Positions 1 to 64,000 are shown, numbered from the stretch's first letter. The stretch is 64,000 nt of DNA from Candidatus Zhuqueibacterota bacterium (GCA_016931935.1 JAFGDW010000097.1:1-64000), one strand, 5' to 3'. Made by a program: numbers and translations. Notes: generated by a model from the letters alone, not told the origin.

Positions 1-88
1 GATCGCAATGGAAGAAGGACTTCGCTTCGCCATTCGTGAAGGTGGACGAACTGTCGGTGCTGGCGTGGTCACCGGAATTATTGAATAA
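1..88 (+). CDS. tuf: Elongation factor Tu, C-terminal end (partial, runs off window start)
   Basis: Frame 2 reads IAMEEGLRFAIREGGRTVGAGVVTGIIE*, the EF-Tu C-terminus; lies directly upstream of rpsJ. Confidence 0.93.
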   Translation, partial: IAMEEGLRFAIREGGRTVGAGVVTGIIE

Positions 89-106
89 AACCGGAGAATT
101 TCGATA

Positions 107-415
107 ATGGCTGGACAAAAAATTCGAATTAAACTAAAAGCGTACGATCATCGCTTAATTGATAAGTCGACGGATAAAATTATCAAGACGGCGAAAACAA
201 CAGGCGCTGCAATTTCAGGTCCGATACCTTTACCAACACGGCGATCTGTGTATACAGTTTTGCGTTCACCTCATGTCGACAAAAAGTCGCGTGAACAATT
301 TGAAACACGTGTGCACAAACGGTTAATTGATATTCTAAATTCAAATCCCAAAACCGTTGATGCGCTGATGAAACTGGAATTGCCAGCAGGTGTTGATGTA
401 GAAATTAAAGTATAA
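107..415 (+). CDS. rpsJ: 30S ribosomal protein S10
   Basis: Protein [21 protein letters not shown]...; operon position. Confidence 0.97.
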
Positions 416-464
416 GATGTTACTCGTATTTTTTGTCCAACTTTAAATAGAAAAGTGAAAGAAA

Positions 465-1088
465 ATGAGCGCATTGATTGGAAAAAAAATCGGAATGACC
501 AGGCTGTTCGATGAACAGGGAAATAATATCCCCGTTACGATTCTCGAAGCTGGACCCTGTTTCGTGACACAAATTAAAACGAAAGAAAATGACGGCTACG
601 ATGCTGTGCAATTGGGTTTTGATCCAAAACGCGAAAAGCTGGTGAAGAAACCTCAATTGGGACACTTCAAAAAAGCCAAAGTAAGTCCGTTACGAATCAT
701 ACGAGAATTCAAGAATATTGAGACAGATCAAGCGTTGAATCTCGGTGCTGAATTAAAAGTCGATCAGTTTGCAGAAGGTGAAGTTGTTCAGGTAACCGGC
801 CGTTCAAAAGGTAAAGGATTTCAGGGGGGTGTCAAACGACATGGCTTTGGCGGTGGTCCAAAATCGCATGGTCAGAGTGACCGTTTAAGAGCACCGGGTT
901 CCCTGGGACAATCATCCTACCCATCTCGAGTATTAAAAGGTACACGTATGGCAGGCCGTATGGGGAATGACCGTGTCACATTGAAAAATGTGAGAGTTGT
1001 GAAAGTCGATCCTGAAAATAATCTACTCATAGTAAGAGGAGCGATTCCAGGAGCAAACCAGGGTATCGTTTATATTAAGAAAAAGTAA
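465..1088 (+). CDS. rplC: 50S ribosomal protein L3
   Basis: [20 protein letters not shown]...[17 protein letters not shown]; operon position. Confidence 0.97.
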
Positions 1089-1090
1089 AC

Positions 1091-1726
1091 GTGGATACAA
1101 TTATGGAATTGGATGTCTATAAAATAGATGGATCACCATCTGGTGAGAAAATTTCTCTGCCGGACGAGATATTTAATATCGAGCCAAATGACCATGCCAT
1201 TTACCAGGCGGTACGGTCGTTTACTATCAATGGTCGACAGGGAACTGTAGCAACAAAAAATCGCGCTCTTGTCAGAGGTGGTGGTAAAAAACCCTGGCGT
1301 CAGAAGGGACGTGGAACAGCTCGCGCCGGTACGAGCCGGTCACCTTTGTGGTCCGGAGGTGGACGTATATTTGGCCCATCACCGAGAGATTTTAAGTTTA
1401 ACCTTCCCAAGAAGGTGAAAAAGTTAGCCCGAAAATCGGCCTTGACTTACAAAGCCCGTGAAGCTGCGATTACAGTTGTGGAAGATTTTAATATCGAGCA
1501 AGGTAAAACGAAGGAAATTTTTAACATCCTTAAAAATATGAAACTAAATTCGAAAAAAGTGCTGTTGGCAACTTCGGGTATAGATAGCTTATTGGTTCGC
1601 GCCGGACGAAATATCCCATATTTCAATATCTGCATGGTTGAAAATATCAATACATATGATATTCTGAATTGTCAGAATCTGGTGCTTCAAAAAAGTGCAC
1701 TGGAAAAAATGAAAGAGGTCTATTAA
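1091..1726 (+). CDS. rplD: 50S ribosomal protein L4
   Basis: RGGGKKPWRQKGRGTARAGTSRSPLWSGGG motif; start GTG 1091 or ATG 1103. Confidence 0.96.
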   Translation: MDTIMELDVYKIDGSPSGEKISLPDEIFNIEPNDHAIYQAVRSFTINGRQGTVATKNRALVRGGGKKPWRQKGRGTARAGTSRSPLWSGGGRIFGPSPRDFKFNLPKKVKKLARKSALTYKAREAAITVVEDFNIEQGKTKEIFNILKNMKLNSKKVLLATSGIDSLLVRAGRNIPYFNICMVENINTYDILNCQNLVLQKSALEKMKEVY

Positions 1727-1728
1727 GG

Positions 1729-2028
1729 ATGAACGTGTATCAAGTTTTAAAGCGACCCATCCTGACAGAAAAGATGTTGAAACTTCAGGAAAACAAACGT
1801 CAATACGCGTTTGAGGTCGACGGACGCGCAAATAAAATTGAAGTTGAAAAAGCAGTCCATGATAAATTCGATGTGACTGTTGAAAATGTTAATATCGTCA
1901 ATGTGAAGGGAAAGACCAAACGCATGAACACGCGTCGTGGTTTGACCACCGGCAAACGCGCCGATTGGAAAAAAGCTATTGTCACATTGCGCGAAGGTGA
2001 TTCGATTAATTTCTTTGAGAGCGCTTAA
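1729..2028 (+). CDS. rplW: 50S ribosomal protein L23
   Basis: MNVYQVLKRPILTEKM...; start trimmed from the ORF track to ATG 1729. Confidence 0.95.
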   Translation: MNVYQVLKRPILTEKMLKLQENKRQYAFEVDGRANKIEVEKAVHDKFDVTVENVNIVNVKGKTKRMNTRRGLTTGKRADWKKAIVTLREGDSINFFESA

Positions 2029-2043
2029 GAGTGGAGTTTATTC

Positions 2044-2871
2044 ATGGCGGTGAAAACATTCAAACCCATTACTCCCGGACAACGGTTTAAAACGATTTCG
2101 ACATTTGACGAAATCACAAAAACAATACCTGAAAAATCGTTGTTGACCCCACTGAAAAAGACCGGGGGACGAAATAATCGTGGTCGTGTAACATCACGTC
2201 ATCGTGGTGGTGGTCATAAACGGGCATATCGTATTATTGATTTTAAAAGAAATAAAGATGATATTCCGGCACGCGTTGCAGCAATCGAATACGATCCAAA
2301 TCGATCGGCTCGGATTGCCTTGTTACACTATGCGGATGGTGAAAAGCGTTATATAATTGCACCAATTGGACTAAATGTTAATGATTCTGTGATGTCCGGG
2401 GATTCAACGGAAATTAAGCCCGGTAATACCATGCCAATTAAAAACATTCCCTTGGGTTCTTCGATTCATAATATTGAATTGAAAATTGGCAAAGGTGGTC
2501 AAATTGCGCGTGGCGCCGGATCGTATGCACAATTGATGGCACGAGATAATAATTATGCCACTTTAAAACTTCCGTCCGGTGAAATCCGATTGGTACACGT
2601 ACAATGTCGTGCGACTTTGGGGCAAGTCGGCAATACCGAACACGAAAATATCACTATTGGTAAAGCCGGAAAAACCCGCTGGCTTGGTCGTCGACCGAAA
2701 GTCCGTGGAGTTGCAATGAACCCCGTAGATCATCCGATGGGCGGTGGTGAAGGTAAAACATCAGGTGGCCGTCATCCGTGTTCACCATGGGGCTTACCTT
2801 CAAAGGGTAAAAAGACCCGTACTAAAAAAGCTTCTGATTCATTAATTGTTAAACGACGGAAATCAAAATAG
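2044..2871 (+). CDS. rplB: 50S ribosomal protein L2
   Basis: [22 protein letters not shown]...[19 protein letters not shown]. Confidence 0.98.
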
Positions 2872-2882
2872 GTTAGATCATT

Positions 2883-3170
2883 ATGGCACGATCAATTAAA
2901 AAAGGTCCATACATCGATACAAAGCTGCAGAAACGGATTGATGAGTTGAACCAAACCAATCAGAAAAAGGTCATTAAAACCTGGGCCAGACGTTCCACCA
3001 TTTCTCCCGATTTTGTCGGACATACACTGGCTGTGCACAATGGCAACAAGTTTATCCCTGTATTTATTTCGGAAAACATGGTCGGCCATAAACTTGGCGA
3101 GTTCGCACCTACGCGGACATTCCGTGGCCATCCAACTAAAAAAGCTGATAAAAGAAGTGGTATGAGATAA
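2883..3170 (+). CDS. rpsS: 30S ribosomal protein S19
   Basis: [12 protein letters not shown]...[16 protein letters not shown]. Confidence 0.97.
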
Positions 3171-3194
3171 TCTTTCAAATAAAAGGTCTTTTAT

Positions 3195-3542
3195 ATGGAA
3201 GCCAGAGCTGTAGCAAAATATATTCGCATGTCTCCACGCAAGGTGAGACGCGTCGCCGACATGATTCGAGGAAAAAATGTTGGAGAAGCCATAAATATTC
3301 TTCATTTCACGACGAAAGCTGCTTCTACGCCGATTGAAAAAGTATTGCGTTCAGCAGTCTCGAACATGTTAAACCTCGAAGACAGTTCCAAAGTCGATCC
3401 TGATGAACTGTACGTAAAAGAGATTCGTATTGATGAAGGGATGACACTGAAGCGGTTTCGAGCGGCCTCGATGGGACGCGCAGTGAGAATTCGTAAACGC
3501 ACGAGTCATATCTCGGTCATCGTTGCCGAACAAATAGATTAA
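3195..3542 (+). CDS. rplV: 50S ribosomal protein L22
   Basis: MEARAVAKYIRMSPRKVRRVADMIRGK; operon position. Confidence 0.96.
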   Translation: MEARAVAKYIRMSPRKVRRVADMIRGKNVGEAINILHFTTKAASTPIEKVLRSAVSNMLNLEDSSKVDPDELYVKEIRIDEGMTLKRFRAASMGRAVRIRKRTSHISVIVAEQID

Positions 3543-3559
3543 ATTGATAGGAGGAACTT

Positions 3560-4189
3560 TTGGGTCAGAAAGTCAATCCAATTGGGTTGCGCTTAGGAAT
3601 CACACGGACATGGGATTCGAATTGGTATGATGAGCGTAACTTTTCCGAAAAATTAGATGAAGATTTAAAGATTCGACGATACGTGCGTACACGTTTACAA
3701 AGAGCTGGTGTCGCTAAAATCGAAATCGAACGCACTTCCAAACGCATTACGCTGACAATTCATACAGCGCGTCCGGGTATTGTCATCGGACGGAAGGGTG
3801 CAGAAGTTGATAAATTGAAAGTTGAGTTACAAAAAGTAACGGATAAGGAAATTCAATTAAATATCAATGAAATTAAGCGCCCTGAACTGGATGCATATCT
3901 CGTTGCCGAAAATGTTGCCCGTCAGCTTGAAGCAAAAATCGGCTTCCGTCGTGCAATGAAAAAAGCGATTATGTTTGCCATGCGCATGGGAGCAGAAGGT
4001 GTAAAAATATCATGTGCCGGCCGTTTGGGCGGTGCTGAAATGGCGCGGACCGAAGGATACAAGGAAGGTCGTATTCCGCTTCATACGCTACGTGCAGATA
4101 TTGATTACGCAATTGCAACCGCACGGACAACATATGGCGCAATTGGCGTCAAAGTGTGGATATGTAAAGGCGAAATTCTTGGCGCGTAA
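3560..4189 (+). CDS. rpsC: 30S ribosomal protein S3 (TTG start)
   Basis: [24 protein letters not shown] aggagg just upstream. Confidence 0.97.
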
Positions 4190-4287
4190 TTGAACAAACT
4201 ATGATAAATTGATTTTTCCCCGTTAAGCGGGACTGCTTCCCCAGATAAATGAAGTAATATACGCATAGAGGATATCAACTCATGTTA

Positions 4288-4701
4288 ATGCCAAAACGTA
4301 CGAAATATCGAAAGCAACAACGCGGCCGTATGAAAGGCAAAGCCCAGCGTGGTTCCAAAATCAATTTTGGTGAATATGGCCTGAAGGCGATGGAACCAGC
4401 CTGGATTACCAGTAAACAAATCGAAGCTGCTCGTGTTGCAATGACTCGTCACATAAAGCGTGGTGGTAAGGTCTGGATTCGAATTTTCCCTGACAAGCCA
4501 TTTACAGCAAAACCTGCCGAAACTCGTATGGGAAAAGGTAAAGGCGCACCGGAATATTGGGTTGCGGTAATTAAGCCTGGTCGTATCCTGTTTGAAATTG
4601 AAGGCGTCAGTGAAGAGTTAGCTCGGGAGGCTATCCGACTGGCATCCCATAAATTGCCGATCAAAACAAAATTTGTGTCACGCTCAGATTTTGGAGTATA
4701 A
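4288..4701 (+). CDS. rplP: 50S ribosomal protein L16
   Basis: [17 protein letters not shown]; start probably ATG 4288 rather than 4282. Confidence 0.96.
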
Positions 4702-4706
4702 TTGTT

Positions 4707-4916
4707 ATGAAAATGGATGAACTGAAACAATTGCCGGTAGCCGAGCTACAACAGCGATTGGAAGACATACAAGAAGAGATGCAGAATTTACGATTTCAGC
4801 ATGCCACGCATCAATTGGATAATCCGCTGCGTCTGCGGGCCTTACGCAAGGATGTTGCCCGCATTAAAACGATGCTCAATGAAGTGAAGCTAGGCATTCG
4901 CAAACCTGTTCAGTAA
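4707..4916 (+). CDS. rpmC: 50S ribosomal protein L29
   Basis: Short helical protein with [28 protein letters not shown]; position between L16 and S17. Confidence 0.95.
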
Positions 4917-4936
4917 GTTGATGGAGAAAACATTTT

Positions 4937-5197
4937 ATGGCGGAACAAACGGCAAATAAAAAGACGAAAATTGGTGTAGTCGTCAGTGAAAAGATGAATA
5001 AAACCCGTGTTATCGCGGTGAATCGTTATCTGAAACATCCTCTGTACAATAAATTTGTGAAAAAAACATCCAAATTTATGATTCATGATGAAAAGAACGA
5101 CAGCCATGAAGGCGACACCATTAAAGTCGTTGAAACGCGCCCGCTTAGCAAAAATAAACGATGGCGATTGATTGAGATCGTCGAACGCGCTAAATAG
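4937..5197 (+). CDS. rpsQ: 30S ribosomal protein S17
   Basis: GVVVSEKMNKTRVIAVNRYLKHPLYNKFV...GDTIKVVETRPLSKNKRWRL. Confidence 0.96.
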   Translation: MAEQTANKKTKIGVVVSEKMNKTRVIAVNRYLKHPLYNKFVKKTSKFMIHDEKNDSHEGDTIKVVETRPLSKNKRWRLIEIVERAK

Positions 5198-5223
5198 TGA
5201 ATTGATGGAGTTTAAAACGAATC

Positions 5224-5592
5224 ATGATTAGGGAATATTCAAGACTGACAGTCGCCGATAATACCGGAGCCAAAAAAGCGATGTGTATTCGCGTTCTTGG
5301 TGGCTCAAAGCGAAAATACGCGCGTGTTGGCGATATAATTATCATAAGTGTTAAAACTGCTATTCCTGGTGGTGGTGTAAAAAAAGGGGACAAAAGCAAA
5401 GCAGTTGTTGTTCGTACAAAAAAAGAAATTGGCAGAGCTGATGGTTCCTTTATTCGTTTCGACGAAAATGCTGCTGTTTTAATCAACGAACAGATGGAGC
5501 CGAAGGGAACACGTATTTTTGGACCAGTTGCAAGGGAATTGCGTGATCGGCAGTTTATGAAAATTATTTCATTGGCACCGGAAGTTTTGTAA
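5224..5592 (+). CDS. rplN: 50S ribosomal protein L14
   Basis: [27 protein letters not shown]. Confidence 0.97.
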
Positions 5593-5616
5593 TAGCAAGG
5601 ATGAATTGAGGATACA

Positions 5617-5952
5617 ATGAAAGTACACAAAGATGATCAGGTGGAAATTCTTTCGGGGAATGACAGTGGCAAACGTGGCCGTGTTTTGAAAGTGTACCCG
5701 GAATCCAATCGTGTGATCGTAGAAGGCATAAATTTTATCAAACGGCATACAAAGCCCAGCCAAAAACAACCGCAGGGTGGCATTGTCACGAAAGAAGCGC
5801 CAATTAGTGCCTCAAACGTAAAAATTGTTTGTCCCAAATGTGGTTCCGCATCACGGATTGGTTACAAGAAAATTGCGAATGAAACGCGTGGTAAATCCGA
5901 ACGCGTAAGATACTGTAAAAAATGTGATGAGATGTTGGTAAAAACATCGTAA
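5617..5952 (+). CDS. rplX: 50S ribosomal protein L24, CxxC/CxxC zinc-binding C-terminus
   Basis: VEILSGNDSGKRGRVLKVYPESNRVIVEGINFIKRHTKPSQ; CPKCG...CKKC. Confidence 0.95.
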   Translation: MKVHKDDQVEILSGNDSGKRGRVLKVYPESNRVIVEGINFIKRHTKPSQKQPQGGIVTKEAPISASNVKIVCPKCGSASRIGYKKIANETRGKSERVRYCKKCDEMLVKTS

Positions 5953-5973
5953 CATAATAGAGCAGGTAAGATA

Positions 5974-6528
5974 ATGGAATATTTTCCCAGATTATTGACG
6001 CTATACCGGGATGAACTGATCCCCCAATTGAAAAAGAAGTTTTCATTTAAAAACACGATGCAAGTTCCCCGGCTGGAAAAAATCGTTCTGAATATCGGTG
6101 TTGGGGAAGCGATTGAAAATAACCGTCTGTTGGAAGTGGCGGCAGAAGAGCTGGAAATTATCGCCGGACAAAAACCAGTGATTTCTAAATCGCGAAAAGC
6201 CATTTCTAATTTCAAACTTCGCGCCGGTATGCCAATCGGTTGCTTTGTGACACTGCGCGGCTGGCGAATGTATGAATTTTTGGAACGATTCATCAGCGTA
6301 GCTGTTCCACGTATTCGTGACTTTCAAGGTATTAATCCGGGTGCATTTGATGGACGTGGCAATTTTAATATGGGCATTAAAGAGCAAATTATTTTTCCGG
6401 AAATTAACTACGACAAAGTTGAAAAAATACGTGGCATGAATATTACCATTGTTACAACAGCTAAATCCGATGAACATGCGTATGAGTTGTTGAGTGGTTT
6501 TGGAATGCCCTTTAAAAAGAAGAGTTAA
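5974..6528 (+). CDS. rplE: 50S ribosomal protein L5
   Basis: [15 protein letters not shown]...[14 protein letters not shown]-like segments; operon position. Confidence 0.96.
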
Positions 6529-6646
6529 TCTGAATTCAGTCAGTTGTAATTAATACGGATTCAGGTAATAATCCAGATTCAAGTTTATTTGGCTGGGTTG
6601 TTAAAGATTGCAAAAAAAGAACAGGCTAGTATAGGAGACTAGGATA

Positions 6647-6832
6647 TTGGCTAAACGAGCGCTGATTGTAAAATCAAAAAGAGAACCCAAGTTCGAAGTG
6701 AGAAAATATACCCGATGCAACCGCTGTGGTCGCCCTCGGGGAGTATATAAAAAATATGGCTTGTGTCGTATTTGTTTTCGAGAATTAGCGCTTCAGGGTC
6801 AAATTCCTGGAGTGACAAAGGCAAGCTGGTAA
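6647..6832 (+). CDS. rpsN: 30S ribosomal protein S14, zinc-binding (type Z)
   Basis: 61 aa, [42 protein letters not shown] start. Confidence 0.96.
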
Positions 6833-6859
6833 ACTTATAGAATATTGGGAGAGAGTTAC

Positions 6860-7258
6860 ATGTCGATGACAGATCCCGTTGCCGATTATTTGACACGTAT
6901 TCGGAATGCGGCAAAAGCGAAGCATGCAAAGGTAGATATCCCGGCTTCAAACGTAAAACGAGAACTTACTAAAATTCTCAAAGATTATAAATTCATCAAG
7001 AATTATCTGAATATTGATGATGGTAAGCAGGGAATCATTCGCATCTATCTACAATATGATGAAAATGATATATGCGTGATAAAGAAAATGATTCGTGTTA
7101 GCAAACCCGGATTGCGTAAATATGTCGGCTCCAAGGAAATTCCACGCATTCTGAATAATTTGGGGATTGCAATTTTATCAACATCCCGTGGAATTATTAC
7201 AGACAAACAGGCGCGTGAAATGAATATTGGTGGCGAAGTATTGTGCTACGTATGGTAA
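6860..7258 (+). CDS. rpsH: 30S ribosomal protein S8
   Basis: MSMTDPVADYLTRIRNA...; start trimmed to ATG 6860. Confidence 0.95.
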   Translation: MSMTDPVADYLTRIRNAAKAKHAKVDIPASNVKRELTKILKDYKFIKNYLNIDDGKQGIIRIYLQYDENDICVIKKMIRVSKPGLRKYVGSKEIPRILNNLGIAILSTSRGIITDKQAREMNIGGEVLCYVW

Positions 7259-7314
7259 CAAGACACCCGAATTCCGTGAGGAAATTTGGGATAAACGTAT
7301 GAAGGAGTTATAAA

Positions 7315-7857
7315 TTGTCTCGAGTCGGTAAAAAGCCTATCGATCTACCCGATGGCGTTGACGTCAAAATGGATGGCTTTGCGATTAAAGTAAGTAAGGG
7401 TGATAAAACCCTAGTACAAGATATCCATCCAAACATCACGGTAGAAATAGATAACGATGCCAAGCAAGTATCGGTGAAACGGCCTTCGGACGCCAAATTG
7501 TACCGCTCTCTCCATGGTTTATACCGGGCGCTTATTAATAATATGGTGATTGGAGTAAACGAGGGTTTCGAGCGGAAACTGGAAATCGTTGGTGTCGGTT
7601 ACAGAGCTGAACTAAAAGGGAGAAACCTTGTCCTGACCGTTGGATATTCGCATCCCATTCTGTTTAAACCGCCAACGGGAATTGAAATTATCGTCCCCAC
7701 TCCTACAAGTATTTTGATCAAGGGGATTAATAAGCAGGTTGTTGGGCAGGTAGCGGCAAAAATCCGATCGTTCAGACCTCCTGAACCCTACAAGGGCAAA
7801 GGCATCAAATATGATAATGAAAAAATTCGCCGCAAAGCTGGTAAAGCTGCTGGTTAA
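7315..7857 (+). CDS. rplF: 50S ribosomal protein L6 (TTG start)
   Basis: SRVGKKPIDLPDGV...RSFRPPEPYKGKGIKY. Confidence 0.96.
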   Translation: MSRVGKKPIDLPDGVDVKMDGFAIKVSKGDKTLVQDIHPNITVEIDNDAKQVSVKRPSDAKLYRSLHGLYRALINNMVIGVNEGFERKLEIVGVGYRAELKGRNLVLTVGYSHPILFKPPTGIEIIVPTPTSILIKGINKQVVGQVAAKIRSFRPPEPYKGKGIKYDNEKIRRKAGKAAG

Positions 7858-7888
7858 AGCTTCACATAAGTTAAGGAACTAAAACGAT

Positions 7889-8263
7889 ATGTCAGTGAAA
7901 TCAATTGACAAGGCAAAACATCGTAAACAAAAAAAACAACACATCCGAAAAAGTGTTATTGGAACCGCAGAGCGACCCAGGCTTGCCGTCTTTCGCAGCC
8001 TGAAACATATGTATGCTCAATTGATAGACGATTCGGCCAGCAAAACAATTTTAACCGTCTCAAGTCTTTCAACGGATATTGCAAGCGATGTTGCCAAAGC
8101 AAAAACCAAAACAGAGGTTGCAAAGCTGGTAGGAATGCAGATAGCCAAACAAGCGAAAGATATGAAACTTGAGCATGTGGTATTTGATCGGGCAGGATAT
8201 ATTTACCATGGCCGCGTAAAGGCGATGGCTGACGGCGCCCGTGAAGGTGGCTTAATTTTTTAA
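7889..8263 (+). CDS. rplR: 50S ribosomal protein L18
   Basis: GTAERPRLAVFRSLKHMYAQLIDD...FDRAGYIYHGRVKAMADGAREGGL. Confidence 0.96.
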   Translation: MSVKSIDKAKHRKQKKQHIRKSVIGTAERPRLAVFRSLKHMYAQLIDDSASKTILTVSSLSTDIASDVAKAKTKTEVAKLVGMQIAKQAKDMKLEHVVFDRAGYIYHGRVKAMADGAREGGLIF

Positions 8264-8284
8264 TTAATATGGAGAACCTGGCTG

Positions 8285-8806
8285 GTGAGACGAGTTGAAC
8301 GAATCAATCCAAACGAATTAGATCTCAAAGAAAAACCGATATATATTAATCGCGTAGCAAAGGTAGTTAAAGGTGGACGTCGGTTTAGCTTCACAGCAAT
8401 TGTTGTTGTGGGAGATGGTAGTGGTCATGTAGGCGTTGGCCTTGGCAAAGCAAACGAAGTCGCTGATGCAATTTCGAAAGGAACTGATGCTGCAAAGAAA
8501 AATCTGATTCGGGTGCCCATTATTAAAGGCACGATTCCCCATGAAACCACAGCCAAATACGGCGCTGGTAAGGTATTCCTGAAACCTGCTTCCCCCGGTA
8601 CCGGAGTCATTGCCGGCGGCCCGGTGCGAGCAATTATGGAAGCTGTCGGGGTACAGGATATTCTGACCAAGTCCATCGGCTCATCAAATCCGCATAACGT
8701 CGTGAAAGCGACTATGCGAGCCCTGGCTGAATTGTTGGACGCATCAAAGGTTGCCCGAACACGGGGATTAAGTGTCCAACAGGTATTCAATGGACCGAAT
8801 GCATAA
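8285..8806 (+). CDS. rpsE: 30S ribosomal protein S5 (GTG start)
   Basis: [34 protein letters not shown]. Confidence 0.97.
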
Positions 8807-8829
8807 TTTAGAAAACGGATAGAACAATC

Positions 8830-9018
8830 ATGGCAAAGAAAGCGTTAAAGATCACGTTGAAACGAAGTATTATTGGGTATCATCGGAAACAGAAAGCAAC
8901 TGTGGAAGCTTTGGGGCTGAAACGGTTACATCACAGCGTGACCCAGAAAGATACGCCACAAATCCGCGGGATGATCAATAAAATCACCCATCTGGTCGAA
9001 GTTGAAGAGGTTAGTTAA
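8830..9018 (+). CDS. rpmD: 50S ribosomal protein L30
   Basis: [49 protein letters not shown]. Confidence 0.95.
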
Positions 9019-9035
9019 CAACGGTTGAGGCAAAC

Positions 9036-9476
9036 ATGAATTTAGGAACACTTACATATTCACCCGGTTCACGGAAGACCAGAAAACGTCGTGGACGTGG
9101 TCCGGGTTCAGGTAACGGTGGAACTGCCGGACGTGGTCATAAGGGACAACGTTCTCGTTCCGGCGCAAAACGGAAAATTGGTTACGAAGGTGGACAGACT
9201 CCGTTGCAGCGTCGTTTACCAAAACGTGGATTTACAAATATTTTTAAGAAGGAATTTCAGGTTGTCAATCTGAAAGATCTTGAAAAAATTACAAAAGTAA
9301 AGAAAATTGATCCGGCTGTGTTGTTTGAGCACCGAATTATTCGTAAGAAGAACGTGCCTGTCAAGATTCTGGGTGTTGGCGATATTACCAAGCAACTGGA
9401 AATCTCGGCGCATGCTTTCTCTAAATCCGCCATCGAGAAAATTGAAACTGCCAAAGGAAAGGTGACGGTTTTATGA
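9036..9476 (+). CDS. rplO: 50S ribosomal protein L15
   Basis: RKTRKRRGRGPGSGNGGTAGRGHKGQRSRSG. Confidence 0.96.
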   Translation: MNLGTLTYSPGSRKTRKRRGRGPGSGNGGTAGRGHKGQRSRSGAKRKIGYEGGQTPLQRRLPKRGFTNIFKKEFQVVNLKDLEKITKVKKIDPAVLFEHRIIRKKNVPVKILGVGDITKQLEISAHAFSKSAIEKIETAKGKVTVL

Positions 9477-10801
9477 TAAAAAGCATCCAGTCCATATTCA
9501 GAATTCCTGAGCTGAAAAACCGAATCCTGTTTACTCTCGGTATTCTCGTTGTGTATCGTATTGGTGGCCATGTTCCGGTTCCCGGTATTAATGCACAAGC
9601 GCTTTTTGATTTTTTCCAACAGGCACAGGGCGGATTGTTTGACTTATGGGACATGTTTGCAGGGGGTGCTTTTAAACAAGCAACTGTTTTTGCGCTGGGG
9701 ATTATGCCATATATTTCGGCATCCATTATCCTTCAGTTGTTAGGAGCTGTTGTTCCTTACTTCCAAAAACTGCAGAAAGAGGGCGAAGAAGGTCGAAAGA
9801 AAATTACACAATTAACCCGATACGGAACCGTGGCAATTTCGCTTATGCAAGCGTATGGCCTTGCCATATTTTTGCAGAATATTGGTCCCAGTAGTGTCAC
9901 GGGTGAACTGGTTGTACCACAGCCGGGCATCGGTTTTATTATGCTCACAATGATCACCATGGCTTCCGGATGTGTACTGATTATGTGGCTTGGTGAACAG
10001 ATCACCGAGCGCGGTATTGGAAATGGTATTTCACTCATTATCTTTATTGGTATCATTGCCCAGTTTCCAAATGCAATTTTTTCAGAAATCATGCAATTGA
10101 AAGGCGGTAATCGTGCTCCGTTAACTGAAGTGTTTCTATTAGCGTTAATGATTGGTACGATCGCATTTGTGGTTTGGCTAACACAGGGCACCCGAAAAAT
10201 TCCGGTGCAATATGCCAAACGTGTCGTCGGACGTAAAATTTATGGCGGTCAGAGTACCCATATCCCACTCAAAGTGAATACGGCTGGCGTTATGCCGATT
10301 ATTTTTGCACAATCAATTATGTTTTTACCGTCTACTATAAAGACGTTTTTCCCAAACAGTGAATTTGTTGCAACCATTGTCGGATATTTTGATTATCAAT
10401 CAATCGTTTACTGGATCATTTATGGTACAATGATTGTTTTTTTCACCTACTTCTATACGGCGATTGCTTTAAATCCTGTTGATGTTGCAGATAATATGAA
10501 AAAATATGGTGGCTTTATCCCGGGCGTTCGCCCTGGTAAACGGACATCAGAATATATTGATAATATTCTCACCCGTGTAACTTTGCCTGGATCTATATTT
10601 CTGGCGATTGTAGCCATTCTGCCATATTTCATTACCAAGATGACCAAGGTAAATTTTGACCTGGCTTCTTTTTACGGCGGTACATCACTATTGATTATTG
10701 TTGGTGTGGCTCTGGATACGTTACAACAAATCGAATCTCATTTGATGATGAGACACTATGACGGATTTATGAAATCAGGACGGATAAAAGGACGAAGGTA
10801 A
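9473..10801 (+). CDS. secY: Preprotein translocase subunit SecY
   Basis: Multi-TM protein with FALGIMPYISASIILQLL and YAKRVVGRKIYGGQSTHIPLKVNTAGVMPIIFAQS; overlaps rplO by 4 nt. Confidence 0.98.
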   Translation: MIKSIQSIFRIPELKNRILFTLGILVVYRIGGHVPVPGINAQALFDFFQQAQGGLFDLWDMFAGGAFKQATVFALGIMPYISASIILQLLGAVVPYFQKLQKEGEEGRKKITQLTRYGTVAISLMQAYGLAIFLQNIGPSSVTGELVVPQPGIGFIMLTMITMASGCVLIMWLGEQITERGIGNGISLIIFIGIIAQFPNAIFSEIMQLKGGNRAPLTEVFLLALMIGTIAFVVWLTQGTRKIPVQYAKRVVGRKIYGGQSTHIPLKVNTAGVMPIIFAQSIMFLPSTIKTFFPNSEFVATIVGYFDYQSIVYWIIYGTMIVFFTYFYTAIALNPVDVADNMKKYGGFIPGVRPGKRTSEYIDNILTRVTLPGSIFLAIVAILPYFITKMTKVNFDLASFYGGTSLLIIVGVALDTLQQIESHLMMRHYDGFMKSGRIKGRR

Positions 10802-10810
10802 AGCGATATT

Positions 10811-11467
10811 ATGAGATTGATTTTACTCGGAGCACCAGGATCAGGAAAAGGTACACAAGGCGGATTATTATCCAATTATTACATGATACCAAATATTTCG
10901 ACGGGTGATATTCTACGGGAAAATTTGAAAAACGAGACGGAACTTGGTAAGCAAGCAAAGCAATTTATGGATAAAGGTGAGTTAGTTCCGGACGATGTCA
11001 TTATATCAATTGTAAAACAGAGATTATTAGAAGCTGATTGCGATAACGGTTTTATTTTGGATGGCTTTCCACGCACTGTGCCACAAGCTCAAGCACTGGA
11101 TGCGTACCTAAAAAGTCAGAACCGCGAAATTCAACATGTTGTTTCGCTGGAAGTTGAAGAAGAACCGATCGTTGCACGTATCACAAGCAGACGGTTGTGT
11201 CGCAACTGCGGAAAAGATTATAACATGGTCACTAATCCACCTCCGGCTGATATGAAGTGTACAGTGTGTGGTGGCGAAATTTGGCAAAGACCGGATGATA
11301 CCGAAGAAACGGTGCGGAACCGGTTAAAGGTATATGCCGAAAAGACACAGCCATTAAAAGATCACTACGCACAACAAGGTGTATTAAAAAGTTTTGCCGG
11401 TGAAGGAACTATCGATACAATTCAGCAACGTATTCGAGAATATTTGAGTTCGGATGATAGCAATTAG
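10811..11467 (+). CDS. adk: Adenylate kinase
   Basis: MRLILLGAPGSGKGTQ, DGFPRT, zinc lid CRNCGKDYN...CTVCGGE. Confidence 0.97.
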   Translation: MRLILLGAPGSGKGTQGGLLSNYYMIPNISTGDILRENLKNETELGKQAKQFMDKGELVPDDVIISIVKQRLLEADCDNGFILDGFPRTVPQAQALDAYLKSQNREIQHVVSLEVEEEPIVARITSRRLCRNCGKDYNMVTNPPPADMKCTVCGGEIWQRPDDTEETVRNRLKVYAEKTQPLKDHYAQQGVLKSFAGEGTIDTIQQRIREYLSSDDSN

Positions 11468-12203
11468 AAATGCCAGAGAAATCGAGCTAATCAGGCAAAG
11501 CTGCCAAATGGTTGCGGATGCTCTCGATCTCGCTGAACAGATGATAAAACCTGGTGTTCGGATCATTGACATTGATAAAGCTGTTGAAGATTTAATTCGA
11601 TCCCGAAATGCGAGACCCGCTTTCAAAGGATTTCGCGGATTTCCGGCAAGCATTTGTGCTTCGGTTGACGATCAGGTTGTGCATGGCATTCCTGATGAAC
11701 GAACGCTTCAGGAAGGGCAAATAATTAGCATCGATATTGGCGTTGAACAAAATAACTATTTTGGAGATGCTGCCCGGACTTACGCTGTCGGTGAAATTGA
11801 TGAAGATAAAGCACGGCTGATGCTTGTAACAAAAGAATCACTGTTAAAAGGAATTGAGCAGGCCAAAAAAGGTAATCGGCTTTCGGATATTTCTCATGCA
11901 GTGCAAAAGCATGTCGAGAAAGCTGGTTTTTCAGTTGTCCGGGAGCTTGTCGGACACGGAATTGGCGAAGAGTTGCATGAAGAACCACAGATTCCTAACT
12001 ATGGCAGACCAAACCGGGGACCTCGGTTAAAAATTGGTATGGTATTGGCCATTGAACCCATGGTAAACATGGGAGGATATCAGGTAGAAACTGCTGATGA
12101 CAAATGGACTGTTCTTACGATGGATGGCCTTCCATCAGCGCATTTTGAACACACCATTGTTATCACTGAACGAGGTCCGGAAATATTATCAATTAATAAA
12201 TGA
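11454..12203 (+). CDS. map: Methionine aminopeptidase type I
   Basis: [43 protein letters not shown]; overlaps adk by 14 nt. Confidence 0.96.
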
Positions 12204-12222
12204 ACTTACAGAAAGAGTAATT

Positions 12223-12441
12223 ATGCCGAAACAAGAAGCGATTAAAGTCGACGGCACTATCATTGAAACTTTACCCAATGCATCATTCAAAGTGGAGTTG
12301 GAAAACGGGCATCAGGTGTTAGCCCATATTTCCGGCAAAATGCGGATGCATTTCATAAAAATATTACCTGGTGATAAAGTTATGGTAGAACTTTCGCCGT
12401 ACGATTTAAATCGAGGCAGAATTACATACCGGTATAAATAA
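12223..12441 (+). CDS. infA: Translation initiation factor IF-1
   Basis: [72 protein letters not shown]; start corrected from the ORF track. Confidence 0.95.
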
Positions 12442-12456
12442 AGATAGGTATACAAA

Positions 12457-12570
12457 ATGAAAGTACGTTCATCTGTAAAAAAAATGTGTGATAACTGCAA
12501 AATTATCAAACGCGAAGGCAAAATCAGAGTAATTTGTACGAATCCGCGTCATAAGCAGGTACAAGGTTAA
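12457..12570 (+). CDS. rpmJ: 50S ribosomal protein L36 (37 aa, below ORF-track cutoff)
   Basis: Manual translation [37 protein letters not shown]. Confidence 0.95.
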
Positions 12571-12600
12571 TCAAATTTTACTAAATTCCAGGAGGAACTC

Positions 12601-12966
12601 TTGGCTCGTTTAGCAGGTGTAGACTTACCGAATGAAAAGCGAATTGAAGTCGCCTTGACATATATATTCGGTATCGGTCCGAAACTTTCGAAAGATATTC
12701 TGGCGAAAGCAAAAGTAAACCCGGATACGCGTTCGAAAGATTTAACAAGTGAAGAAGTCGCTGAAATACGAACGGTTCTTGGCGAATATAAAGTTGAAGG
12801 TTCTTTGCGCACCGAGATAGCCATGAACATTAAACGCTTGATGGATATCGGCTGTTACCGTGGATTGCGACATCGACGAGGATTGCCCGCACGAGGGCAA
12901 CGGACACATACCAACGCACGCACACGTTCAGGACGTCGTCGCTCTGTTGGCATAAAGAAAAAATAA
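12601..12966 (+). CDS. rpsM: 30S ribosomal protein S13 (TTG start)
   Basis: [25 protein letters not shown]...[20 protein letters not shown]. Confidence 0.97.
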
Positions 12967-12981
12967 TAACGGAGGTTAAGG

Positions 12982-13371
12982 TTGGCTAATCCGAGACGTA
13001 AAAAAACAAAAAAACGTGAAAAGGTTGAAGCAAACGGTGTTGCTCACATTAAGGCAACGTTTAATAATACGGTTGTGTCTTTGACAGACAATTATGGAAA
13101 TGTCATATCATGGGCCACTGCTGGTCGCGTTGGTTTCAAAGGATCCCGTAAGAGCACTCCTTTTGCCGCTCAAATGGCAGCAGAACATGCTGTTAAAGAA
13201 GCCATGGAATTGGGCTTACGACGGGTTGAAGTTTTATTAAAGGGACCAGGCGGTGGACGCGAAGCAGCAGTACGATCACTGCAAGCGGCTGGTCTGGAAA
13301 TTACAGCAATCAAAGATGTCACTCCCATTCCACACAATGGGTGTCGACCTCCGAAGCGACGTCGAGTATAA
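12982..13371 (+). CDS. rpsK: 30S ribosomal protein S11 (TTG start)
   Basis: [46 protein letters not shown]. Confidence 0.97.
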
Positions 13372-13388
13372 TATTGGAGGAATGTTGA

Positions 13389-14018
13389 ATGGCAAGATAC
13401 ACTGAGGCCTCTTGCAAATTATGTCGTCGGGAAGATCAGAAGTTGTTTTTAAAAGGTACAAAATGTTATTCCAATAAATGCCCGTTTGAAAAAAAGGGAT
13501 ACGCTCCCGGGCAACATGGGCGAGTACGGCGATTTAAACAGTCCGAGTATGGAGTTCAGCTTCGTGAAAAGCAGAAAGTCCGACGGATATATGGAATTCT
13601 TGAAAAACAATTTAGAAACTATTTCTCACGTGCAGATCGTGAGAAAGGTATCACGGGTGAAAACCTGTTAAAATACCTTGAAAGCCGACTTGATAACGTG
13701 GTATATCGTTTAGGCTTCGCAGCTTCGCGTGATACAGCTCGTCAACTGGTACGGCATCGTCACTTTATGGTGAATAATCAAGTTGTGGATATCCCTTCAT
13801 ATTCTCTGTCACCAGGGGATGAAATCAAAGTACGTGATAAAAGCCGCAAGCTTGATGTTATTCACAGTGCTATGCGCCGTGTGAAGGAAGGTAATCAATA
13901 TTCATGGCTAAGTCTGGATAAGGCTTCTATGACCGGTGTGTTTATGCAAGTTCCAAACCGTGAAGAGATACCAGTCCAGGTTAACGAACAATTAATTGTA
14001 GAGTTGTATTCTAAGTAA
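13389..14018 (+). CDS. rpsD: 30S ribosomal protein S4 (zinc-binding type)
   Basis: CKLCRREDQKLFLKGTKCYSNKCPFEKKGYAPGQHG; S4 domain LESRLDNVVYRLGFA. Confidence 0.97.
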   Translation: MARYTEASCKLCRREDQKLFLKGTKCYSNKCPFEKKGYAPGQHGRVRRFKQSEYGVQLREKQKVRRIYGILEKQFRNYFSRADREKGITGENLLKYLESRLDNVVYRLGFAASRDTARQLVRHRHFMVNNQVVDIPSYSLSPGDEIKVRDKSRKLDVIHSAMRRVKEGNQYSWLSLDKASMTGVFMQVPNREEIPVQVNEQLIVELYSK

Positions 14019-14178
14019 TCAAACAGCCAAATCTGGATTATTCATTGTGTGCTTGTGCAGTTTTCCGACAGTAATATGCGAACAGGTTTTTCAGCTCAAT
14101 AAGCATCATACTCGGAACAATGTTTCCATCAACAAGCGCTGTGAATAAAACAGGCTAAATATTTGATGGGGTGGATAA

Positions 14179-15165
14179 ATGAATTGGCCATATTTACGCA
14201 TGCCTGAAAGCATTGAGTTAGACGAGGCAACATATACCAATACATACGGGAAGTTTGTGGTTCAGCCGCTGGAACGTGGTTTCGGAACAACCATAGGCAA
14301 TGCCTTCCGGCGCGTTTTACTATCATCTCTACCAGGCGCCGCTGTAACCATGATTCGAATCGATAACGTCTATCATGAGTTCTCAACAATTCCTGGTGTG
14401 GTTGAAGATGTGGCGGAAGTCATCTTGAATCTTAAAGAAGTCCGTCTGAAGCTTTTAAACAAACGTCCTGAAAAAATATCGATTGCTTTAAAGGGACCAC
14501 GTGATTTTAAAGCCGGGGATATTCAGGATGGTACGACTGATTTGGAAGTTCTGAATCCCGACCGACATATCGCAACCTTAAATGAAGAAGCCGACTTTAC
14601 CCTTGAACTCCGGATCGGCAGAGGAAAAGGCTATGTACCAGCAGATGAAAACAAGTTGCCCGATCAACCCATCGGTTCAGTTCCAATTGATGCAATATTT
14701 TCGCCGATTCGAAATGTAAGTTATAACGTCGAATCAACCCGAGTTGGAAATAAAATTGACTTCGAGAAACTCACGTTGGAAATTGAAACTGACGGAAGCA
14801 TTACTCCAGATGATGCATTGACGTATGCCGGTAAAATTCTGAAGGACCACATTCAACTGTTCATTAATTTTGATATTGAACCTGAAGAAGAAGAAACATC
14901 GGAAATTGATGAAGAGGTTTTGCGCATTAGAAAATTGCTAAAGATGAGTGTTGATGAACTTGAGCTTTCGGTGCGTTCACATAACTGTCTGATGGCTGCA
15001 AATATTAAAACCATTGGCGACCTGGTGAAACGCGACGAACAGGAAATGTTGAAATTCAGGAATTTTGGTCGGAAATCGTTGACTGAATTAACAAAGATTT
15101 TAGAAGAAAAAGGACTCCATTTTGGAGTGGATGTCGATAAATATTTAAAGTCTGAAAATGATTAA
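14179..15165 (+). CDS. rpoA: DNA-directed RNA polymerase subunit alpha
   Basis: FVVQPLERGFGTTIGNAFRRVLLSSLPGAAVT; C-terminal LSVRSHNCLMAANIKTIGDLV. Confidence 0.97.
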   Translation: MNWPYLRMPESIELDEATYTNTYGKFVVQPLERGFGTTIGNAFRRVLLSSLPGAAVTMIRIDNVYHEFSTIPGVVEDVAEVILNLKEVRLKLLNKRPEKISIALKGPRDFKAGDIQDGTTDLEVLNPDRHIATLNEEADFTLELRIGRGKGYVPADENKLPDQPIGSVPIDAIFSPIRNVSYNVESTRVGNKIDFEKLTLEIETDGSITPDDALTYAGKILKDHIQLFINFDIEPEEEETSEIDEEVLRIRKLLKMSVDELELSVRSHNCLMAANIKTIGDLVKRDEQEMLKFRNFGRKSLTELTKILEEKGLHFGVDVDKYLKSEND

Positions 15166-15182
15166 AGGTAAGGAATAGACGA

Positions 15183-15644
15183 ATGAGACATCGTAAAGCT
15201 GGAAATAAGTTAGGTCGGAATACCAGCCATAGAAATGCGACATTGGCAAGTTTGACGACTGCCGTTGTTGAACATAAACGAATTAAGACGACATTAGCCA
15301 AAGCCAGGGAAGCACGCAAAGTTGTGGATCGCATGATTACATTTGGCAAAAAAGGTACTTTGGCAGCCAGACGTGAGGTATTGAAGACCATTCGTGATAA
15401 AGAAATTGTCCGTACACTGTTCGAAGAAATCGTGCCAGAGTACGCCGACCGAAATGGTGGATACACGCGCATAATAAAACTTGGCCGTCGAATTGGTGAT
15501 GGTGCGTCTGTTGCTTATCTCGAATTAGTCGGATTTGAGAATGTGATTACAGCTAAGAAAAAAGCCAAGGAAAAGGCAAAAGAAAAGGCAAAAGAAAAGG
15601 CTAAAGAGAAGGCAGCAGAAAAGGAAGCGGAAACTGCTGAATAA
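15183..15644 (+). CDS. rplQ: 50S ribosomal protein L17 with Lys/Glu/Ala repeat tail
   Basis: MRHRKAGNKLGRNTSHRNATLASLTTAVVEHKRIKTTLAKAREAR; tail KAKEKAKEKAKEKAKEKAAEKEAETAE. Confidence 0.96.
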   Translation: MRHRKAGNKLGRNTSHRNATLASLTTAVVEHKRIKTTLAKAREARKVVDRMITFGKKGTLAARREVLKTIRDKEIVRTLFEEIVPEYADRNGGYTRIIKLGRRIGDGASVAYLELVGFENVITAKKKAKEKAKEKAKEKAKEKAAEKEAETAE

Positions 15645-15687
15645 AAAATTGTCTGCTTTTCAACACGAAATATTTGTTTAAAATAAT

Positions 15688-15718
15688 AGCAACCAAATTT
15701 TTGGTTGCTTTTTTTTTG
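15688..15718 (+). terminator. Intrinsic terminator after rplQ
   Basis: agcaaccaaatttttggttgctttttttt stem plus T-tract. Confidence 0.9.
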
Positions 15719-15934
15719 TTTCTGATTTATTTTACATGAACGAATGATGTTACATGAATTAATGAATTAACAGAAATGTAACTGGAGAAAAAATAATAAG
15801 TGCCGACATATACATAACTGGTTAATTAAGATAAGTCAAAAATGTACGTCTCATTTTATCGTAAATTGAATACATATTCATAAATCATTCTGTCTGTGGC
15901 ACGTTATGCATATTTTAGTTTGGAGATTGAACAT

Positions 15935-18493
15935 ATGAAACCTTTGAAAACATTCACAATAGTTGCACGACTACCGGAAAAATTAACATATTTAAAAGAT
16001 GTTGCTTTCAACCTGTATTGGTCGTGGAACCATGAAGCATTAAATCTTTTTCAGCGGCTTGATAGCGATATGTGGGAAAAAAGTGACCACAATCCGGTTA
16101 AAATGCTTGGTCTTGTCCGCCAGGAACGATTGGAATCGTTGGCTGATGATGAAGGATTTCTGGCACATCTGCATCGGGTTTATGAGTCGATGCAGGATTA
16201 TTTAAACGAACCCACATGGTATCTAAAAACGTACGGTGAGGAAAGTGCTGTTAAAATCGCTTATTTTTCTGCAGAATTCGGATTAACCGAATGTGTAAGA
16301 ATTTATTCCGGAGGCTTGGGAATTTTAGCTGGCGACCATTTAAAATCGGCAAGCGAGCTTGGTATTCCGTTAGTTGGTGTTGGCTTATTATATCAGGAAG
16401 GTTATTTTCACCAGTATTTGAATGCTGATGGTTGGCAAGGAGAACAATATCCGAAAAATGATTTTTACAACATGCCGATCGAATTGCAACGTAAGGAAAA
16501 TGGCGATGCGATTCTAATTGAAATTGCTTATGCTGATCGAACCGTAAAGGCACAAATTTGGAAAGTTGTTGTAGGCCGAATTTCTTTGTACCTGCTCGAT
16601 ACCAATATTGAAGAAAACAGTCAGGAAGATCGGGAAATAACTGATGAGTTGTATGGGGGTGATTCCGAAATGCGTATTAAACAGGAAATTCTTCTTGGTA
16701 TTGGTGGAATTCGTGCCCTAAAGGCTGTTGGTATAACTCCGACTGTTTTTCATATGAATGAAGGCCACTCTGCATTTTTGGCGTTGGAACGAATTCGGTG
16801 CATTCTTGATGAAAAAAATCTGACGTTTGATGAAGCAGTGGAACTGACTCGCTCTGGTAATGTGTTTACGACTCATACGCCGGTGCCTGCCGGGATCGAC
16901 CGTTTCCCGGCTCAGTTAATGGACAAATACTTTACATCTTACTATCCGAAACTTAATATCAATAGAAAGAAATTTCTTGGCTTGGGACGAATAAATGCGA
17001 ATAATGAAGGCGAAAGCTTTTCCATGGCAGTATTAGCTATTCGATTGGCTAGCCATATTAATGGCGTAAGCAAACTCCACGGTGAAGTTTCCCGACGAAT
17101 GTGGATGGAACTTTGGCCCAACATTCCTGAAAAGGAGATTCCGATAACATCGGTGACCAATGGTACCCATCCATTTTCATGGATTTCAAAAGATATGGCA
17201 AGTTTATATGACCGTTATCTTGGGCCGCGTTGGGTGAAAAAGCCCGCCGACATGACTATTTGGAAACGTGTTGAACAAATCCCCAGCGAAGAATTGTGGC
17301 GTACCCATGAACGTCGGAGAGAACGTTTAGTTGCATTTGCCCGAACTCGACTAATCGATCAATTACATCGACAGGGTTCGATGCCATCGGAAATTGAACG
17401 GGCAGAAGAAGTGTTAAATCCGGAAGCACTAACGATTGGATTTGCCCGCCGGTTTGCCACATACAAACGGGCCACATTGCTGTTCCATGACCCGGTTCGG
17501 CTGGCGCATATTATGCGGAATAAAGATTATCCGATTCAGATTATTATCGCCGGCAAAGCTCATCCCAAGGACACACCAGGCAAGGAATTGATTCGGAAAA
17601 TTGTCCATCTTGCACGCATGGAAGAATTTCGGTCCAATATTGTTTTTCTGGAAAATTATGATATGGTCGTTTCACGCTACCTTGTACAGGGTGTTGATGT
17701 GTGGCTTAATAATCCACGACGATTTATGGAAGCGAGCGGCACAAGCGGTATGAAGGCTGCTATGAATGGTGTGCTGAATATGAGTATTCTTGACGGCTGG
17801 TGGGATGAAGCCTACGAACCCAATCTTGGCTGGGCAATCGGACGTGGTGAAGATTATAACAATTATGATTACCAGGACGATGTTGAATCGCAGGCTATGT
17901 ATAATTTGCTTGAAAAGGAAGTGATCCCGCTGTTTTACGACCGTGGCCGGGATAATATTCCACGCAAATGGATTAATTACATGAAGAAAACGCTCATGGA
18001 GTTATGTCCGGTTTTCAATACCAACCGTATGATTCGTGAATATACGGAGCGGTTCTATTTACCTGCACATATCAAATACAGCGGGTTGGAAGAAAATAAC
18101 CAGGCACGCGCACGGGCACTAAATGACTGGAAGCAAAAAATTTACCGAAACTGGTCGATGGTGCGCATTGTTCGGGTTGAAGGTGATGATATCGTATCGC
18201 ATCAAGTCGGTAGCAAAATTGCTATTGAGGCAAAAGTTCAATTGGGTGAATTGGCGCCGGAAGATGTATCGGTGGAAATCTATCATGGATATATATCTAC
18301 AGAAAATCAAGTACTTAATGGTGAAATTGAAAAAATGAGTTGTAACGAATCTAATCCTTCAAAAACATTTACATTTCGTGGTGAAATAATTTGCAACCAT
18401 AGCGGTTTATATGGGTACACCATTCGAGTGCTGCCGATGCATGAAGATCTGGCAAATCCTCACGAAACCGGTTTGATTGTGTGGGCAAACTGA
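15935..18493 (+). CDS. glgP: Alpha-glucan (glycogen/maltodextrin) phosphorylase, GT35 with DUF3417 N-terminal domain
   Basis: LPEKLTYLKDVAFNLYWSWNHEAL (DUF3417-like); PLP-region EASGTSGMKAAMNGVLNMSILDGWWDEAY; start ATG 15935 preferred. Confidence 0.93.
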   Translation: MKPLKTFTIVARLPEKLTYLKDVAFNLYWSWNHEALNLFQRLDSDMWEKSDHNPVKMLGLVRQERLESLADDEGFLAHLHRVYESMQDYLNEPTWYLKTYGEESAVKIAYFSAEFGLTECVRIYSGGLGILAGDHLKSASELGIPLVGVGLLYQEGYFHQYLNADGWQGEQYPKNDFYNMPIELQRKENGDAILIEIAYADRTVKAQIWKVVVGRISLYLLDTNIEENSQEDREITDELYGGDSEMRIKQEILLGIGGIRALKAVGITPTVFHMNEGHSAFLALERIRCILDEKNLTFDEAVELTRSGNVFTTHTPVPAGIDRFPAQLMDKYFTSYYPKLNINRKKFLGLGRINANNEGESFSMAVLAIRLASHINGVSKLHGEVSRRMWMELWPNIPEKEIPITSVTNGTHPFSWISKDMASLYDRYLGPRWVKKPADMTIWKRVEQIPSEELWRTHERRRERLVAFARTRLIDQLHRQGSMPSEIERAEEVLNPEALTIGFARRFATYKRATLLFHDPVRLAHIMRNKDYPIQIIIAGKAHPKDTPGKELIRKIVHLARMEEFRSNIVFLENYDMVVSRYLVQGVDVWLNNPRRFMEASGTSGMKAAMNGVLNMSILDGWWDEAYEPNLGWAIGRGEDYNNYDYQDDVESQAMYNLLEKEVIPLFYDRGRDNIPRKWINYMKKTLMELCPVFNTNRMIREYTERFYLPAHIKYSGLEENNQARARALNDWKQKIYRNWSMVRIVRVEGDDIVSHQVGSKIAIEAKVQLGELAPEDVSVEIYHGYISTENQVLNGEIEKMSCNESNPSKTFTFRGEIICNHSGLYGYTIRVLPMHEDLANPHETGLIVWAN

Positions 18494-18522
18494 TAGTTTA
18501 GGCATAGAATAATACAAATTTT

Positions 18523-18560
18523 AAAAGTTGCCAGGCAATGGAGACCTGGCAACTTTTTTT
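18523..18560 (+). terminator. Intrinsic terminator after glgP
   Basis: aaaagttgccagg-N9-cctggcaacttttttt. Confidence 0.9.
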
Positions 18561-18763
18561 AATTTAAATGAATCGGACTTGTTTCGTTGAAACCCCTGTT
18601 TCGCTACCACCGTATATGGGCATTAATAAAAACAAAGCGGAGATGAAAACAAACACTGTAAACGGTGACAAGATTCAGCATCCCTTCAAAAATTGATTGA
18701 TTTTAAATTCCAATTATATTATCTTGCCAACAGCATTAATTGATTCATTGAGTTCGGAAAAAT

Positions 18764-19768
18764 ATGAAATTATTAATTTTGTTTTGCGGTGGAACACTTG
18801 TCATGGAACAAGATCGGGATGGGGTATTGGTAGCACCTCCTCACGAACGAGCCGTCAGGAATCTGTTAACTATTGAACCGAAATTAAGTCAGGTCGCAGA
18901 GCTGGCTGTTACTTATATTGATAATATCGATAGCACTAATATTAATCCCAGTCATTGGGATAAAATTGCCAGAACTATTAGTGAAGAGTACAATAAATAT
19001 GATGGCTTTATTATTACGCACGGTACAGATACCATGGCATATACGTCGAGCGCGCTTTCATTTGCCTTACAAAATATTGGAAAGCCGGTGATTTTAACGG
19101 GATCGCAAATTCCCGGAAGTAAAATAGAAACGGATGCGCGCAGGAATTTAATAAATGCGGTTCGGGTAGCAACCCACGATATCGCTGGAGTTATGATCGT
19201 TTTTTATGAACGAATTATCTGGGGAACCCGCGCCAGCAAAGTGAGTGAGTCCAAATTAAATGCGTTCCAATCGTTGAACTGGGATTTGTTGGGGGAGATT
19301 CGCATTGATATTCGGTTCAGCGATAATCATTTCCGTCGCCACGATGGCAAACTAAATCTGCAGACCGGCTATGAACAGAATATTGCGGTCGCAACGTTTG
19401 TCCCGGGTACACCGACACGTGTATTACTGCAATTGCTTGAATCTGGAATTAAAGGGCTGGTGCTACGCGGATATGGTTCCGGCAATGTTGGATATGAATA
19501 TCTGGATGTTTTGCGGGAAGCCGGAAAGCAAAATATTCCGGTAGTAGTCAATACGCAGTGCATGGAAGGGGCTACACTTATGCACCTTTACGATGTGGGC
19601 AAGAAGGCGCTCGATTTAGGCGTGATTCAGGGATTTGATATGGGAATAGAAACATGTGTCACTAAATTAATGTGGGCGTTGAAGCATGCAGATGGTGTTG
19701 ATGCTGTCCGAGAGATAATGCATACGAACTATTGCAATGAAATTAATATCGAGGGCAAGTTGTACTGA
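18764..19768 (+). CDS. ansA: Type I L-asparaginase
   Basis: MKLLILFCGGTLVMEQD; HGTDTMAYTSSALSFALQN; LTGSQIPGSKIETDARRNLINAV. Confidence 0.92.
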   Translation: MKLLILFCGGTLVMEQDRDGVLVAPPHERAVRNLLTIEPKLSQVAELAVTYIDNIDSTNINPSHWDKIARTISEEYNKYDGFIITHGTDTMAYTSSALSFALQNIGKPVILTGSQIPGSKIETDARRNLINAVRVATHDIAGVMIVFYERIIWGTRASKVSESKLNAFQSLNWDLLGEIRIDIRFSDNHFRRHDGKLNLQTGYEQNIAVATFVPGTPTRVLLQLLESGIKGLVLRGYGSGNVGYEYLDVLREAGKQNIPVVVNTQCMEGATLMHLYDVGKKALDLGVIQGFDMGIETCVTKLMWALKHADGVDAVREIMHTNYCNEINIEGKLY

Positions 19769-19923
19769 TGAAAAAAAGCCTTCAGCTATCAGCAATCAGC
19801 ACGTAATTTTTATTGGAGTAAGTCATTCATTTGATATTCAATTGTCAGATTTTTTTATGTGAACGAATCGACAGTTGCTCAATTTAGAGTATAAAGTTTT
19901 CAATCAACTAAAGTAACTGGAAA

Positions 19924-22530
19924 ATGCCCCCAATAGAAAGTGATAATGTGGAGTCTACTATAATTGAAAAACGGATTAGTATTGTTTCGCGATTTACAAA
20001 CTGCTTCGAAGATCTAAAATCATTTCGCTGGCAGCAGCGTTCTTTTCAGGTTCACCTGATGGGCGCCGGTATCGCGCTACTTCTGATCTTTTTGACCTAT
20101 CTCACGAAATCAACATCATTGTGGCCGTTGATTTTTCTCGTATTTATCTTTTTCATGATCTCACTCATCCACGATCTGGGTCGAATGATTCGTTGGCCGG
20201 TCGAGTTATTGGTTCTGCTGGTCTTGCCTTTTTTTTTCATAAATAAACTTCTTGTCCAGACTTTTTTTGATATGGACAGTCCGCCTTTATGGGCGGATAG
20301 CCTTGAGTATATAAGCCTAATTATATTAACCGTTATTATCAGCATTATTTTCATTCGCAATGCCAGAGGACGATGGCGGGACATCATTTGGTTGGTGCTA
20401 ATGGCTTGGTTTGCTGATATTGCATATAGTCATAATAATGATTATATCCTGTATGGCTATATGGGCATTTTATTTGTCATTCTGCTTTCGAAAACACAGT
20501 GGCTTGATGAGCTAACCAAAGCCGAATGTTTAATTTATTGGGGAACGTTATTTTTTATTTATCGTGCAAACGGTAATATCGATTTTCTATCTTATGAAGC
20601 GCTGCCGCTGAAAGGTTCGTTATTGTGGCACACATTGCCAGTTTATCTTTTTACGATCTACAAATTTTATATTCTTATCCTGTTGATTAAAATTCCGTTT
20701 GTTCTAATTTATAATCATGCGCAGTTATCAAAAAAACTGGCAATTGCCGGATTTTTCCAGTCTACTGTGCCGCAATTTATTCAGCTATTTGTACTGCTAC
20801 TGATTTTCTATTTTTTCCTCTCGGGTTGGCAGGCGGAAAATTTACGCAAAATGATCAACCACAAACTCGACCATGTCGAAGTCGCGAATCAACAGGGATT
20901 AAACTGGTACCGCTTTTCCAGTGATGAGCGTGAAATGGAAATTGAAATTAACGACGTACATACAACTGTAGATTTCGGCAGATTGAAAAATAAGGGGATT
21001 TTGCAGTTAATTCCTGACCAATCGCAATTAAATCCACGCTATTTCTTGTTCAAAAAAGGCGATGAACATATCAGAAACGTACTGTATTGCACGCCAATCG
21101 ATGACAATTTTTTATCATCGCTTGGAACAGAACTGCGGATTCTTGCCGGATCAACATTAAATGCTTCGTTAATGCAACCGGGAAAATGGGCGAAATATAT
21201 TCAAAAGTTCGATTTTATTTATCAGGGCAAAGACGAAATTGAAATCTTTCCATTCGTTATACCGCAAAAGGATGAAACACCGCTCGCAACAGCGCAATTG
21301 GATACGATTGCTCCTGTCTCGGAAGAATTGAAATCGCGGTTTAGTTTCTTATTTAATGGTCAGCACACGTTTCCATGTGGCCGCGTTTTCATTCATATCT
21401 GGGATGATACTGGTCAAACAGATCGTTTTATTGCGTTCGACATCATGTTCAATCTGGATACAGAAATTTTTTGGACAGCCGTACCGAAAATCATTTTGTT
21501 TTTTATTATTATATACCTCCTGTTAAACACGATTATCATCCAACGCGTTGTGAGGTTTGGCGCTCAGATAAATGAGTCCATTATACAAAAATTCCACCAG
21601 TTAAAGGTCGGCATTTATCAAATTGCATCGGGAAATCTGGACTACAAAATCAGGATGGAAGGTGAAGATGAATTTGTCGAACTGGGAGATCGATTTAACC
21701 AAATGGGCGGGCAATTAAAGAAATCCATCGCTGAATTGCGCGATAAAGACCGCTTGCAGTATGAATTACAACTAGCGCGAGATGTCCAACTTCAGTTGTT
21801 ACCAACGAATTTGCCGGATATTCCAGGTTATAACATTGCCGCAGTACTGGAAACAGCAACCGAAGTTGGTGGTGATTTCTATGACTTCCAACAAATGGAT
21901 GATAAACGCTTTTTATTTACCATTGGTGATGTGTCCGGAAAAGGATCATCAGCAGCATTTTACATGGCACAATGCATGAGTTTGATCCGCTTCTCCCTGC
22001 AATTCACCGGTGATCCCGATAAAATATGTGCTCGATTAAACGAGTATTTCGCATTCAATATTAACGACTCTCATATATTTGTAACTACAGTCATCGGGAT
22101 TCTTGATATTCAGAAACATGAGATAATATTAGTGCGCGCCGGACACACCGAACCATGTATGCTTTCAGGTAAGGTTTCTGACTCTATTCGGAAAATCCAG
22201 ATAGATGGTATTGGAATTGGATTAACTCAGGATACAGATCAGTTTTCAAAACTAATAAATGTTCATCGTCATAAAATGCAGCCTGGAGAAACACTTGTAC
22301 TTTATACAGATGGAGTTGTGGAAGCGACCCGTACCAGAGATGTCGTCACAAGTCCTGATGATGTACTCGATATGTACGGCGAAGAAAAATTTTTCGCGCT
22401 GCTCAAAACGCTGGCAGGTCAGCCTGCGGTAAGGATTGAGCAATCTATTCGTGAAAGCCTGGACGAATTTTATAATGGGCAGGGGCGTATTGATGATTAC
22501 ACCCTGCTGCTGATACAACGTGAAATATAA
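19924..22530 (+). CDS. Membrane-anchored PP2C/SpoIIE-type serine phosphatase with HAMP-like linker
   Basis: N-terminal multi-TM segment; LARDVQLQLLPTNLPDIPGYNIAAVLETATEVGGDFYDF; FTIGDVSGKGSSAAFYMA; LYTDGVVEA. Confidence 0.9.
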   Translation: MPPIESDNVESTIIEKRISIVSRFTNCFEDLKSFRWQQRSFQVHLMGAGIALLLIFLTYLTKSTSLWPLIFLVFIFFMISLIHDLGRMIRWPVELLVLLVLPFFFINKLLVQTFFDMDSPPLWADSLEYISLIILTVIISIIFIRNARGRWRDIIWLVLMAWFADIAYSHNNDYILYGYMGILFVILLSKTQWLDELTKAECLIYWGTLFFIYRANGNIDFLSYEALPLKGSLLWHTLPVYLFTIYKFYILILLIKIPFVLIYNHAQLSKKLAIAGFFQSTVPQFIQLFVLLLIFYFFLSGWQAENLRKMINHKLDHVEVANQQGLNWYRFSSDEREMEIEINDVHTTVDFGRLKNKGILQLIPDQSQLNPRYFLFKKGDEHIRNVLYCTPIDDNFLSSLGTELRILAGSTLNASLMQPGKWAKYIQKFDFIYQGKDEIEIFPFVIPQKDETPLATAQLDTIAPVSEELKSRFSFLFNGQHTFPCGRVFIHIWDDTGQTDRFIAFDIMFNLDTEIFWTAVPKIILFFIIIYLLLNTIIIQRVVRFGAQINESIIQKFHQLKVGIYQIASGNLDYKIRMEGEDEFVELGDRFNQMGGQLKKSIAELRDKDRLQYELQLARDVQLQLLPTNLPDIPGYNIAAVLETATEVGGDFYDFQQMDDKRFLFTIGDVSGKGSSAAFYMAQCMSLIRFSLQFTGDPDKICARLNEYFAFNINDSHIFVTTVIGILDIQKHEIILVRAGHTEPCMLSGKVSDSIRKIQIDGIGIGLTQDTDQFSKLINVHRHKMQPGETLVLYTDGVVEATRTRDVVTSPDDVLDMYGEEKFFALLKTLAGQPAVRIEQSIRESLDEFYNGQGRIDDYTLLLIQREI

Positions 22531-22554
22531 TGACCTTGTTAATCGGAGCTATAT

Positions 22555-23367
22555 ATGACTACACCCCGAATTGGGCTGACGCTTGGTGGTGGTGGCGCAC
22601 GTGGATTGAGCCACATTGCATTTCTTAAAGCGCTTGATGAAATGAATCTGAAACCGTCCGTTATTTCCGGTACGAGTATTGGCGCAATCATAGGGAGTTT
22701 TTATGCCGCTGGAATATCTGCCACAGATATGGAAGCCATGCTTGCGAGTATCCATTTCAAAGAAATTACACGTTTTTTTGATCTTTCACTTCTTAAGGGA
22801 ACCGCAATGTTCAAAGGGGATGCGATTGAAGATTTCCTGATAGAACATATACCGGCGCGTCATTTCGATCAACTGAAAATCCCAATCAAAATTATTGCGA
22901 CCGATTTCTGGAAACGCAAGGAGGTTGTGCTCGATTCCGGTGATTTAATCTGGGCGGTTCGGGCAAGCATGTCAATTCCATTGGTATTTGAGCCAGTCAC
23001 CATCGGCGATATGGTGTTGGTCGATGGGGGACTGGTGAATCCGCTGCCCTACGATCACATCAGGAAAGAGTGTGATTTGTTGGTCGCCATCGATGTTACC
23101 GGTCAACGCGTACCGACGCATGACGATCCGGTACCGAACATGTGGGAGAGTGTCGCGTCATCATTCCTGATTATGCAATCGGCAATTATTGATAATATGC
23201 GGAAAATTTCCAAACCGGATATTTACATCAAACCACCTATCAAAAACGTGCAATTGTTGAATTTCGATAAATACAAAGAAATTATGCGCGGCGTGCGATA
23301 TGATGTGGATCAGTTTAAAATAGATTTGGAGAAGGAATTGAATAAAAAGAAATTTTTGTGGTTTTAA
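22555..23367 (+). CDS. Patatin-like phospholipase (RssA-type)
   Basis: LGGGGARGLSHIAFL, GTSIGAIIGSFYAAG, VDGGLVNPLP. Confidence 0.93.
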   Translation: MTTPRIGLTLGGGGARGLSHIAFLKALDEMNLKPSVISGTSIGAIIGSFYAAGISATDMEAMLASIHFKEITRFFDLSLLKGTAMFKGDAIEDFLIEHIPARHFDQLKIPIKIIATDFWKRKEVVLDSGDLIWAVRASMSIPLVFEPVTIGDMVLVDGGLVNPLPYDHIRKECDLLVAIDVTGQRVPTHDDPVPNMWESVASSFLIMQSAIIDNMRKISKPDIYIKPPIKNVQLLNFDKYKEIMRGVRYDVDQFKIDLEKELNKKKFLWF

Positions 23368-23375
23368 TGAACCTA

Positions 23376-23408
23376 ACGTGCCACGCACTTCAAAAGTGCG
23401 TGGCACGT
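23376..23408. repeat. Perfect 15-bp inverted repeat with 3-nt loop
   Basis: acgtgccacgcactt-caa-aagtgcgtggcacgt in a convergent intergenic gap. Confidence 0.95.
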
Positions 23409-23613
23409 CATATATGAAACGAAACTTACGATATCCTTCTGCTGGTTCGATTCCGCACAATTATCATAGCACTTATCGAAACAAAAAATAGAAAACACGC
23501 CCATACAAGGTAATCTCCCATGATGTAATAAAGTATATTCGTACACCTTCTAATTGTGATTTCAGTAAGAAGAATGTTTTGGTTAATTCCAAATTTATTT
23601 CATCTGGACCGAA

Positions 23614-26019
23614 TTAAAACTCAATTGCCACCCCACCAACCGGAAACACTTTCCACTGCAGGATTTCATCAACAGTGCCATTATCTTTATAACTGTATCC
23701 CCATACATTATCCCGATTGAATACATTCATCAAATCGAAATACGTCACCATCGTCCAGCCATTAAACATATAGCGGCTGTCAATCCGTAAATCAATTCTG
23801 AAATATTCAGGATAACGCTCCGTGTTGAATGGCCTGTTGGTCTCGGTTATCCAGTAGCGAAATTGTGGAATGTATGTCCGTTCAGTGTTCGGACGCCCGC
23901 CAAGATAGCGCCAGCGCAGACTGATATCGTTCTGATCACCCATCGGTAATATCCAGCCAAAAACGTCATCGATCCAGGTTTTTTTGAATTTCTGATACCA
24001 ATGGTGTTTATAGAAATTTAGGCGAACTCCGCTGATAAATGTGAACATATGGCGGTAATCATAATCCCAATTGTAGTATTGGTGAAGCCGGGGATCATAA
24101 CCTTTTGAGATCGAATAAGCATAGCTAATTGTGAAATGGAAATTATGTGACATTTTCTTTTGAATAAAAAATTCCACACCTTTGGCAAAGCCCTTACCTT
24201 CGCTTATCATCCGCCCAGCCGAACGATCGTATGGATCCGGAGTTGTCCATGCGGTATCAATCGGAACATGTCGATAGTCCTTGTAAAACAATTCAACGGT
24301 AGCTTTGGTATCTTCACGTGGTAGAAATTCGAAGCCACCAATAATCTGGCTGGTTTTCTTGTAATCAAGATCATTATTTTTCGGTGAAGCGGTAACTTCA
24401 ATGTAGGCGGGCGATTGTGATTGTTGACCCGCTGCCAGGTTGAATGCAATTTTATCGTTAAGCTGATATGAAATGCCGACCCGTGGATCGATTGCGTTTT
24501 TATCGATATATTTAAAATAGTCGCAGCGAAGGCCGGCGGTTAGCGTGACTTGTGGAATCGGATGATATTTACCGCTGGCGTATGCGGAGAGTTTGTATGA
24601 ATGTTCATTTTTTAATACATGCCATTCTGGATACGTCTCTGCGATCCCGATAGTTTGTGGGGATTGCCCCGAATTAGCATAAATGTAAATAGTGTCAGCT
24701 TCGGCCCATTCATCGTGTTTGAATAAAACTGCTTTGTAGCCAACACCGGAATTTATTTCAAATTTCTGGTTAGGAAGCAATGTATAATCATACTTCAGTG
24801 TTCGTTCAATCTCATCGGATAAGTTTGTGTAATACGGCCGATCATGATCATCATAAACATATATATCCCAATTATTCAACGTTTGTGATGCGGTCAAAAG
24901 CCCAATGCCATTGTTACTGAACAAACTGCGCAACGTTGCGCCAGTCGCGTACTGGTAACTTTGAGCATGTACATTTTCGGCTCCGCGACTGTAACCACCG
25001 TTATCATCTTCAATTGTGATATCATCATCACCAAAAATCCCGTTCACAATTAATTGCTGATTTGAAGTGAAATCGTACGTCGCTTTTCCCTGCAGGCTAT
25101 AATATCGTGGAACCGCAGTCAATCCGGTGGATGAGATTATAAGATCAAGGAAGCTTTTTCGTGCGCTAACGATCCAGGCGCCTTTCCCTTTGGCAATTGG
25201 TCCCTCAGCCATCGCGCCGGCGCCAGACATTCCCAAATACAATTGGCCGGCATATTCTTCGCGATTCCCATCCCGCAATGAAATATCCATCACCGATGAT
25301 GCTTTGTCACCATAACGGGCCGGGAAAGCGCCTGCATAGAAATCCACTTTGCGCACAAAGTAAGTATTCACCATATTGATTGGCCCACCGCCGGTTCCCT
25401 GATAACCAAAATGGTTGGGATTGGGAATTTCGATATTGTCCATCACAAACAGATTTTCGCCCGGCATGCCGCCGCGGACAATAATTTCATTATCCTGATC
25501 CGCGCCGGATACGACTGATGGCAATGCCTGCACCACGCGTTGGACATCTTCAGCGCTGCCGGGATCGGAACGAATTTCCTCAAAATCCATACTCCGGTTA
25601 CTAATCACTGCATCCTTCGCCTCATGAAAATACCCGGCTGTGACAACCACGCCCTCGGTTTCCACCACAGTTGGTTTCAATTCAATATCCACACGCGACG
25701 TTCGTTTGGGCGTTACCGGTACATTGGAGACAATTCGCATTTCATAGCCCATCATCCGAAAGCGCAGGTTATAGCTGCCAATAGGGACGTATTGGATGAC
25801 GAATCGTCCTTCCATGTCGGAAGCTGCACCCATCTGAGTCCCTTCGATCATAATATTAACGGCAGGCAACGGCCGCTTGGTGGTTTCATCGATAACGCTG
25901 CCGTGGATTTCTCCGGTCATGGATTCCGGGATTTTGGATTCCGAAGCGAGCAGTAAATTATTAATGATACACTGGAATATGACTAAAATAGCTATCGTGC
26001 ACAGGCGACATCGTTTCAT
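23614..26019 (-). CDS. TonB-dependent receptor with N-terminal carboxypeptidase-regulatory-like domain
   Basis: Signal peptide; GEIHGSVIDETTKRPLPAVNIMIEGTQMGAASDMEGRF; plug-like IIVRGGMPGENLFVMDNIEIPNP; C-terminal beta-strand ending AIEF. Confidence 0.88.
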   Translation of the reverse strand: MKRCRLCTIAILVIFQCIINNLLLASESKIPESMTGEIHGSVIDETTKRPLPAVNIMIEGTQMGAASDMEGRFVIQYVPIGSYNLRFRMMGYEMRIVSNVPVTPKRTSRVDIELKPTVVETEGVVVTAGYFHEAKDAVISNRSMDFEEIRSDPGSAEDVQRVVQALPSVVSGADQDNEIIVRGGMPGENLFVMDNIEIPNPNHFGYQGTGGGPINMVNTYFVRKVDFYAGAFPARYGDKASSVMDISLRDGNREEYAGQLYLGMSGAGAMAEGPIAKGKGAWIVSARKSFLDLIISSTGLTAVPRYYSLQGKATYDFTSNQQLIVNGIFGDDDITIEDDNGGYSRGAENVHAQSYQYATGATLRSLFSNNGIGLLTASQTLNNWDIYVYDDHDRPYYTNLSDEIERTLKYDYTLLPNQKFEINSGVGYKAVLFKHDEWAEADTIYIYANSGQSPQTIGIAETYPEWHVLKNEHSYKLSAYASGKYHPIPQVTLTAGLRCDYFKYIDKNAIDPRVGISYQLNDKIAFNLAAGQQSQSPAYIEVTASPKNNDLDYKKTSQIIGGFEFLPREDTKATVELFYKDYRHVPIDTAWTTPDPYDRSAGRMISEGKGFAKGVEFFIQKKMSHNFHFTISYAYSISKGYDPRLHQYYNWDYDYRHMFTFISGVRLNFYKHHWYQKFKKTWIDDVFGWILPMGDQNDISLRWRYLGGRPNTERTYIPQFRYWITETNRPFNTERYPEYFRIDLRIDSRYMFNGWTMVTYFDLMNVFNRDNVWGYSYKDNGTVDEILQWKVFPVGGVAIEF

Positions 26020-26272
26020 GAATATATTCTCCCTGACAACATGCTGTCAATAATTATGAAATCAAACGAATCGAGTATTCTTTCAATATTGGATGGTAAA
26101 GCTATACATGCAACGTGCATAGTACATGGAGCATCGCGATAGCTTTGTGCTTTTGCTATGCGCTCTGCGCTCTGCAAAATTTTGAGATGTTATTTGATTT
26201 CAATTTGAATTATTACCATCTTTTTTTGAGAGGACACCGAATCGAATTCAATCGAATATCGGCACTTTTCAC

Positions 26273-26301
26273 TTGACAACCAGTTAAATATTTTGTATAT
26301 T
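26273..26301 (+). promoter_or_regulatory. Sigma70-type promoter upstream of leuS
   Basis: TTGACA (26273-26278), 17-bp spacer, TATATT (26296-26301). Confidence 0.75.
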
Positions 26302-26337
26302 GATTCACTTTTTTAACCATTCCAAAATTATCGGCTT

Positions 26338-26457
26338 ATGATGACAAACAAGTTACATATGCAGCCAACCCAGAAAAAGATGTATGTCTACAATCAATGC
26401 CAGGCCACACAATATTTCCTCGGCCTACGCATGGGTCTATCTCTTATGTGGAAATAA
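26338..26457 (+). promoter_or_regulatory. Candidate leuS leader peptide ORF (38-39 aa, clustered Leu codons)
   Basis: MMTNKLHMQPTQKKMYVYNQCQATQYFLGLRMGLSLMWK*; CTC, CTA, CTA, CTT within ten codons; no clear SD. Confidence 0.45.
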
Positions 26458-26478
26458 CGTTATTTCCGAGATAGCCCC
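26433..26478 (+). promoter_or_regulatory. Long imperfect hairpin in leuS leader
   Basis: gggtctatctc-ttatgt-GGAAATAACGTTATTTCC-gagatagcccc; outer arms pair 10/11, inner 18-bp perfect palindrome. Confidence 0.7.
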
Positions 26479-26530
26479 ACCCTTTATTAAATCCAAACGA
26501 AAAAACGAGTATCACGATTGAGGTGAAGTC

Positions 26531-28981
26531 ATGAGTGCTTATCCATTTGCAGAAATTGAAAAAAAATGGCAGCGCATCTGGGATGAAAAAAAATTGTTCC
26601 AAACAGACATTTCCGATGCAGACAATAAATTATATGTACTGGTCATGTTTCCGTACCCGTCCGGTGATCGGCTGCACATTGGTCACTGGTACAATTTTGG
26701 TCCGACTGATACATGGGCGCGTTACAAACGAATGCTGGGCTACAACGTATTTGAGCCGTTTGGCTACGATGCATTTGGTTTGCCCGCCGAGAATTATGCA
26801 ATTAAAATGGGCGTTCATCCTGCGGATAGTACGGCCGAAAATATTAAAAAGTTTCGCGAACAAATGAAGGCGATCGGCGCGATGTATGACTTCAGTAAAG
26901 AAGTCAATACCAGCGATCCCGAATATTATAAATGGACACAATGGTTTTTCCTGATGCTCTTTAAAAATGGCCTGGCGTACCGGAAAAAAGCGCCGGTGAA
27001 CTGGTGCCCCTCATGCGAAACGGTGTTAGCCAATGAGCAGGTTCACGATGGCCATTGTGAGCGTTGCGATACGGAAGTTACCAAAAAGGATTTAGCCCAG
27101 TGGTTTTTCAAAATAACCGACTATGCTGAAAAGTTGCTCGAGGGTCACGATCGTGTTAACTGGCCGGAAAAAACCATCACCATGCAGAAAAACTGGATTG
27201 GTCGCAGCGAAGGGGCGCAAATTAACTTTACGGTGGCAGATAGTCAGGATACAATCCAGGTATTTACCACACGGCCCGATACATTGTGGGGAGTGACGTA
27301 TATGGTGCTGGCGCCGGAACACCCGCTTGTGGAAAAATTAGTGACTGATGAACAACGCAAAGCCGTAAACGACTATGTGGAACAATCCCGCAGAGTGAGT
27401 GACATTGACCGGACATCAACTGAGCGGGTAAAAACCGGCGTGTTTTTGGGGGCATATGCTATTAATCCGGTGAATAGCGAACAAGTGCCGATCTGGATTG
27501 CTGATTATGTATTACTGACCTATGGTACCGGTTGTGTGATGGCTGTGCCGGCTCACGATACACGCGATTTTGCTTTTGCTACGAAATATGATTTACCGAT
27601 TAGAGAAGTCATCAGTCCAAATGGCCAACCGTCCGGGGAGTTGCAAGAAGCGTTTACAAATGTTGGAGTGATGATCAATTCCGGCATTTTTAACGGCACC
27701 CGTTCGGATGAAGGCATCGGCAAAGTGATTGCTCACCTTGCCGAGAAAGGAATCGGTGAATCGAAAATAAACTACAAGCTTCGCGATTGGTTAATTTCCC
27801 GTCAACGGTATTGGGGAGCGCCGATTCCGGTGGTTTATTGTGATAAGTGCGGGATTGTCGCCTTGAAGGAAGATGACTTACCGGTACTGTTACCCCGGGA
27901 TGTGGTGTTTAAAAAGGGTGGAGAATCACCATTAAAGTCGAATCCGAATTTTTTGAACACAACCTGTCCTGATTGCGGTGGTCCGGCAAAACGCGAAGTG
28001 GATACGATGGATACGTTCGTGTGTTCATCGTGGTATTACTTACGTTACCCAAATCACAATTTAAAGACGGCGGCATTTGATAAAGAGACAGTCAATAAAT
28101 GGCTGCCAGTGGATCAATATATCGGCGGCGCCGAACATGCGACCATGCACTTGTTGTATGCACGGTTCTTTACGAAAGTGCTGTATGATTTGGGCTTTAT
28201 CAATTTTGATGAACCATTTAAAAATCTGTTTCATCAGGGTGTCATTACCCGCGAAGGCAACAAAATGTCCAAATCCCGGGGTAATGTTGTGAGCCCTGAT
28301 AAATTTATCGTCGATTACGGCTCAGATACATTCCGCATGTATATGATGTTTATGGGAAATTATGCAGATGGCGGTGACTGGAGCGATGACGGGATTGTTG
28401 GCATTGATCGCTTCACCAATCGGGTCTGGCGGCTCATGGAAATGCTGCAGGAGAATCCACCGTCTGGCAATGAATCCGAAAAGAGCAAGGAATTGGAGCG
28501 TGTACGACACTATACCACCAAAATGGTTACGAATGACCTTGATCGATTCAATTTCAACACAGCCATCAGCCGGTTGATGGAGATGGTGAATACGATATAC
28601 AGCTACGTTCAGGATGTGCCATCTAACGAACAAAATAAGCTAGTCGTTAGCGATGCAGCCGAAACGTTATTGCTTTTGCTGGCGCCATTTGCGCCACATT
28701 TGGCTGAGGAACTCTGGGCGCGCACCGGGCATGGCGATTCCATATTCAATGCTAGCTGGCCGATATTTGATGACATGAAAACAATGAAGAATACGTATCA
28801 ATGCGTAGTGCAAATTAATGGGAAAGTCCGCGCAAATATTGAAATGGAATTTGACCAACCTGATGTAATTGTATTGGAAACCGTGCTTGCCGATGAGCGC
28901 GTTATACGACATGTTGATGGTAAACAGATATTAAAAAAGATCGTCGTGAAGAACAAATTAGTAAACTTAGTCGTTAAATAG
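26531..28981 (+). CDS. leuS: Leucyl-tRNA synthetase
   Basis: YPSGDRLHIGHWYNF, NKMSKSRGNVVSPD, CSSWYYLRYP. Confidence 0.97.
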   Translation: MSAYPFAEIEKKWQRIWDEKKLFQTDISDADNKLYVLVMFPYPSGDRLHIGHWYNFGPTDTWARYKRMLGYNVFEPFGYDAFGLPAENYAIKMGVHPADSTAENIKKFREQMKAIGAMYDFSKEVNTSDPEYYKWTQWFFLMLFKNGLAYRKKAPVNWCPSCETVLANEQVHDGHCERCDTEVTKKDLAQWFFKITDYAEKLLEGHDRVNWPEKTITMQKNWIGRSEGAQINFTVADSQDTIQVFTTRPDTLWGVTYMVLAPEHPLVEKLVTDEQRKAVNDYVEQSRRVSDIDRTSTERVKTGVFLGAYAINPVNSEQVPIWIADYVLLTYGTGCVMAVPAHDTRDFAFATKYDLPIREVISPNGQPSGELQEAFTNVGVMINSGIFNGTRSDEGIGKVIAHLAEKGIGESKINYKLRDWLISRQRYWGAPIPVVYCDKCGIVALKEDDLPVLLPRDVVFKKGGESPLKSNPNFLNTTCPDCGGPAKREVDTMDTFVCSSWYYLRYPNHNLKTAAFDKETVNKWLPVDQYIGGAEHATMHLLYARFFTKVLYDLGFINFDEPFKNLFHQGVITREGNKMSKSRGNVVSPDKFIVDYGSDTFRMYMMFMGNYADGGDWSDDGIVGIDRFTNRVWRLMEMLQENPPSGNESEKSKELERVRHYTTKMVTNDLDRFNFNTAISRLMEMVNTIYSYVQDVPSNEQNKLVVSDAAETLLLLLAPFAPHLAEELWARTGHGDSIFNASWPIFDDMKTMKNTYQCVVQINGKVRANIEMEFDQPDVIVLETVLADERVIRHVDGKQILKKIVVKNKLVNLVVK

Positions 28982-28990
28982 AAAATAAAA

Positions 28991-29019
28991 GCCTCCCAGT
29001 CGTATGCGGGAGGTTTTTT
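28991..29019 (+). terminator. Intrinsic terminator after leuS
   Basis: cctccc-N10-gggaggtttttt. Confidence 0.9.
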
Positions 29020-29155
29020 GCATAAACGAGTGCTAAGATGAGCGATTTGCCGTTGGTTTTTTGTCGTTTCTACAAAAGGCTATCAGCTTATATTGGCTTT
29101 CGGTTGGTATTCGCGTTGATAAATTTAGAATACAATCATGTTTTAGGAGGAATTT

Positions 29156-29728
29156 ATGAAACTGCGGACGTTGCTTATTTTTATTTTTATTACTGCGCTG
29201 GTTTGGGCATGCGGAAAAAATGAAAATAAAAAGAATAATGTACAGATGAGCGAGCAAACGAGTAGTCAATCGATGTCAAGTTCGACAAAATATCGTCAAG
29301 CCCCCGATTTTACTTTGAAGGATTTGGATGGCAACGATGTTACTCTCAGTAAGCTACGTGGCAAAGTCGTTATTATTGATTTCTGGGCTACCTGGTGCGG
29401 ACCCTGTGTGCGATCGTTCCCGGCGATGCAAGCGGCAGTCAATGAATTGGGTGGTGATTCTGTTCAATTTCTGTTTATCAATACCGGTGAACGTGGGACA
29501 GGAATTCAGGAAAAAGTAAGCCAGTTCATTCGATCGAATAATTATGATGTAAAAGTACTGCTTGACTCGGGTAGCAAAGTCGCCTCAGCGTACGGCGTTA
29601 GGGGAATCCCAACAAAAGTGCTTATTGATAAACAGGGTGGCATCCGCGATACAAAAGTCGGTGGTGGCGGCAGCCCTGCTGCTGTGGTAAGTGAAATGAA
29701 AGCATGGATTGAAGAAGCTAAAATGTAA
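29156..29728 (+). CDS. TlpA/ResA-like thioredoxin-fold lipoprotein
   Basis: Lipobox VWAC; FWATWCGPCVRSFPAMQ; GIPTKVLID. Confidence 0.9.
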   Translation: MKLRTLLIFIFITALVWACGKNENKKNNVQMSEQTSSQSMSSSTKYRQAPDFTLKDLDGNDVTLSKLRGKVVIIDFWATWCGPCVRSFPAMQAAVNELGGDSVQFLFINTGERGTGIQEKVSQFIRSNNYDVKVLLDSGSKVASAYGVRGIPTKVLIDKQGGIRDTKVGGGGSPAAVVSEMKAWIEEAKM

Positions 29729-29872
29729 TTTGGTAGCGATTTGACAATTACTGTTATTTCTCTGTTGATGATAATTGTGATCATATTTGGGGGAGAAGAC
29801 CTCAAGGCAAATCCAGAGAATCATGCTTCATTGGTTTTAAATTACTGATTCACTTTATCATTTATATGTGCT

Positions 29873-30832
29873 ATGAATAATTTTAATAATTTAGTTGCTC
29901 CCGATGAAAATCTTTTCTTCCATAAAAACGATCCCAATGATCCGCGAATGGGGGAGTTGGTCGGCCATGATATTAATCTGTACGATAGCGCAGAAATTAT
30001 CCTGTTGGGCTGTCCACAAGACGAAGGCGTCAAACGGAATCATGGCCGTCCCGGTGCTGCTGAAGCGCCACAATCAATTCGTCGGCAATTTTACAAGTTG
30101 CCTGTCCCGGAAGGCATGCATGATCAAGGCATCCTTGATGTTGGTGATATGAAAATCAGAGCGAACCTGGAAGATATTCACGCAGCACTGCATGATGTGG
30201 TTTATCAATTCATTTCAGATAAAAAGAAAGTTATTGTACTTGGCGGAGGCAACGATATTTCCTATCCGGATGCAAAAGCATTGTCACGCTTTGCACCAAA
30301 TCTCGTCGCTTTTAATATCGACGCCCATTTTGATGTTCGGGCAGATGAACCACGAAACAGCGGTACACCGTATCGACAATTATTGGAAGAGACGCACGTG
30401 TACCCGGATCATTTTTATGAATTGGGATTTCAACCATTGGCAAATTCGGTAACCTATAAAAATTATTTAATCCAAAAAGGTGTACACATTTGCTCGTTGA
30501 AAGAATTTCACGCGGCTGGTGTGCAACGCACATGTTTGGATATTTTAAAAAATATTTCGACTGAAGCGATTTTTTGGGGATTTGATGTGGATTCCGTGCG
30601 TGCTTCCGATGCACCGGGAGTTAGCGCTCCATCACCACTCGGGCTGTCCGCGACCAATGCGTGTGATATTGCTGCCCTGGCAGGCGCCGATCCACGTTCA
30701 CGCATTTTCGAAATAACTGAGGTAAATCCTGTTTACGATATCGATAATCGTACCAGTAAGCTCGCAGCGCTAATGGTTCTGCATTTTATAATGAGTCATA
30801 TAAAACAGGAATGCAATGCCAAGCAGGACTGA
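29873..30832 (+). CDS. Arginase/agmatinase/formimidoylglutamase family hydrolase
   Basis: VIVLGGGNDISYP, FNIDAHFDVR, FWGFDVDSVRASDAPGVSAPSPLGLS. Confidence 0.88.
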   Translation: MNNFNNLVAPDENLFFHKNDPNDPRMGELVGHDINLYDSAEIILLGCPQDEGVKRNHGRPGAAEAPQSIRRQFYKLPVPEGMHDQGILDVGDMKIRANLEDIHAALHDVVYQFISDKKKVIVLGGGNDISYPDAKALSRFAPNLVAFNIDAHFDVRADEPRNSGTPYRQLLEETHVYPDHFYELGFQPLANSVTYKNYLIQKGVHICSLKEFHAAGVQRTCLDILKNISTEAIFWGFDVDSVRASDAPGVSAPSPLGLSATNACDIAALAGADPRSRIFEITEVNPVYDIDNRTSKLAALMVLHFIMSHIKQECNAKQD

Positions 30833-31074
30833 AATTGAAGATATGACATAAAAATTAGATAATCGATGTGAATTTTTCAATTGACGTTTTCACACGCGTG
30901 TCAAAAAAATCGGGGCTTTAATAGCTAACATTTAAGCTAATAGTTAGGGAAAAAAAGTATTCCGGGAGATATTGGGACGTTTATTGACTTCTTACACTGA
31001 ATTATCTTGTGTCGATGCAACATCTGTGAATATTTGGTGGATCAGCATATCGATTAAAAGCATAAGCTGCTTCA

Positions 31075-31272
31075 TCAGATTGACTGGATTTTTTTATACA
31101 TCGGAAATACATTTTCCTGTAAGTATTTCATATCACGAACCAATGTCCGCAATTCACATTGGTCTGCCCTTGATTCCAAATTTTGTATTGCAATATCCAA
31201 TGCTCGGGAAATAACGAACTGCCCCCGAAGCGAATGTAAAAAATCATACCCTTCCCGGTTTTCCATCTTCAT
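31075..31272 (-). CDS. Hypothetical small protein (65 aa)
   Basis: SD-like aggagatga before ATG; same strand and short gap after the 135-aa ORF. Confidence 0.5.
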   Translation of the reverse strand: MKMENREGYDFLHSLRGQFVISRALDIAIQNLESRADQCELRTLVRDMKYLQENVFPMYKKIQSI

Positions 31273-31309
31273 CTCCTCTGTGTTGCAATGTCACTGGCAG
31301 ATGGGATTT

Positions 31310-31717
31310 TTATGTCATCTCGTGATGATAAGGACTTTCATCGGACGACACAAGTACTGCCAATAAGAGCTGGTTGAATAACATATCCGGGAGATTCAAA
31401 ATCCGACCACAATCACAGAACACATCCTCCCCAGCATGCATATCAATGTAACGCATGCGGTCCAGTTTTAGCCGGCGTTCGGGGTTCTGCTTCAGAATTT
31501 CAGCACGTCGCAACAGCTTGTTTTTGACGGCTTCGGGCAGATCGCGTTCAATGATGATTTCGTTAAGAAGTTTAGTGAAATCTTCTTTTTGTTGGGAGCC
31601 TCTAAGTTCGCGTATTCGTCTTGTAAGCCGTTCTCGTTTGAAGTGGTAAAGTGTGTACCGAATGCCACACACACATTGAATCAGGACCGATGCCATAAAT
31701 GCTCCTTTGTCAAGCAA
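31310..31717 (-). CDS. Hypothetical protein with two CxCG knuckles (possible zinc binding); start perhaps MASVLIQ
   Basis: CVCGIRY near N-terminus, CDCGRI near C-terminus, charged helical middle; SD-like aaaggagc upstream. Confidence 0.6.
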   Translation of the reverse strand: MLDKGAFMASVLIQCVCGIRYTLYHFKRERLTRRIRELRGSQQKEDFTKLLNEIIIERDLPEAVKNKLLRRAEILKQNPERRLKLDRMRYIDMHAGEDVFCDCGRILNLPDMLFNQLLLAVLVSSDESPYHHEMT

Positions 31718-32106
31718 CCAGTTGCACCATTATAATTAGTCATGATTACGCCTGGTTTGCTGTTCGGTTACAATAGTATTGCATCATTGTGATAATAGTG
31801 TCACATGTGTGAAATTCCTATTGCATGTTTTGATACCGTTGCTTACATTGATGGCACGTCGACGATGTTTGACGAAAATCAATGGTAAGCATGATTAATT
31901 TGTTGAGAACAATTTAATCGGGATTATGGCTGTAAAACAATGCATTATTTAAATTAAACTATAAAATAAAAAAGGAGGGAACAACTCTTATTAATTACCA
32001 CCGTAACCCGATTTATTCCTAATATACAGTATCAAATCAAAAATGTCAATATTATTTTCGTTAACATTAAAAATACTGAACGCGTAAACAAATTAGGAAA
32101 ATAAGC

Positions 32107-33663
32107 ATGGAAGAAACCATTCTGGCAATTGACAATGGCACACAGAGTATTCGTGCGATGCTGTTTAATGCTCGAGGTGAATTGCTTTCAAAATCTCAGG
32201 TTCATATTGAACCCTATTTTAGTATTCAGGCAGGCTGGGCAGAGCAAGAGCCTGGTTATTTCTGGGACAAGCTTGCACTGGCGTGTCAGAAATTATGGCA
32301 GCAGTCTGGTAATATGAAATCGACAGTAAAAGCGGTATGTCTGACTACGCAGCGTAGTACATTAATTAATGTTGACAAAAATGGACAAGCTCTACGTCCG
32401 GCTATTCACTGGCTTGATCAACGGAGAGTTGAAAAACGGCGAGTTACAAATCCGTTACTGCATGCAATCATAAAATTAATCCGTATGGGCGATACAGTGG
32501 CGTTTGCGTTTGCCGAATGTGAATCAAACTGGCTTCGAGAAAATCAGCCGGATATCTGGGAGAAAACGCATAAATATCTGTTTTTATCCGGTTATCTCAC
32601 ATGGCAGTTAACCGGTAATTTTGTCGATTCCATCGGTTGTCAGGTAGGGTATGTTCCGTTCGATTATAAAAATTTACGCTGGGCCAAGAGCGGGCATCTC
32701 AATCGGAAATTATTTCCCATGGAGATGGACAAACTCCCTGAACTTGTACCGCAAGGACAGGTTTTGGGCGTGATTACAAAACAGGCAAATCAGAAAACCG
32801 GTATTCCTGAAGGTCTTCCGCTGATTGCTGCCGCTGCGGATAAAGCGTGCGAAATACTTGGCGCTGGGTCGTTAAATCCGGAGACAGCCTGCCTGAGTTA
32901 TGGAACAACCTGCACGACTTCCATCATGACGCGTAAATATGTTGAAGTTATCCCAATGATTTCACCATTCCCTAGTGCTATCCCACAAACATACAATACT
33001 GAAATCCAAATTTATCGCGGTTACTGGCTTGTCAGTTGGTTTAAAAATGAATTTGGTCATGCAGAGCAAAACCAGGCGGCAGAATTGAATGTCCCTGTGG
33101 AATCACTATTCGATGATATGATTAAAGATGTTCCTCCCGGTTCCATGGGGCTGATGCTGCAACCCTACTGGACACCGGGCGTGAAAGTTCCGGGTCCTGA
33201 AGCAAAAGGTGCGATTATCGGCTTTGGAGATGTTCATACCCGTGCGCATATGTACCGATCCATTCTTGAAGGTCTGACGTTTTCATTACGCGAAGGCACC
33301 GAGAAAACCGAACGTCGATCCGGCATTCCCATAACCAGTTTGCGAGTATCGGGCGGTGGCTCACAAAGCGATCAGGCCATGCAAATTACCGCGGACATTT
33401 TTAACAAGCCGGCCAGCCGTCCGCATATTTATGAAACCTCCGGGCTGGGTGCAGCGATCGACGCGGCTGTAGGAATCGGGTGGTTTAGTGATTTCCCGGC
33501 AGCAGTCAGCGCTATGACGCGGATTGGCAGGACATTTGAGCCGAATCATAAAAACACAGATATTTATGAACAGTTGTATCAGCGTATATACAAAAAAATG
33601 TATGGACGATTGCAGCAACTTTATCATGATATTAAAGACATTACCGGCTATCCCGAGCGGTAA
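32107..33663 (+). CDS. FGGY-family carbohydrate kinase
   Basis: ILAIDNGTQSIRAMLF, WLDQRR, GTTCTTSIMT, RVSGGGSQSDQAMQITADIFNKP. Confidence 0.9.
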   Translation: MEETILAIDNGTQSIRAMLFNARGELLSKSQVHIEPYFSIQAGWAEQEPGYFWDKLALACQKLWQQSGNMKSTVKAVCLTTQRSTLINVDKNGQALRPAIHWLDQRRVEKRRVTNPLLHAIIKLIRMGDTVAFAFAECESNWLRENQPDIWEKTHKYLFLSGYLTWQLTGNFVDSIGCQVGYVPFDYKNLRWAKSGHLNRKLFPMEMDKLPELVPQGQVLGVITKQANQKTGIPEGLPLIAAAADKACEILGAGSLNPETACLSYGTTCTTSIMTRKYVEVIPMISPFPSAIPQTYNTEIQIYRGYWLVSWFKNEFGHAEQNQAAELNVPVESLFDDMIKDVPPGSMGLMLQPYWTPGVKVPGPEAKGAIIGFGDVHTRAHMYRSILEGLTFSLREGTEKTERRSGIPITSLRVSGGGSQSDQAMQITADIFNKPASRPHIYETSGLGAAIDAAVGIGWFSDFPAAVSAMTRIGRTFEPNHKNTDIYEQLYQRIYKKMYGRLQQLYHDIKDITGYPER

Positions 33664-33834
33664 CTAAAATTATTTATGGACTACAAGTTTAAAACGAACA
33701 AGATTATGAATCAGATGTTTTTTTGCGAATCAGAATTGTAAACATTCTTCATAAATGTGGCGATATTATTTATGCAAATAAGCATGAATGTTGGTATTAA
33801 AAATGTCACATCAAATTAACACATAAAAGGGAGT

Positions 33835-35040
33835 ATGAGTATGCAAGCAGTGATGATGGTGGCGGGAAAAAGTACGCGCACCTATCCACTAACATTGACA
33901 CGTCCAAAACCATTGTTGCCAATTATCAATCGGCCGATGATTTATTTTAACCTGGATCAGATGGTTGGACTGGTTGATGAAGTCGTGTTGATCGTCGGCT
34001 ACCGGAAAGATAAGATCGAAGATCTGCTCGGCGAAGAATACAAAGGCATGGCGATCATTTATCAGGAACAGAAAGAACAGTTGGGAACCGGGCATGCGGT
34101 TTTACAGGCAGCGCCTCATATCACCGACCGGTTTCTTGTATTAAATGGTGATGATTTGTTTGCTCGCGTTGATATGGAAAAAATTTCCGAATTTCCGTAT
34201 GGTGCATTAGCCATGCAAGCTCCTAATCCACAGGATTTTGGTGTTATGACGACGAATGAAAAGGGACAGCTTGTTAAAATGGTGGAGAAACCAAAGGAAT
34301 TTGTTAGCGACCTTGTGAACGTGGGGTGCTATGTGTTCGAACCGGATATTTTTGATGTGCTTGAAAATTTGCAGCCATCCATTCGTGGTGAAATTGAATT
34401 GCCGGATGCTGTTTTGGGGATAGCTAAAAAAGAACCGGTTCAAGTGGTTCCCCTTGCAGGCTACTGGTTGCCCACCGGTTATCCCTGGTATATGCTAACC
34501 ACGGAGCGCTACTTGTACGATCACTACGATCTGGAATATAAAATTGAAGGTGAAATTGAATCCGGTGTTTCAATTGAAGGCAACGTAGCAATTGGGCCTA
34601 ACACGATTGTCAAAACAGGCGTTCACATTCAGGGACCGGTAACAATTGGTGCAAATTGCGTGCTGGAAAATGATGTGGAAATAAAGCCGTACACCAGTAT
34701 TGGAAATGGCGTTGCTATTGGCGCTAATAGCCTGTTGGAAGGTTCAATCCTGTTCAATCGTGTCAAAGTAGGCCTGGATGCCAGTGTCAGCTACTCGGTC
34801 GTGGGAGAAAATGTCTTAATTAACGATAATTGCAATTTACTATCAACGAGTAAAAATGGTGCGAATGTTCACTCAATGGTTAAGGAAAAATTGGTAGACA
34901 CCGGACTTGCACAATATGGCGCCACGCTGGCTGATAATGTGTTCCTTCGTAAAGGAGTGACTGTACAACCTGGCGTGAAAGTTTGGCCAGGCAAGCAAAT
35001 TCCCGAAGGCAAAATGGTTGACTCAGATCTAATGGATTAA
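33835..35040 (+). CDS. Sugar-phosphate nucleotidyltransferase with C-terminal left-handed beta-helix
   Basis: QAVMMVAGKSTRTYPLTLTRPKPLLPIINRPMI; hexapeptide repeats GVSIEGNVAIGPNTIVKTGVHIQGPVTIG. Confidence 0.9.
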   Translation: MSMQAVMMVAGKSTRTYPLTLTRPKPLLPIINRPMIYFNLDQMVGLVDEVVLIVGYRKDKIEDLLGEEYKGMAIIYQEQKEQLGTGHAVLQAAPHITDRFLVLNGDDLFARVDMEKISEFPYGALAMQAPNPQDFGVMTTNEKGQLVKMVEKPKEFVSDLVNVGCYVFEPDIFDVLENLQPSIRGEIELPDAVLGIAKKEPVQVVPLAGYWLPTGYPWYMLTTERYLYDHYDLEYKIEGEIESGVSIEGNVAIGPNTIVKTGVHIQGPVTIGANCVLENDVEIKPYTSIGNGVAIGANSLLEGSILFNRVKVGLDASVSYSVVGENVLINDNCNLLSTSKNGANVHSMVKEKLVDTGLAQYGATLADNVFLRKGVTVQPGVKVWPGKQIPEGKMVDSDLMD

Positions 35041-35144
35041 AAAAATAAAGTTACTATTATAATTCTTTCGGTCGAATTGAACTTTGCGACGAAATTGAGT
35101 GACCGGCTGAAGATTAAAAGTTTAACTTCTGATGAGAAAAGAAT

Positions 35145-35178
35145 TAAACCAGGTTTTCGTTGAAATACCTGGTTTTTT
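35145..35178 (+). terminator. Intrinsic terminator
   Basis: aaaccagg-N14-cctggttttttcg. Confidence 0.8.
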
Positions 35179-35227
35179 CGTTTGTGCACTATAAAAATTT
35201 TAATCGTCAATGAATTCGGAACAAAAA

Positions 35228-35542
35228 TTACTCAACTATTACGGCAGTTCCATACGCCAGTATTTCAGAAGCGGCGCCCATAATAAAACTGGTTGTGAAG
35301 CGAAGGCCAATTACTGCATTTGCCCCTAAAGTAGACGCCTCAGCAATCATTCGATCAAGTGCCTGTTCCCTGGCTTCACCCATTAGTTTGGTGTACTCTT
35401 CAATTTCGCCACCAAAAATATTCTTTAAGCCGGCCATAATATCATTGCCGATATGGCGGGCCCGGATTGTGTTACCTCGTACAATTCCCAGTGATTTGAT
35501 AATGGTTTTGCCCGGAATCGATTCAGTCGTAACAAGAATCAT
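35228..35542 (-). CDS. YbjQ/UPF0145 family protein
   Basis: TTESIPGKTIIKSLGIVRGNTIRARHIGNDIMAGLKNIFGGEIEEYTKLM...EASTLGANAVIGLRFTTS. Confidence 0.9.
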   Translation of the reverse strand: MILVTTESIPGKTIIKSLGIVRGNTIRARHIGNDIMAGLKNIFGGEIEEYTKLMGEAREQALDRMIAEASTLGANAVIGLRFTTSFIMGAASEILAYGTAVIVE

Positions 35543-36006
35543 CGTTTTATCTCCTTATATGGATCGCTAATTCGGATGCGGAGTTTTTCCCGGAATACAG
35601 ACACTACAAGCAGTACTAATCCGCCCAATAGCGCAATTATTCCGATTTTAATGATTGTCTCAATCTGTGAATCCGCAATTATGGATTCTACGGTTTTGAA
35701 TAAACCATAGGTAATGAGAATAACTGCGCCGATGGAAAAAACTATCCAGGCAATTCCCCGTTCAATGCGGTTGTACACGTTCATCCAGTAGTTATCCCAC
35801 ACTTCATCCGGTGGTGATTTAAGCTTCATGGATTGTGTCACCTCCTTCAATTGTTTATATTCCTGCCAGTCCGTTCGAAATTCTGCGTACTCATTTATCA
35901 GTTTTTCGAACTCTTGTTTTTCGGAAAAGGAGAGTTCATTATCCAATGCCCCCATCATTAAAATATTAAATCGTTCGCGGTTGATATTATCGACGGATTT
36001 ATTCAT
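35539..36006 (-). CDS. Predicted anti-sigma factor, two TM helices
   Basis: Immediately follows and overlaps the ECF sigma gene; acidic N-terminal domain; TM segments IAWIVFSIGAVILITYGLF and IIKIGIIALLGGLVLLVVSVF. Confidence 0.75.
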   Translation of the reverse strand: MNKSVDNINRERFNILMMGALDNELSFSEKQEFEKLINEYAEFRTDWQEYKQLKEVTQSMKLKSPPDEVWDNYWMNVYNRIERGIAWIVFSIGAVILITYGLFKTVESIIADSQIETIIKIGIIALLGGLVLLVVSVFREKLRIRISDPYKEIKR

Positions 36007-36583
36007 GCCAGTACCTCTCAAGTTGCTTTTTCAGAGCCTGTCGGGCATTGAACAATCTCGACATAACTGTTCCCGTGGGAATATCCAGCATCTCGGCGAT
36101 TGTTTTATACGGCAGGTCCTGAATATCCTTCAATACAATAATCTCCCGTTCATGTGGCTTCAGGGCATTGAGTCCTTCCCATACTTTATCGTGCAGTTCC
36201 TGTCGATCGAGCAGGGTTGCAGCATCCGGAGACGGATCAGAAATGGCCTTTAATGTGGGTTCACCGATTTCGGAAAATGACCTTGCATGTCGCGCGGTAT
36301 CGCGTTGGTAATTGAAGCACAAGTTCCGTAATATGCGATAGTACCACGGAAAGAACGGTCGCAAAACATCGATTTTAGCAATCGACTTCCAGGTTCTAAC
36401 AAAAGCATCCTGCGACAGATCCAATGCTGCTTCGGGTACACCAACAATGCCTAATGCACAGAAATAGGCGCGTTCTTTATAATGCTGCACCAATACACCA
36501 AAGGCGTGTTTATCACCGTGCTGGCATTTCACAATAATCGATTGCTCGTCGAAATCCGAATCGTCCGTCATTGTCGAACTCAC
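35999..36583 (-). CDS. ECF-type RNA polymerase sigma factor
   Basis: Region 2 DLSQDAFVRTWKSIAKID; region 4 REIIVLKDIQDLPYKTIAEMLDIPTGTVMSRLFNARQALKKQL. Confidence 0.93.
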   Translation of the reverse strand: MSSTMTDDSDFDEQSIIVKCQHGDKHAFGVLVQHYKERAYFCALGIVGVPEAALDLSQDAFVRTWKSIAKIDVLRPFFPWYYRILRNLCFNYQRDTARHARSFSEIGEPTLKAISDPSPDAATLLDRQELHDKVWEGLNALKPHEREIIVLKDIQDLPYKTIAEMLDIPTGTVMSRLFNARQALKKQLERYWHE

Positions 36584-36874
36584 CTTTCAGGAAGAAGTAC
36601 ACCACATCGGAAGAATTATTCGGAATAAGTTAAAAAAAATTTATTGGAAATTCAATGATTATTTTGTTGCTATTTTTTGAATCGATAAATATCCAGCTTT
36701 GGTTCCTTAAATATTCTAATTTGTGATTCACATGCCTGATTGATGTTTAGTGCTTGATTTCTTAATTATTTCTCAGTATATTTTTATCATTATAATTGAC
36801 TTGATATTTATAAAGCGATCAAAATACAATAATAGATTAAGGAAAGCTAATAGCAAATCAAAGGGAGGTTCATT

Positions 36875-38548
36875 GTGACACGAGTTCTTTTTTTCATGAT
36901 GTGTTGTGTACTGTTGCTTAAAATCAGCGGTTGTAGCAAAAAAGTGATTGAGTCCGTCGCCGATCCGAGAGAGGTGAAAGCACAGGTTGATAAATTTGCT
37001 CCCGTGGTAATTCAATATGATACCACCATCCTTGATGAAAATGAAACCGCTGCTTTGCACAAAATTGTGGAAGCGGCAATAATTATGGATGAAATATTCC
37101 TGCATCAGGTCTATGCAGAAAATCCAGCCATCCGTGAAGCGTTAATGAAATCCACCGACCTGGAATTAGTGCCCCACAAACAATTATTCAATATTATGTT
37201 CGGTCCATTCAATCGATTGGAAAATGATAAGCCGTTTATTAATAAAAATCTAAAACCGGATGGCGCCAATTTCTATCCTGAAGATATGACGAAAGAAGAG
37301 TTTATAAGTTGGATCACAGATCACCCTGAAGATAAAGAATCATTCGAACATGTATTTACAAAAATTGAACGCCAGGGTGATTCACTTAGTGCAATACCCT
37401 ATTCAGAAGCATATAAAGAGTGGCTGGAACCAGCCGCAACATTGCTAAAAGAAGCTGCACACCTTACAAAAAATGAATCGCTCAAGCGTTATCTCACAAG
37501 TCGCGCCGCGGCGTTTCTTAGTAATGACTATTATCAATCCGATATGGATTGGATGGATCTGGATAGCCAGATCGAAGTGGTGATTGGACCGTATGAAGTA
37601 TACGAAGACAAGATGTTCAACTACAAAGCATCGTTTGAATCATTCGTAACCATCGTCGATCCGGCGGAGAGTAAAAAATTAGCGGTTGTTGCCAAACATC
37701 TTAAGGAATTGGAAAAAGCGCTTCCATACGCGGAAAAATATAAAAATTTTGAACGCGGCAGTGAATCGCCCGTGAAAGTAGTACAGGAAGTATTTAGCGC
37801 GGGTGATACCAAGGCGGGTGTGCAAACGCTGGCATTTAATCTGCCAAACGATGAACGGGTTCGGGAGGCCAAGGGCAGCAAAAAAGTGATGCTAAAAAAT
37901 ATTGCTCATGCCAAATTCGATAAAATTTATATGCCGATTGCAAATATTGTGCTTGCGGCCGATATGCTTGAGTTGCTTTCATTTGATGGCTGGTACACAC
38001 ATATTTTGATGCACGAGGTGACACATGGCCTGGGACCGGGGATGCTCAAACAAGAAGATGGCAGCAGCGTTCCTGCATCAAAATTATTGAAAGAAACCTA
38101 TTCCGCCATCGAAGAATGCAAAGCGGATGTGGGTGGAATGTATACGTTTGCCTATTTATGCAAAAAAGGGATATTCCCGGTGTCTCAGGAAAAGGGAATT
38201 TATCCGACATACTTGGCTGGCATTTTTCGATCCGTTCGTTTTGGCGCAGATGAGGCCCATGGGATTGCTAATATGATCGCTTTCAATTATATTCTAGAAC
38301 AAGGTGGATTTGAATACATTGGTGAAATTGAAAAGTTCAAAGTGAATGACAAAAAAATTCGCGATGCAGTAAGCAACTTGCTCAACAATTTGTTGTCAAT
38401 CGAAGCGACTGGAAATTATGATGCAGCAATTGAATTAATTAACAATTACGGTGCAATGCCAGAAAATATGAAAACTGTCATCGCGAAATTAGCCAATGTC
38501 CCGGTGGATATTCGCCCAGAATTTGAAATCATCGGAACCCTTCAGTAA
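36875..38548 (+). CDS. M49-like (dipeptidyl-peptidase III superfamily) zinc metallopeptidase, predicted lipoprotein
   Basis: HEVTHGLGPG zinc motif, EECKADVGG second motif, lipobox KISGC; GTG start. Confidence 0.82.
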   Translation: MTRVLFFMMCCVLLLKISGCSKKVIESVADPREVKAQVDKFAPVVIQYDTTILDENETAALHKIVEAAIIMDEIFLHQVYAENPAIREALMKSTDLELVPHKQLFNIMFGPFNRLENDKPFINKNLKPDGANFYPEDMTKEEFISWITDHPEDKESFEHVFTKIERQGDSLSAIPYSEAYKEWLEPAATLLKEAAHLTKNESLKRYLTSRAAAFLSNDYYQSDMDWMDLDSQIEVVIGPYEVYEDKMFNYKASFESFVTIVDPAESKKLAVVAKHLKELEKALPYAEKYKNFERGSESPVKVVQEVFSAGDTKAGVQTLAFNLPNDERVREAKGSKKVMLKNIAHAKFDKIYMPIANIVLAADMLELLSFDGWYTHILMHEVTHGLGPGMLKQEDGSSVPASKLLKETYSAIEECKADVGGMYTFAYLCKKGIFPVSQEKGIYPTYLAGIFRSVRFGADEAHGIANMIAFNYILEQGGFEYIGEIEKFKVNDKKIRDAVSNLLNNLLSIEATGNYDAAIELINNYGAMPENMKTVIAKLANVPVDIRPEFEIIGTLQ

Positions 38549-38861
38549 GACCACAATTTTTCCGAACAGCGGGAATTGGATTACAACTGATTCCTGCTGT
38601 TTCTCCGAATCACTCATTTCAATTCCAAACCCAAACTGCGGTAATCATCAGCAATTTTGCAGTTCCACAAAATGTCTCGGGTTACGAGAGTCAAAGCCAA
38701 CTTGAAATAAATGTTCATTTTCTAAAAAATTAATAATTATTCTTTTTTATCCGCAAATTAAAAGTTTTATATGTAATAATACGATCACACTATTGTGCAA
38801 AAAACAATTCATGATTTGCAAAAGGATAATTGAAACTTTACCTAAATCGGGAAACTGGGGG

Positions 38862-41800
38862 ATGAAAACAACTCTTACTTCGCTTGCACTTCTGCTTCTT
38901 GTTACATCTGCACGCGCGCAATTATTCATTAACGAATTTGTAGCATCAAATGATCATACAATTCACGATGAAATGGGCGATTATGATGACTGGATCGAGC
39001 TTTACAATGCGTCTGATTCTCCGATTAATCTTTCCGGCTATAGCATGACGGATGAATTTTCTGAACCTACCAAGTGGTTGTTTCCTGATGTCAATATTTC
39101 GCCGCGGGGATACCTGATCGTCTGGGCCGATGAAGAACTCGATCAAGGTGACTTACACGCAGATTTTAAAATTGGCGCTGGTGGGGAAGAACTGGCAATA
39201 TTTTACAATGGTAATTTCATTGATTCATTGACTTTTGGCGAGCAATCAACCGATGTTTCCTATGGGCGCCTGACTGATGGCGGATCTGTGTGGGCATATT
39301 TCAATAATCCATCGCCGGGAGGGCCCAACACAGCACAAAGCGTTGATGCGGAGCTACCGGTATTTTCAGTACCGGGCGGGTATTACAGTGCTCCATTTTC
39401 AATCGAACTTTCCGATACTTCTCCAACTGCTGAAATTTATTTTACGAACGATGGTTCTGATCCAACCGAATCCAGTAGTCTATATACTGATCCGATCATG
39501 ATTGATGGAACAACTGTTATACGGGCACGCAGCTATGATTCAGAAAAAGAACCCAGTCCGATAGTTACACAATCCTACATTTTGAATACACAATACCATT
39601 TAGGTGTGCTTTCTCTTACAAGTGATCCGTACAATTTGTGGGACAATGATTATGGTATTTATGTGAATTATGATATTCCGGATTCAGTTAAAGATGAGTG
39701 GGAACGACCTGCCTTTGTCGAATATTATAATACAAATGGTGATCTTGAATTTGCTTATGATGTAGGCATTCGAATTCATGGTGGTTACAGTCGGGGAATT
39801 CCCAAAAAATCGTTCCGAATTTATTTCCGTTCGGAATATGGCACCAGTTGGCTGAACTATCAATTATATCAAGACAAAGACATTGATGAATACAAACGGA
39901 TTGTTGTGAAAGGCGGCGCTAACGATTGTGTCGCGGATGATCGGGAATATTTCAGTAGTGTCTGGTCTTTGATTCGTGACATGTTAATGCAGGATTTGAA
40001 CCATAGTATCGGGGGAATGGGCGTCGCAAGTCAGCCGGTCATATTGTATTTGAATGGTCAACCATGGGGTATTTACATTTGCACGGAACGGATTGATGAA
40101 TACTACATAGAGAAAAATTTCGGATTGGATGATGTTGATCTCATTAAGGAAAATAGTGAGGTCGTAGTTGGCACGAATGAGCAGTGGAACAATCTTAACA
40201 ATTTTCTTGAAAACAATAATCTGTCAAACGGTTCGAATTTTGACCAGGCTGCCGACATGATTGACATCCGTAATATTACTGATTATAATATCGTTCAAAT
40301 TTTTGGTGGAAATAAGGATTGGCCAAACGGTAATATCTATTGTTTTCGCCCCCATGATGGTTCCGAACCCTGGCGTTGGATTATGTGGGATGCGGATTAC
40401 ACCCTGGGTTCACCAACGCTGGAGTCATTTGATTATAATACGTTGTGGTGGGCGACCTGGGAAGACCTTGATGGTACACTTCCCCTGCGGAGTCTGTTGC
40501 GGAACGAGAGTTACCAAAAATATTTCATAAACCGATTTGCCGATCTGTTGAATACCTTATTCGTACCCGAAAATATAAATCGAAAAATCGATTCACTTGC
40601 GGCGCTCATCGCTCATGAAATCCCGGTTGAAACAGCTCGCTGGGGTGGTTCGTTTGAACAGTGGGAACCAAATATCAATCGGATAAAAGACTATGTGAAC
40701 CAACGCCCGGATAACGTCAGAGACCATATAAAATCAAAATTCTTGCTAAATGGGTATGATTCATTGAATTTGTCGGCGCCGCAACCCGGTTTGGAAAGTA
40801 TCCGAGTTAATTCCATTGAGATAAAGCAGTTCCCGTGGAGTGGCATTTATTTTGAAGATGTGCCGATTGAAATCGAAGCGAAAGCAGCAATCGGATACAA
40901 CTTTAAAGAGTGGAGTAATCCTGAACTCCCCGATACAAATTTAATAACCTTGCCCATAGATCAGACATATAATTTATATCCGATATTTGAATCGGATAAT
41001 CAGGAATATAATGTTGTTATAAATGAAATAAATTATAACAGCGCATCGGATTTTGATCCGGATGACTGGATTGAGCTGCATAATATTTCCGATAATGCAA
41101 TCGATATTTCAGGTTGGCATTATAAAGACAGCGATGATAACCACGATTTTGAAATCCCTGCAAATACAAGCATTGCTGCACATGGTTATCTGGTGCTGTG
41201 CAACAATTCAGCCGACTTTCAGAATTTATTTCCTGAAGTTGCCAATTATATTGGCGATGTGGATTTCGGCCTAAGCAGCAGCGGTGAATTGGTAAGGCTG
41301 TATGACTCACGAAATCGTATTGTTGATTCCCTGACGTTTGATGATAAATCTCCCTGGCCGACTGCACCCGATGGTGATGGACCGACATTGGAATTAATTC
41401 AACCTGAACTGGATAATGCATTACCTGAAAGCTGGCAGGCAAGCGCCGGCCATGGTACGCCGGGTCAAGCGAATACGATATTTTCCGGTGAATTTGTCAT
41501 TTCCGGAAAAATTGTGTATAGCGGAAATGGTCAGCCCGTGCCGGAAACGACTTTACAACTTAACGGAACTGCTAGCACTTCGCATAAATCAGATGAAAAC
41601 GGCGCGTTTGAATTTTCCGGTTTGATAACAGGCGATTATTCCCTTGAGTCTTCAAAGCAACTCGAAATAGAAAATCCATCCATAATGATGTATGATGCGT
41701 CGCTTGCTGCGCAAATTGCATTATCACTCATTGAACCAACAGCGCATCAATCAGTTGCGGCTGATGTGGATGGGGATACGAAAATCCTTACATATGATGC

Positions 41801-42674
41801 ACATCTCATAGCTTGTTATGCCGTTGGCCTTCCATCTGTAGGTACTTCATATGTCGGTGAGTGGCGTTTCCAACCTGATGCACGGAATTATCAGCAACTT
41901 TCCGAAGATCAAATCGACCAGGATTTTACCGCTTATTTATTAGGCGATGTTGATAATAGCTGGTCCACCGACGAATCATTAGCAATGCAATCAGCGCCGG
42001 GTGGTGAGTATCACATCTCTGAAGCATTGCACGTGACTGCCGGTGAATTGATTTCTATTCCGATTAATGCACATACAGGTGAAAATATCTACTCGTGTGA
42101 TGTTTTCCTAACATACGATCCGCAGGCACTCGAATTTGTTAATCTTGAGACGACTGCATTAAGTAATAATTTTTTTACTGTGGTCAATTCTAATAAAATC
42201 GGCAAATTACGATTCGGTTGTTATGGAACTCAGCCGATCCTTCAACCGGGCCCTTATCTTAAAATTATTTTTAAAGCCATAGGTGATGGCGGTGCTAGTG
42301 CTGAATTTAATTTAGAAAGTTACCGGATTAACAATAATCCGGCATCCCATGGACATTTATCAATATTTATCGGGAATGATGAGACAAATACGCCGCATAG
42401 TTACCGGCTATATCAAAATTATCCAAACCCATTTAATCCGGCAACGCGTATAAATTATGACGTTCCATATGCCGGAAAGGTAAATCTGTCGATTTTCACT
42501 ATCAATGGTGAATTTGTACGTACGTTGGTTGATGCAGCGTTTCAGTCGGGCCAGCATCATGTGCAGTGGGATGGCGAGAATGATAAGGGAATACAAGTCG
42601 CAAGTGGTATCTATTTATGTAGAATGAAAGCCGATAATTTTGTGTCATATAGAAAAATGATATATATTCGTTAG
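38862..42674 (+). CDS. Secreted multidomain protein: lamin-tail domains, chitobiase-like domain, CotH kinase domain, dockerin-like segment, cohesin-like domain, YPNPFNP sorting tail
   Basis: Signal peptide MKTTLTSLALLLLVTSARAQ; FINEFVASNDHTIHDEMGDYDDWIELYN; NQPWGIY-type CotH region; VAADVDGDTKILTYDAHLI; LYQNYPNPFNPATRINYDVP...GIYLCRMKA. Confidence 0.85.
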   Translation: MKTTLTSLALLLLVTSARAQLFINEFVASNDHTIHDEMGDYDDWIELYNASDSPINLSGYSMTDEFSEPTKWLFPDVNISPRGYLIVWADEELDQGDLHADFKIGAGGEELAIFYNGNFIDSLTFGEQSTDVSYGRLTDGGSVWAYFNNPSPGGPNTAQSVDAELPVFSVPGGYYSAPFSIELSDTSPTAEIYFTNDGSDPTESSSLYTDPIMIDGTTVIRARSYDSEKEPSPIVTQSYILNTQYHLGVLSLTSDPYNLWDNDYGIYVNYDIPDSVKDEWERPAFVEYYNTNGDLEFAYDVGIRIHGGYSRGIPKKSFRIYFRSEYGTSWLNYQLYQDKDIDEYKRIVVKGGANDCVADDREYFSSVWSLIRDMLMQDLNHSIGGMGVASQPVILYLNGQPWGIYICTERIDEYYIEKNFGLDDVDLIKENSEVVVGTNEQWNNLNNFLENNNLSNGSNFDQAADMIDIRNITDYNIVQIFGGNKDWPNGNIYCFRPHDGSEPWRWIMWDADYTLGSPTLESFDYNTLWWATWEDLDGTLPLRSLLRNESYQKYFINRFADLLNTLFVPENINRKIDSLAALIAHEIPVETARWGGSFEQWEPNINRIKDYVNQRPDNVRDHIKSKFLLNGYDSLNLSAPQPGLESIRVNSIEIKQFPWSGIYFEDVPIEIEAKAAIGYNFKEWSNPELPDTNLITLPIDQTYNLYPIFESDNQEYNVVINEINYNSASDFDPDDWIELHNISDNAIDISGWHYKDSDDNHDFEIPANTSIAAHGYLVLCNNSADFQNLFPEVANYIGDVDFGLSSSGELVRLYDSRNRIVDSLTFDDKSPWPTAPDGDGPTLELIQPELDNALPESWQASAGHGTPGQANTIFSGEFVISGKIVYSGNGQPVPETTLQLNGTASTSHKSDENGAFEFSGLITGDYSLESSKQLEIENPSIMMYDASLAAQIALSLIEPTAHQSVAADVDGDTKILTYDAHLIACYAVGLPSVGTSYVGEWRFQPDARNYQQLSEDQIDQDFTAYLLGDVDNSWSTDESLAMQSAPGGEYHISEALHVTAGELISIPINAHTGENIYSCDVFLTYDPQALEFVNLETTALSNNFFTVVNSNKIGKLRFGCYGTQPILQPGPYLKIIFKAIGDGGASAEFNLESYRINNNPASHGHLSIFIGNDETNTPHSYRLYQNYPNPFNPATRINYDVPYAGKVNLSIFTINGEFVRTLVDAAFQSGQHHVQWDGENDKGIQVASGIYLCRMKADNFVSYRKMIYIR

Positions 42675-42716
42675 AAGATAAAATTCTAACCATACATTAA
42701 AAGTATTTAAGCAAAT

Positions 42717-42755
42717 AAAAGTCTACTCATTCGGATTGAATGCGTGGACTTTTTT
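42717..42755 (+). terminator. Intrinsic terminator
   Basis: aaaagtctactcattcggattgaatgcgtggactttttta. Confidence 0.75.
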
Positions 42756-42931
42756 ATTTACTCCATACAAAAAATGATTCTCCTGTTTTTCCTTTGTGCC
42801 CTTTGTGACTTTGTGGCGTATTTTTTTCTTTCAAATAGAAATCTGATCTCAATCCACGATATAAATAAAATGCAACTTGTATTCAAACCTTTCGTCTATT
42901 CACTTAAAACCGTGAAGAAGAAAGGAAAAAT

Positions 42932-43570
42932 ATGCGTGCATCTAAAATATACACTTCAATTTTACTTGTAACAGCGGTATTGTTTATAGGTGGTTGTTTT
43001 GAATTTGAAGAACGAATGGTACTAAAAAAAGATGGCTCCGGCACGTTGGAAGTGGAATACTGGACGATGGAAGATGTTAATATAAATGGGGATGGGTATG
43101 AATTTCCTGAAAAAGAAGCGGATATCCGGGACGAAGTGATTGAAAAATATACATCGGACAACGTAAAATTGATGGATTTTAAAGTATACTATCAGGAAGA
43201 TTCTCGTCATGTACGTTTTACTGTGAAATTTGATAATGTTGATGATTTAAATGATCTCAAACAATTCCATGAAAATAAAATTCGATTTAAACGAGATGGT
43301 CACCGGATTGATTTTGAACGAACTGTTTTTATTGATAACGATGATAATAATTTAGATGATGAGCCGAATAATACTTTTGAAAAATTTGTAGTTGGACTGG
43401 TAAAAGAGGGATTAAGTAACATCAAATTTCGGTTTGAATTGGAACTGCCGTATGAAATTAATGACTCAAACGCAGATTGGATATCTGGTAAACATCGGGC
43501 GGTGTGGAAGTATCGCCTTTCTGATGTAATTAATAAAGATGATATTGTCATGAAGCTCAAAACAAAATAA
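42932..43570 (+). CDS. Predicted lipoprotein of unknown function
   Basis: Signal/lipobox VLFIGGCF; acidic body; SD-like gaaagg. Confidence 0.75.
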   Translation: MRASKIYTSILLVTAVLFIGGCFEFEERMVLKKDGSGTLEVEYWTMEDVNINGDGYEFPEKEADIRDEVIEKYTSDNVKLMDFKVYYQEDSRHVRFTVKFDNVDDLNDLKQFHENKIRFKRDGHRIDFERTVFIDNDDNNLDDEPNNTFEKFVVGLVKEGLSNIKFRFELELPYEINDSNADWISGKHRAVWKYRLSDVINKDDIVMKLKTK

Positions 43571-43595
43571 AGTGTCACACACTCTTCCTCCTTAG

Positions 43596-43631
43596 AAAAG
43601 GGCAGTCAGAAAGTCTGGCTGCTCTTTTTTT
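43596..43631 (+). terminator. Intrinsic terminator
   Basis: gggcagtcag-aaagt-ctggctgctcttttttt. Confidence 0.8.
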
Positions 43632-43703
43632 ATGACTGCAGACGCCTTATTAATTATGGCTTGCTTAAAAGGAAATATATCTGTTCACGTATATTCGGAA
43701 AGT

Positions 43704-43791
43704 GAACGTGCTACACACTTTTCTTCCTTGAAATTCAATTTGTAATTTGATTCCAGAAGATTTACATAAAGGGAGAAGTGCGTAGCACATT
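43704..43791. repeat. Imperfect inverted pair related to the 23.4-kb palindrome
   Basis: acgtgctacacacttttcttcctt ... aagggagaagtgcgtagcacat. Confidence 0.6.
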
Positions 43792-43908
43792 TAATCCCCG
43801 TAAACACTTACAACGAAAACATTTGCTTATTTGCATAATTACGGAACTTTTACTTTGTTCATGAATACAAAATTTCAATAATGGATTGTAAATGTAAGGG
43901 AAAAGAAA

Positions 43909-44718
43909 ATGAATACTATTAAGTTTGACTTTCAACGTGATGTGATTGATGAGAGTTTTAAACAACCGATTGTTGCCGATTTCTGGGCCGCATGGTGTGC
44001 GCCTTGCAGGATGTTGGGTCCTGTGCTTGAAAGACTCGATGCCGGTGCCGCAGGCCGCTGGAAATTGGTTAAAGTAAATACGGAAGAAAACCCTCAAGTT
44101 GCTGCTACCTATCAGATTAGAAGCATCCCGGCGGTTAAAATGTTTTCCGAAGGTAAGGTTGTCGCCGAATTTGTGGGGGCACTTCCCGAACCATCTATCC
44201 GCAGATGGCTTGACCAAAATTTACCAACCGAGGCGAAGAAAGCGGTGGATGAAGCTCAACAACTGCTTGCTCAAGGAGATGACGACAAAGCAAAAAAAAT
44301 TTTGAAATATGCTATCGATCAGGACAATTCAAACCAGGATGCCAGAATATTGCTTGCTTTGCTGGTCTTTGAAGATGAGCCACAACCGGCAATTGAGCTT
44401 GTAGGTGATGTTGATGAGAGCCATAAGATGTTTGATAAAGTAGATGCAATGCGAACGCTGGCACGGTTTCACCAGGCGGGCGCTGTGCCGGATTCTAATG
44501 ATGGTAAGGCGTGGGATGCTTACGTAAATGGTATCGCAGCGTTCAAGGAAAAGGATTATGACAAAGCGCTTGAACAATGGATTGATGCGATAATTTACGA
44601 TCGTGCAATTGACGATGATGGGCCAAGGCGTGCCTGTGTCAGTTTGTTCAAATTACTGGGAAATGAGCATTCAATTACACAGAAATACCATCGGCAGTTT
44701 ACGTCCGCATTGTATTAG
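43909..44718 (+). CDS. Thioredoxin-domain protein with TPR-like C-terminus (CnoX/YbbN-like)
   Basis: IVADFWAAWCAPCRMLGPVLERL; C-terminal LLAQGDDDKAKKILKYAIDQDNSNQDARILLALL. Confidence 0.85.
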   Translation: MNTIKFDFQRDVIDESFKQPIVADFWAAWCAPCRMLGPVLERLDAGAAGRWKLVKVNTEENPQVAATYQIRSIPAVKMFSEGKVVAEFVGALPEPSIRRWLDQNLPTEAKKAVDEAQQLLAQGDDDKAKKILKYAIDQDNSNQDARILLALLVFEDEPQPAIELVGDVDESHKMFDKVDAMRTLARFHQAGAVPDSNDGKAWDAYVNGIAAFKEKDYDKALEQWIDAIIYDRAIDDDGPRRACVSLFKLLGNEHSITQKYHRQFTSALY

Positions 44719-44774
44719 TATTTTTAAGGCATTATTATTTGTAGCTATCAATTAAATACTGAATGTGATGAAAA

Positions 44775-44929
44775 GTATCTATTCAATAAAAGATGGTAGT
44801 TTTTATTTTTACGTTTGCTTTCACACTTCGACTTCGCTCAGTGTGAAGTGGTAGCGTAACTTCATGCTGAGCGAAGTCGAAGCATGATAATACTGTATCA
44901 TTAAATTCTATAATTTATTGAACGGATAC
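44775..44929 (+). mobile_element. MITE-like element copy A (~155 bp) with TIRs and 8-bp target duplication
   Basis: GTATCTATTCAATAAA ... TTTATTGAACGGATAC ends pair 14/16; flanked by gatgaaaa on both sides (44767-44774 and 44930-44937). Confidence 0.85.
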
Positions 44930-44961
44930 GATGAAAATAACTTAACTAACTGTATCTTGTA

Positions 44962-45558
44962 ATGGACGCCAATCATAACGTAATACGAAAATTTATTGAA
45001 ATTCCTGAAAAATTTTTTTCTGAACTGACAAATCAACCGTTCAGTCATTGTATTGATTGCAATGCGCATCTGTTGGACAAAGGAACATCATACTATATTG
45101 AGAAAGTCATCAAACAATATAAAAAACTCAATACTTATGATGTGATTTATGAATATGCAATTTGCGCGTCATGTTGCAATAAGTTGGCAAGTCAATATTC
45201 ACAGACTTCACTGGAGAATATTCAAAATTATTTTCTGAATCATACCGATTTTTTAGTTCGGCGACATGAGTTATTGGCATATGAAAATATTGATATTAAT
45301 CAATGGATAGATAATTGCGTCATAAGAGGTACGTCAATCCATGATTTGGAAGAATATCAAATGGCTTGCCACTGTTTTGGGGATAAGATGGTGCTTGACA
45401 TTTTTCCATTTATAATTGGTGGGGAAGCGCTTGAAGAAATTGTTAAGCTTCTTTCAAACCAAACACTAGATATCATTTCCGATTTTAAACGAAATAAATT
45501 GTTGAGCCCAACTGAACCATATCCTGTAAATACAGATTACCCACTCCTGTTTGTATAA
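44962..45558 (+). CDS. Hypothetical protein with two CxxC pairs
   Basis: HCIDCNAHL and CASCCNKL; ends at a strong terminator. Confidence 0.7.
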   Translation: MDANHNVIRKFIEIPEKFFSELTNQPFSHCIDCNAHLLDKGTSYYIEKVIKQYKKLNTYDVIYEYAICASCCNKLASQYSQTSLENIQNYFLNHTDFLVRRHELLAYENIDINQWIDNCVIRGTSIHDLEEYQMACHCFGDKMVLDIFPFIIGGEALEEIVKLLSNQTLDIISDFKRNKLLSPTEPYPVNTDYPLLFV

Positions 45559-45576
45559 TGACTTGACTTGATTCAA

Positions 45577-45617
45577 GAAAAAAAGCCATCCGGATAGCAT
45601 AACGGATGGCTTTTTTT
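45577..45617. terminator. Bidirectional intrinsic terminator between convergent genes
   Basis: aaaaaaagccatccg-N10-cggatggcttttttt. Confidence 0.9.
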
Positions 45618-45639
45618 GCATCATATGTGAGTGGGCAAT

Positions 45640-47514
45640 CTACTTGATGAGTGTGAGTTTTCGCATGTCAGTCAACGAACCTGCCTGCAGCTTGCACAAA
45701 TAAACACCACTAGCCTGGCCATTCATTACATTCGATGCATCCCACGTTACGTGATGAACACCTGGTTGGACAACTCCATTAACCAACGTTGCAACTTCTT
45801 CACCGCGAATATTGAAAATTTTAATCGACATGTGAGTTGCTTCTGCCACTTCGAATTCGATTGTTGTGGATGGATTGAATGGATTCGGATAATTGGGCAG
45901 TAAACTGAATTTTTCAGGTGTTGCATTATTGCCTGAAGCTGATACGCCTGTCGTGCCATCGGTTGTAACATTTATATTAACATTACTGGTTTCAGATTGA
46001 CCGGTTACTGTTACAAGTCGCGGACTCATTGCCATTGGTTCACCGGCAGTGTAAATCCCGTCGCCGTCAATATCGACAAATGCAGCGGTGATGTACTTTC
46101 CGGCTGCAAGATCGGTCACTTGATAGGCGCCGGCTTCGGATATAACATGAACGCTGAACGGCGTGCTCGACATACCCATTGAGACCACATAAACCGATCC
46201 GCGAATTTGGTCGGGCACTGAAATCAAACCGGAAATAATGCCTTTGCTCAATGATGTCATGTTGAAGTTAATGTTCTTGATGTGTGTTCCGGGTAGAACT
46301 TCAATCAGGTCCTCACTGTAAAATCCAACAGGCTCGTTCAGATTCGGGCGAAAATCCAGGTTTGTATCTTTGAAACCGCCCACGACGTAATAACCGGGGC
46401 TTAAATTTTCGATCATATAATGGCCTGGTGTAAACATTGTGGTTAAACCCACCGGCGTGGTCGAAACTCCCAATGCCGCAATAGTGATCAGCCCGAATCC
46501 CGTATGATCACACGATACTGTTCCTTCAATAGAAGAAGTACCGCGTTCCACCAGAACAATATCCATGTTGGTGATATGTTGATTTGTATCCACATAACGT
46601 TTATTCAGGTAGGTTTCGGAATATGGTTCGCCCAGGTCGAACATATTGTTCTGGTTGGCATCCATGAATGCAAATATCAGATAATCACCATTTCCCAGAT
46701 TCGGCATGCAATAATAACCGGTCTGCGGATCAGCGTGGGCAATGTTAATCGGTGTGTGAGATAATCCAGCAGCGGCCACGATTACCGGCCCTTGCTGTTT
46801 TCCTGAATAATGAACATTCCCGGAGATGAGACTGTTGCGAATTTCCGGATTTAATAAATTCAGTTGTAAGCCAGTCATGTGCTCGCCGATACCGAGATTC
46901 AATAAATTGGTGACAGCGCCCATCGGTTCGTCTTTGTCTGGCATTTGATTTCCATTCTCATCCATGAAACCAACGACGATGTAATTTCCATTCAATAATC
47001 CATTCAATTCAAAAGCGTTATCCGATCCCCAATGTACACAATCGCTCGAAAACGGAGTCATGGTAGCACCAAACCCGAACACATGAACGTCACCCGTGGC
47101 AACGCCCACGTAGTTAATTGTACCGCTCAACGACCCCGAACCTTGTGGTAGTTCCTGCAACGTGATATCGATGTGCTGTGAAACGACATCGTTAACCACT
47201 TTTACGGGCGCCGGGTGGAAGCCGACCGGCTCATCGAGGCCGGGATATCCATTGCCATCCACATCCATAAATGCGCCAACGAAATAGGTACCGGGATCGA
47301 AGTCATTAAGGTAATAATATCCGGTCGTGTTGAGCGTATCGAGTCGTAACGGTTTTTCCATATTTGGGGGAATGGAAAATGCTGTTACGATAATGTTTCC
47401 TTTCTTCTCTCCTGAATACAGGATGTCGCCACTGATTTTTCCGCACGCATGCCCGAAGGAGTAGCTGACGAAAAGAAGCAGGAGCATAGCAGCGATGGAA
47501 GCATAATATTTCAA
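45640..47514 (-). CDS. Secreted protein with five ~97-aa tandem repeats and YPNPFNP sorting tail
   Basis: Signal peptide; repeated SGxxxYxG...GxYxxxNLxxGxYxxxAFxDxNxNxxxDxxEP units; tail LLPNYPNPFNPSTTIEFEV...ASGVYLCKLQAG. Confidence 0.85.
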   Translation of the reverse strand: MKYYASIAAMLLLLFVSYSFGHACGKISGDILYSGEKKGNIIVTAFSIPPNMEKPLRLDTLNTTGYYYLNDFDPGTYFVGAFMDVDGNGYPGLDEPVGFHPAPVKVVNDVVSQHIDITLQELPQGSGSLSGTINYVGVATGDVHVFGFGATMTPFSSDCVHWGSDNAFELNGLLNGNYIVVGFMDENGNQMPDKDEPMGAVTNLLNLGIGEHMTGLQLNLLNPEIRNSLISGNVHYSGKQQGPVIVAAAGLSHTPINIAHADPQTGYYCMPNLGNGDYLIFAFMDANQNNMFDLGEPYSETYLNKRYVDTNQHITNMDIVLVERGTSSIEGTVSCDHTGFGLITIAALGVSTTPVGLTTMFTPGHYMIENLSPGYYVVGGFKDTNLDFRPNLNEPVGFYSEDLIEVLPGTHIKNINFNMTSLSKGIISGLISVPDQIRGSVYVVSMGMSSTPFSVHVISEAGAYQVTDLAAGKYITAAFVDIDGDGIYTAGEPMAMSPRLVTVTGQSETSNVNINVTTDGTTGVSASGNNATPEKFSLLPNYPNPFNPSTTIEFEVAEATHMSIKIFNIRGEEVATLVNGVVQPGVHHVTWDASNVMNGQASGVYLCKLQAGSLTDMRKLTLIK

Positions 47515-48251
47515 CGCTATCCCCTCCTTTAATTTTGTAAATAGTTTTAGGAATTATGAAGTGCTAATTGGGACTTGCCTTTGTTTTTTCTGCATCAACC
47601 TCGATGAAATTTACAGTCAGGGCCGATTGACGAACAGAATATAAAGAACATTTCTTTATTAGCGAGAACCAACACTTCAAGAATGATACCAATTCCTGTT
47701 ATAGTCACAGATGAATATAAATTATGTAATTAGGTTGCGACGTCAGTTTTTTTGTGATTATCAGTTTGATATTTTGAAAATCCGTGATCTTAATTTTTCT
47801 CAAATTGGGACAAAATGTGGATATGATGCTGATTTTTTGAGTGCATCAATTCGAAAAAAATGAAGTAACTTCCATAAAATCAAACCTGCAAAACAGTACT
47901 GGATTTGTACAAAAATTGAATGGGCTTCGTTTGACGTATCTCATCCTGATATTATCGAGTAGTGGTAATTGTTGAAAAATTGATGATTACTAAATTAGAA
48001 ATTAAGAGTTATCAAGAAAAATATGATTTGTCAATTTTTTCGCCTAAAAATGCCATATCAAATTAAGACAACCTGACTAATTCACATCGTCTCAATTTGA
48101 GAGAAATATTAGTCAAATTGCCTTGAAAAATATATGGGATGAAACCGCTTGAAAACATGGTGTTAAACCCAATGAACATTTCAGGCATATTAATTGGTTA
48201 TGTTACAATACTAAAATAATGGAAATAATGATCTCATATTGATATGGAATA

Positions 48252-50540
48252 ATGAAGCCAATTACGACAACTGCATACGCCCTGCTAATACTCATTACGA
48301 CCTTATTCAATTCACATGTGCTGCAGGCACAGACCGGCGATGGGAGAATTATTGGTAAAATTACCGATGATGAAGAGAAAGCGCTCGATAATGTGAATAC
48401 CATCATTATCGGAACCAGTGTTGGTACGGTCACAGATGAGCAAGGTCAATTTGCTATTCCGCATCTCAATCCCGGGAAATATACGATTCAATTCAGCTAC
48501 ATTGGCTATCAAACCGAACGTATTGAAGATGTGGATGTGAATGATGGGGAAACCGTGGAACTTGATGTCAAACTTTCGCAGATGGCGATAAGCATGCCGG
48601 AACTTGTTGTAACGCCGGGCGCATTTCATATTGAACGGTTGGAGCCCGTGATTCGCCAGAGTATGACGAATAAGCGATTGCAGGAATTACCGGCGACTTT
48701 GAATGATATCAACCGTGTAATTCAGGTAATGCCGGGCGTCAGTTTTTCGCATGATGGAAGCGCTCATTTTCATGTGCGCGGTGGCAATCAGGATGAAAAT
48801 TTGATTCTGCTCGATGGCGTCGAAATTTTCGATCCCTATCATCTTAAAAATCTTGGCGGCGCCATTGGCATCCTGAATATGGATTTAATTGATCAGGTAA
48901 ATATTCTTACTGGTGGATTCCCGGCTAAATATGGTGATAAGCTTTCTTCAGTCGTTAATGTGGAGAATAAAGTTTCGGATGCGAAAAGCTTGACCGGAAG
49001 TATCGGCATTGGCGGGACAGGAACAAAAGCACTGTTGGAAGGACCATTCACCAAGGGAAGTTGGCTGGTTTCATATCGAAGAAGTTTTATTAAAGAAGCT
49101 GTCGAATTATTGAATTCTGAAGAAAATACATTTGCCCCATCTTTTTATGATGCACAGGGCAAGGTGTTTTTTCGATTGAATTCATCCAATAATATCGTTT
49201 TTAACATGCTGATGTCCGAGGATAAGTCCTATTTTGATAGCTGGTTTGTCAATAAGGATTTGTATTCAACCTACAGCAATAAATATTGGGGCTTTGTCTG
49301 GAAGTCTGTTCTTTCTCCCAAACTGATGTCGGAAATGATTTATTCGAACGGCAGCAATGCCCGCAGCAATCAAGTCGAAGGCAGGCAAGCAGAAACATTG
49401 GATTTGAAGGAACACGTTTTCCACTGGCAAGCCGATTTTCAACCTGAGGATGCCCATGATATTCAATTTGGAATCGATTATAAGAAAATCAGATATTCCT
49501 ATTATTTTGACCCGGAAATGTTGTGGTTTGCCCAACAGGATTTGGAAACTTTGCTCGAAACATACATTGGAGAGGTAAATACAATTCCATCAACATACAA
49601 ACTTGCTACCTATATGCAATATCGTTGGAATTGGCATAATTTACTAATTATGAATGCCGGCGCCCGATTTGATCATTTTGAATATAATCAGGATTCACAA
49701 ATTAGTCCCAGATTGGGGTTGGCGTATAATCTAACAGAAAAAACGACATTGCGTGTGGCATGGGGACATTTCTATCAATCGCCGGCATATGCGCGTTTGG
49801 ATACTAACAAAGGCCGCCTGAATAATCCGGAAGCAGAAAGAGCTATTCATAGTATTATCGGGATTGAACACTATTTAGCAAACGGACTCAACATTCGCTG
49901 TGAAGCTTATTATAAAAAACTGGACCATATGATCGGACATGTGATCTCGGTAAATCCGGATGACTACACGCCGACAATTGAATATCGAAATCCACATTCC
50001 GGTTACGCCAAAGGGGTTGAACTGTTTGTCCAGGGATCGTTAACACCGCGTCTCCAGATGTGGTTGTCGTATTCACTATCAAAAACAAAGTTGGAAGCGT
50101 CATACATTAATTGGGACAAGTTGACTATTGAAGATAAGCTTGTGCCACGGATTACCGATCAACCTCATAATTTATCGCTGTACACGAGCTACAAACTTCC
50201 ACGCAATTATGATCTGAATATTAAGTGGCGTTTGATAAGTGGGCGACCATACACATATAAATATAAAGTGTTTGATGAAACTGCTGATCGCTATGTTTGG
50301 CGATCGAATGCACCAAATGACAGACGTTATCCGATATACTCGCGCATCGATGTTCGGATCGGGAAAAAATATCATTTCGATCATTTTGATGTGTCGGCAT
50401 TTTTGGAAGTACAAAATTTGTTGAATCGGAAAAATCTGCTGCTGCATGATTACACGGAAACGACAAATGCTGTTCTATATGAAAAGAATTATTACATGCT
50501 GCCGTTTTTGCCATCGATGGAGTTGAATATATTGTTCTAA
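48252..50540 (+). CDS. TonB-dependent receptor with carboxypeptidase-regulatory-like N-terminus
   Basis: GRIIGKITDDEEKALDNVNTIIIGTSVGTVTDEQGQFAIPHL; HVRGGNQDENLILLDGVEIFDPYHL; terminal aromatic strand ending NILF. Confidence 0.88.
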   Translation: MKPITTTAYALLILITTLFNSHVLQAQTGDGRIIGKITDDEEKALDNVNTIIIGTSVGTVTDEQGQFAIPHLNPGKYTIQFSYIGYQTERIEDVDVNDGETVELDVKLSQMAISMPELVVTPGAFHIERLEPVIRQSMTNKRLQELPATLNDINRVIQVMPGVSFSHDGSAHFHVRGGNQDENLILLDGVEIFDPYHLKNLGGAIGILNMDLIDQVNILTGGFPAKYGDKLSSVVNVENKVSDAKSLTGSIGIGGTGTKALLEGPFTKGSWLVSYRRSFIKEAVELLNSEENTFAPSFYDAQGKVFFRLNSSNNIVFNMLMSEDKSYFDSWFVNKDLYSTYSNKYWGFVWKSVLSPKLMSEMIYSNGSNARSNQVEGRQAETLDLKEHVFHWQADFQPEDAHDIQFGIDYKKIRYSYYFDPEMLWFAQQDLETLLETYIGEVNTIPSTYKLATYMQYRWNWHNLLIMNAGARFDHFEYNQDSQISPRLGLAYNLTEKTTLRVAWGHFYQSPAYARLDTNKGRLNNPEAERAIHSIIGIEHYLANGLNIRCEAYYKKLDHMIGHVISVNPDDYTPTIEYRNPHSGYAKGVELFVQGSLTPRLQMWLSYSLSKTKLEASYINWDKLTIEDKLVPRITDQPHNLSLYTSYKLPRNYDLNIKWRLISGRPYTYKYKVFDETADRYVWRSNAPNDRRYPIYSRIDVRIGKKYHFDHFDVSAFLEVQNLLNRKNLLLHDYTETTNAVLYEKNYYMLPFLPSMELNILF

Positions 50541-50689
50541 GTAGTTGTTCAAAAATAAATTACCATTTTGTGTCCGTAATGGTAACATTTATAGTCGCAC
50601 ACAGACTGAAGGTTATCGGTAACCGATTACTCATTATATTGAAGTAATGACAAATGCGTAGGATTTGAATAGTTTGCCATTTTATTTTT

Positions 50690-50843
50690 GTATCCGTTTA
50701 ATAAATTATGGAATTAATGATACAGTATTATCATGCTTCGACTTCGTTCAGCATGAAGTTATGCTACCACTTCACACTGAGCGAAGTCGAAGTGTAAAAG
50801 CATACTTACAAATTAAAACTACCCTCTTTTATTGAATGGATAC
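50690..50843 (-). mobile_element. MITE-like element copy B (inverted relative to copy A)
   Basis: Reverse complement closely matches copy A; + strand ends GTATCCGTTTAATAAA and TTTTATTGAATGGATAC; flanks ttattttt / ttattatt (7/8). Confidence 0.85.
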
Positions 50844-50887
50844 TTATTATTGGACACTGCCTAAGGGGGAAATCGGGGGAAAATGAC

Positions 50888-50922
50888 AAGACTTCCGAGG
50901 TCGTTTAGGCTTCGGAAGTCTT
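50888..50922 (-). terminator. Perfect 11-bp stem hairpin downstream of ribH (weak T-tract)
   Basis: aagacttccga-N13-tcggaagtctt. Confidence 0.5.
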
Positions 50923-50940
50923 TCACATTCTAATTGGCAA

Positions 50941-51405
50941 TTATAACTGCCGCATTAATTCCGCCATTTCAATCGCCGACAATGCTGCATCCCAGCCTTT
51001 ATTACCAGCTTTTGTACCGGCCCGTTCAATTGCTTGCTCAATCGATTCTACGGTGATGATACCGTAAGTAATCGGCACGCCGGTTTGCAGACTGGCCTGT
51101 GCCACGCCCTTGGTGGCTTCTGCGGCGATATAATCGAAATGGGGTGTAGCGCCGCGGATGAGTGTCCCCAAACAAATAACAGCGTCGTACTTTTTGCGTT
51201 CGGCAAGTTTGAGTGCACCAATAGGAATTTCAAACGATCCCGGCACCCACATCACGTCGATATCATTATCCGCGGTTTCGTGGCGGTGCAGGCAATCCAG
51301 CGCACCTTCCAGCAGTTTGGACGATATAAATTCATTAAAGCGGCTCACCACAATCCCAAATTTTTTCCCCTTGCCGATGAGTTTTCCCTGGATGATGTTT
51401 GGCAT
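50941..51405 (-). CDS. ribH: 6,7-dimethyl-8-ribityllumazine synthase
   Basis: [55 protein letters not shown]. Confidence 0.95.
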
Positions 51406-51483
51406 AAATGCTCCACTTCGTATTATTTCATCATTTGGTATACTATTTAATTAATCAATATGTACATGCACTTTATCTTAAAA

Positions 51484-51542
51484 GTGATCGGTGATCAGTA
51501 ATCGGTGAAAACACCGGTCACCGATCACTGATTACCGATCAC
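51484..51542. repeat. Imperfect 24-bp inverted repeat (22/24)
   Basis: gtgatcggtgatcagtaatcggtg-N11-caccgatcactgattaccgatcac. Confidence 0.9.
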
Positions 51543-51554
51543 TGGTTTTACGGG

Positions 51555-52757
51555 CTAATTCAAAATCAAATGCCCCAGCTTGTCACGTTTGGTTTCCAGA
51601 TAACGCGCATTCACATGATTGGGCGCGATTTCAATCGGTACACGTTCCACGATTTCCAGATTATAGCCCCGCAATCCGATGATCTTTCTCGGATTGTTAG
51701 TCAACAGCCGGATTTTTTGGACACCCAGGTCGGAAAGAATCTGCGCACCAATACCGTAATCCCGCAGGTCGGCGGCAAAGCCCAGATCTTCATTTGCTTC
51801 CACTGTATCGCGACCATTATCCTGAAGCTGGTAAGCCAGAATTTTGTTAGCCAGACCGATTCCCCGGCCTTCCTGGCGCATGTACAGCAGCACGCCACGA
51901 CCTTCCTTTTCGATCATCTCCAATGCGCAATGGAGCTGATCGCCGCAATCGCAGCGCATCGAGCCGAGCAGATCGCCGGTTAGGCATTGTGAGTGGACGC
52001 GGACAAGCACTGGTTCAGCGCTATTAATATCGCCCTTAACAATCGCCAGATGATGATGTTCATCCACGTCGCTTTTATACAGATGCAGTTTGAAATGGCC
52101 GTATTTTGTCGGGAAATCAATGGATGCCTTAGCATGCACCAGTTTTTCCGTACGATGGCGATAGGCAATCAAGTCGCGAATCGTGATGATTTTCAGATTG
52201 TGTTTTTTCGCCACCTCCATTAATTGAGGAACACGCGCCATGCTGCCGTCATCATCCATAATTTCACACAACACGCCGGCAGGATAGAGTCCGGCCAGCC
52301 GCGCCAGATCGATCACAGATTCTGTATGTCCGGCCCGGCTGAGCACACCACCAGCTTCCGCTTTCAATGGAAAAATATGACCGGGACGTGCCAAATCTGT
52401 TGGTTTCGCATCGGGATCGATCAGTGTTTGAATCGTTATCGCGCGGTCTTTGGCGGAAATGCCGGTTGTCGTGTCTTTTAGCGCATCGACGGACACTGTA
52501 AATTGCGTGTGATGCCTTGCGGTATTTCCTTGTACCATCGCAGGAATATCCAGCTCTTTCAACCGTTGCTCCAGTATAGGCGTGCAAATCAATCCGCGGC
52601 CATGGACGGCCATAAAATTAATTTTCTCCGGTGTCACTGCTGAAGCAGCCATGATAAAATCACCTTCATTCTCACGGTCTTCATCATCAACAACAATCAG
52701 AATTTCGCCATTTCGGTACGCTTCAATTGCTTCATCAATCGTGTTAAATTTTGACAT
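51555..52757 (-). CDS. ribBA: Bifunctional 3,4-dihydroxy-2-butanone-4-phosphate synthase / GTP cyclohydrolase II
   Basis: [63 protein letters not shown]. Confidence 0.96.
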
Positions 52758-52758
52758 A

Positions 52759-53397
52759 CTAAAATCCTTGTTGCATCAGCCATTCGCGCGTGATTTTTGT
52801 ATCACTGCCAGCGTGTAGCATCAATTGTTCAATGTATTTGGCCAGCAGGTCAACTTCAATGTTGACCATATCGCCGCGCCGTTTGTATTGTAAAATGGTT
52901 TGTTTCAGCGTATGCGGAATTATCGCTAACCGGATGACATGTCCTGTTATTTCGGCCACTGTCAAACTAATGCCATCGATTGTGATAGAACCTTTGGGAA
53001 TCACATACTTGAGCAATTCCTGTGGCATTTCGATTCGTAAATCACCGCCTTCATTTCCCTGCTGAAACTGTTGAATTCGTGCGACCGTATCGATATGGCC
53101 TTGCACCAGGTGTCCGCCGAGCCGATCTTGCAAACGTAACGCTCGTTCCAGATTCACCGGCGCTGACGGACGCAGATCATTCAATGTCGTTTTTGCCAGT
53201 GTTTCAGCGACTGCATCCACACTGAAATAATCCGGGCCGACTTCGACCGCAGTCAGGCAGGCACCGTTCACTGCTACGCTGTCGTCAATTTTTAAATCAT
53301 CCAGAATTTTATTCGCTTGAATGGAAATGCGAATTGACGTGCTGCGTCGCTGAACCTGTCGAATCGTCCCTATTTCTTCAATGAGTCCTGTGAACAT
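52759..53397 (-). CDS. ribE: Riboflavin synthase alpha subunit
   Basis: [24 protein letters not shown]; duplicated [16 protein letters not shown]; start trimmed to MFTGL. Confidence 0.94.
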
Positions 53398-53865
53398 ATT
53401 TTTATCGGTCATTTATTGCAATTCAATTACTCTCAACCTGAAAAACGAGTGTGGGAATTATCAATTTTGCTTTTCCCCGATCAGCGTCATTAACTCATTC
53501 ATGTGTTCTTTGGCGTAGTGGTCAATTATTAAATGTCAAAATGAAAATTGTCCCAGTGTAGGAGTTTTCGTACGGTTTCTCCCTCGTCTCCTCCCATAAT
53601 TTGCTAAAATTGGGGGATTAGTGAAATCTTGAGTTTGCGCTAATCACTGTGGGACAGGCATCCCTTCAGGATGCAATCCTATATGAATTTCTATATCTGT
53701 TTTACATTTTTTCATAAAACTTTTGACACTACCATAAAATTAATCATACAGTACTATTAGCGGCGTGTAAAAGAAAATCGGTGATCAGGATTTTGATACG
53801 CTATTCAAGTTTACTATTCGTTTCACATTTGACGTTTCACTTTTTATCGTCTCTCGTCGAGCATC

Positions 53866-54966
53866 TCACGGGTACACCACATCTCCTTCCACTACAATAT
53901 CCTCACACAACTTGCGCACATTTACGTGTTTGAGTTGATAGCTTTTATCCACTTTTTCGATATGCAAACTACCAATGGCATCGGTGCCGCGCCCGATGAT
54001 TTTCGGCGCCATCATAATCACCAATCGATCGACAAGCCGTTCCCGCAGAAACGAAGTGAATATGGAAGCGCCGCCTTCGACTAATAGAGTGCTAATTCGT
54101 TCTTCGGCCAGCCGGTGTAATAATGGGGCTAATGCAACTCCGCCAAAATCATCTGCCTCCATTCGCCATATGGTTATCCCCATCTTTTGGATCTTTGAAA
54201 GTGCGATGGAATTGGGTCGTGTTGTGGCGATAATAGTTTGAGATGCATGTGCATCTGTTAACAAGTTAGAATTCAGGGGTGTCTGTAACTGACTGTCCAG
54301 TACAATTCGCCGCGGCTGTTTGCCCGCCAGATGCCGGATTGTAAGCCGGGGATTATCCGCCAACACCGTGCCGATACCGACAAGAACAGCATCATTATCA
54401 CAACGAATTTGATGCACCTGGGCGCGTGCTGCTGTCCCGGTTATCCATTTTGAATGGCCGGATTCCGTGGCAATACGACCGTCCAGGCTTTGGGCGATTT
54501 TCATGGTCACATAAGGCAAGCCAAGAGAAATATATTTGATAAATACATGATTGAGACCACAACAGGCATCTGTTTCAACATCTGTGATAACACTAATCCC
54601 ATGCCGCTTCAGTATTTCAATTCCTTTGCCGGCAACTTTTGGATTCGGATCCGACATGCCAATCACAACCGTCGACACTCCGGCTTTAATAATGGCATCG
54701 GTACAAGGCGGCGTTTTTCCCTGATGGCAGCATGGCTCAAGGTTAACGTACAGGGTACTTCCCTTGGCTTCCGTGCCAGCAATTATTAATGCATTTAGCT
54801 CCGCATGATTATAACCAAACCGTTCATGAAATCCTTCTGCAATAATGTCACCATTTTTCACGATGACAGCCCCAACCATCGGATTCGGTCGAACTGCCTT
54901 TTCTCCACGAGCCGCTAACTGAAGTGCCCGTTGCATAAATTGTATGTGTACTGATTTATCTTCCAT
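53866..54966 (-). CDS. ribD: Bifunctional riboflavin deaminase/reductase
   Basis: RPNPMVGAVIVKNGDIIAEGFHERFGYNHAELNAL; LEPCCHQGKTPPCTDAII; TMKIAQSLDGRIATESGHSKWITG. Confidence 0.95.
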   Translation of the reverse strand: MEDKSVHIQFMQRALQLAARGEKAVRPNPMVGAVIVKNGDIIAEGFHERFGYNHAELNALIIAGTEAKGSTLYVNLEPCCHQGKTPPCTDAIIKAGVSTVVIGMSDPNPKVAGKGIEILKRHGISVITDVETDACCGLNHVFIKYISLGLPYVTMKIAQSLDGRIATESGHSKWITGTAARAQVHQIRCDNDAVLVGIGTVLADNPRLTIRHLAGKQPRRIVLDSQLQTPLNSNLLTDAHASQTIIATTRPNSIALSKIQKMGITIWRMEADDFGGVALAPLLHRLAEERISTLLVEGGASIFTSFLRERLVDRLVIMMAPKIIGRGTDAIGSLHIEKVDKSYQLKHVNVRKLCEDIVVEGDVVYP

Positions 54967-55313
54967 CAAACATCCTGGATACAACGATAATATGCTATTG
55001 ACAAATTGATTTTGAGATATGTTTTAAAACTTCTCCTAATCTCTCTTTGGGAAATAGAAAAATTGATGGGTAAATCTTAAAACTACATTGTTAGCAGTAT
55101 CAAATAAAACGCATAAGATAGTAAAAAATCGTGACGATGTCAAGTAAACATTATGTCTTATAAGGATATAGTAATGGGTTGTTGGCTTTTTATGCAAAAT
55201 AGCGAATTTAAAAACACAAGAAAGGATAAACGTGAAGCCGTAAAAATCACAATTTTGCAGCCGTATCAAAATTAGAGGGAACACCAATTATATATGACCT
55301 GTACTCTGAAGGA

Positions 55314-55520
55314 TTATTGTTGATCTTCGAGAAAGAATATATATAATCCGCCACATGCAATTACAAAAGCATAACCCAACACAAGCCAGGTTCGGATATT
55401 TTCGGCTGTGATTATTTCATAGATCATACCCGCTGCAGCGACGATGCTGAAAACAATACCCAGCCTGCTCGATTTATCAAATTTCTTTTTACGTTTGAAT
55501 TGATTGAACATACGGTCCAA
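55314..55520 (-). CDS. Small two-TM membrane protein
   Basis: Two hydrophobic segments in 68 aa; follows the DinB ORF closely on the same strand. Confidence 0.55.
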   Translation of the reverse strand: MDRMFNQFKRKKKFDKSSRLGIVFSIVAAAGMIYEIITAENIRTWLVLGYAFVIACGGLYIFFLEDQQ

Positions 55521-55528
55521 AATAGTTG

Positions 55529-56011
55529 TTATTCTGTTAAATTATTATCCTGAATTATTCGCAGATATGTTGCCAATTGACCCCGATGATGGATTTCATG
55601 ATCGATATTGCCGCGGACAATGATCCACCACACGCTCACATCCCCAAACCGCTGATCGTATATAATTTCATCCGGATTTTTTTTTGCGTAACTCTGTATG
55701 AGCTTGTTCCGATTTGCCCCGGTTTCATTCAATGTGTTAATTAGCGCGTTGAATTGATCCCTGTCAGTCACAATGCATTCCTGATTCTGGCCACGCAGGG
55801 GCGCAAGGTTTTTTATAACTACTTTTTTTAGCAACCAAAGATCGCACTCAATTAAGTGATGTGCGATATCGGCAAAACTCATGGCGTTCATTGATGGTCG
55901 CCAATTCTCCAAACCTTCCGGCACGAGCCGCAGGCGTTTCAATGTCGATTCGCGAACGGCTTTGGAAAATTCAACCAGCCGATCCATGTCTTTCTGATGA
56001 TCACTTTGCAT
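55529..56011 (-). CDS. DinB-like domain protein
   Basis: FADIAHHLIECDLWL; GNIDHEIHHRGQLATYLRI, spaced His ligands. Confidence 0.82.
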   Translation of the reverse strand: MQSDHQKDMDRLVEFSKAVRESTLKRLRLVPEGLENWRPSMNAMSFADIAHHLIECDLWLLKKVVIKNLAPLRGQNQECIVTDRDQFNALINTLNETGANRNKLIQSYAKKNPDEIIYDQRFGDVSVWWIIVRGNIDHEIHHRGQLATYLRIIQDNNLTE

Positions 56012-56183
56012 TTCTATTCTTGAATTCTTGTTCTAACTGTTACCCGGAAAAAAACACTGCAGCGCTGCGATCTCGCATGCAGATTGCCCGTGGTCCATTT
56101 ACAATGCCATAAAAATACAATTTTTCACCCACATTTCCAACTCTTTTCTTGAAATTGTCTATGACTTTTTATACATTAGGTAC

Positions 56184-59100
56184 ATGCAGGCAAATTCTCA
56201 CTGGATCATCGGAATCGACCGGGGCGGAACCTTTACAGATATTGTTGCTCGTGATCCGCACGGCGAATTAATTACGTTCAAACTGCTATCGGAGGACCCG
56301 ACCCGCTACGACGATGCTGCCATTTTTGCATTGCGGCAATTGCTCAATCAACCGGACGATCGCCCGCTTCCACAACATATCATCCACTCCATCCGCATGG
56401 GAACAACAGTAGCCACCAATGCATTGCTGGAACATACCGGCGTACCTATTTGCCTGGTCACAACCAAAGGATTTCGCGATATTTTGGAAATAGGACATCA
56501 GGCGCGTTCCCATCTGTTCGAACTAAACATAAAAAAACCACTATTGTTATATCAACGCGTTATTGAAATTGATGAGCGGATGGATGCAACCGGTGGGGTG
56601 ATTGATGCCCCAAATCCTGAAAAAATTTCGGATCAATTGCAAACAGTTTATGATGACGGCTTTCGTGCTCTCGCAATTGTGTTTCTCAATACCTATCAGA
56701 ACGACACTCATGAGCAATTGGTAAAAGACATCGCCCGACAGATTGGCTTCACCCAAATATCATGTTCCGCCGAAACCATGCGCGTGCAGAAAATGGTGAG
56801 TCGTGGTGATACCACGCTGGTCGATGCGTACCTTAATCCGATTCTGCAAAAGTATGTCCGACAGGTGCGAAAGCATACGGGGACGATACCTTTAAAATTT
56901 ATGAAATCAGGCGGCGGCCTGGTGGATGCGGATATGTTCACCGCAAAAGATGCGATTATTTCCGGGCCAGCCGGCGGTGTAATCGGATATGCCCGAATCG
57001 CACGGATGTTGAATATTGATAAAGTCATTGGTTTTGACATGGGCGGCACCTCCACCGATGTATCGCGCTATGATTCCGGCACGGTGGAGAAAGTTTACGA
57101 AACCGAAACCGCCGGTGTGCGCATTCAGACGCCGATGATCAACGTGGTGACGGTTGCAGCCGGTGGAGGCTCGGTATTACATTTTGATGGTTTGAAGCTC
57201 ACTGTCGGTCCGGATAGCGCCGGTGCGAATCCCGGTCCGGCGTGTTATCGAAACGGTGGGCCACTGGCAGTTACCGACGCCAACCTGATGCTCGGTCGCA
57301 TCCTGCCTGAATTTTTCCCCAATGTATTCGGCCCCAATCACGATGCCTCGCTGGATGTAGAAATTGTCACGCAAAGATTTGACCAACTGAGTGAAAAAAT
57401 ATTTACGGCCACCGGACTCCGAAAATCGCCGCACGAAGTCGCGTTGGGTTTTATCCGGATTGCCAATGAAAATATGATCAAACCGATCAAAGAAATTTCC
57501 GTTGCCAAAGGATTTAATATTCAGGAATACACGCTCTGTTGTTTTGGCGGCGCCGGAGCGCAACACGCCTGCGCGATTGCCCGTGCATTGGGGATCAAAC
57601 GGATTCTGCTGCATCCGTTTGCCGGCGTACTATCCGCCTACGGAATGATGCTGGCGGATGTGACGCATGAGGATACCCGCGCCGTATTATTACCATTTGA
57701 TGAAACGCATGTCGATGAGTTGAAGACGATATGTACAGAAATGTCGATTCATCTCCGTGCGAACGTCATTGCGAAGGGTATCGAACCCAACCGAATCCGG
57801 CAACAACGATATGTGGACATTCGTCCCAAAGGGACAGATACAGCCGAAACAATTTTATTTGATGAATTTCTATTGACACGGCAGCGTTTCCTTGCTCATT
57901 ATAAGCAGCATTATGGTTTTCTGCCAACGGCCTCTTTGGAAGTCGTCAATGTCCGTGTGGAAGTGATTGGTGAACAAATACCGCTGGACGAGCCGATATT
58001 CGAATTACAACAACGTACACTCATTGTCGCCGATGCGAAAACAGTAACGGCTGTCTATTTTGATGATGGCTGGCATCAGCAAACTCCTGTTTTTGACCGA
58101 ACGACCGTTCAACCCGGCAATGTAATAACCGGTCCGGCGTTGATTATTGAACCCAACTCCACGCTCGTGATTGAGCCTGATTTTCAAGCCACAATCAATG
58201 AACGCGGTCATCTCGTGCTTGAAAAAATTGCTGAACATTCAGAAAAACAGCTTTCCACAGCGTGCGATCCGATTCTGCTGGAAATTTTCAATAATCTGTT
58301 TATGAGTATCGCCGAACAAATGGGCAAGGCGTTGCAGCGGACAGCGCACTCTGTTAATATTAAGGAGCGGCTTGATTTTAGTTGCGCAGTGTTCGATGCC
58401 ACAGGAGGACTGGTTGCCAATGCGCCGCATATTCCGGTGCATCTTGGCGCGATGGGCGAATCAGTTGCGCATGTGATTCACGCCAATCAGCACACCATGC
58501 GGCCCGGCGATGTGTACGTGACCAACGATCCGTATCACGGCGGTTCGCACCTGCCGGATGTCACAGTGGTGACGCCAGTGTTTGATGAAAATAATCGTCT
58601 GCTGTTCTGTGTTGCCAGCCGCGGACATCATGCCGATATTGGCGGGATTACACCCGGATCGATGCCACCATTTTCCAAAACGTTGGCTGAAGAAGGTATC
58701 GTATTTGATAATGTCAAACTTGTTTCAAATGGTGTATTTGATGAGGCAGGTATAATTGGTCGGCTTAAATCCGGCCCCTATCCAGCGCGCAACCTGCCCG
58801 AGCGATTGTCTGATTTACGCGCCCAGGTTGCTGCAAATATACGAGGTGTTCAGGAACTGCAAGGATTAATAGAGCAGTATGGTGTGGAAGTGGTGCATGC
58901 GTATATGGGCCATGTGCAAATGAATGCTGAAACTGCCATGCGCCGGGCCATCGCTACACTTGCTGATGGCGAACATCGCGCCGAAGACCGGCTCGATAAC
59001 GGCACGACATTGCGGGTCTGCATCACCATTCACGGTGATACGGCGCATATTGATTTTGCCGGAACTGATCCACAAATTTCAACGAATCTGAATGCCCCGC

Positions 59101-60611
59101 CGGCTGTCACCCGTGCGGCGGTATTGTACGTATTTCGGACGTTGATTGAAGACAATATTCCACTCAACGCTGGTTGCTTTGCGCCGGTCACGATTTCCAT
59201 CCCCGAAGGCAGTGTGCTTAATCCGCTGTTCGGCGCTGCTGTCGCAGGTGGCAATGTGGAAACATCCCAACGTGTCGTCGATGTGCTTTATCGAGCGCTG
59301 GGCATCGTGGCGGCATCGCAGGGCACGATGAATAATTTTACCTTTGGGGAAACCGGTTTCGGTTATTACGAAACGATTGCCGGTGGAGCGGGCGCTGGTC
59401 CGGGATTCGACGGCGCACATGCGGTCCATACACATATGACGAACACACGCATTACTGATCCCGAAGTGCTGGAACACCGCTTTCCGGAAATCCGGTTGGA
59501 TGAATTCAGCATCCGGCGTGGCTCCGGAGGTAGCGGTTATTATTGTGGTGGTGATGGTATTGTCCGGCAATTTCAGTTTTTACAGCCCCGCACTGTATCA
59601 TTGTTGACCGAACGACGCGTATTTGCGCCATTCGGCGTGAATGGCGCGGAAGCCGGCAGCACCGGGAAAAACATACTGATTCATACTGATAATACTATAG
59701 AGAATCTCGGCGGAAAAGTGCAACGGCTTCTCGAACCCGGTGAGCGAATTCGTATTGAAACGCCCGGTGCAGGTGGTTACAATTTGAATCAGAATCAATT
59801 GCAAACTATCACACCCGAAAATATGCGCTGGCTAATCCGTAACGGACGTTGGGACAAACCCACCAGTGGGTTGTGTTTGGATTATGTGCAAACCAATGTA
59901 TTAATAGTTCCGAAAGCGTATGCCGCTGATTTCGAAGCGTTCTGCCGTGCGAATCCCAAAGCCTGTCCTTTGTTGGAATTGCTTCCGGCCGGCAATCCAA
60001 TTGTCCAATCATTTGCGTCAGGTGCTGACATTCGTTCCGATGTGCCGACGTATCATATTTACCGATATGGCCGTTTATCCGAATCCACGCTACAGATTTA
60101 TGACTTTTGGCAGGATGATTTTGTGACGTTTCTGATCGGCTGCAGTTTTACGTTTGAAGCTGCACTTGTAGAAGCGGGGATTCCGGTGCGTCATATGGAG
60201 TTGCAGTGTAACGTGCCCATGTATAACACCACTATTTCGTGCGTTCCTGTCGGGCCGTTTGGCGGTAACATGGTTGTCAGTATGCGACCGATGAAACCTG
60301 ATCAGGTGTTGGAAGCGTACCATGTTACAGCAGCATATCCGGCTGTCCATGGCGCGCCGCTTTGCCGTAAACAAGATGATCCGGAAACGATGATTACCGA
60401 TCCGGTTGAGCTGGGAATATCTGATATTACCCAGCCGGATTTTGGTGATGCGGTTCCATTATCCGAAGAAGATGTTACAGTATTTTGGGCATGTGGTGTA
60501 ACCTCTCAAATGGCAGCATTGCATGCAAATTTGCCGATTTTTATTAGTCATGCACCGGGGCATATGTTCATTACGGATCGGAAGCATCAGGAGTTGATGG
60601 AGAAATTATAG
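56184..60611 (+). CDS. Three-domain fusion: HyuA-like + HyuB-like 5-oxoprolinase/hydantoinase + DUF1445/D-glutamate cyclase-like domain
   Basis: Hyu[31 protein letters not shown]; HyuB from ~58260: [42 protein letters not shown]-terminal domain from ~59793: [52 protein letters not shown]...[33 protein letters not shown]...[16 protein letters not shown]...FWACGVTSQ...[12 protein letters not shown]. Confidence 0.9.
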
Positions 60612-60651
60612 TTACTCTCAAGAAACTTCTCAGCTACAAGTGAATGTCATT

Positions 60652-60683
60652 CCGGTTTCCGCCGTTTTGGGGCGGGATACCGG
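60652..60683. repeat. Imperfect intergenic hairpin
   Basis: ccggtttccgcc-gttttgg-ggcgggataccgg. Confidence 0.65.
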
Positions 60684-61027
60684 ATTCTCCTTGCACATAT
60701 TTAATTCATTAAACAGATCGTTAGATGATAATAATAATATTGAAAAATCCGGATACCATCTTAACGTAACTTGCACAAAGCATTTCAGAAGTTTTTTGAG
60801 TAGTTATAACCGAATCTTTGACACGATTCAGAAAAATTTTGACAGGAAAACAGGATGAACATGATCTATACGATTTCCTTTTGAAAATCCTATAGATCCA
60901 AAAATCATGTTTATACTGTCTGATTTCTTTTTTACTAAAAATAGATATAAGCTGCAAAATTTAATAGAACAGGTTAACGTATACAATAAAAATGATCAAT
61001 TATGATTATTTTGATAGGGAACTTAAA

Positions 61028-62308
61028 ATGACTACATCCAATTCCGATCGAATTACCCGTCGTGACTTTCTCAAAAAATCAATCGCGCTTCCGATTGGGC
61101 TGACAATTCTTCCAACATCATTCCTTCGTGCACAAAGTCCGAATAACAAAATCACACTGGGATGCATCGGCGTCGGTGGTATGGGGACATCTGACCTCCA
61201 GGGCTTTCTGAACATAGATCGCGTAAAAGTGCTGGCTGTTTGTGATGTCGATAAACGCCATCGTGAAAACGCCAAAAATATCGTGAATCAGTTTTATGGC
61301 AATGCCGATTGTGCATCGTACAATGATTTTCGTGAAATTACCCGCCGATCGGAATTTGACGCAGTATGCATTGCCACACCCGATCATTGGCACGTGATTC
61401 CAGCCATCGATGCCATGCTGCATGGCAAAGATGTTTTTATCGAAAAACCGTTGTCACTGACAATTAATGAAGGCCGTGCGTTGGTGAGTGTTGCCACGAA
61501 ATACAGCCGGATCGTGCAAACGAACACGTGGCAACGTAGCCTCAACAATTTTCGATTCGCATGTGAATTGGTCAGAAATAACTACATCGGCCAGCTCGAA
61601 TACATAGAAGTGAACATTCCCGGCAATAATCGCTTCTGTGATCCAACCTGGATGCCTCAGGCGATTCCCGATGATTTTGATTACAATTTCTGGCTCGGTC
61701 CCGCGCAATGGCAACCATACCATAAACAACGTTGTCATTATCAATTCCGGTTTATTTCTGACTATAGCGGCGGTCAGGTGACCAATTGGGGTGCGCACTA
61801 TCTCGACATTGCACAATGGGGCATGGGAACGGACAATACTGGTCCAGTTGAGATTAGTGGGCATGGTGAATTTCCTGTGACCGGATTGTTTGATACAGCA
61901 ACATTAGTTGATTTTGAATGCACCTATGCCAATGGTGTACGCTTGAGCTGCAAAACCGGCGGCCAGGGCACCAAATTTATCGGTAATGATGGATGGGTTT
62001 TTGTCAATCGTGACCAGTTAATTGCTAAGCCCCAAAGTTTGCTCAAAGTAATACTCCGCCCTGACCAGATTCATTTGGAACATAGCATTGAACACAAAGA
62101 GAATTTTATCGATTGTATCGTCTCACGTAAACAACCAATCGCCAATGCAGAAATCGGACACCGTACGGCAACAGTCTGTCATTTGGGAAATATTGCAATG
62201 CAGCTAAAACGGAAGTTGTATTGGGATCCGCAGACTGAAAGATTCATTTCCGATAATATGGCAAACAGAATGTTGAGCCGGCCAAAACGGGCGCCGTGGA
62301 GTATATGA
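61028..62308 (+). CDS. Gfo/Idh/MocA-family oxidoreductase with Tat signal
   Basis: Tat motif TRRDFLKKS; GCIGVGGMGTSDLQGFL; EKPLSLTINEGRALV; start ATG 61028 preferred (SD aggga). Confidence 0.92.
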   Translation: MTTSNSDRITRRDFLKKSIALPIGLTILPTSFLRAQSPNNKITLGCIGVGGMGTSDLQGFLNIDRVKVLAVCDVDKRHRENAKNIVNQFYGNADCASYNDFREITRRSEFDAVCIATPDHWHVIPAIDAMLHGKDVFIEKPLSLTINEGRALVSVATKYSRIVQTNTWQRSLNNFRFACELVRNNYIGQLEYIEVNIPGNNRFCDPTWMPQAIPDDFDYNFWLGPAQWQPYHKQRCHYQFRFISDYSGGQVTNWGAHYLDIAQWGMGTDNTGPVEISGHGEFPVTGLFDTATLVDFECTYANGVRLSCKTGGQGTKFIGNDGWVFVNRDQLIAKPQSLLKVILRPDQIHLEHSIEHKENFIDCIVSRKQPIANAEIGHRTATVCHLGNIAMQLKRKLYWDPQTERFISDNMANRMLSRPKRAPWSI

Positions 62309-62323
62309 GTGTAATGTCAATTA

Positions 62324-62968
62324 TTAAGGGATTTTTCCTATGCAGTAAAAATACGACTTAAAGAAAAATTCCCTTTTGATGACGCTGCTTAATTCATCTC
62401 TTATAATAGCATATAATTTTGTACTATTCTGATGACCCTGGTACGAGCCACCGTATCGTTTCGCCAGAAAAATTATGAACGGATTTAATCGGGCAGGTTT
62501 TCCGGAGGCTAGCTGCATATCGCCAATAATAAGTTCACCATGTTTCCTGATATTTGATACTAAGTTTTTATATGCAGTTTCATAATCCGGAATAATTGAA
62601 ATTCCCAACGTACACACACCGACATCAAATTTATAATCAAACGGATTTTTAAATTTAGTAATGTCAGCTTTAATAAGTTGAACGTTTTTCCATTTATTTC
62701 TTCTAATTCATTTCGCCGCGATTTTTAACATTACAGACGAAAAATCAACCCCAATGATTTTACCTTCCGGTCCAATTATTTTCAAAATATGCGAAAAATC
62801 TAATCCTGTCCCACAGCAAAAAACTAAGACCCGATTTCCCGGTTTAAGCGATGATTGTTTGAATGCCAGTTTCTTATACTTTCCAAAGAAGTGTGAAATT
62901 GGTAAATCGTAATGCTTTGCCGTCAATCCTGAGTAGATTTTTTCTATTCGTTTTGCTTCTGAAATCAT
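62324..62968 (-). pseudogene. Class I SAM-dependent methyltransferase interrupted by a single in-frame TGA
   Basis: MISEAKRIEKIYSGLTAKHYD...VLVFCCGTGLDFSHILKIIGPEGKIIGVDFSSVMLKIAAK(TGA)IRRNKWKNVQLIKADITKFKNPFDYKFDVGVCTLGISI..., same frame through the stop at 62708-62710. Confidence 0.75.
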
Positions 62969-63049
62969 TTTGAGTTCCTTTTGATTTGATGATTTTTGAT
63001 ACTACATATTGGTAAAGCGACAAGTTCCCGCCTTGCAAAGGATGGGACA

Positions 63050-63069
63050 GAAATCCGCCTGCGGATTTC
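63050..63069. repeat. Perfect 8-bp stem hairpin
   Basis: gaaatccg-cctg-cggatttc. Confidence 0.7.
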
Positions 63070-63124
63070 AGGGGAGGTCCCACGCACGGTTCAAGCCAAG
63101 CGATAGCATCGCTCATCGCTTTAT

Positions 63125-64000
63125 CTAAAACTGCGCACTTATCCCAATCAATGGCATGATCTGAAAATCCAGATTTGCATTCCGTACGTATGCTCCCGTT
63201 GAAATCACATCATAATAATATGAAAGCACATTCTCCCGATTGGTGGCATTCCAGATATCCATATACACATTCAATGTCCACGAATTGAAATAGAACCGTC
63301 GATCGATGCGGATATCCACCGAATGGAAATCCGGATAACTGGCGCTGAATTTGTCGCCTTCAACCACGAACCACTCACCATACAATTGCCGGGAACCAAT
63401 AATTGGTGTATAAGGACTTCCTGTGGAATACTGATATTTAATCCCAACCTGCCATTTATCGGATATATGATACCCACCTGTGAAGGTCACATGGTGCCGC
63501 CGATCAAATTCAAACCGTTGCAACGGTGCATCATCGTTGGGACGGCGACGGGCGATGGAGTAAGTATATGCCAGGCTGCCCATCAGATTATTGCTCATCT
63601 TTTTCTGCACAATGAATTCAATCCCTCTGGCATATCCCGAGCCATAATTGGTGATTACGCGAGTGGTGTCGTTGCCCACAAACGTGTTATCCAAATCTTT
63701 GTAGTAGGTTTCCAGAGAGATTTTTGTGTCCGAGGTCAAGCGATGCTCAATGCCCGCAATGTAGTGAATTGCCCGGCAGCTTTTCAGGGATTGATTACTA
63801 ATATCCAACGACATCTGCCAGGATGATGGTGTTTGATAAAAATAGCCCCATGCGCCATTCAGGCTTGTTTTGTCGGTCAGGTAGTAGGAGAATGAAAAGC
63901 GTGGACTCCAGTATAATTCATTTGTCTGTTCGATGGAATCGTACCGAATTCCCGGATTAATATTCAAACGCGTTCCCAAACGTAAGTTTGTGCTTGCATA
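63125..64000 (-). CDS. TonB-dependent receptor C-terminal part (5' end beyond window)
   Basis: SPRFSFSYYLTDKTSLNGAWGYFYQTPS; RGIEFIVQKKMSNNLMGSLAYTYS; ends IGISAQF; frame open to window edge. Confidence 0.85.
   Translation of the reverse strand, partial: YASTNLRLGTRLNINPGIRYDSIEQTNELYWSPRFSFSYYLTDKTSLNGAWGYFYQTPSSWQMSLDISNQSLKSCRAIHYIAGIEHRLTSDTKISLETYYKDLDNTFVGNDTTRVITNYGSGYARGIEFIVQKKMSNNLMGSLAYTYSIARRRPNDDAPLQRFEFDRRHHVTFTGGYHISDKWQVGIKYQYSTGSPYTPIIGSRQLYGEWFVVEGDKFSASYPDFHSVDIRIDRRFYFNSWTLNVYMDIWNATNRENVLSYYYDVISTGAYVRNANLDFQIMPLIGISAQF

Follow-up and report, generated by a model that had tools for sequence, protein, structure and literature searches.

A single gene in the 64,000-nucleotide stretch of DNA analysed here (the window) joins a HyuA-HyuB ATP-dependent lactamase to a complete DUF1445 domain. 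This fusion, together with the separate neighbouring genes seen in other bacteria, is strong evidence that HyuAB and DUF1445 work on the same metabolite. The gene occupies positions 56184-60611 on the plus strand and is one open reading frame of 1475 amino acids (P0001) with an ATG start and zero internal stops, running from HyuA (residues 9-674) through HyuB (695-1199) and a linker of about 10 residues into DUF1445 (PF07286, about 1205-1472). Judging from sequence, we put at roughly one in two the probability that the product is a bifunctional enzyme scavenging 5-oxoproline and glutamate, in which the DUF1445 half would perform an accessory step, most likely on the D-form. The initial annotation had described the same one-frame fusion, and the open reading frame, Pfam and NCBIfam bear out both its coordinates and its domains.

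The HyuA-like half (residues 1-690; 56184..58253, +), an actin-fold ATPase subunit by Pfam and by mapping to CapA (6yra_A), contains the Pfam domains Hydant_A_N (PF05378, residues 9-187, 180.7 bits), Hydantoinase_A (PF01968, 207-496, 346.8 bits) and Hydant_A_C (PF19278, 621-674, 28.0 bits). It is followed by the HyuB-like half (691-1200; 58254..59783, +), a metal-dependent ring-opening subunit by Pfam and by alignment to CapB (6yra_B), in which Hydantoinase_B (PF02538) covers residues 695-1199 with 683.8 bits. A short linker (59784..59810, +), delimited by sequence and an in-frame start check, leads into the DUF1445/UPF0317 domain (residues about 1205-1475; 59796..60608, +), and the stop codon of the fused gene lies at 60609..60611 (+). 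Pfam matches this last domain to D-Glu_cyclase (PF07286, formerly DUF1445) over residues 1314-1465 with 190.8 bits, and NF003969, an NCBIfam model spanning the entire UPF0317 protein, matches residues 1203-1472 with 353 bits against a cut-off of 324. The main E-values range from 1e-53 to 1e-205, so these matches are not due to chance; a lack of any DUF1445 match, which would have refuted the initial annotation, is thereby dismissed. The HyuA and HyuB domains, which the initial annotation had also recognised, score above their curated Pfam cut-offs.

The HyuB part finishes at its natural 'PGAGGYN' end and DUF1445 has its normal start, near residue 1205; the junction has few in-frame start codons and neither a ribosome-binding site nor a convincing internal start. 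GC content is even over the junction (0.49 in HyuA, 0.52 in HyuB and 0.475 in DUF1445), and in a composition check for recent horizontal origin the fused gene resembled the nearby rib genes. An assembly error at ~59.8 kb, a concern raised with the initial annotation, or a binning artefact would fit a single case in a draft genome of 381 contigs with an estimated contamination of 4.56%. However, such an artefact is extremely unlikely given the clean, in-frame and domain-complete join, the even composition and the host genome (G000), in which a search found a single HyuB and a single DUF1445, both in the fused gene. In addition, RibBA, 3.4 kb from the fused gene on the same contig, shares 72-80% identity with full-length copies from the same family and order, which places the contig in its bin. 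PxpA (PF03746) was absent from the host genome in a profile search whose positive controls matched. The neighbours of the fused gene in the window are rib genes, a DinB-like gene and a Gfo/Idh oxidoreductase; the riboflavin cluster ribH-ribBA-ribE-ribD (50941-54984, minus strand) lies upstream, and the DinB-like gene (55529-56011) sits between this cluster and the fused gene.

HyuAB relatives open various lactams, hydantoins and caprolactam included. Pfam scores and catalytic residues both place the fused protein in the HyuA/HyuB ATP-dependent lactamase (oxoprolinase/hydantoinase) family, and since this family hydrolyses several lactams, '5-oxoprolinase' is a label that we infer for it. Aligned to 6yra, the HyuA half keeps D12 and D285, equivalent to the ATP-site Asp pair D11 and D295 of CapA, and the HyuB half keeps the metal ligands D731, H789, D792 and H815, equivalent to D41, H99, D102 and H124 of CapB; all six equivalent ATP and metal sites are reported to be essential in the caprolactamase CapAB (PMC8453981). 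With 367.4 and 167.3 bits, the protein falls far below the NCBIfam equivalog cut-off for CapAB (1000 per subunit). CapAB (6yra) and the solved N-methylhydantoinase (7hk5) share with it the HyuA/HyuB folds and the ATP and metal sites, but are split, or fused without DUF1445, and act on other substrates. In a tree, its HyuB groups with the DUF1445-linked fused HyuABs and with some HyuBs of the same phylum in a single clade (support 100/100), and other HyuB paralogues fall outside. The open literature yielded no member of this HyuAB clade with a measured activity.

DUF1445, also called UPF0317, 'putative hydro-lyase' and 'D-glutamate cyclase', is widespread in bacteria and is also found in fungi and vertebrates; in the open literature we found no bacterial member with a measured function or activity. 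In an alignment of 115 sequences, the near-invariant residues are retained in the fused protein, including C1261, C1320, H1389, C1437 and H1456. Deviations are M1403 for His, T1405 for Gly, T1432 and S1441 for prolines and S1455 for Thr, those at 1403 and 1405 adjoining a 9-residue insert (about 1394-1402) that is unique to this protein in the alignment. A His at 1403 is present in 105/115 sequences, the fused protein being among the 10 without it; because this His is not invariant, we reject the loss of a catalytic residue, a possibility that the initial annotation had held open. The equivalents of C1320, C1437 and H1456 are jointly lost in one divergent clade (L122, L123 and L125, from G279, G359 and G282), which suggests that the three form one site. 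There they are replaced by Ser, Ser and Ala or Val, and neither oxoprolinase is adjacent; this clade offers a natural test of the DUF1445 active site, or may represent a new function.

The AlphaFold model of the DUF1445 half (pLDDT 95.8) matches the UPF0317 structures 2pif and 3db9 with TM-scores of 0.92-0.93 on target length. Outside its own family, the sole significant Foldseek match is a weak one to the nitrogen repressor-like protein MJ0159 (3nek; E 1e-4, TM 0.36-0.43), which may point to a distant relationship between the folds. An Asp/Glu racemase fold, looked for because of the paired Cys, is not among the listed matches of the model, so a racemase reading of the domain would be speculative, drawing on its residues and on pathway logic.

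Searches with PF07286 returned 67 genes in 64 of 398 genomes from the phylum of a Chromatiales MAG, and DUF1445 was present in 13 of 388 mixed relatives, 26 of 346 genomes from a second phylum and 120 of 188 from a third. Among the approximately 220 DUF1445 genes surveyed, only the window's gene has HyuAB joined to DUF1445. Other apparent PxpA-DUF1445 and HyuB-DUF1445 fusions (open frames of 500-950 aa) were overlapping frames in the cases checked. The window's own phylum has DUF1445 in 2/82 genomes, the second one unfused, and several relatives from this phylum have HyuAB without DUF1445, in one case as a fused protein (51% identity). Earlier work already covers both domain families and, in Bacillus, the neighbourhood of DUF1445 with Pxp genes (PMC10448178). 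We found no description of the HyuAB-DUF1445 fusion or of the recurrent HyuAB linkage in the open-access papers searched.

Unfused DUF1445 genes were placed in context using 104 neighbourhoods of about 20 kb each, comprising 65 sampled Pseudomonadota-type loci, 20 chosen from the phylum of one genome (G740) and 19 others. HyuB lies within about 10 kb of the unfused gene in 14 of the 104 and PxpA/B/C in 52, with 38 adjoining neither oxoprolinase; Pxp is the partner at 18 of the 20 loci from the phylum of G740. HyuB and Pxp are never found together (0/104), for which the chance is 2e-5 overall and 0.005 in the Pseudomonadota sample, both figures ignoring phylogeny. If HyuB occurs at roughly 1.7 per 5 Mb, finding at least 8 of the 65 Pseudomonadota loci beside it would have p = 2e-8, and 10 were observed. 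The HyuAB partnership is scattered over the DUF1445 tree, where well-supported branches force at least 7 separate changes, implying that HyuAB and PxpABC have repeatedly swapped places. PxpABC is known to be a 5-oxoprolinase, and the finding that DUF1445 genes of a single family can have either enzyme as neighbour is the strongest argument we have that the HyuAB of the fused protein opens 5-oxoproline as well. Within the HyuB class of the fused protein, 8/9 members from 20 DUF1445-bearing genomes adjoin DUF1445, a preference within such genomes and not an overall frequency, as all nine come from genomes picked for DUF1445. The initial annotation had offered the fusion as a Rosetta-stone argument for DUF1445 function and had proposed a survey of other genomes for the same architecture. 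The architecture proved unique among the genes surveyed; the unfused linkage recurs, and the argument gains strength beyond what the initial annotation could draw on, since free DUF1445 genes adjoin two unrelated lactam hydrolases again and again.

Profile searches of the E. coli and C. glutamicum controls found PxpA present and DUF1445 absent, and in C. glutamicum pxpTABC supports growth on L-5-oxoproline (PMC13274462). Having PxpA without DUF1445, these two species indicate that DUF1445 is accessory and dispensable for plain L-5-oxoproline use.

The operon types among these neighbourhoods include DUF1445-MFS-HyuAB in Paraburkholderia and Rhizobium, DUF1445-TRAP-HyuAB, and NRAMP-PxpA-DUF1445-PxpBC-biotin carboxylase, the importers in linked operons thus being of the MFS, TRAP and NRAMP types. 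A further locus, L210, reads HyuAB-PPIase-DUF1445, the gene order expected of a fusion precursor. Where a fused HyuA-HyuB lies beside DUF1445 (L019, Paraburkholderia, DUF1445-MFS-HyuAB; L018, Chromatiales, DUF1445-TRAP-HyuAB; and L210), both parts are about 50% identical to the fused protein, and the HyuAB clade, DUF1445 family and functional set are held in common; these loci encode DUF1445 on its own and usually a transporter as well, whereas the window's gene carries DUF1445 as its C-terminal domain and has no transporter gene next to it. PxpABC operons with DUF1445, such as ycsF-ycsG-ycsI-kipI-kipA of B. subtilis, likewise partner the domain with an ATP-dependent 5-oxoprolinase, but PxpABC is unrelated in sequence to HyuAB and DUF1445 is unfused. 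Two structures, 2pfz and 2pfy, rank high among the PDB matches of the TRAP receptors beside DUF1445, with other receptors scoring as well or better. We take these structures to be BP1887 and BP1891 of Bordetella, receptors for which pyroglutamate binding is reported (PMC12344293).

Some operons read DUF1445-PxpABC-DUF4392-aminotransferase, and the best match of this aminotransferase family is a D-amino-acid transaminase at 245.6 bits, below the curated cut-off of 277.45. These operons put both halves of mammalian DGLUCY with an oxoprolinase, and point to a D-configured pool. DUF1445 and DUF4392 occur as separate neighbouring genes at L089, L090, L025, L088 and L098, accompanied at L089 and L090 by Pxp genes and a D-amino-acid-transaminase-like gene. 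DUF2848 adjoins DUF1445 at L069, L071, L075, L092, L094, L096, L100-L102, L108, L113, L115-L118 and L017, usually with a TRAP transporter; 8/15 of the Pseudomonadota cases are without any oxoprolinase, and DUF2848 is a possible third partner of DUF1445. Two Acinetobacter 'phage' records (CAKLQH020000001.1 and CAKLQF020000001.1; 328 and 379 kb) also contain a full DUF1445 gene, and both may be bacterial sequence misfiled as phage.

In a bifunctional scavenging enzyme, the HyuA-HyuB part would use ATP to phosphorylate a lactam, most likely 5-oxoproline, which would pass to the HyuB metal site for ring opening. The DUF1445 part would contribute an accessory step within this C5 metabolite pool, superfluous for plain L-5-oxoproline use. 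It would most likely handle D-configured glutamate or 5-oxoproline, either by isomerisation or by cyclisation of the kind reported for DGLUCY, and might thereby admit both configurations to the pathway. The architecture, the retained catalytic residues of HyuAB, the conserved residues of DUF1445 and the recurrent gene linkage are demonstrated here, and from there we infer 5-oxoproline as the substrate, the D-configuration role and any channelling. A more specific version, which we regard as quite unlikely, makes DUF1445 a cofactor-independent isomerase of 5-oxoproline (or of D-/L-glutamate) with a non-racemase-like fold and a Cys/Cys/His site, the fused protein then converting either 5-oxoproline enantiomer to L-glutamate. 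If it were true, the Pfam name 'D-glutamate cyclase' would be wrong for bacterial DUF1445 members.

The chemistry put forward in the initial annotation was instead that DUF1445 cyclises D-glutamate and channels the product to HyuAB, which hydrolyses it to glutamate and so recycles D-Glu from peptidoglycan. Mammalian DGLUCY, which shares its DUF1445 domain with the fused protein, makes 5-oxo-D-proline from D-Glu (PMC5339696), and the joining of DUF1445 to oxoprolinases, by fusion or in operons, and the DUF4392 and D-transaminase-like genes of some of these operons are in keeping with such a model. However, that activity was measured on full-length DGLUCY and assigned to neither domain (PMC5339696; PMC5132392). 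DGLUCY has DUF1445 fused to DUF4392, which a Pfam search did not find in the fused protein, in place of HyuAB, and TON_0340, which is homologous to DUF4392, has a metal site of its own and acts as a phosphatase (PMC5132392). Moreover, cyclisation runs downhill, with a Keq for [L-Glu]/[5-oxoproline] of about 0.035 (PMC13274462), so a cyclase paired with ATP-driven re-opening would spend ATP to no effect if both steps act on one enantiomer. To be productive, the pathway must change the configuration or use a different substrate, and we therefore keep the proposed functional linkage and downgrade its chemistry to unlikely. Nothing in the window supports the recycling of peptidoglycan D-Glu, no cell-wall recycling genes adjoining the fused gene there.

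Alternatively, HyuAB might open another cyclic amide, a hydantoin or other lactam, with DUF1445 acting on the open-chain product. N-methylhydantoinase and caprolactamase belong to the HyuAB family, and some DUF1445 operons without any oxoprolinase have a C-N hydrolase or DUF2848. This reading is quite unlikely, as the finding that PxpABC can stand in for HyuAB next to DUF1445 genes of one family favours 5-oxoproline, the solved N-methylhydantoinase is without a His equivalent to the H815 of the fused protein, and the fused protein is itself without the vicinal Cys pair of caprolactamase at the aligned CapB position (PMC8453981). It is very unlikely that DUF1445 is a non-enzymatic ligand-sensing or allosteric domain gating ATP hydrolysis by HyuAB. 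The similarity to MJ0159 would suit such a role, but the near-invariant set of C1320, C1437 and H1456, with its joint loss in one clade, looks catalytic, and elsewhere DUF1445 is a stand-alone gene of metabolic operons.

The fusion, and the fact that DUF1445 has paired repeatedly and independently with two ATP-dependent lactam hydrolases unrelated to each other, narrow the substrate of DUF1445 to the 5-oxoproline/glutamate pool. The fused protein makes the function of DUF1445 directly testable, with one protein and few substrates, and knowing that function would also help to tell which domain of human DGLUCY is the catalytic one.
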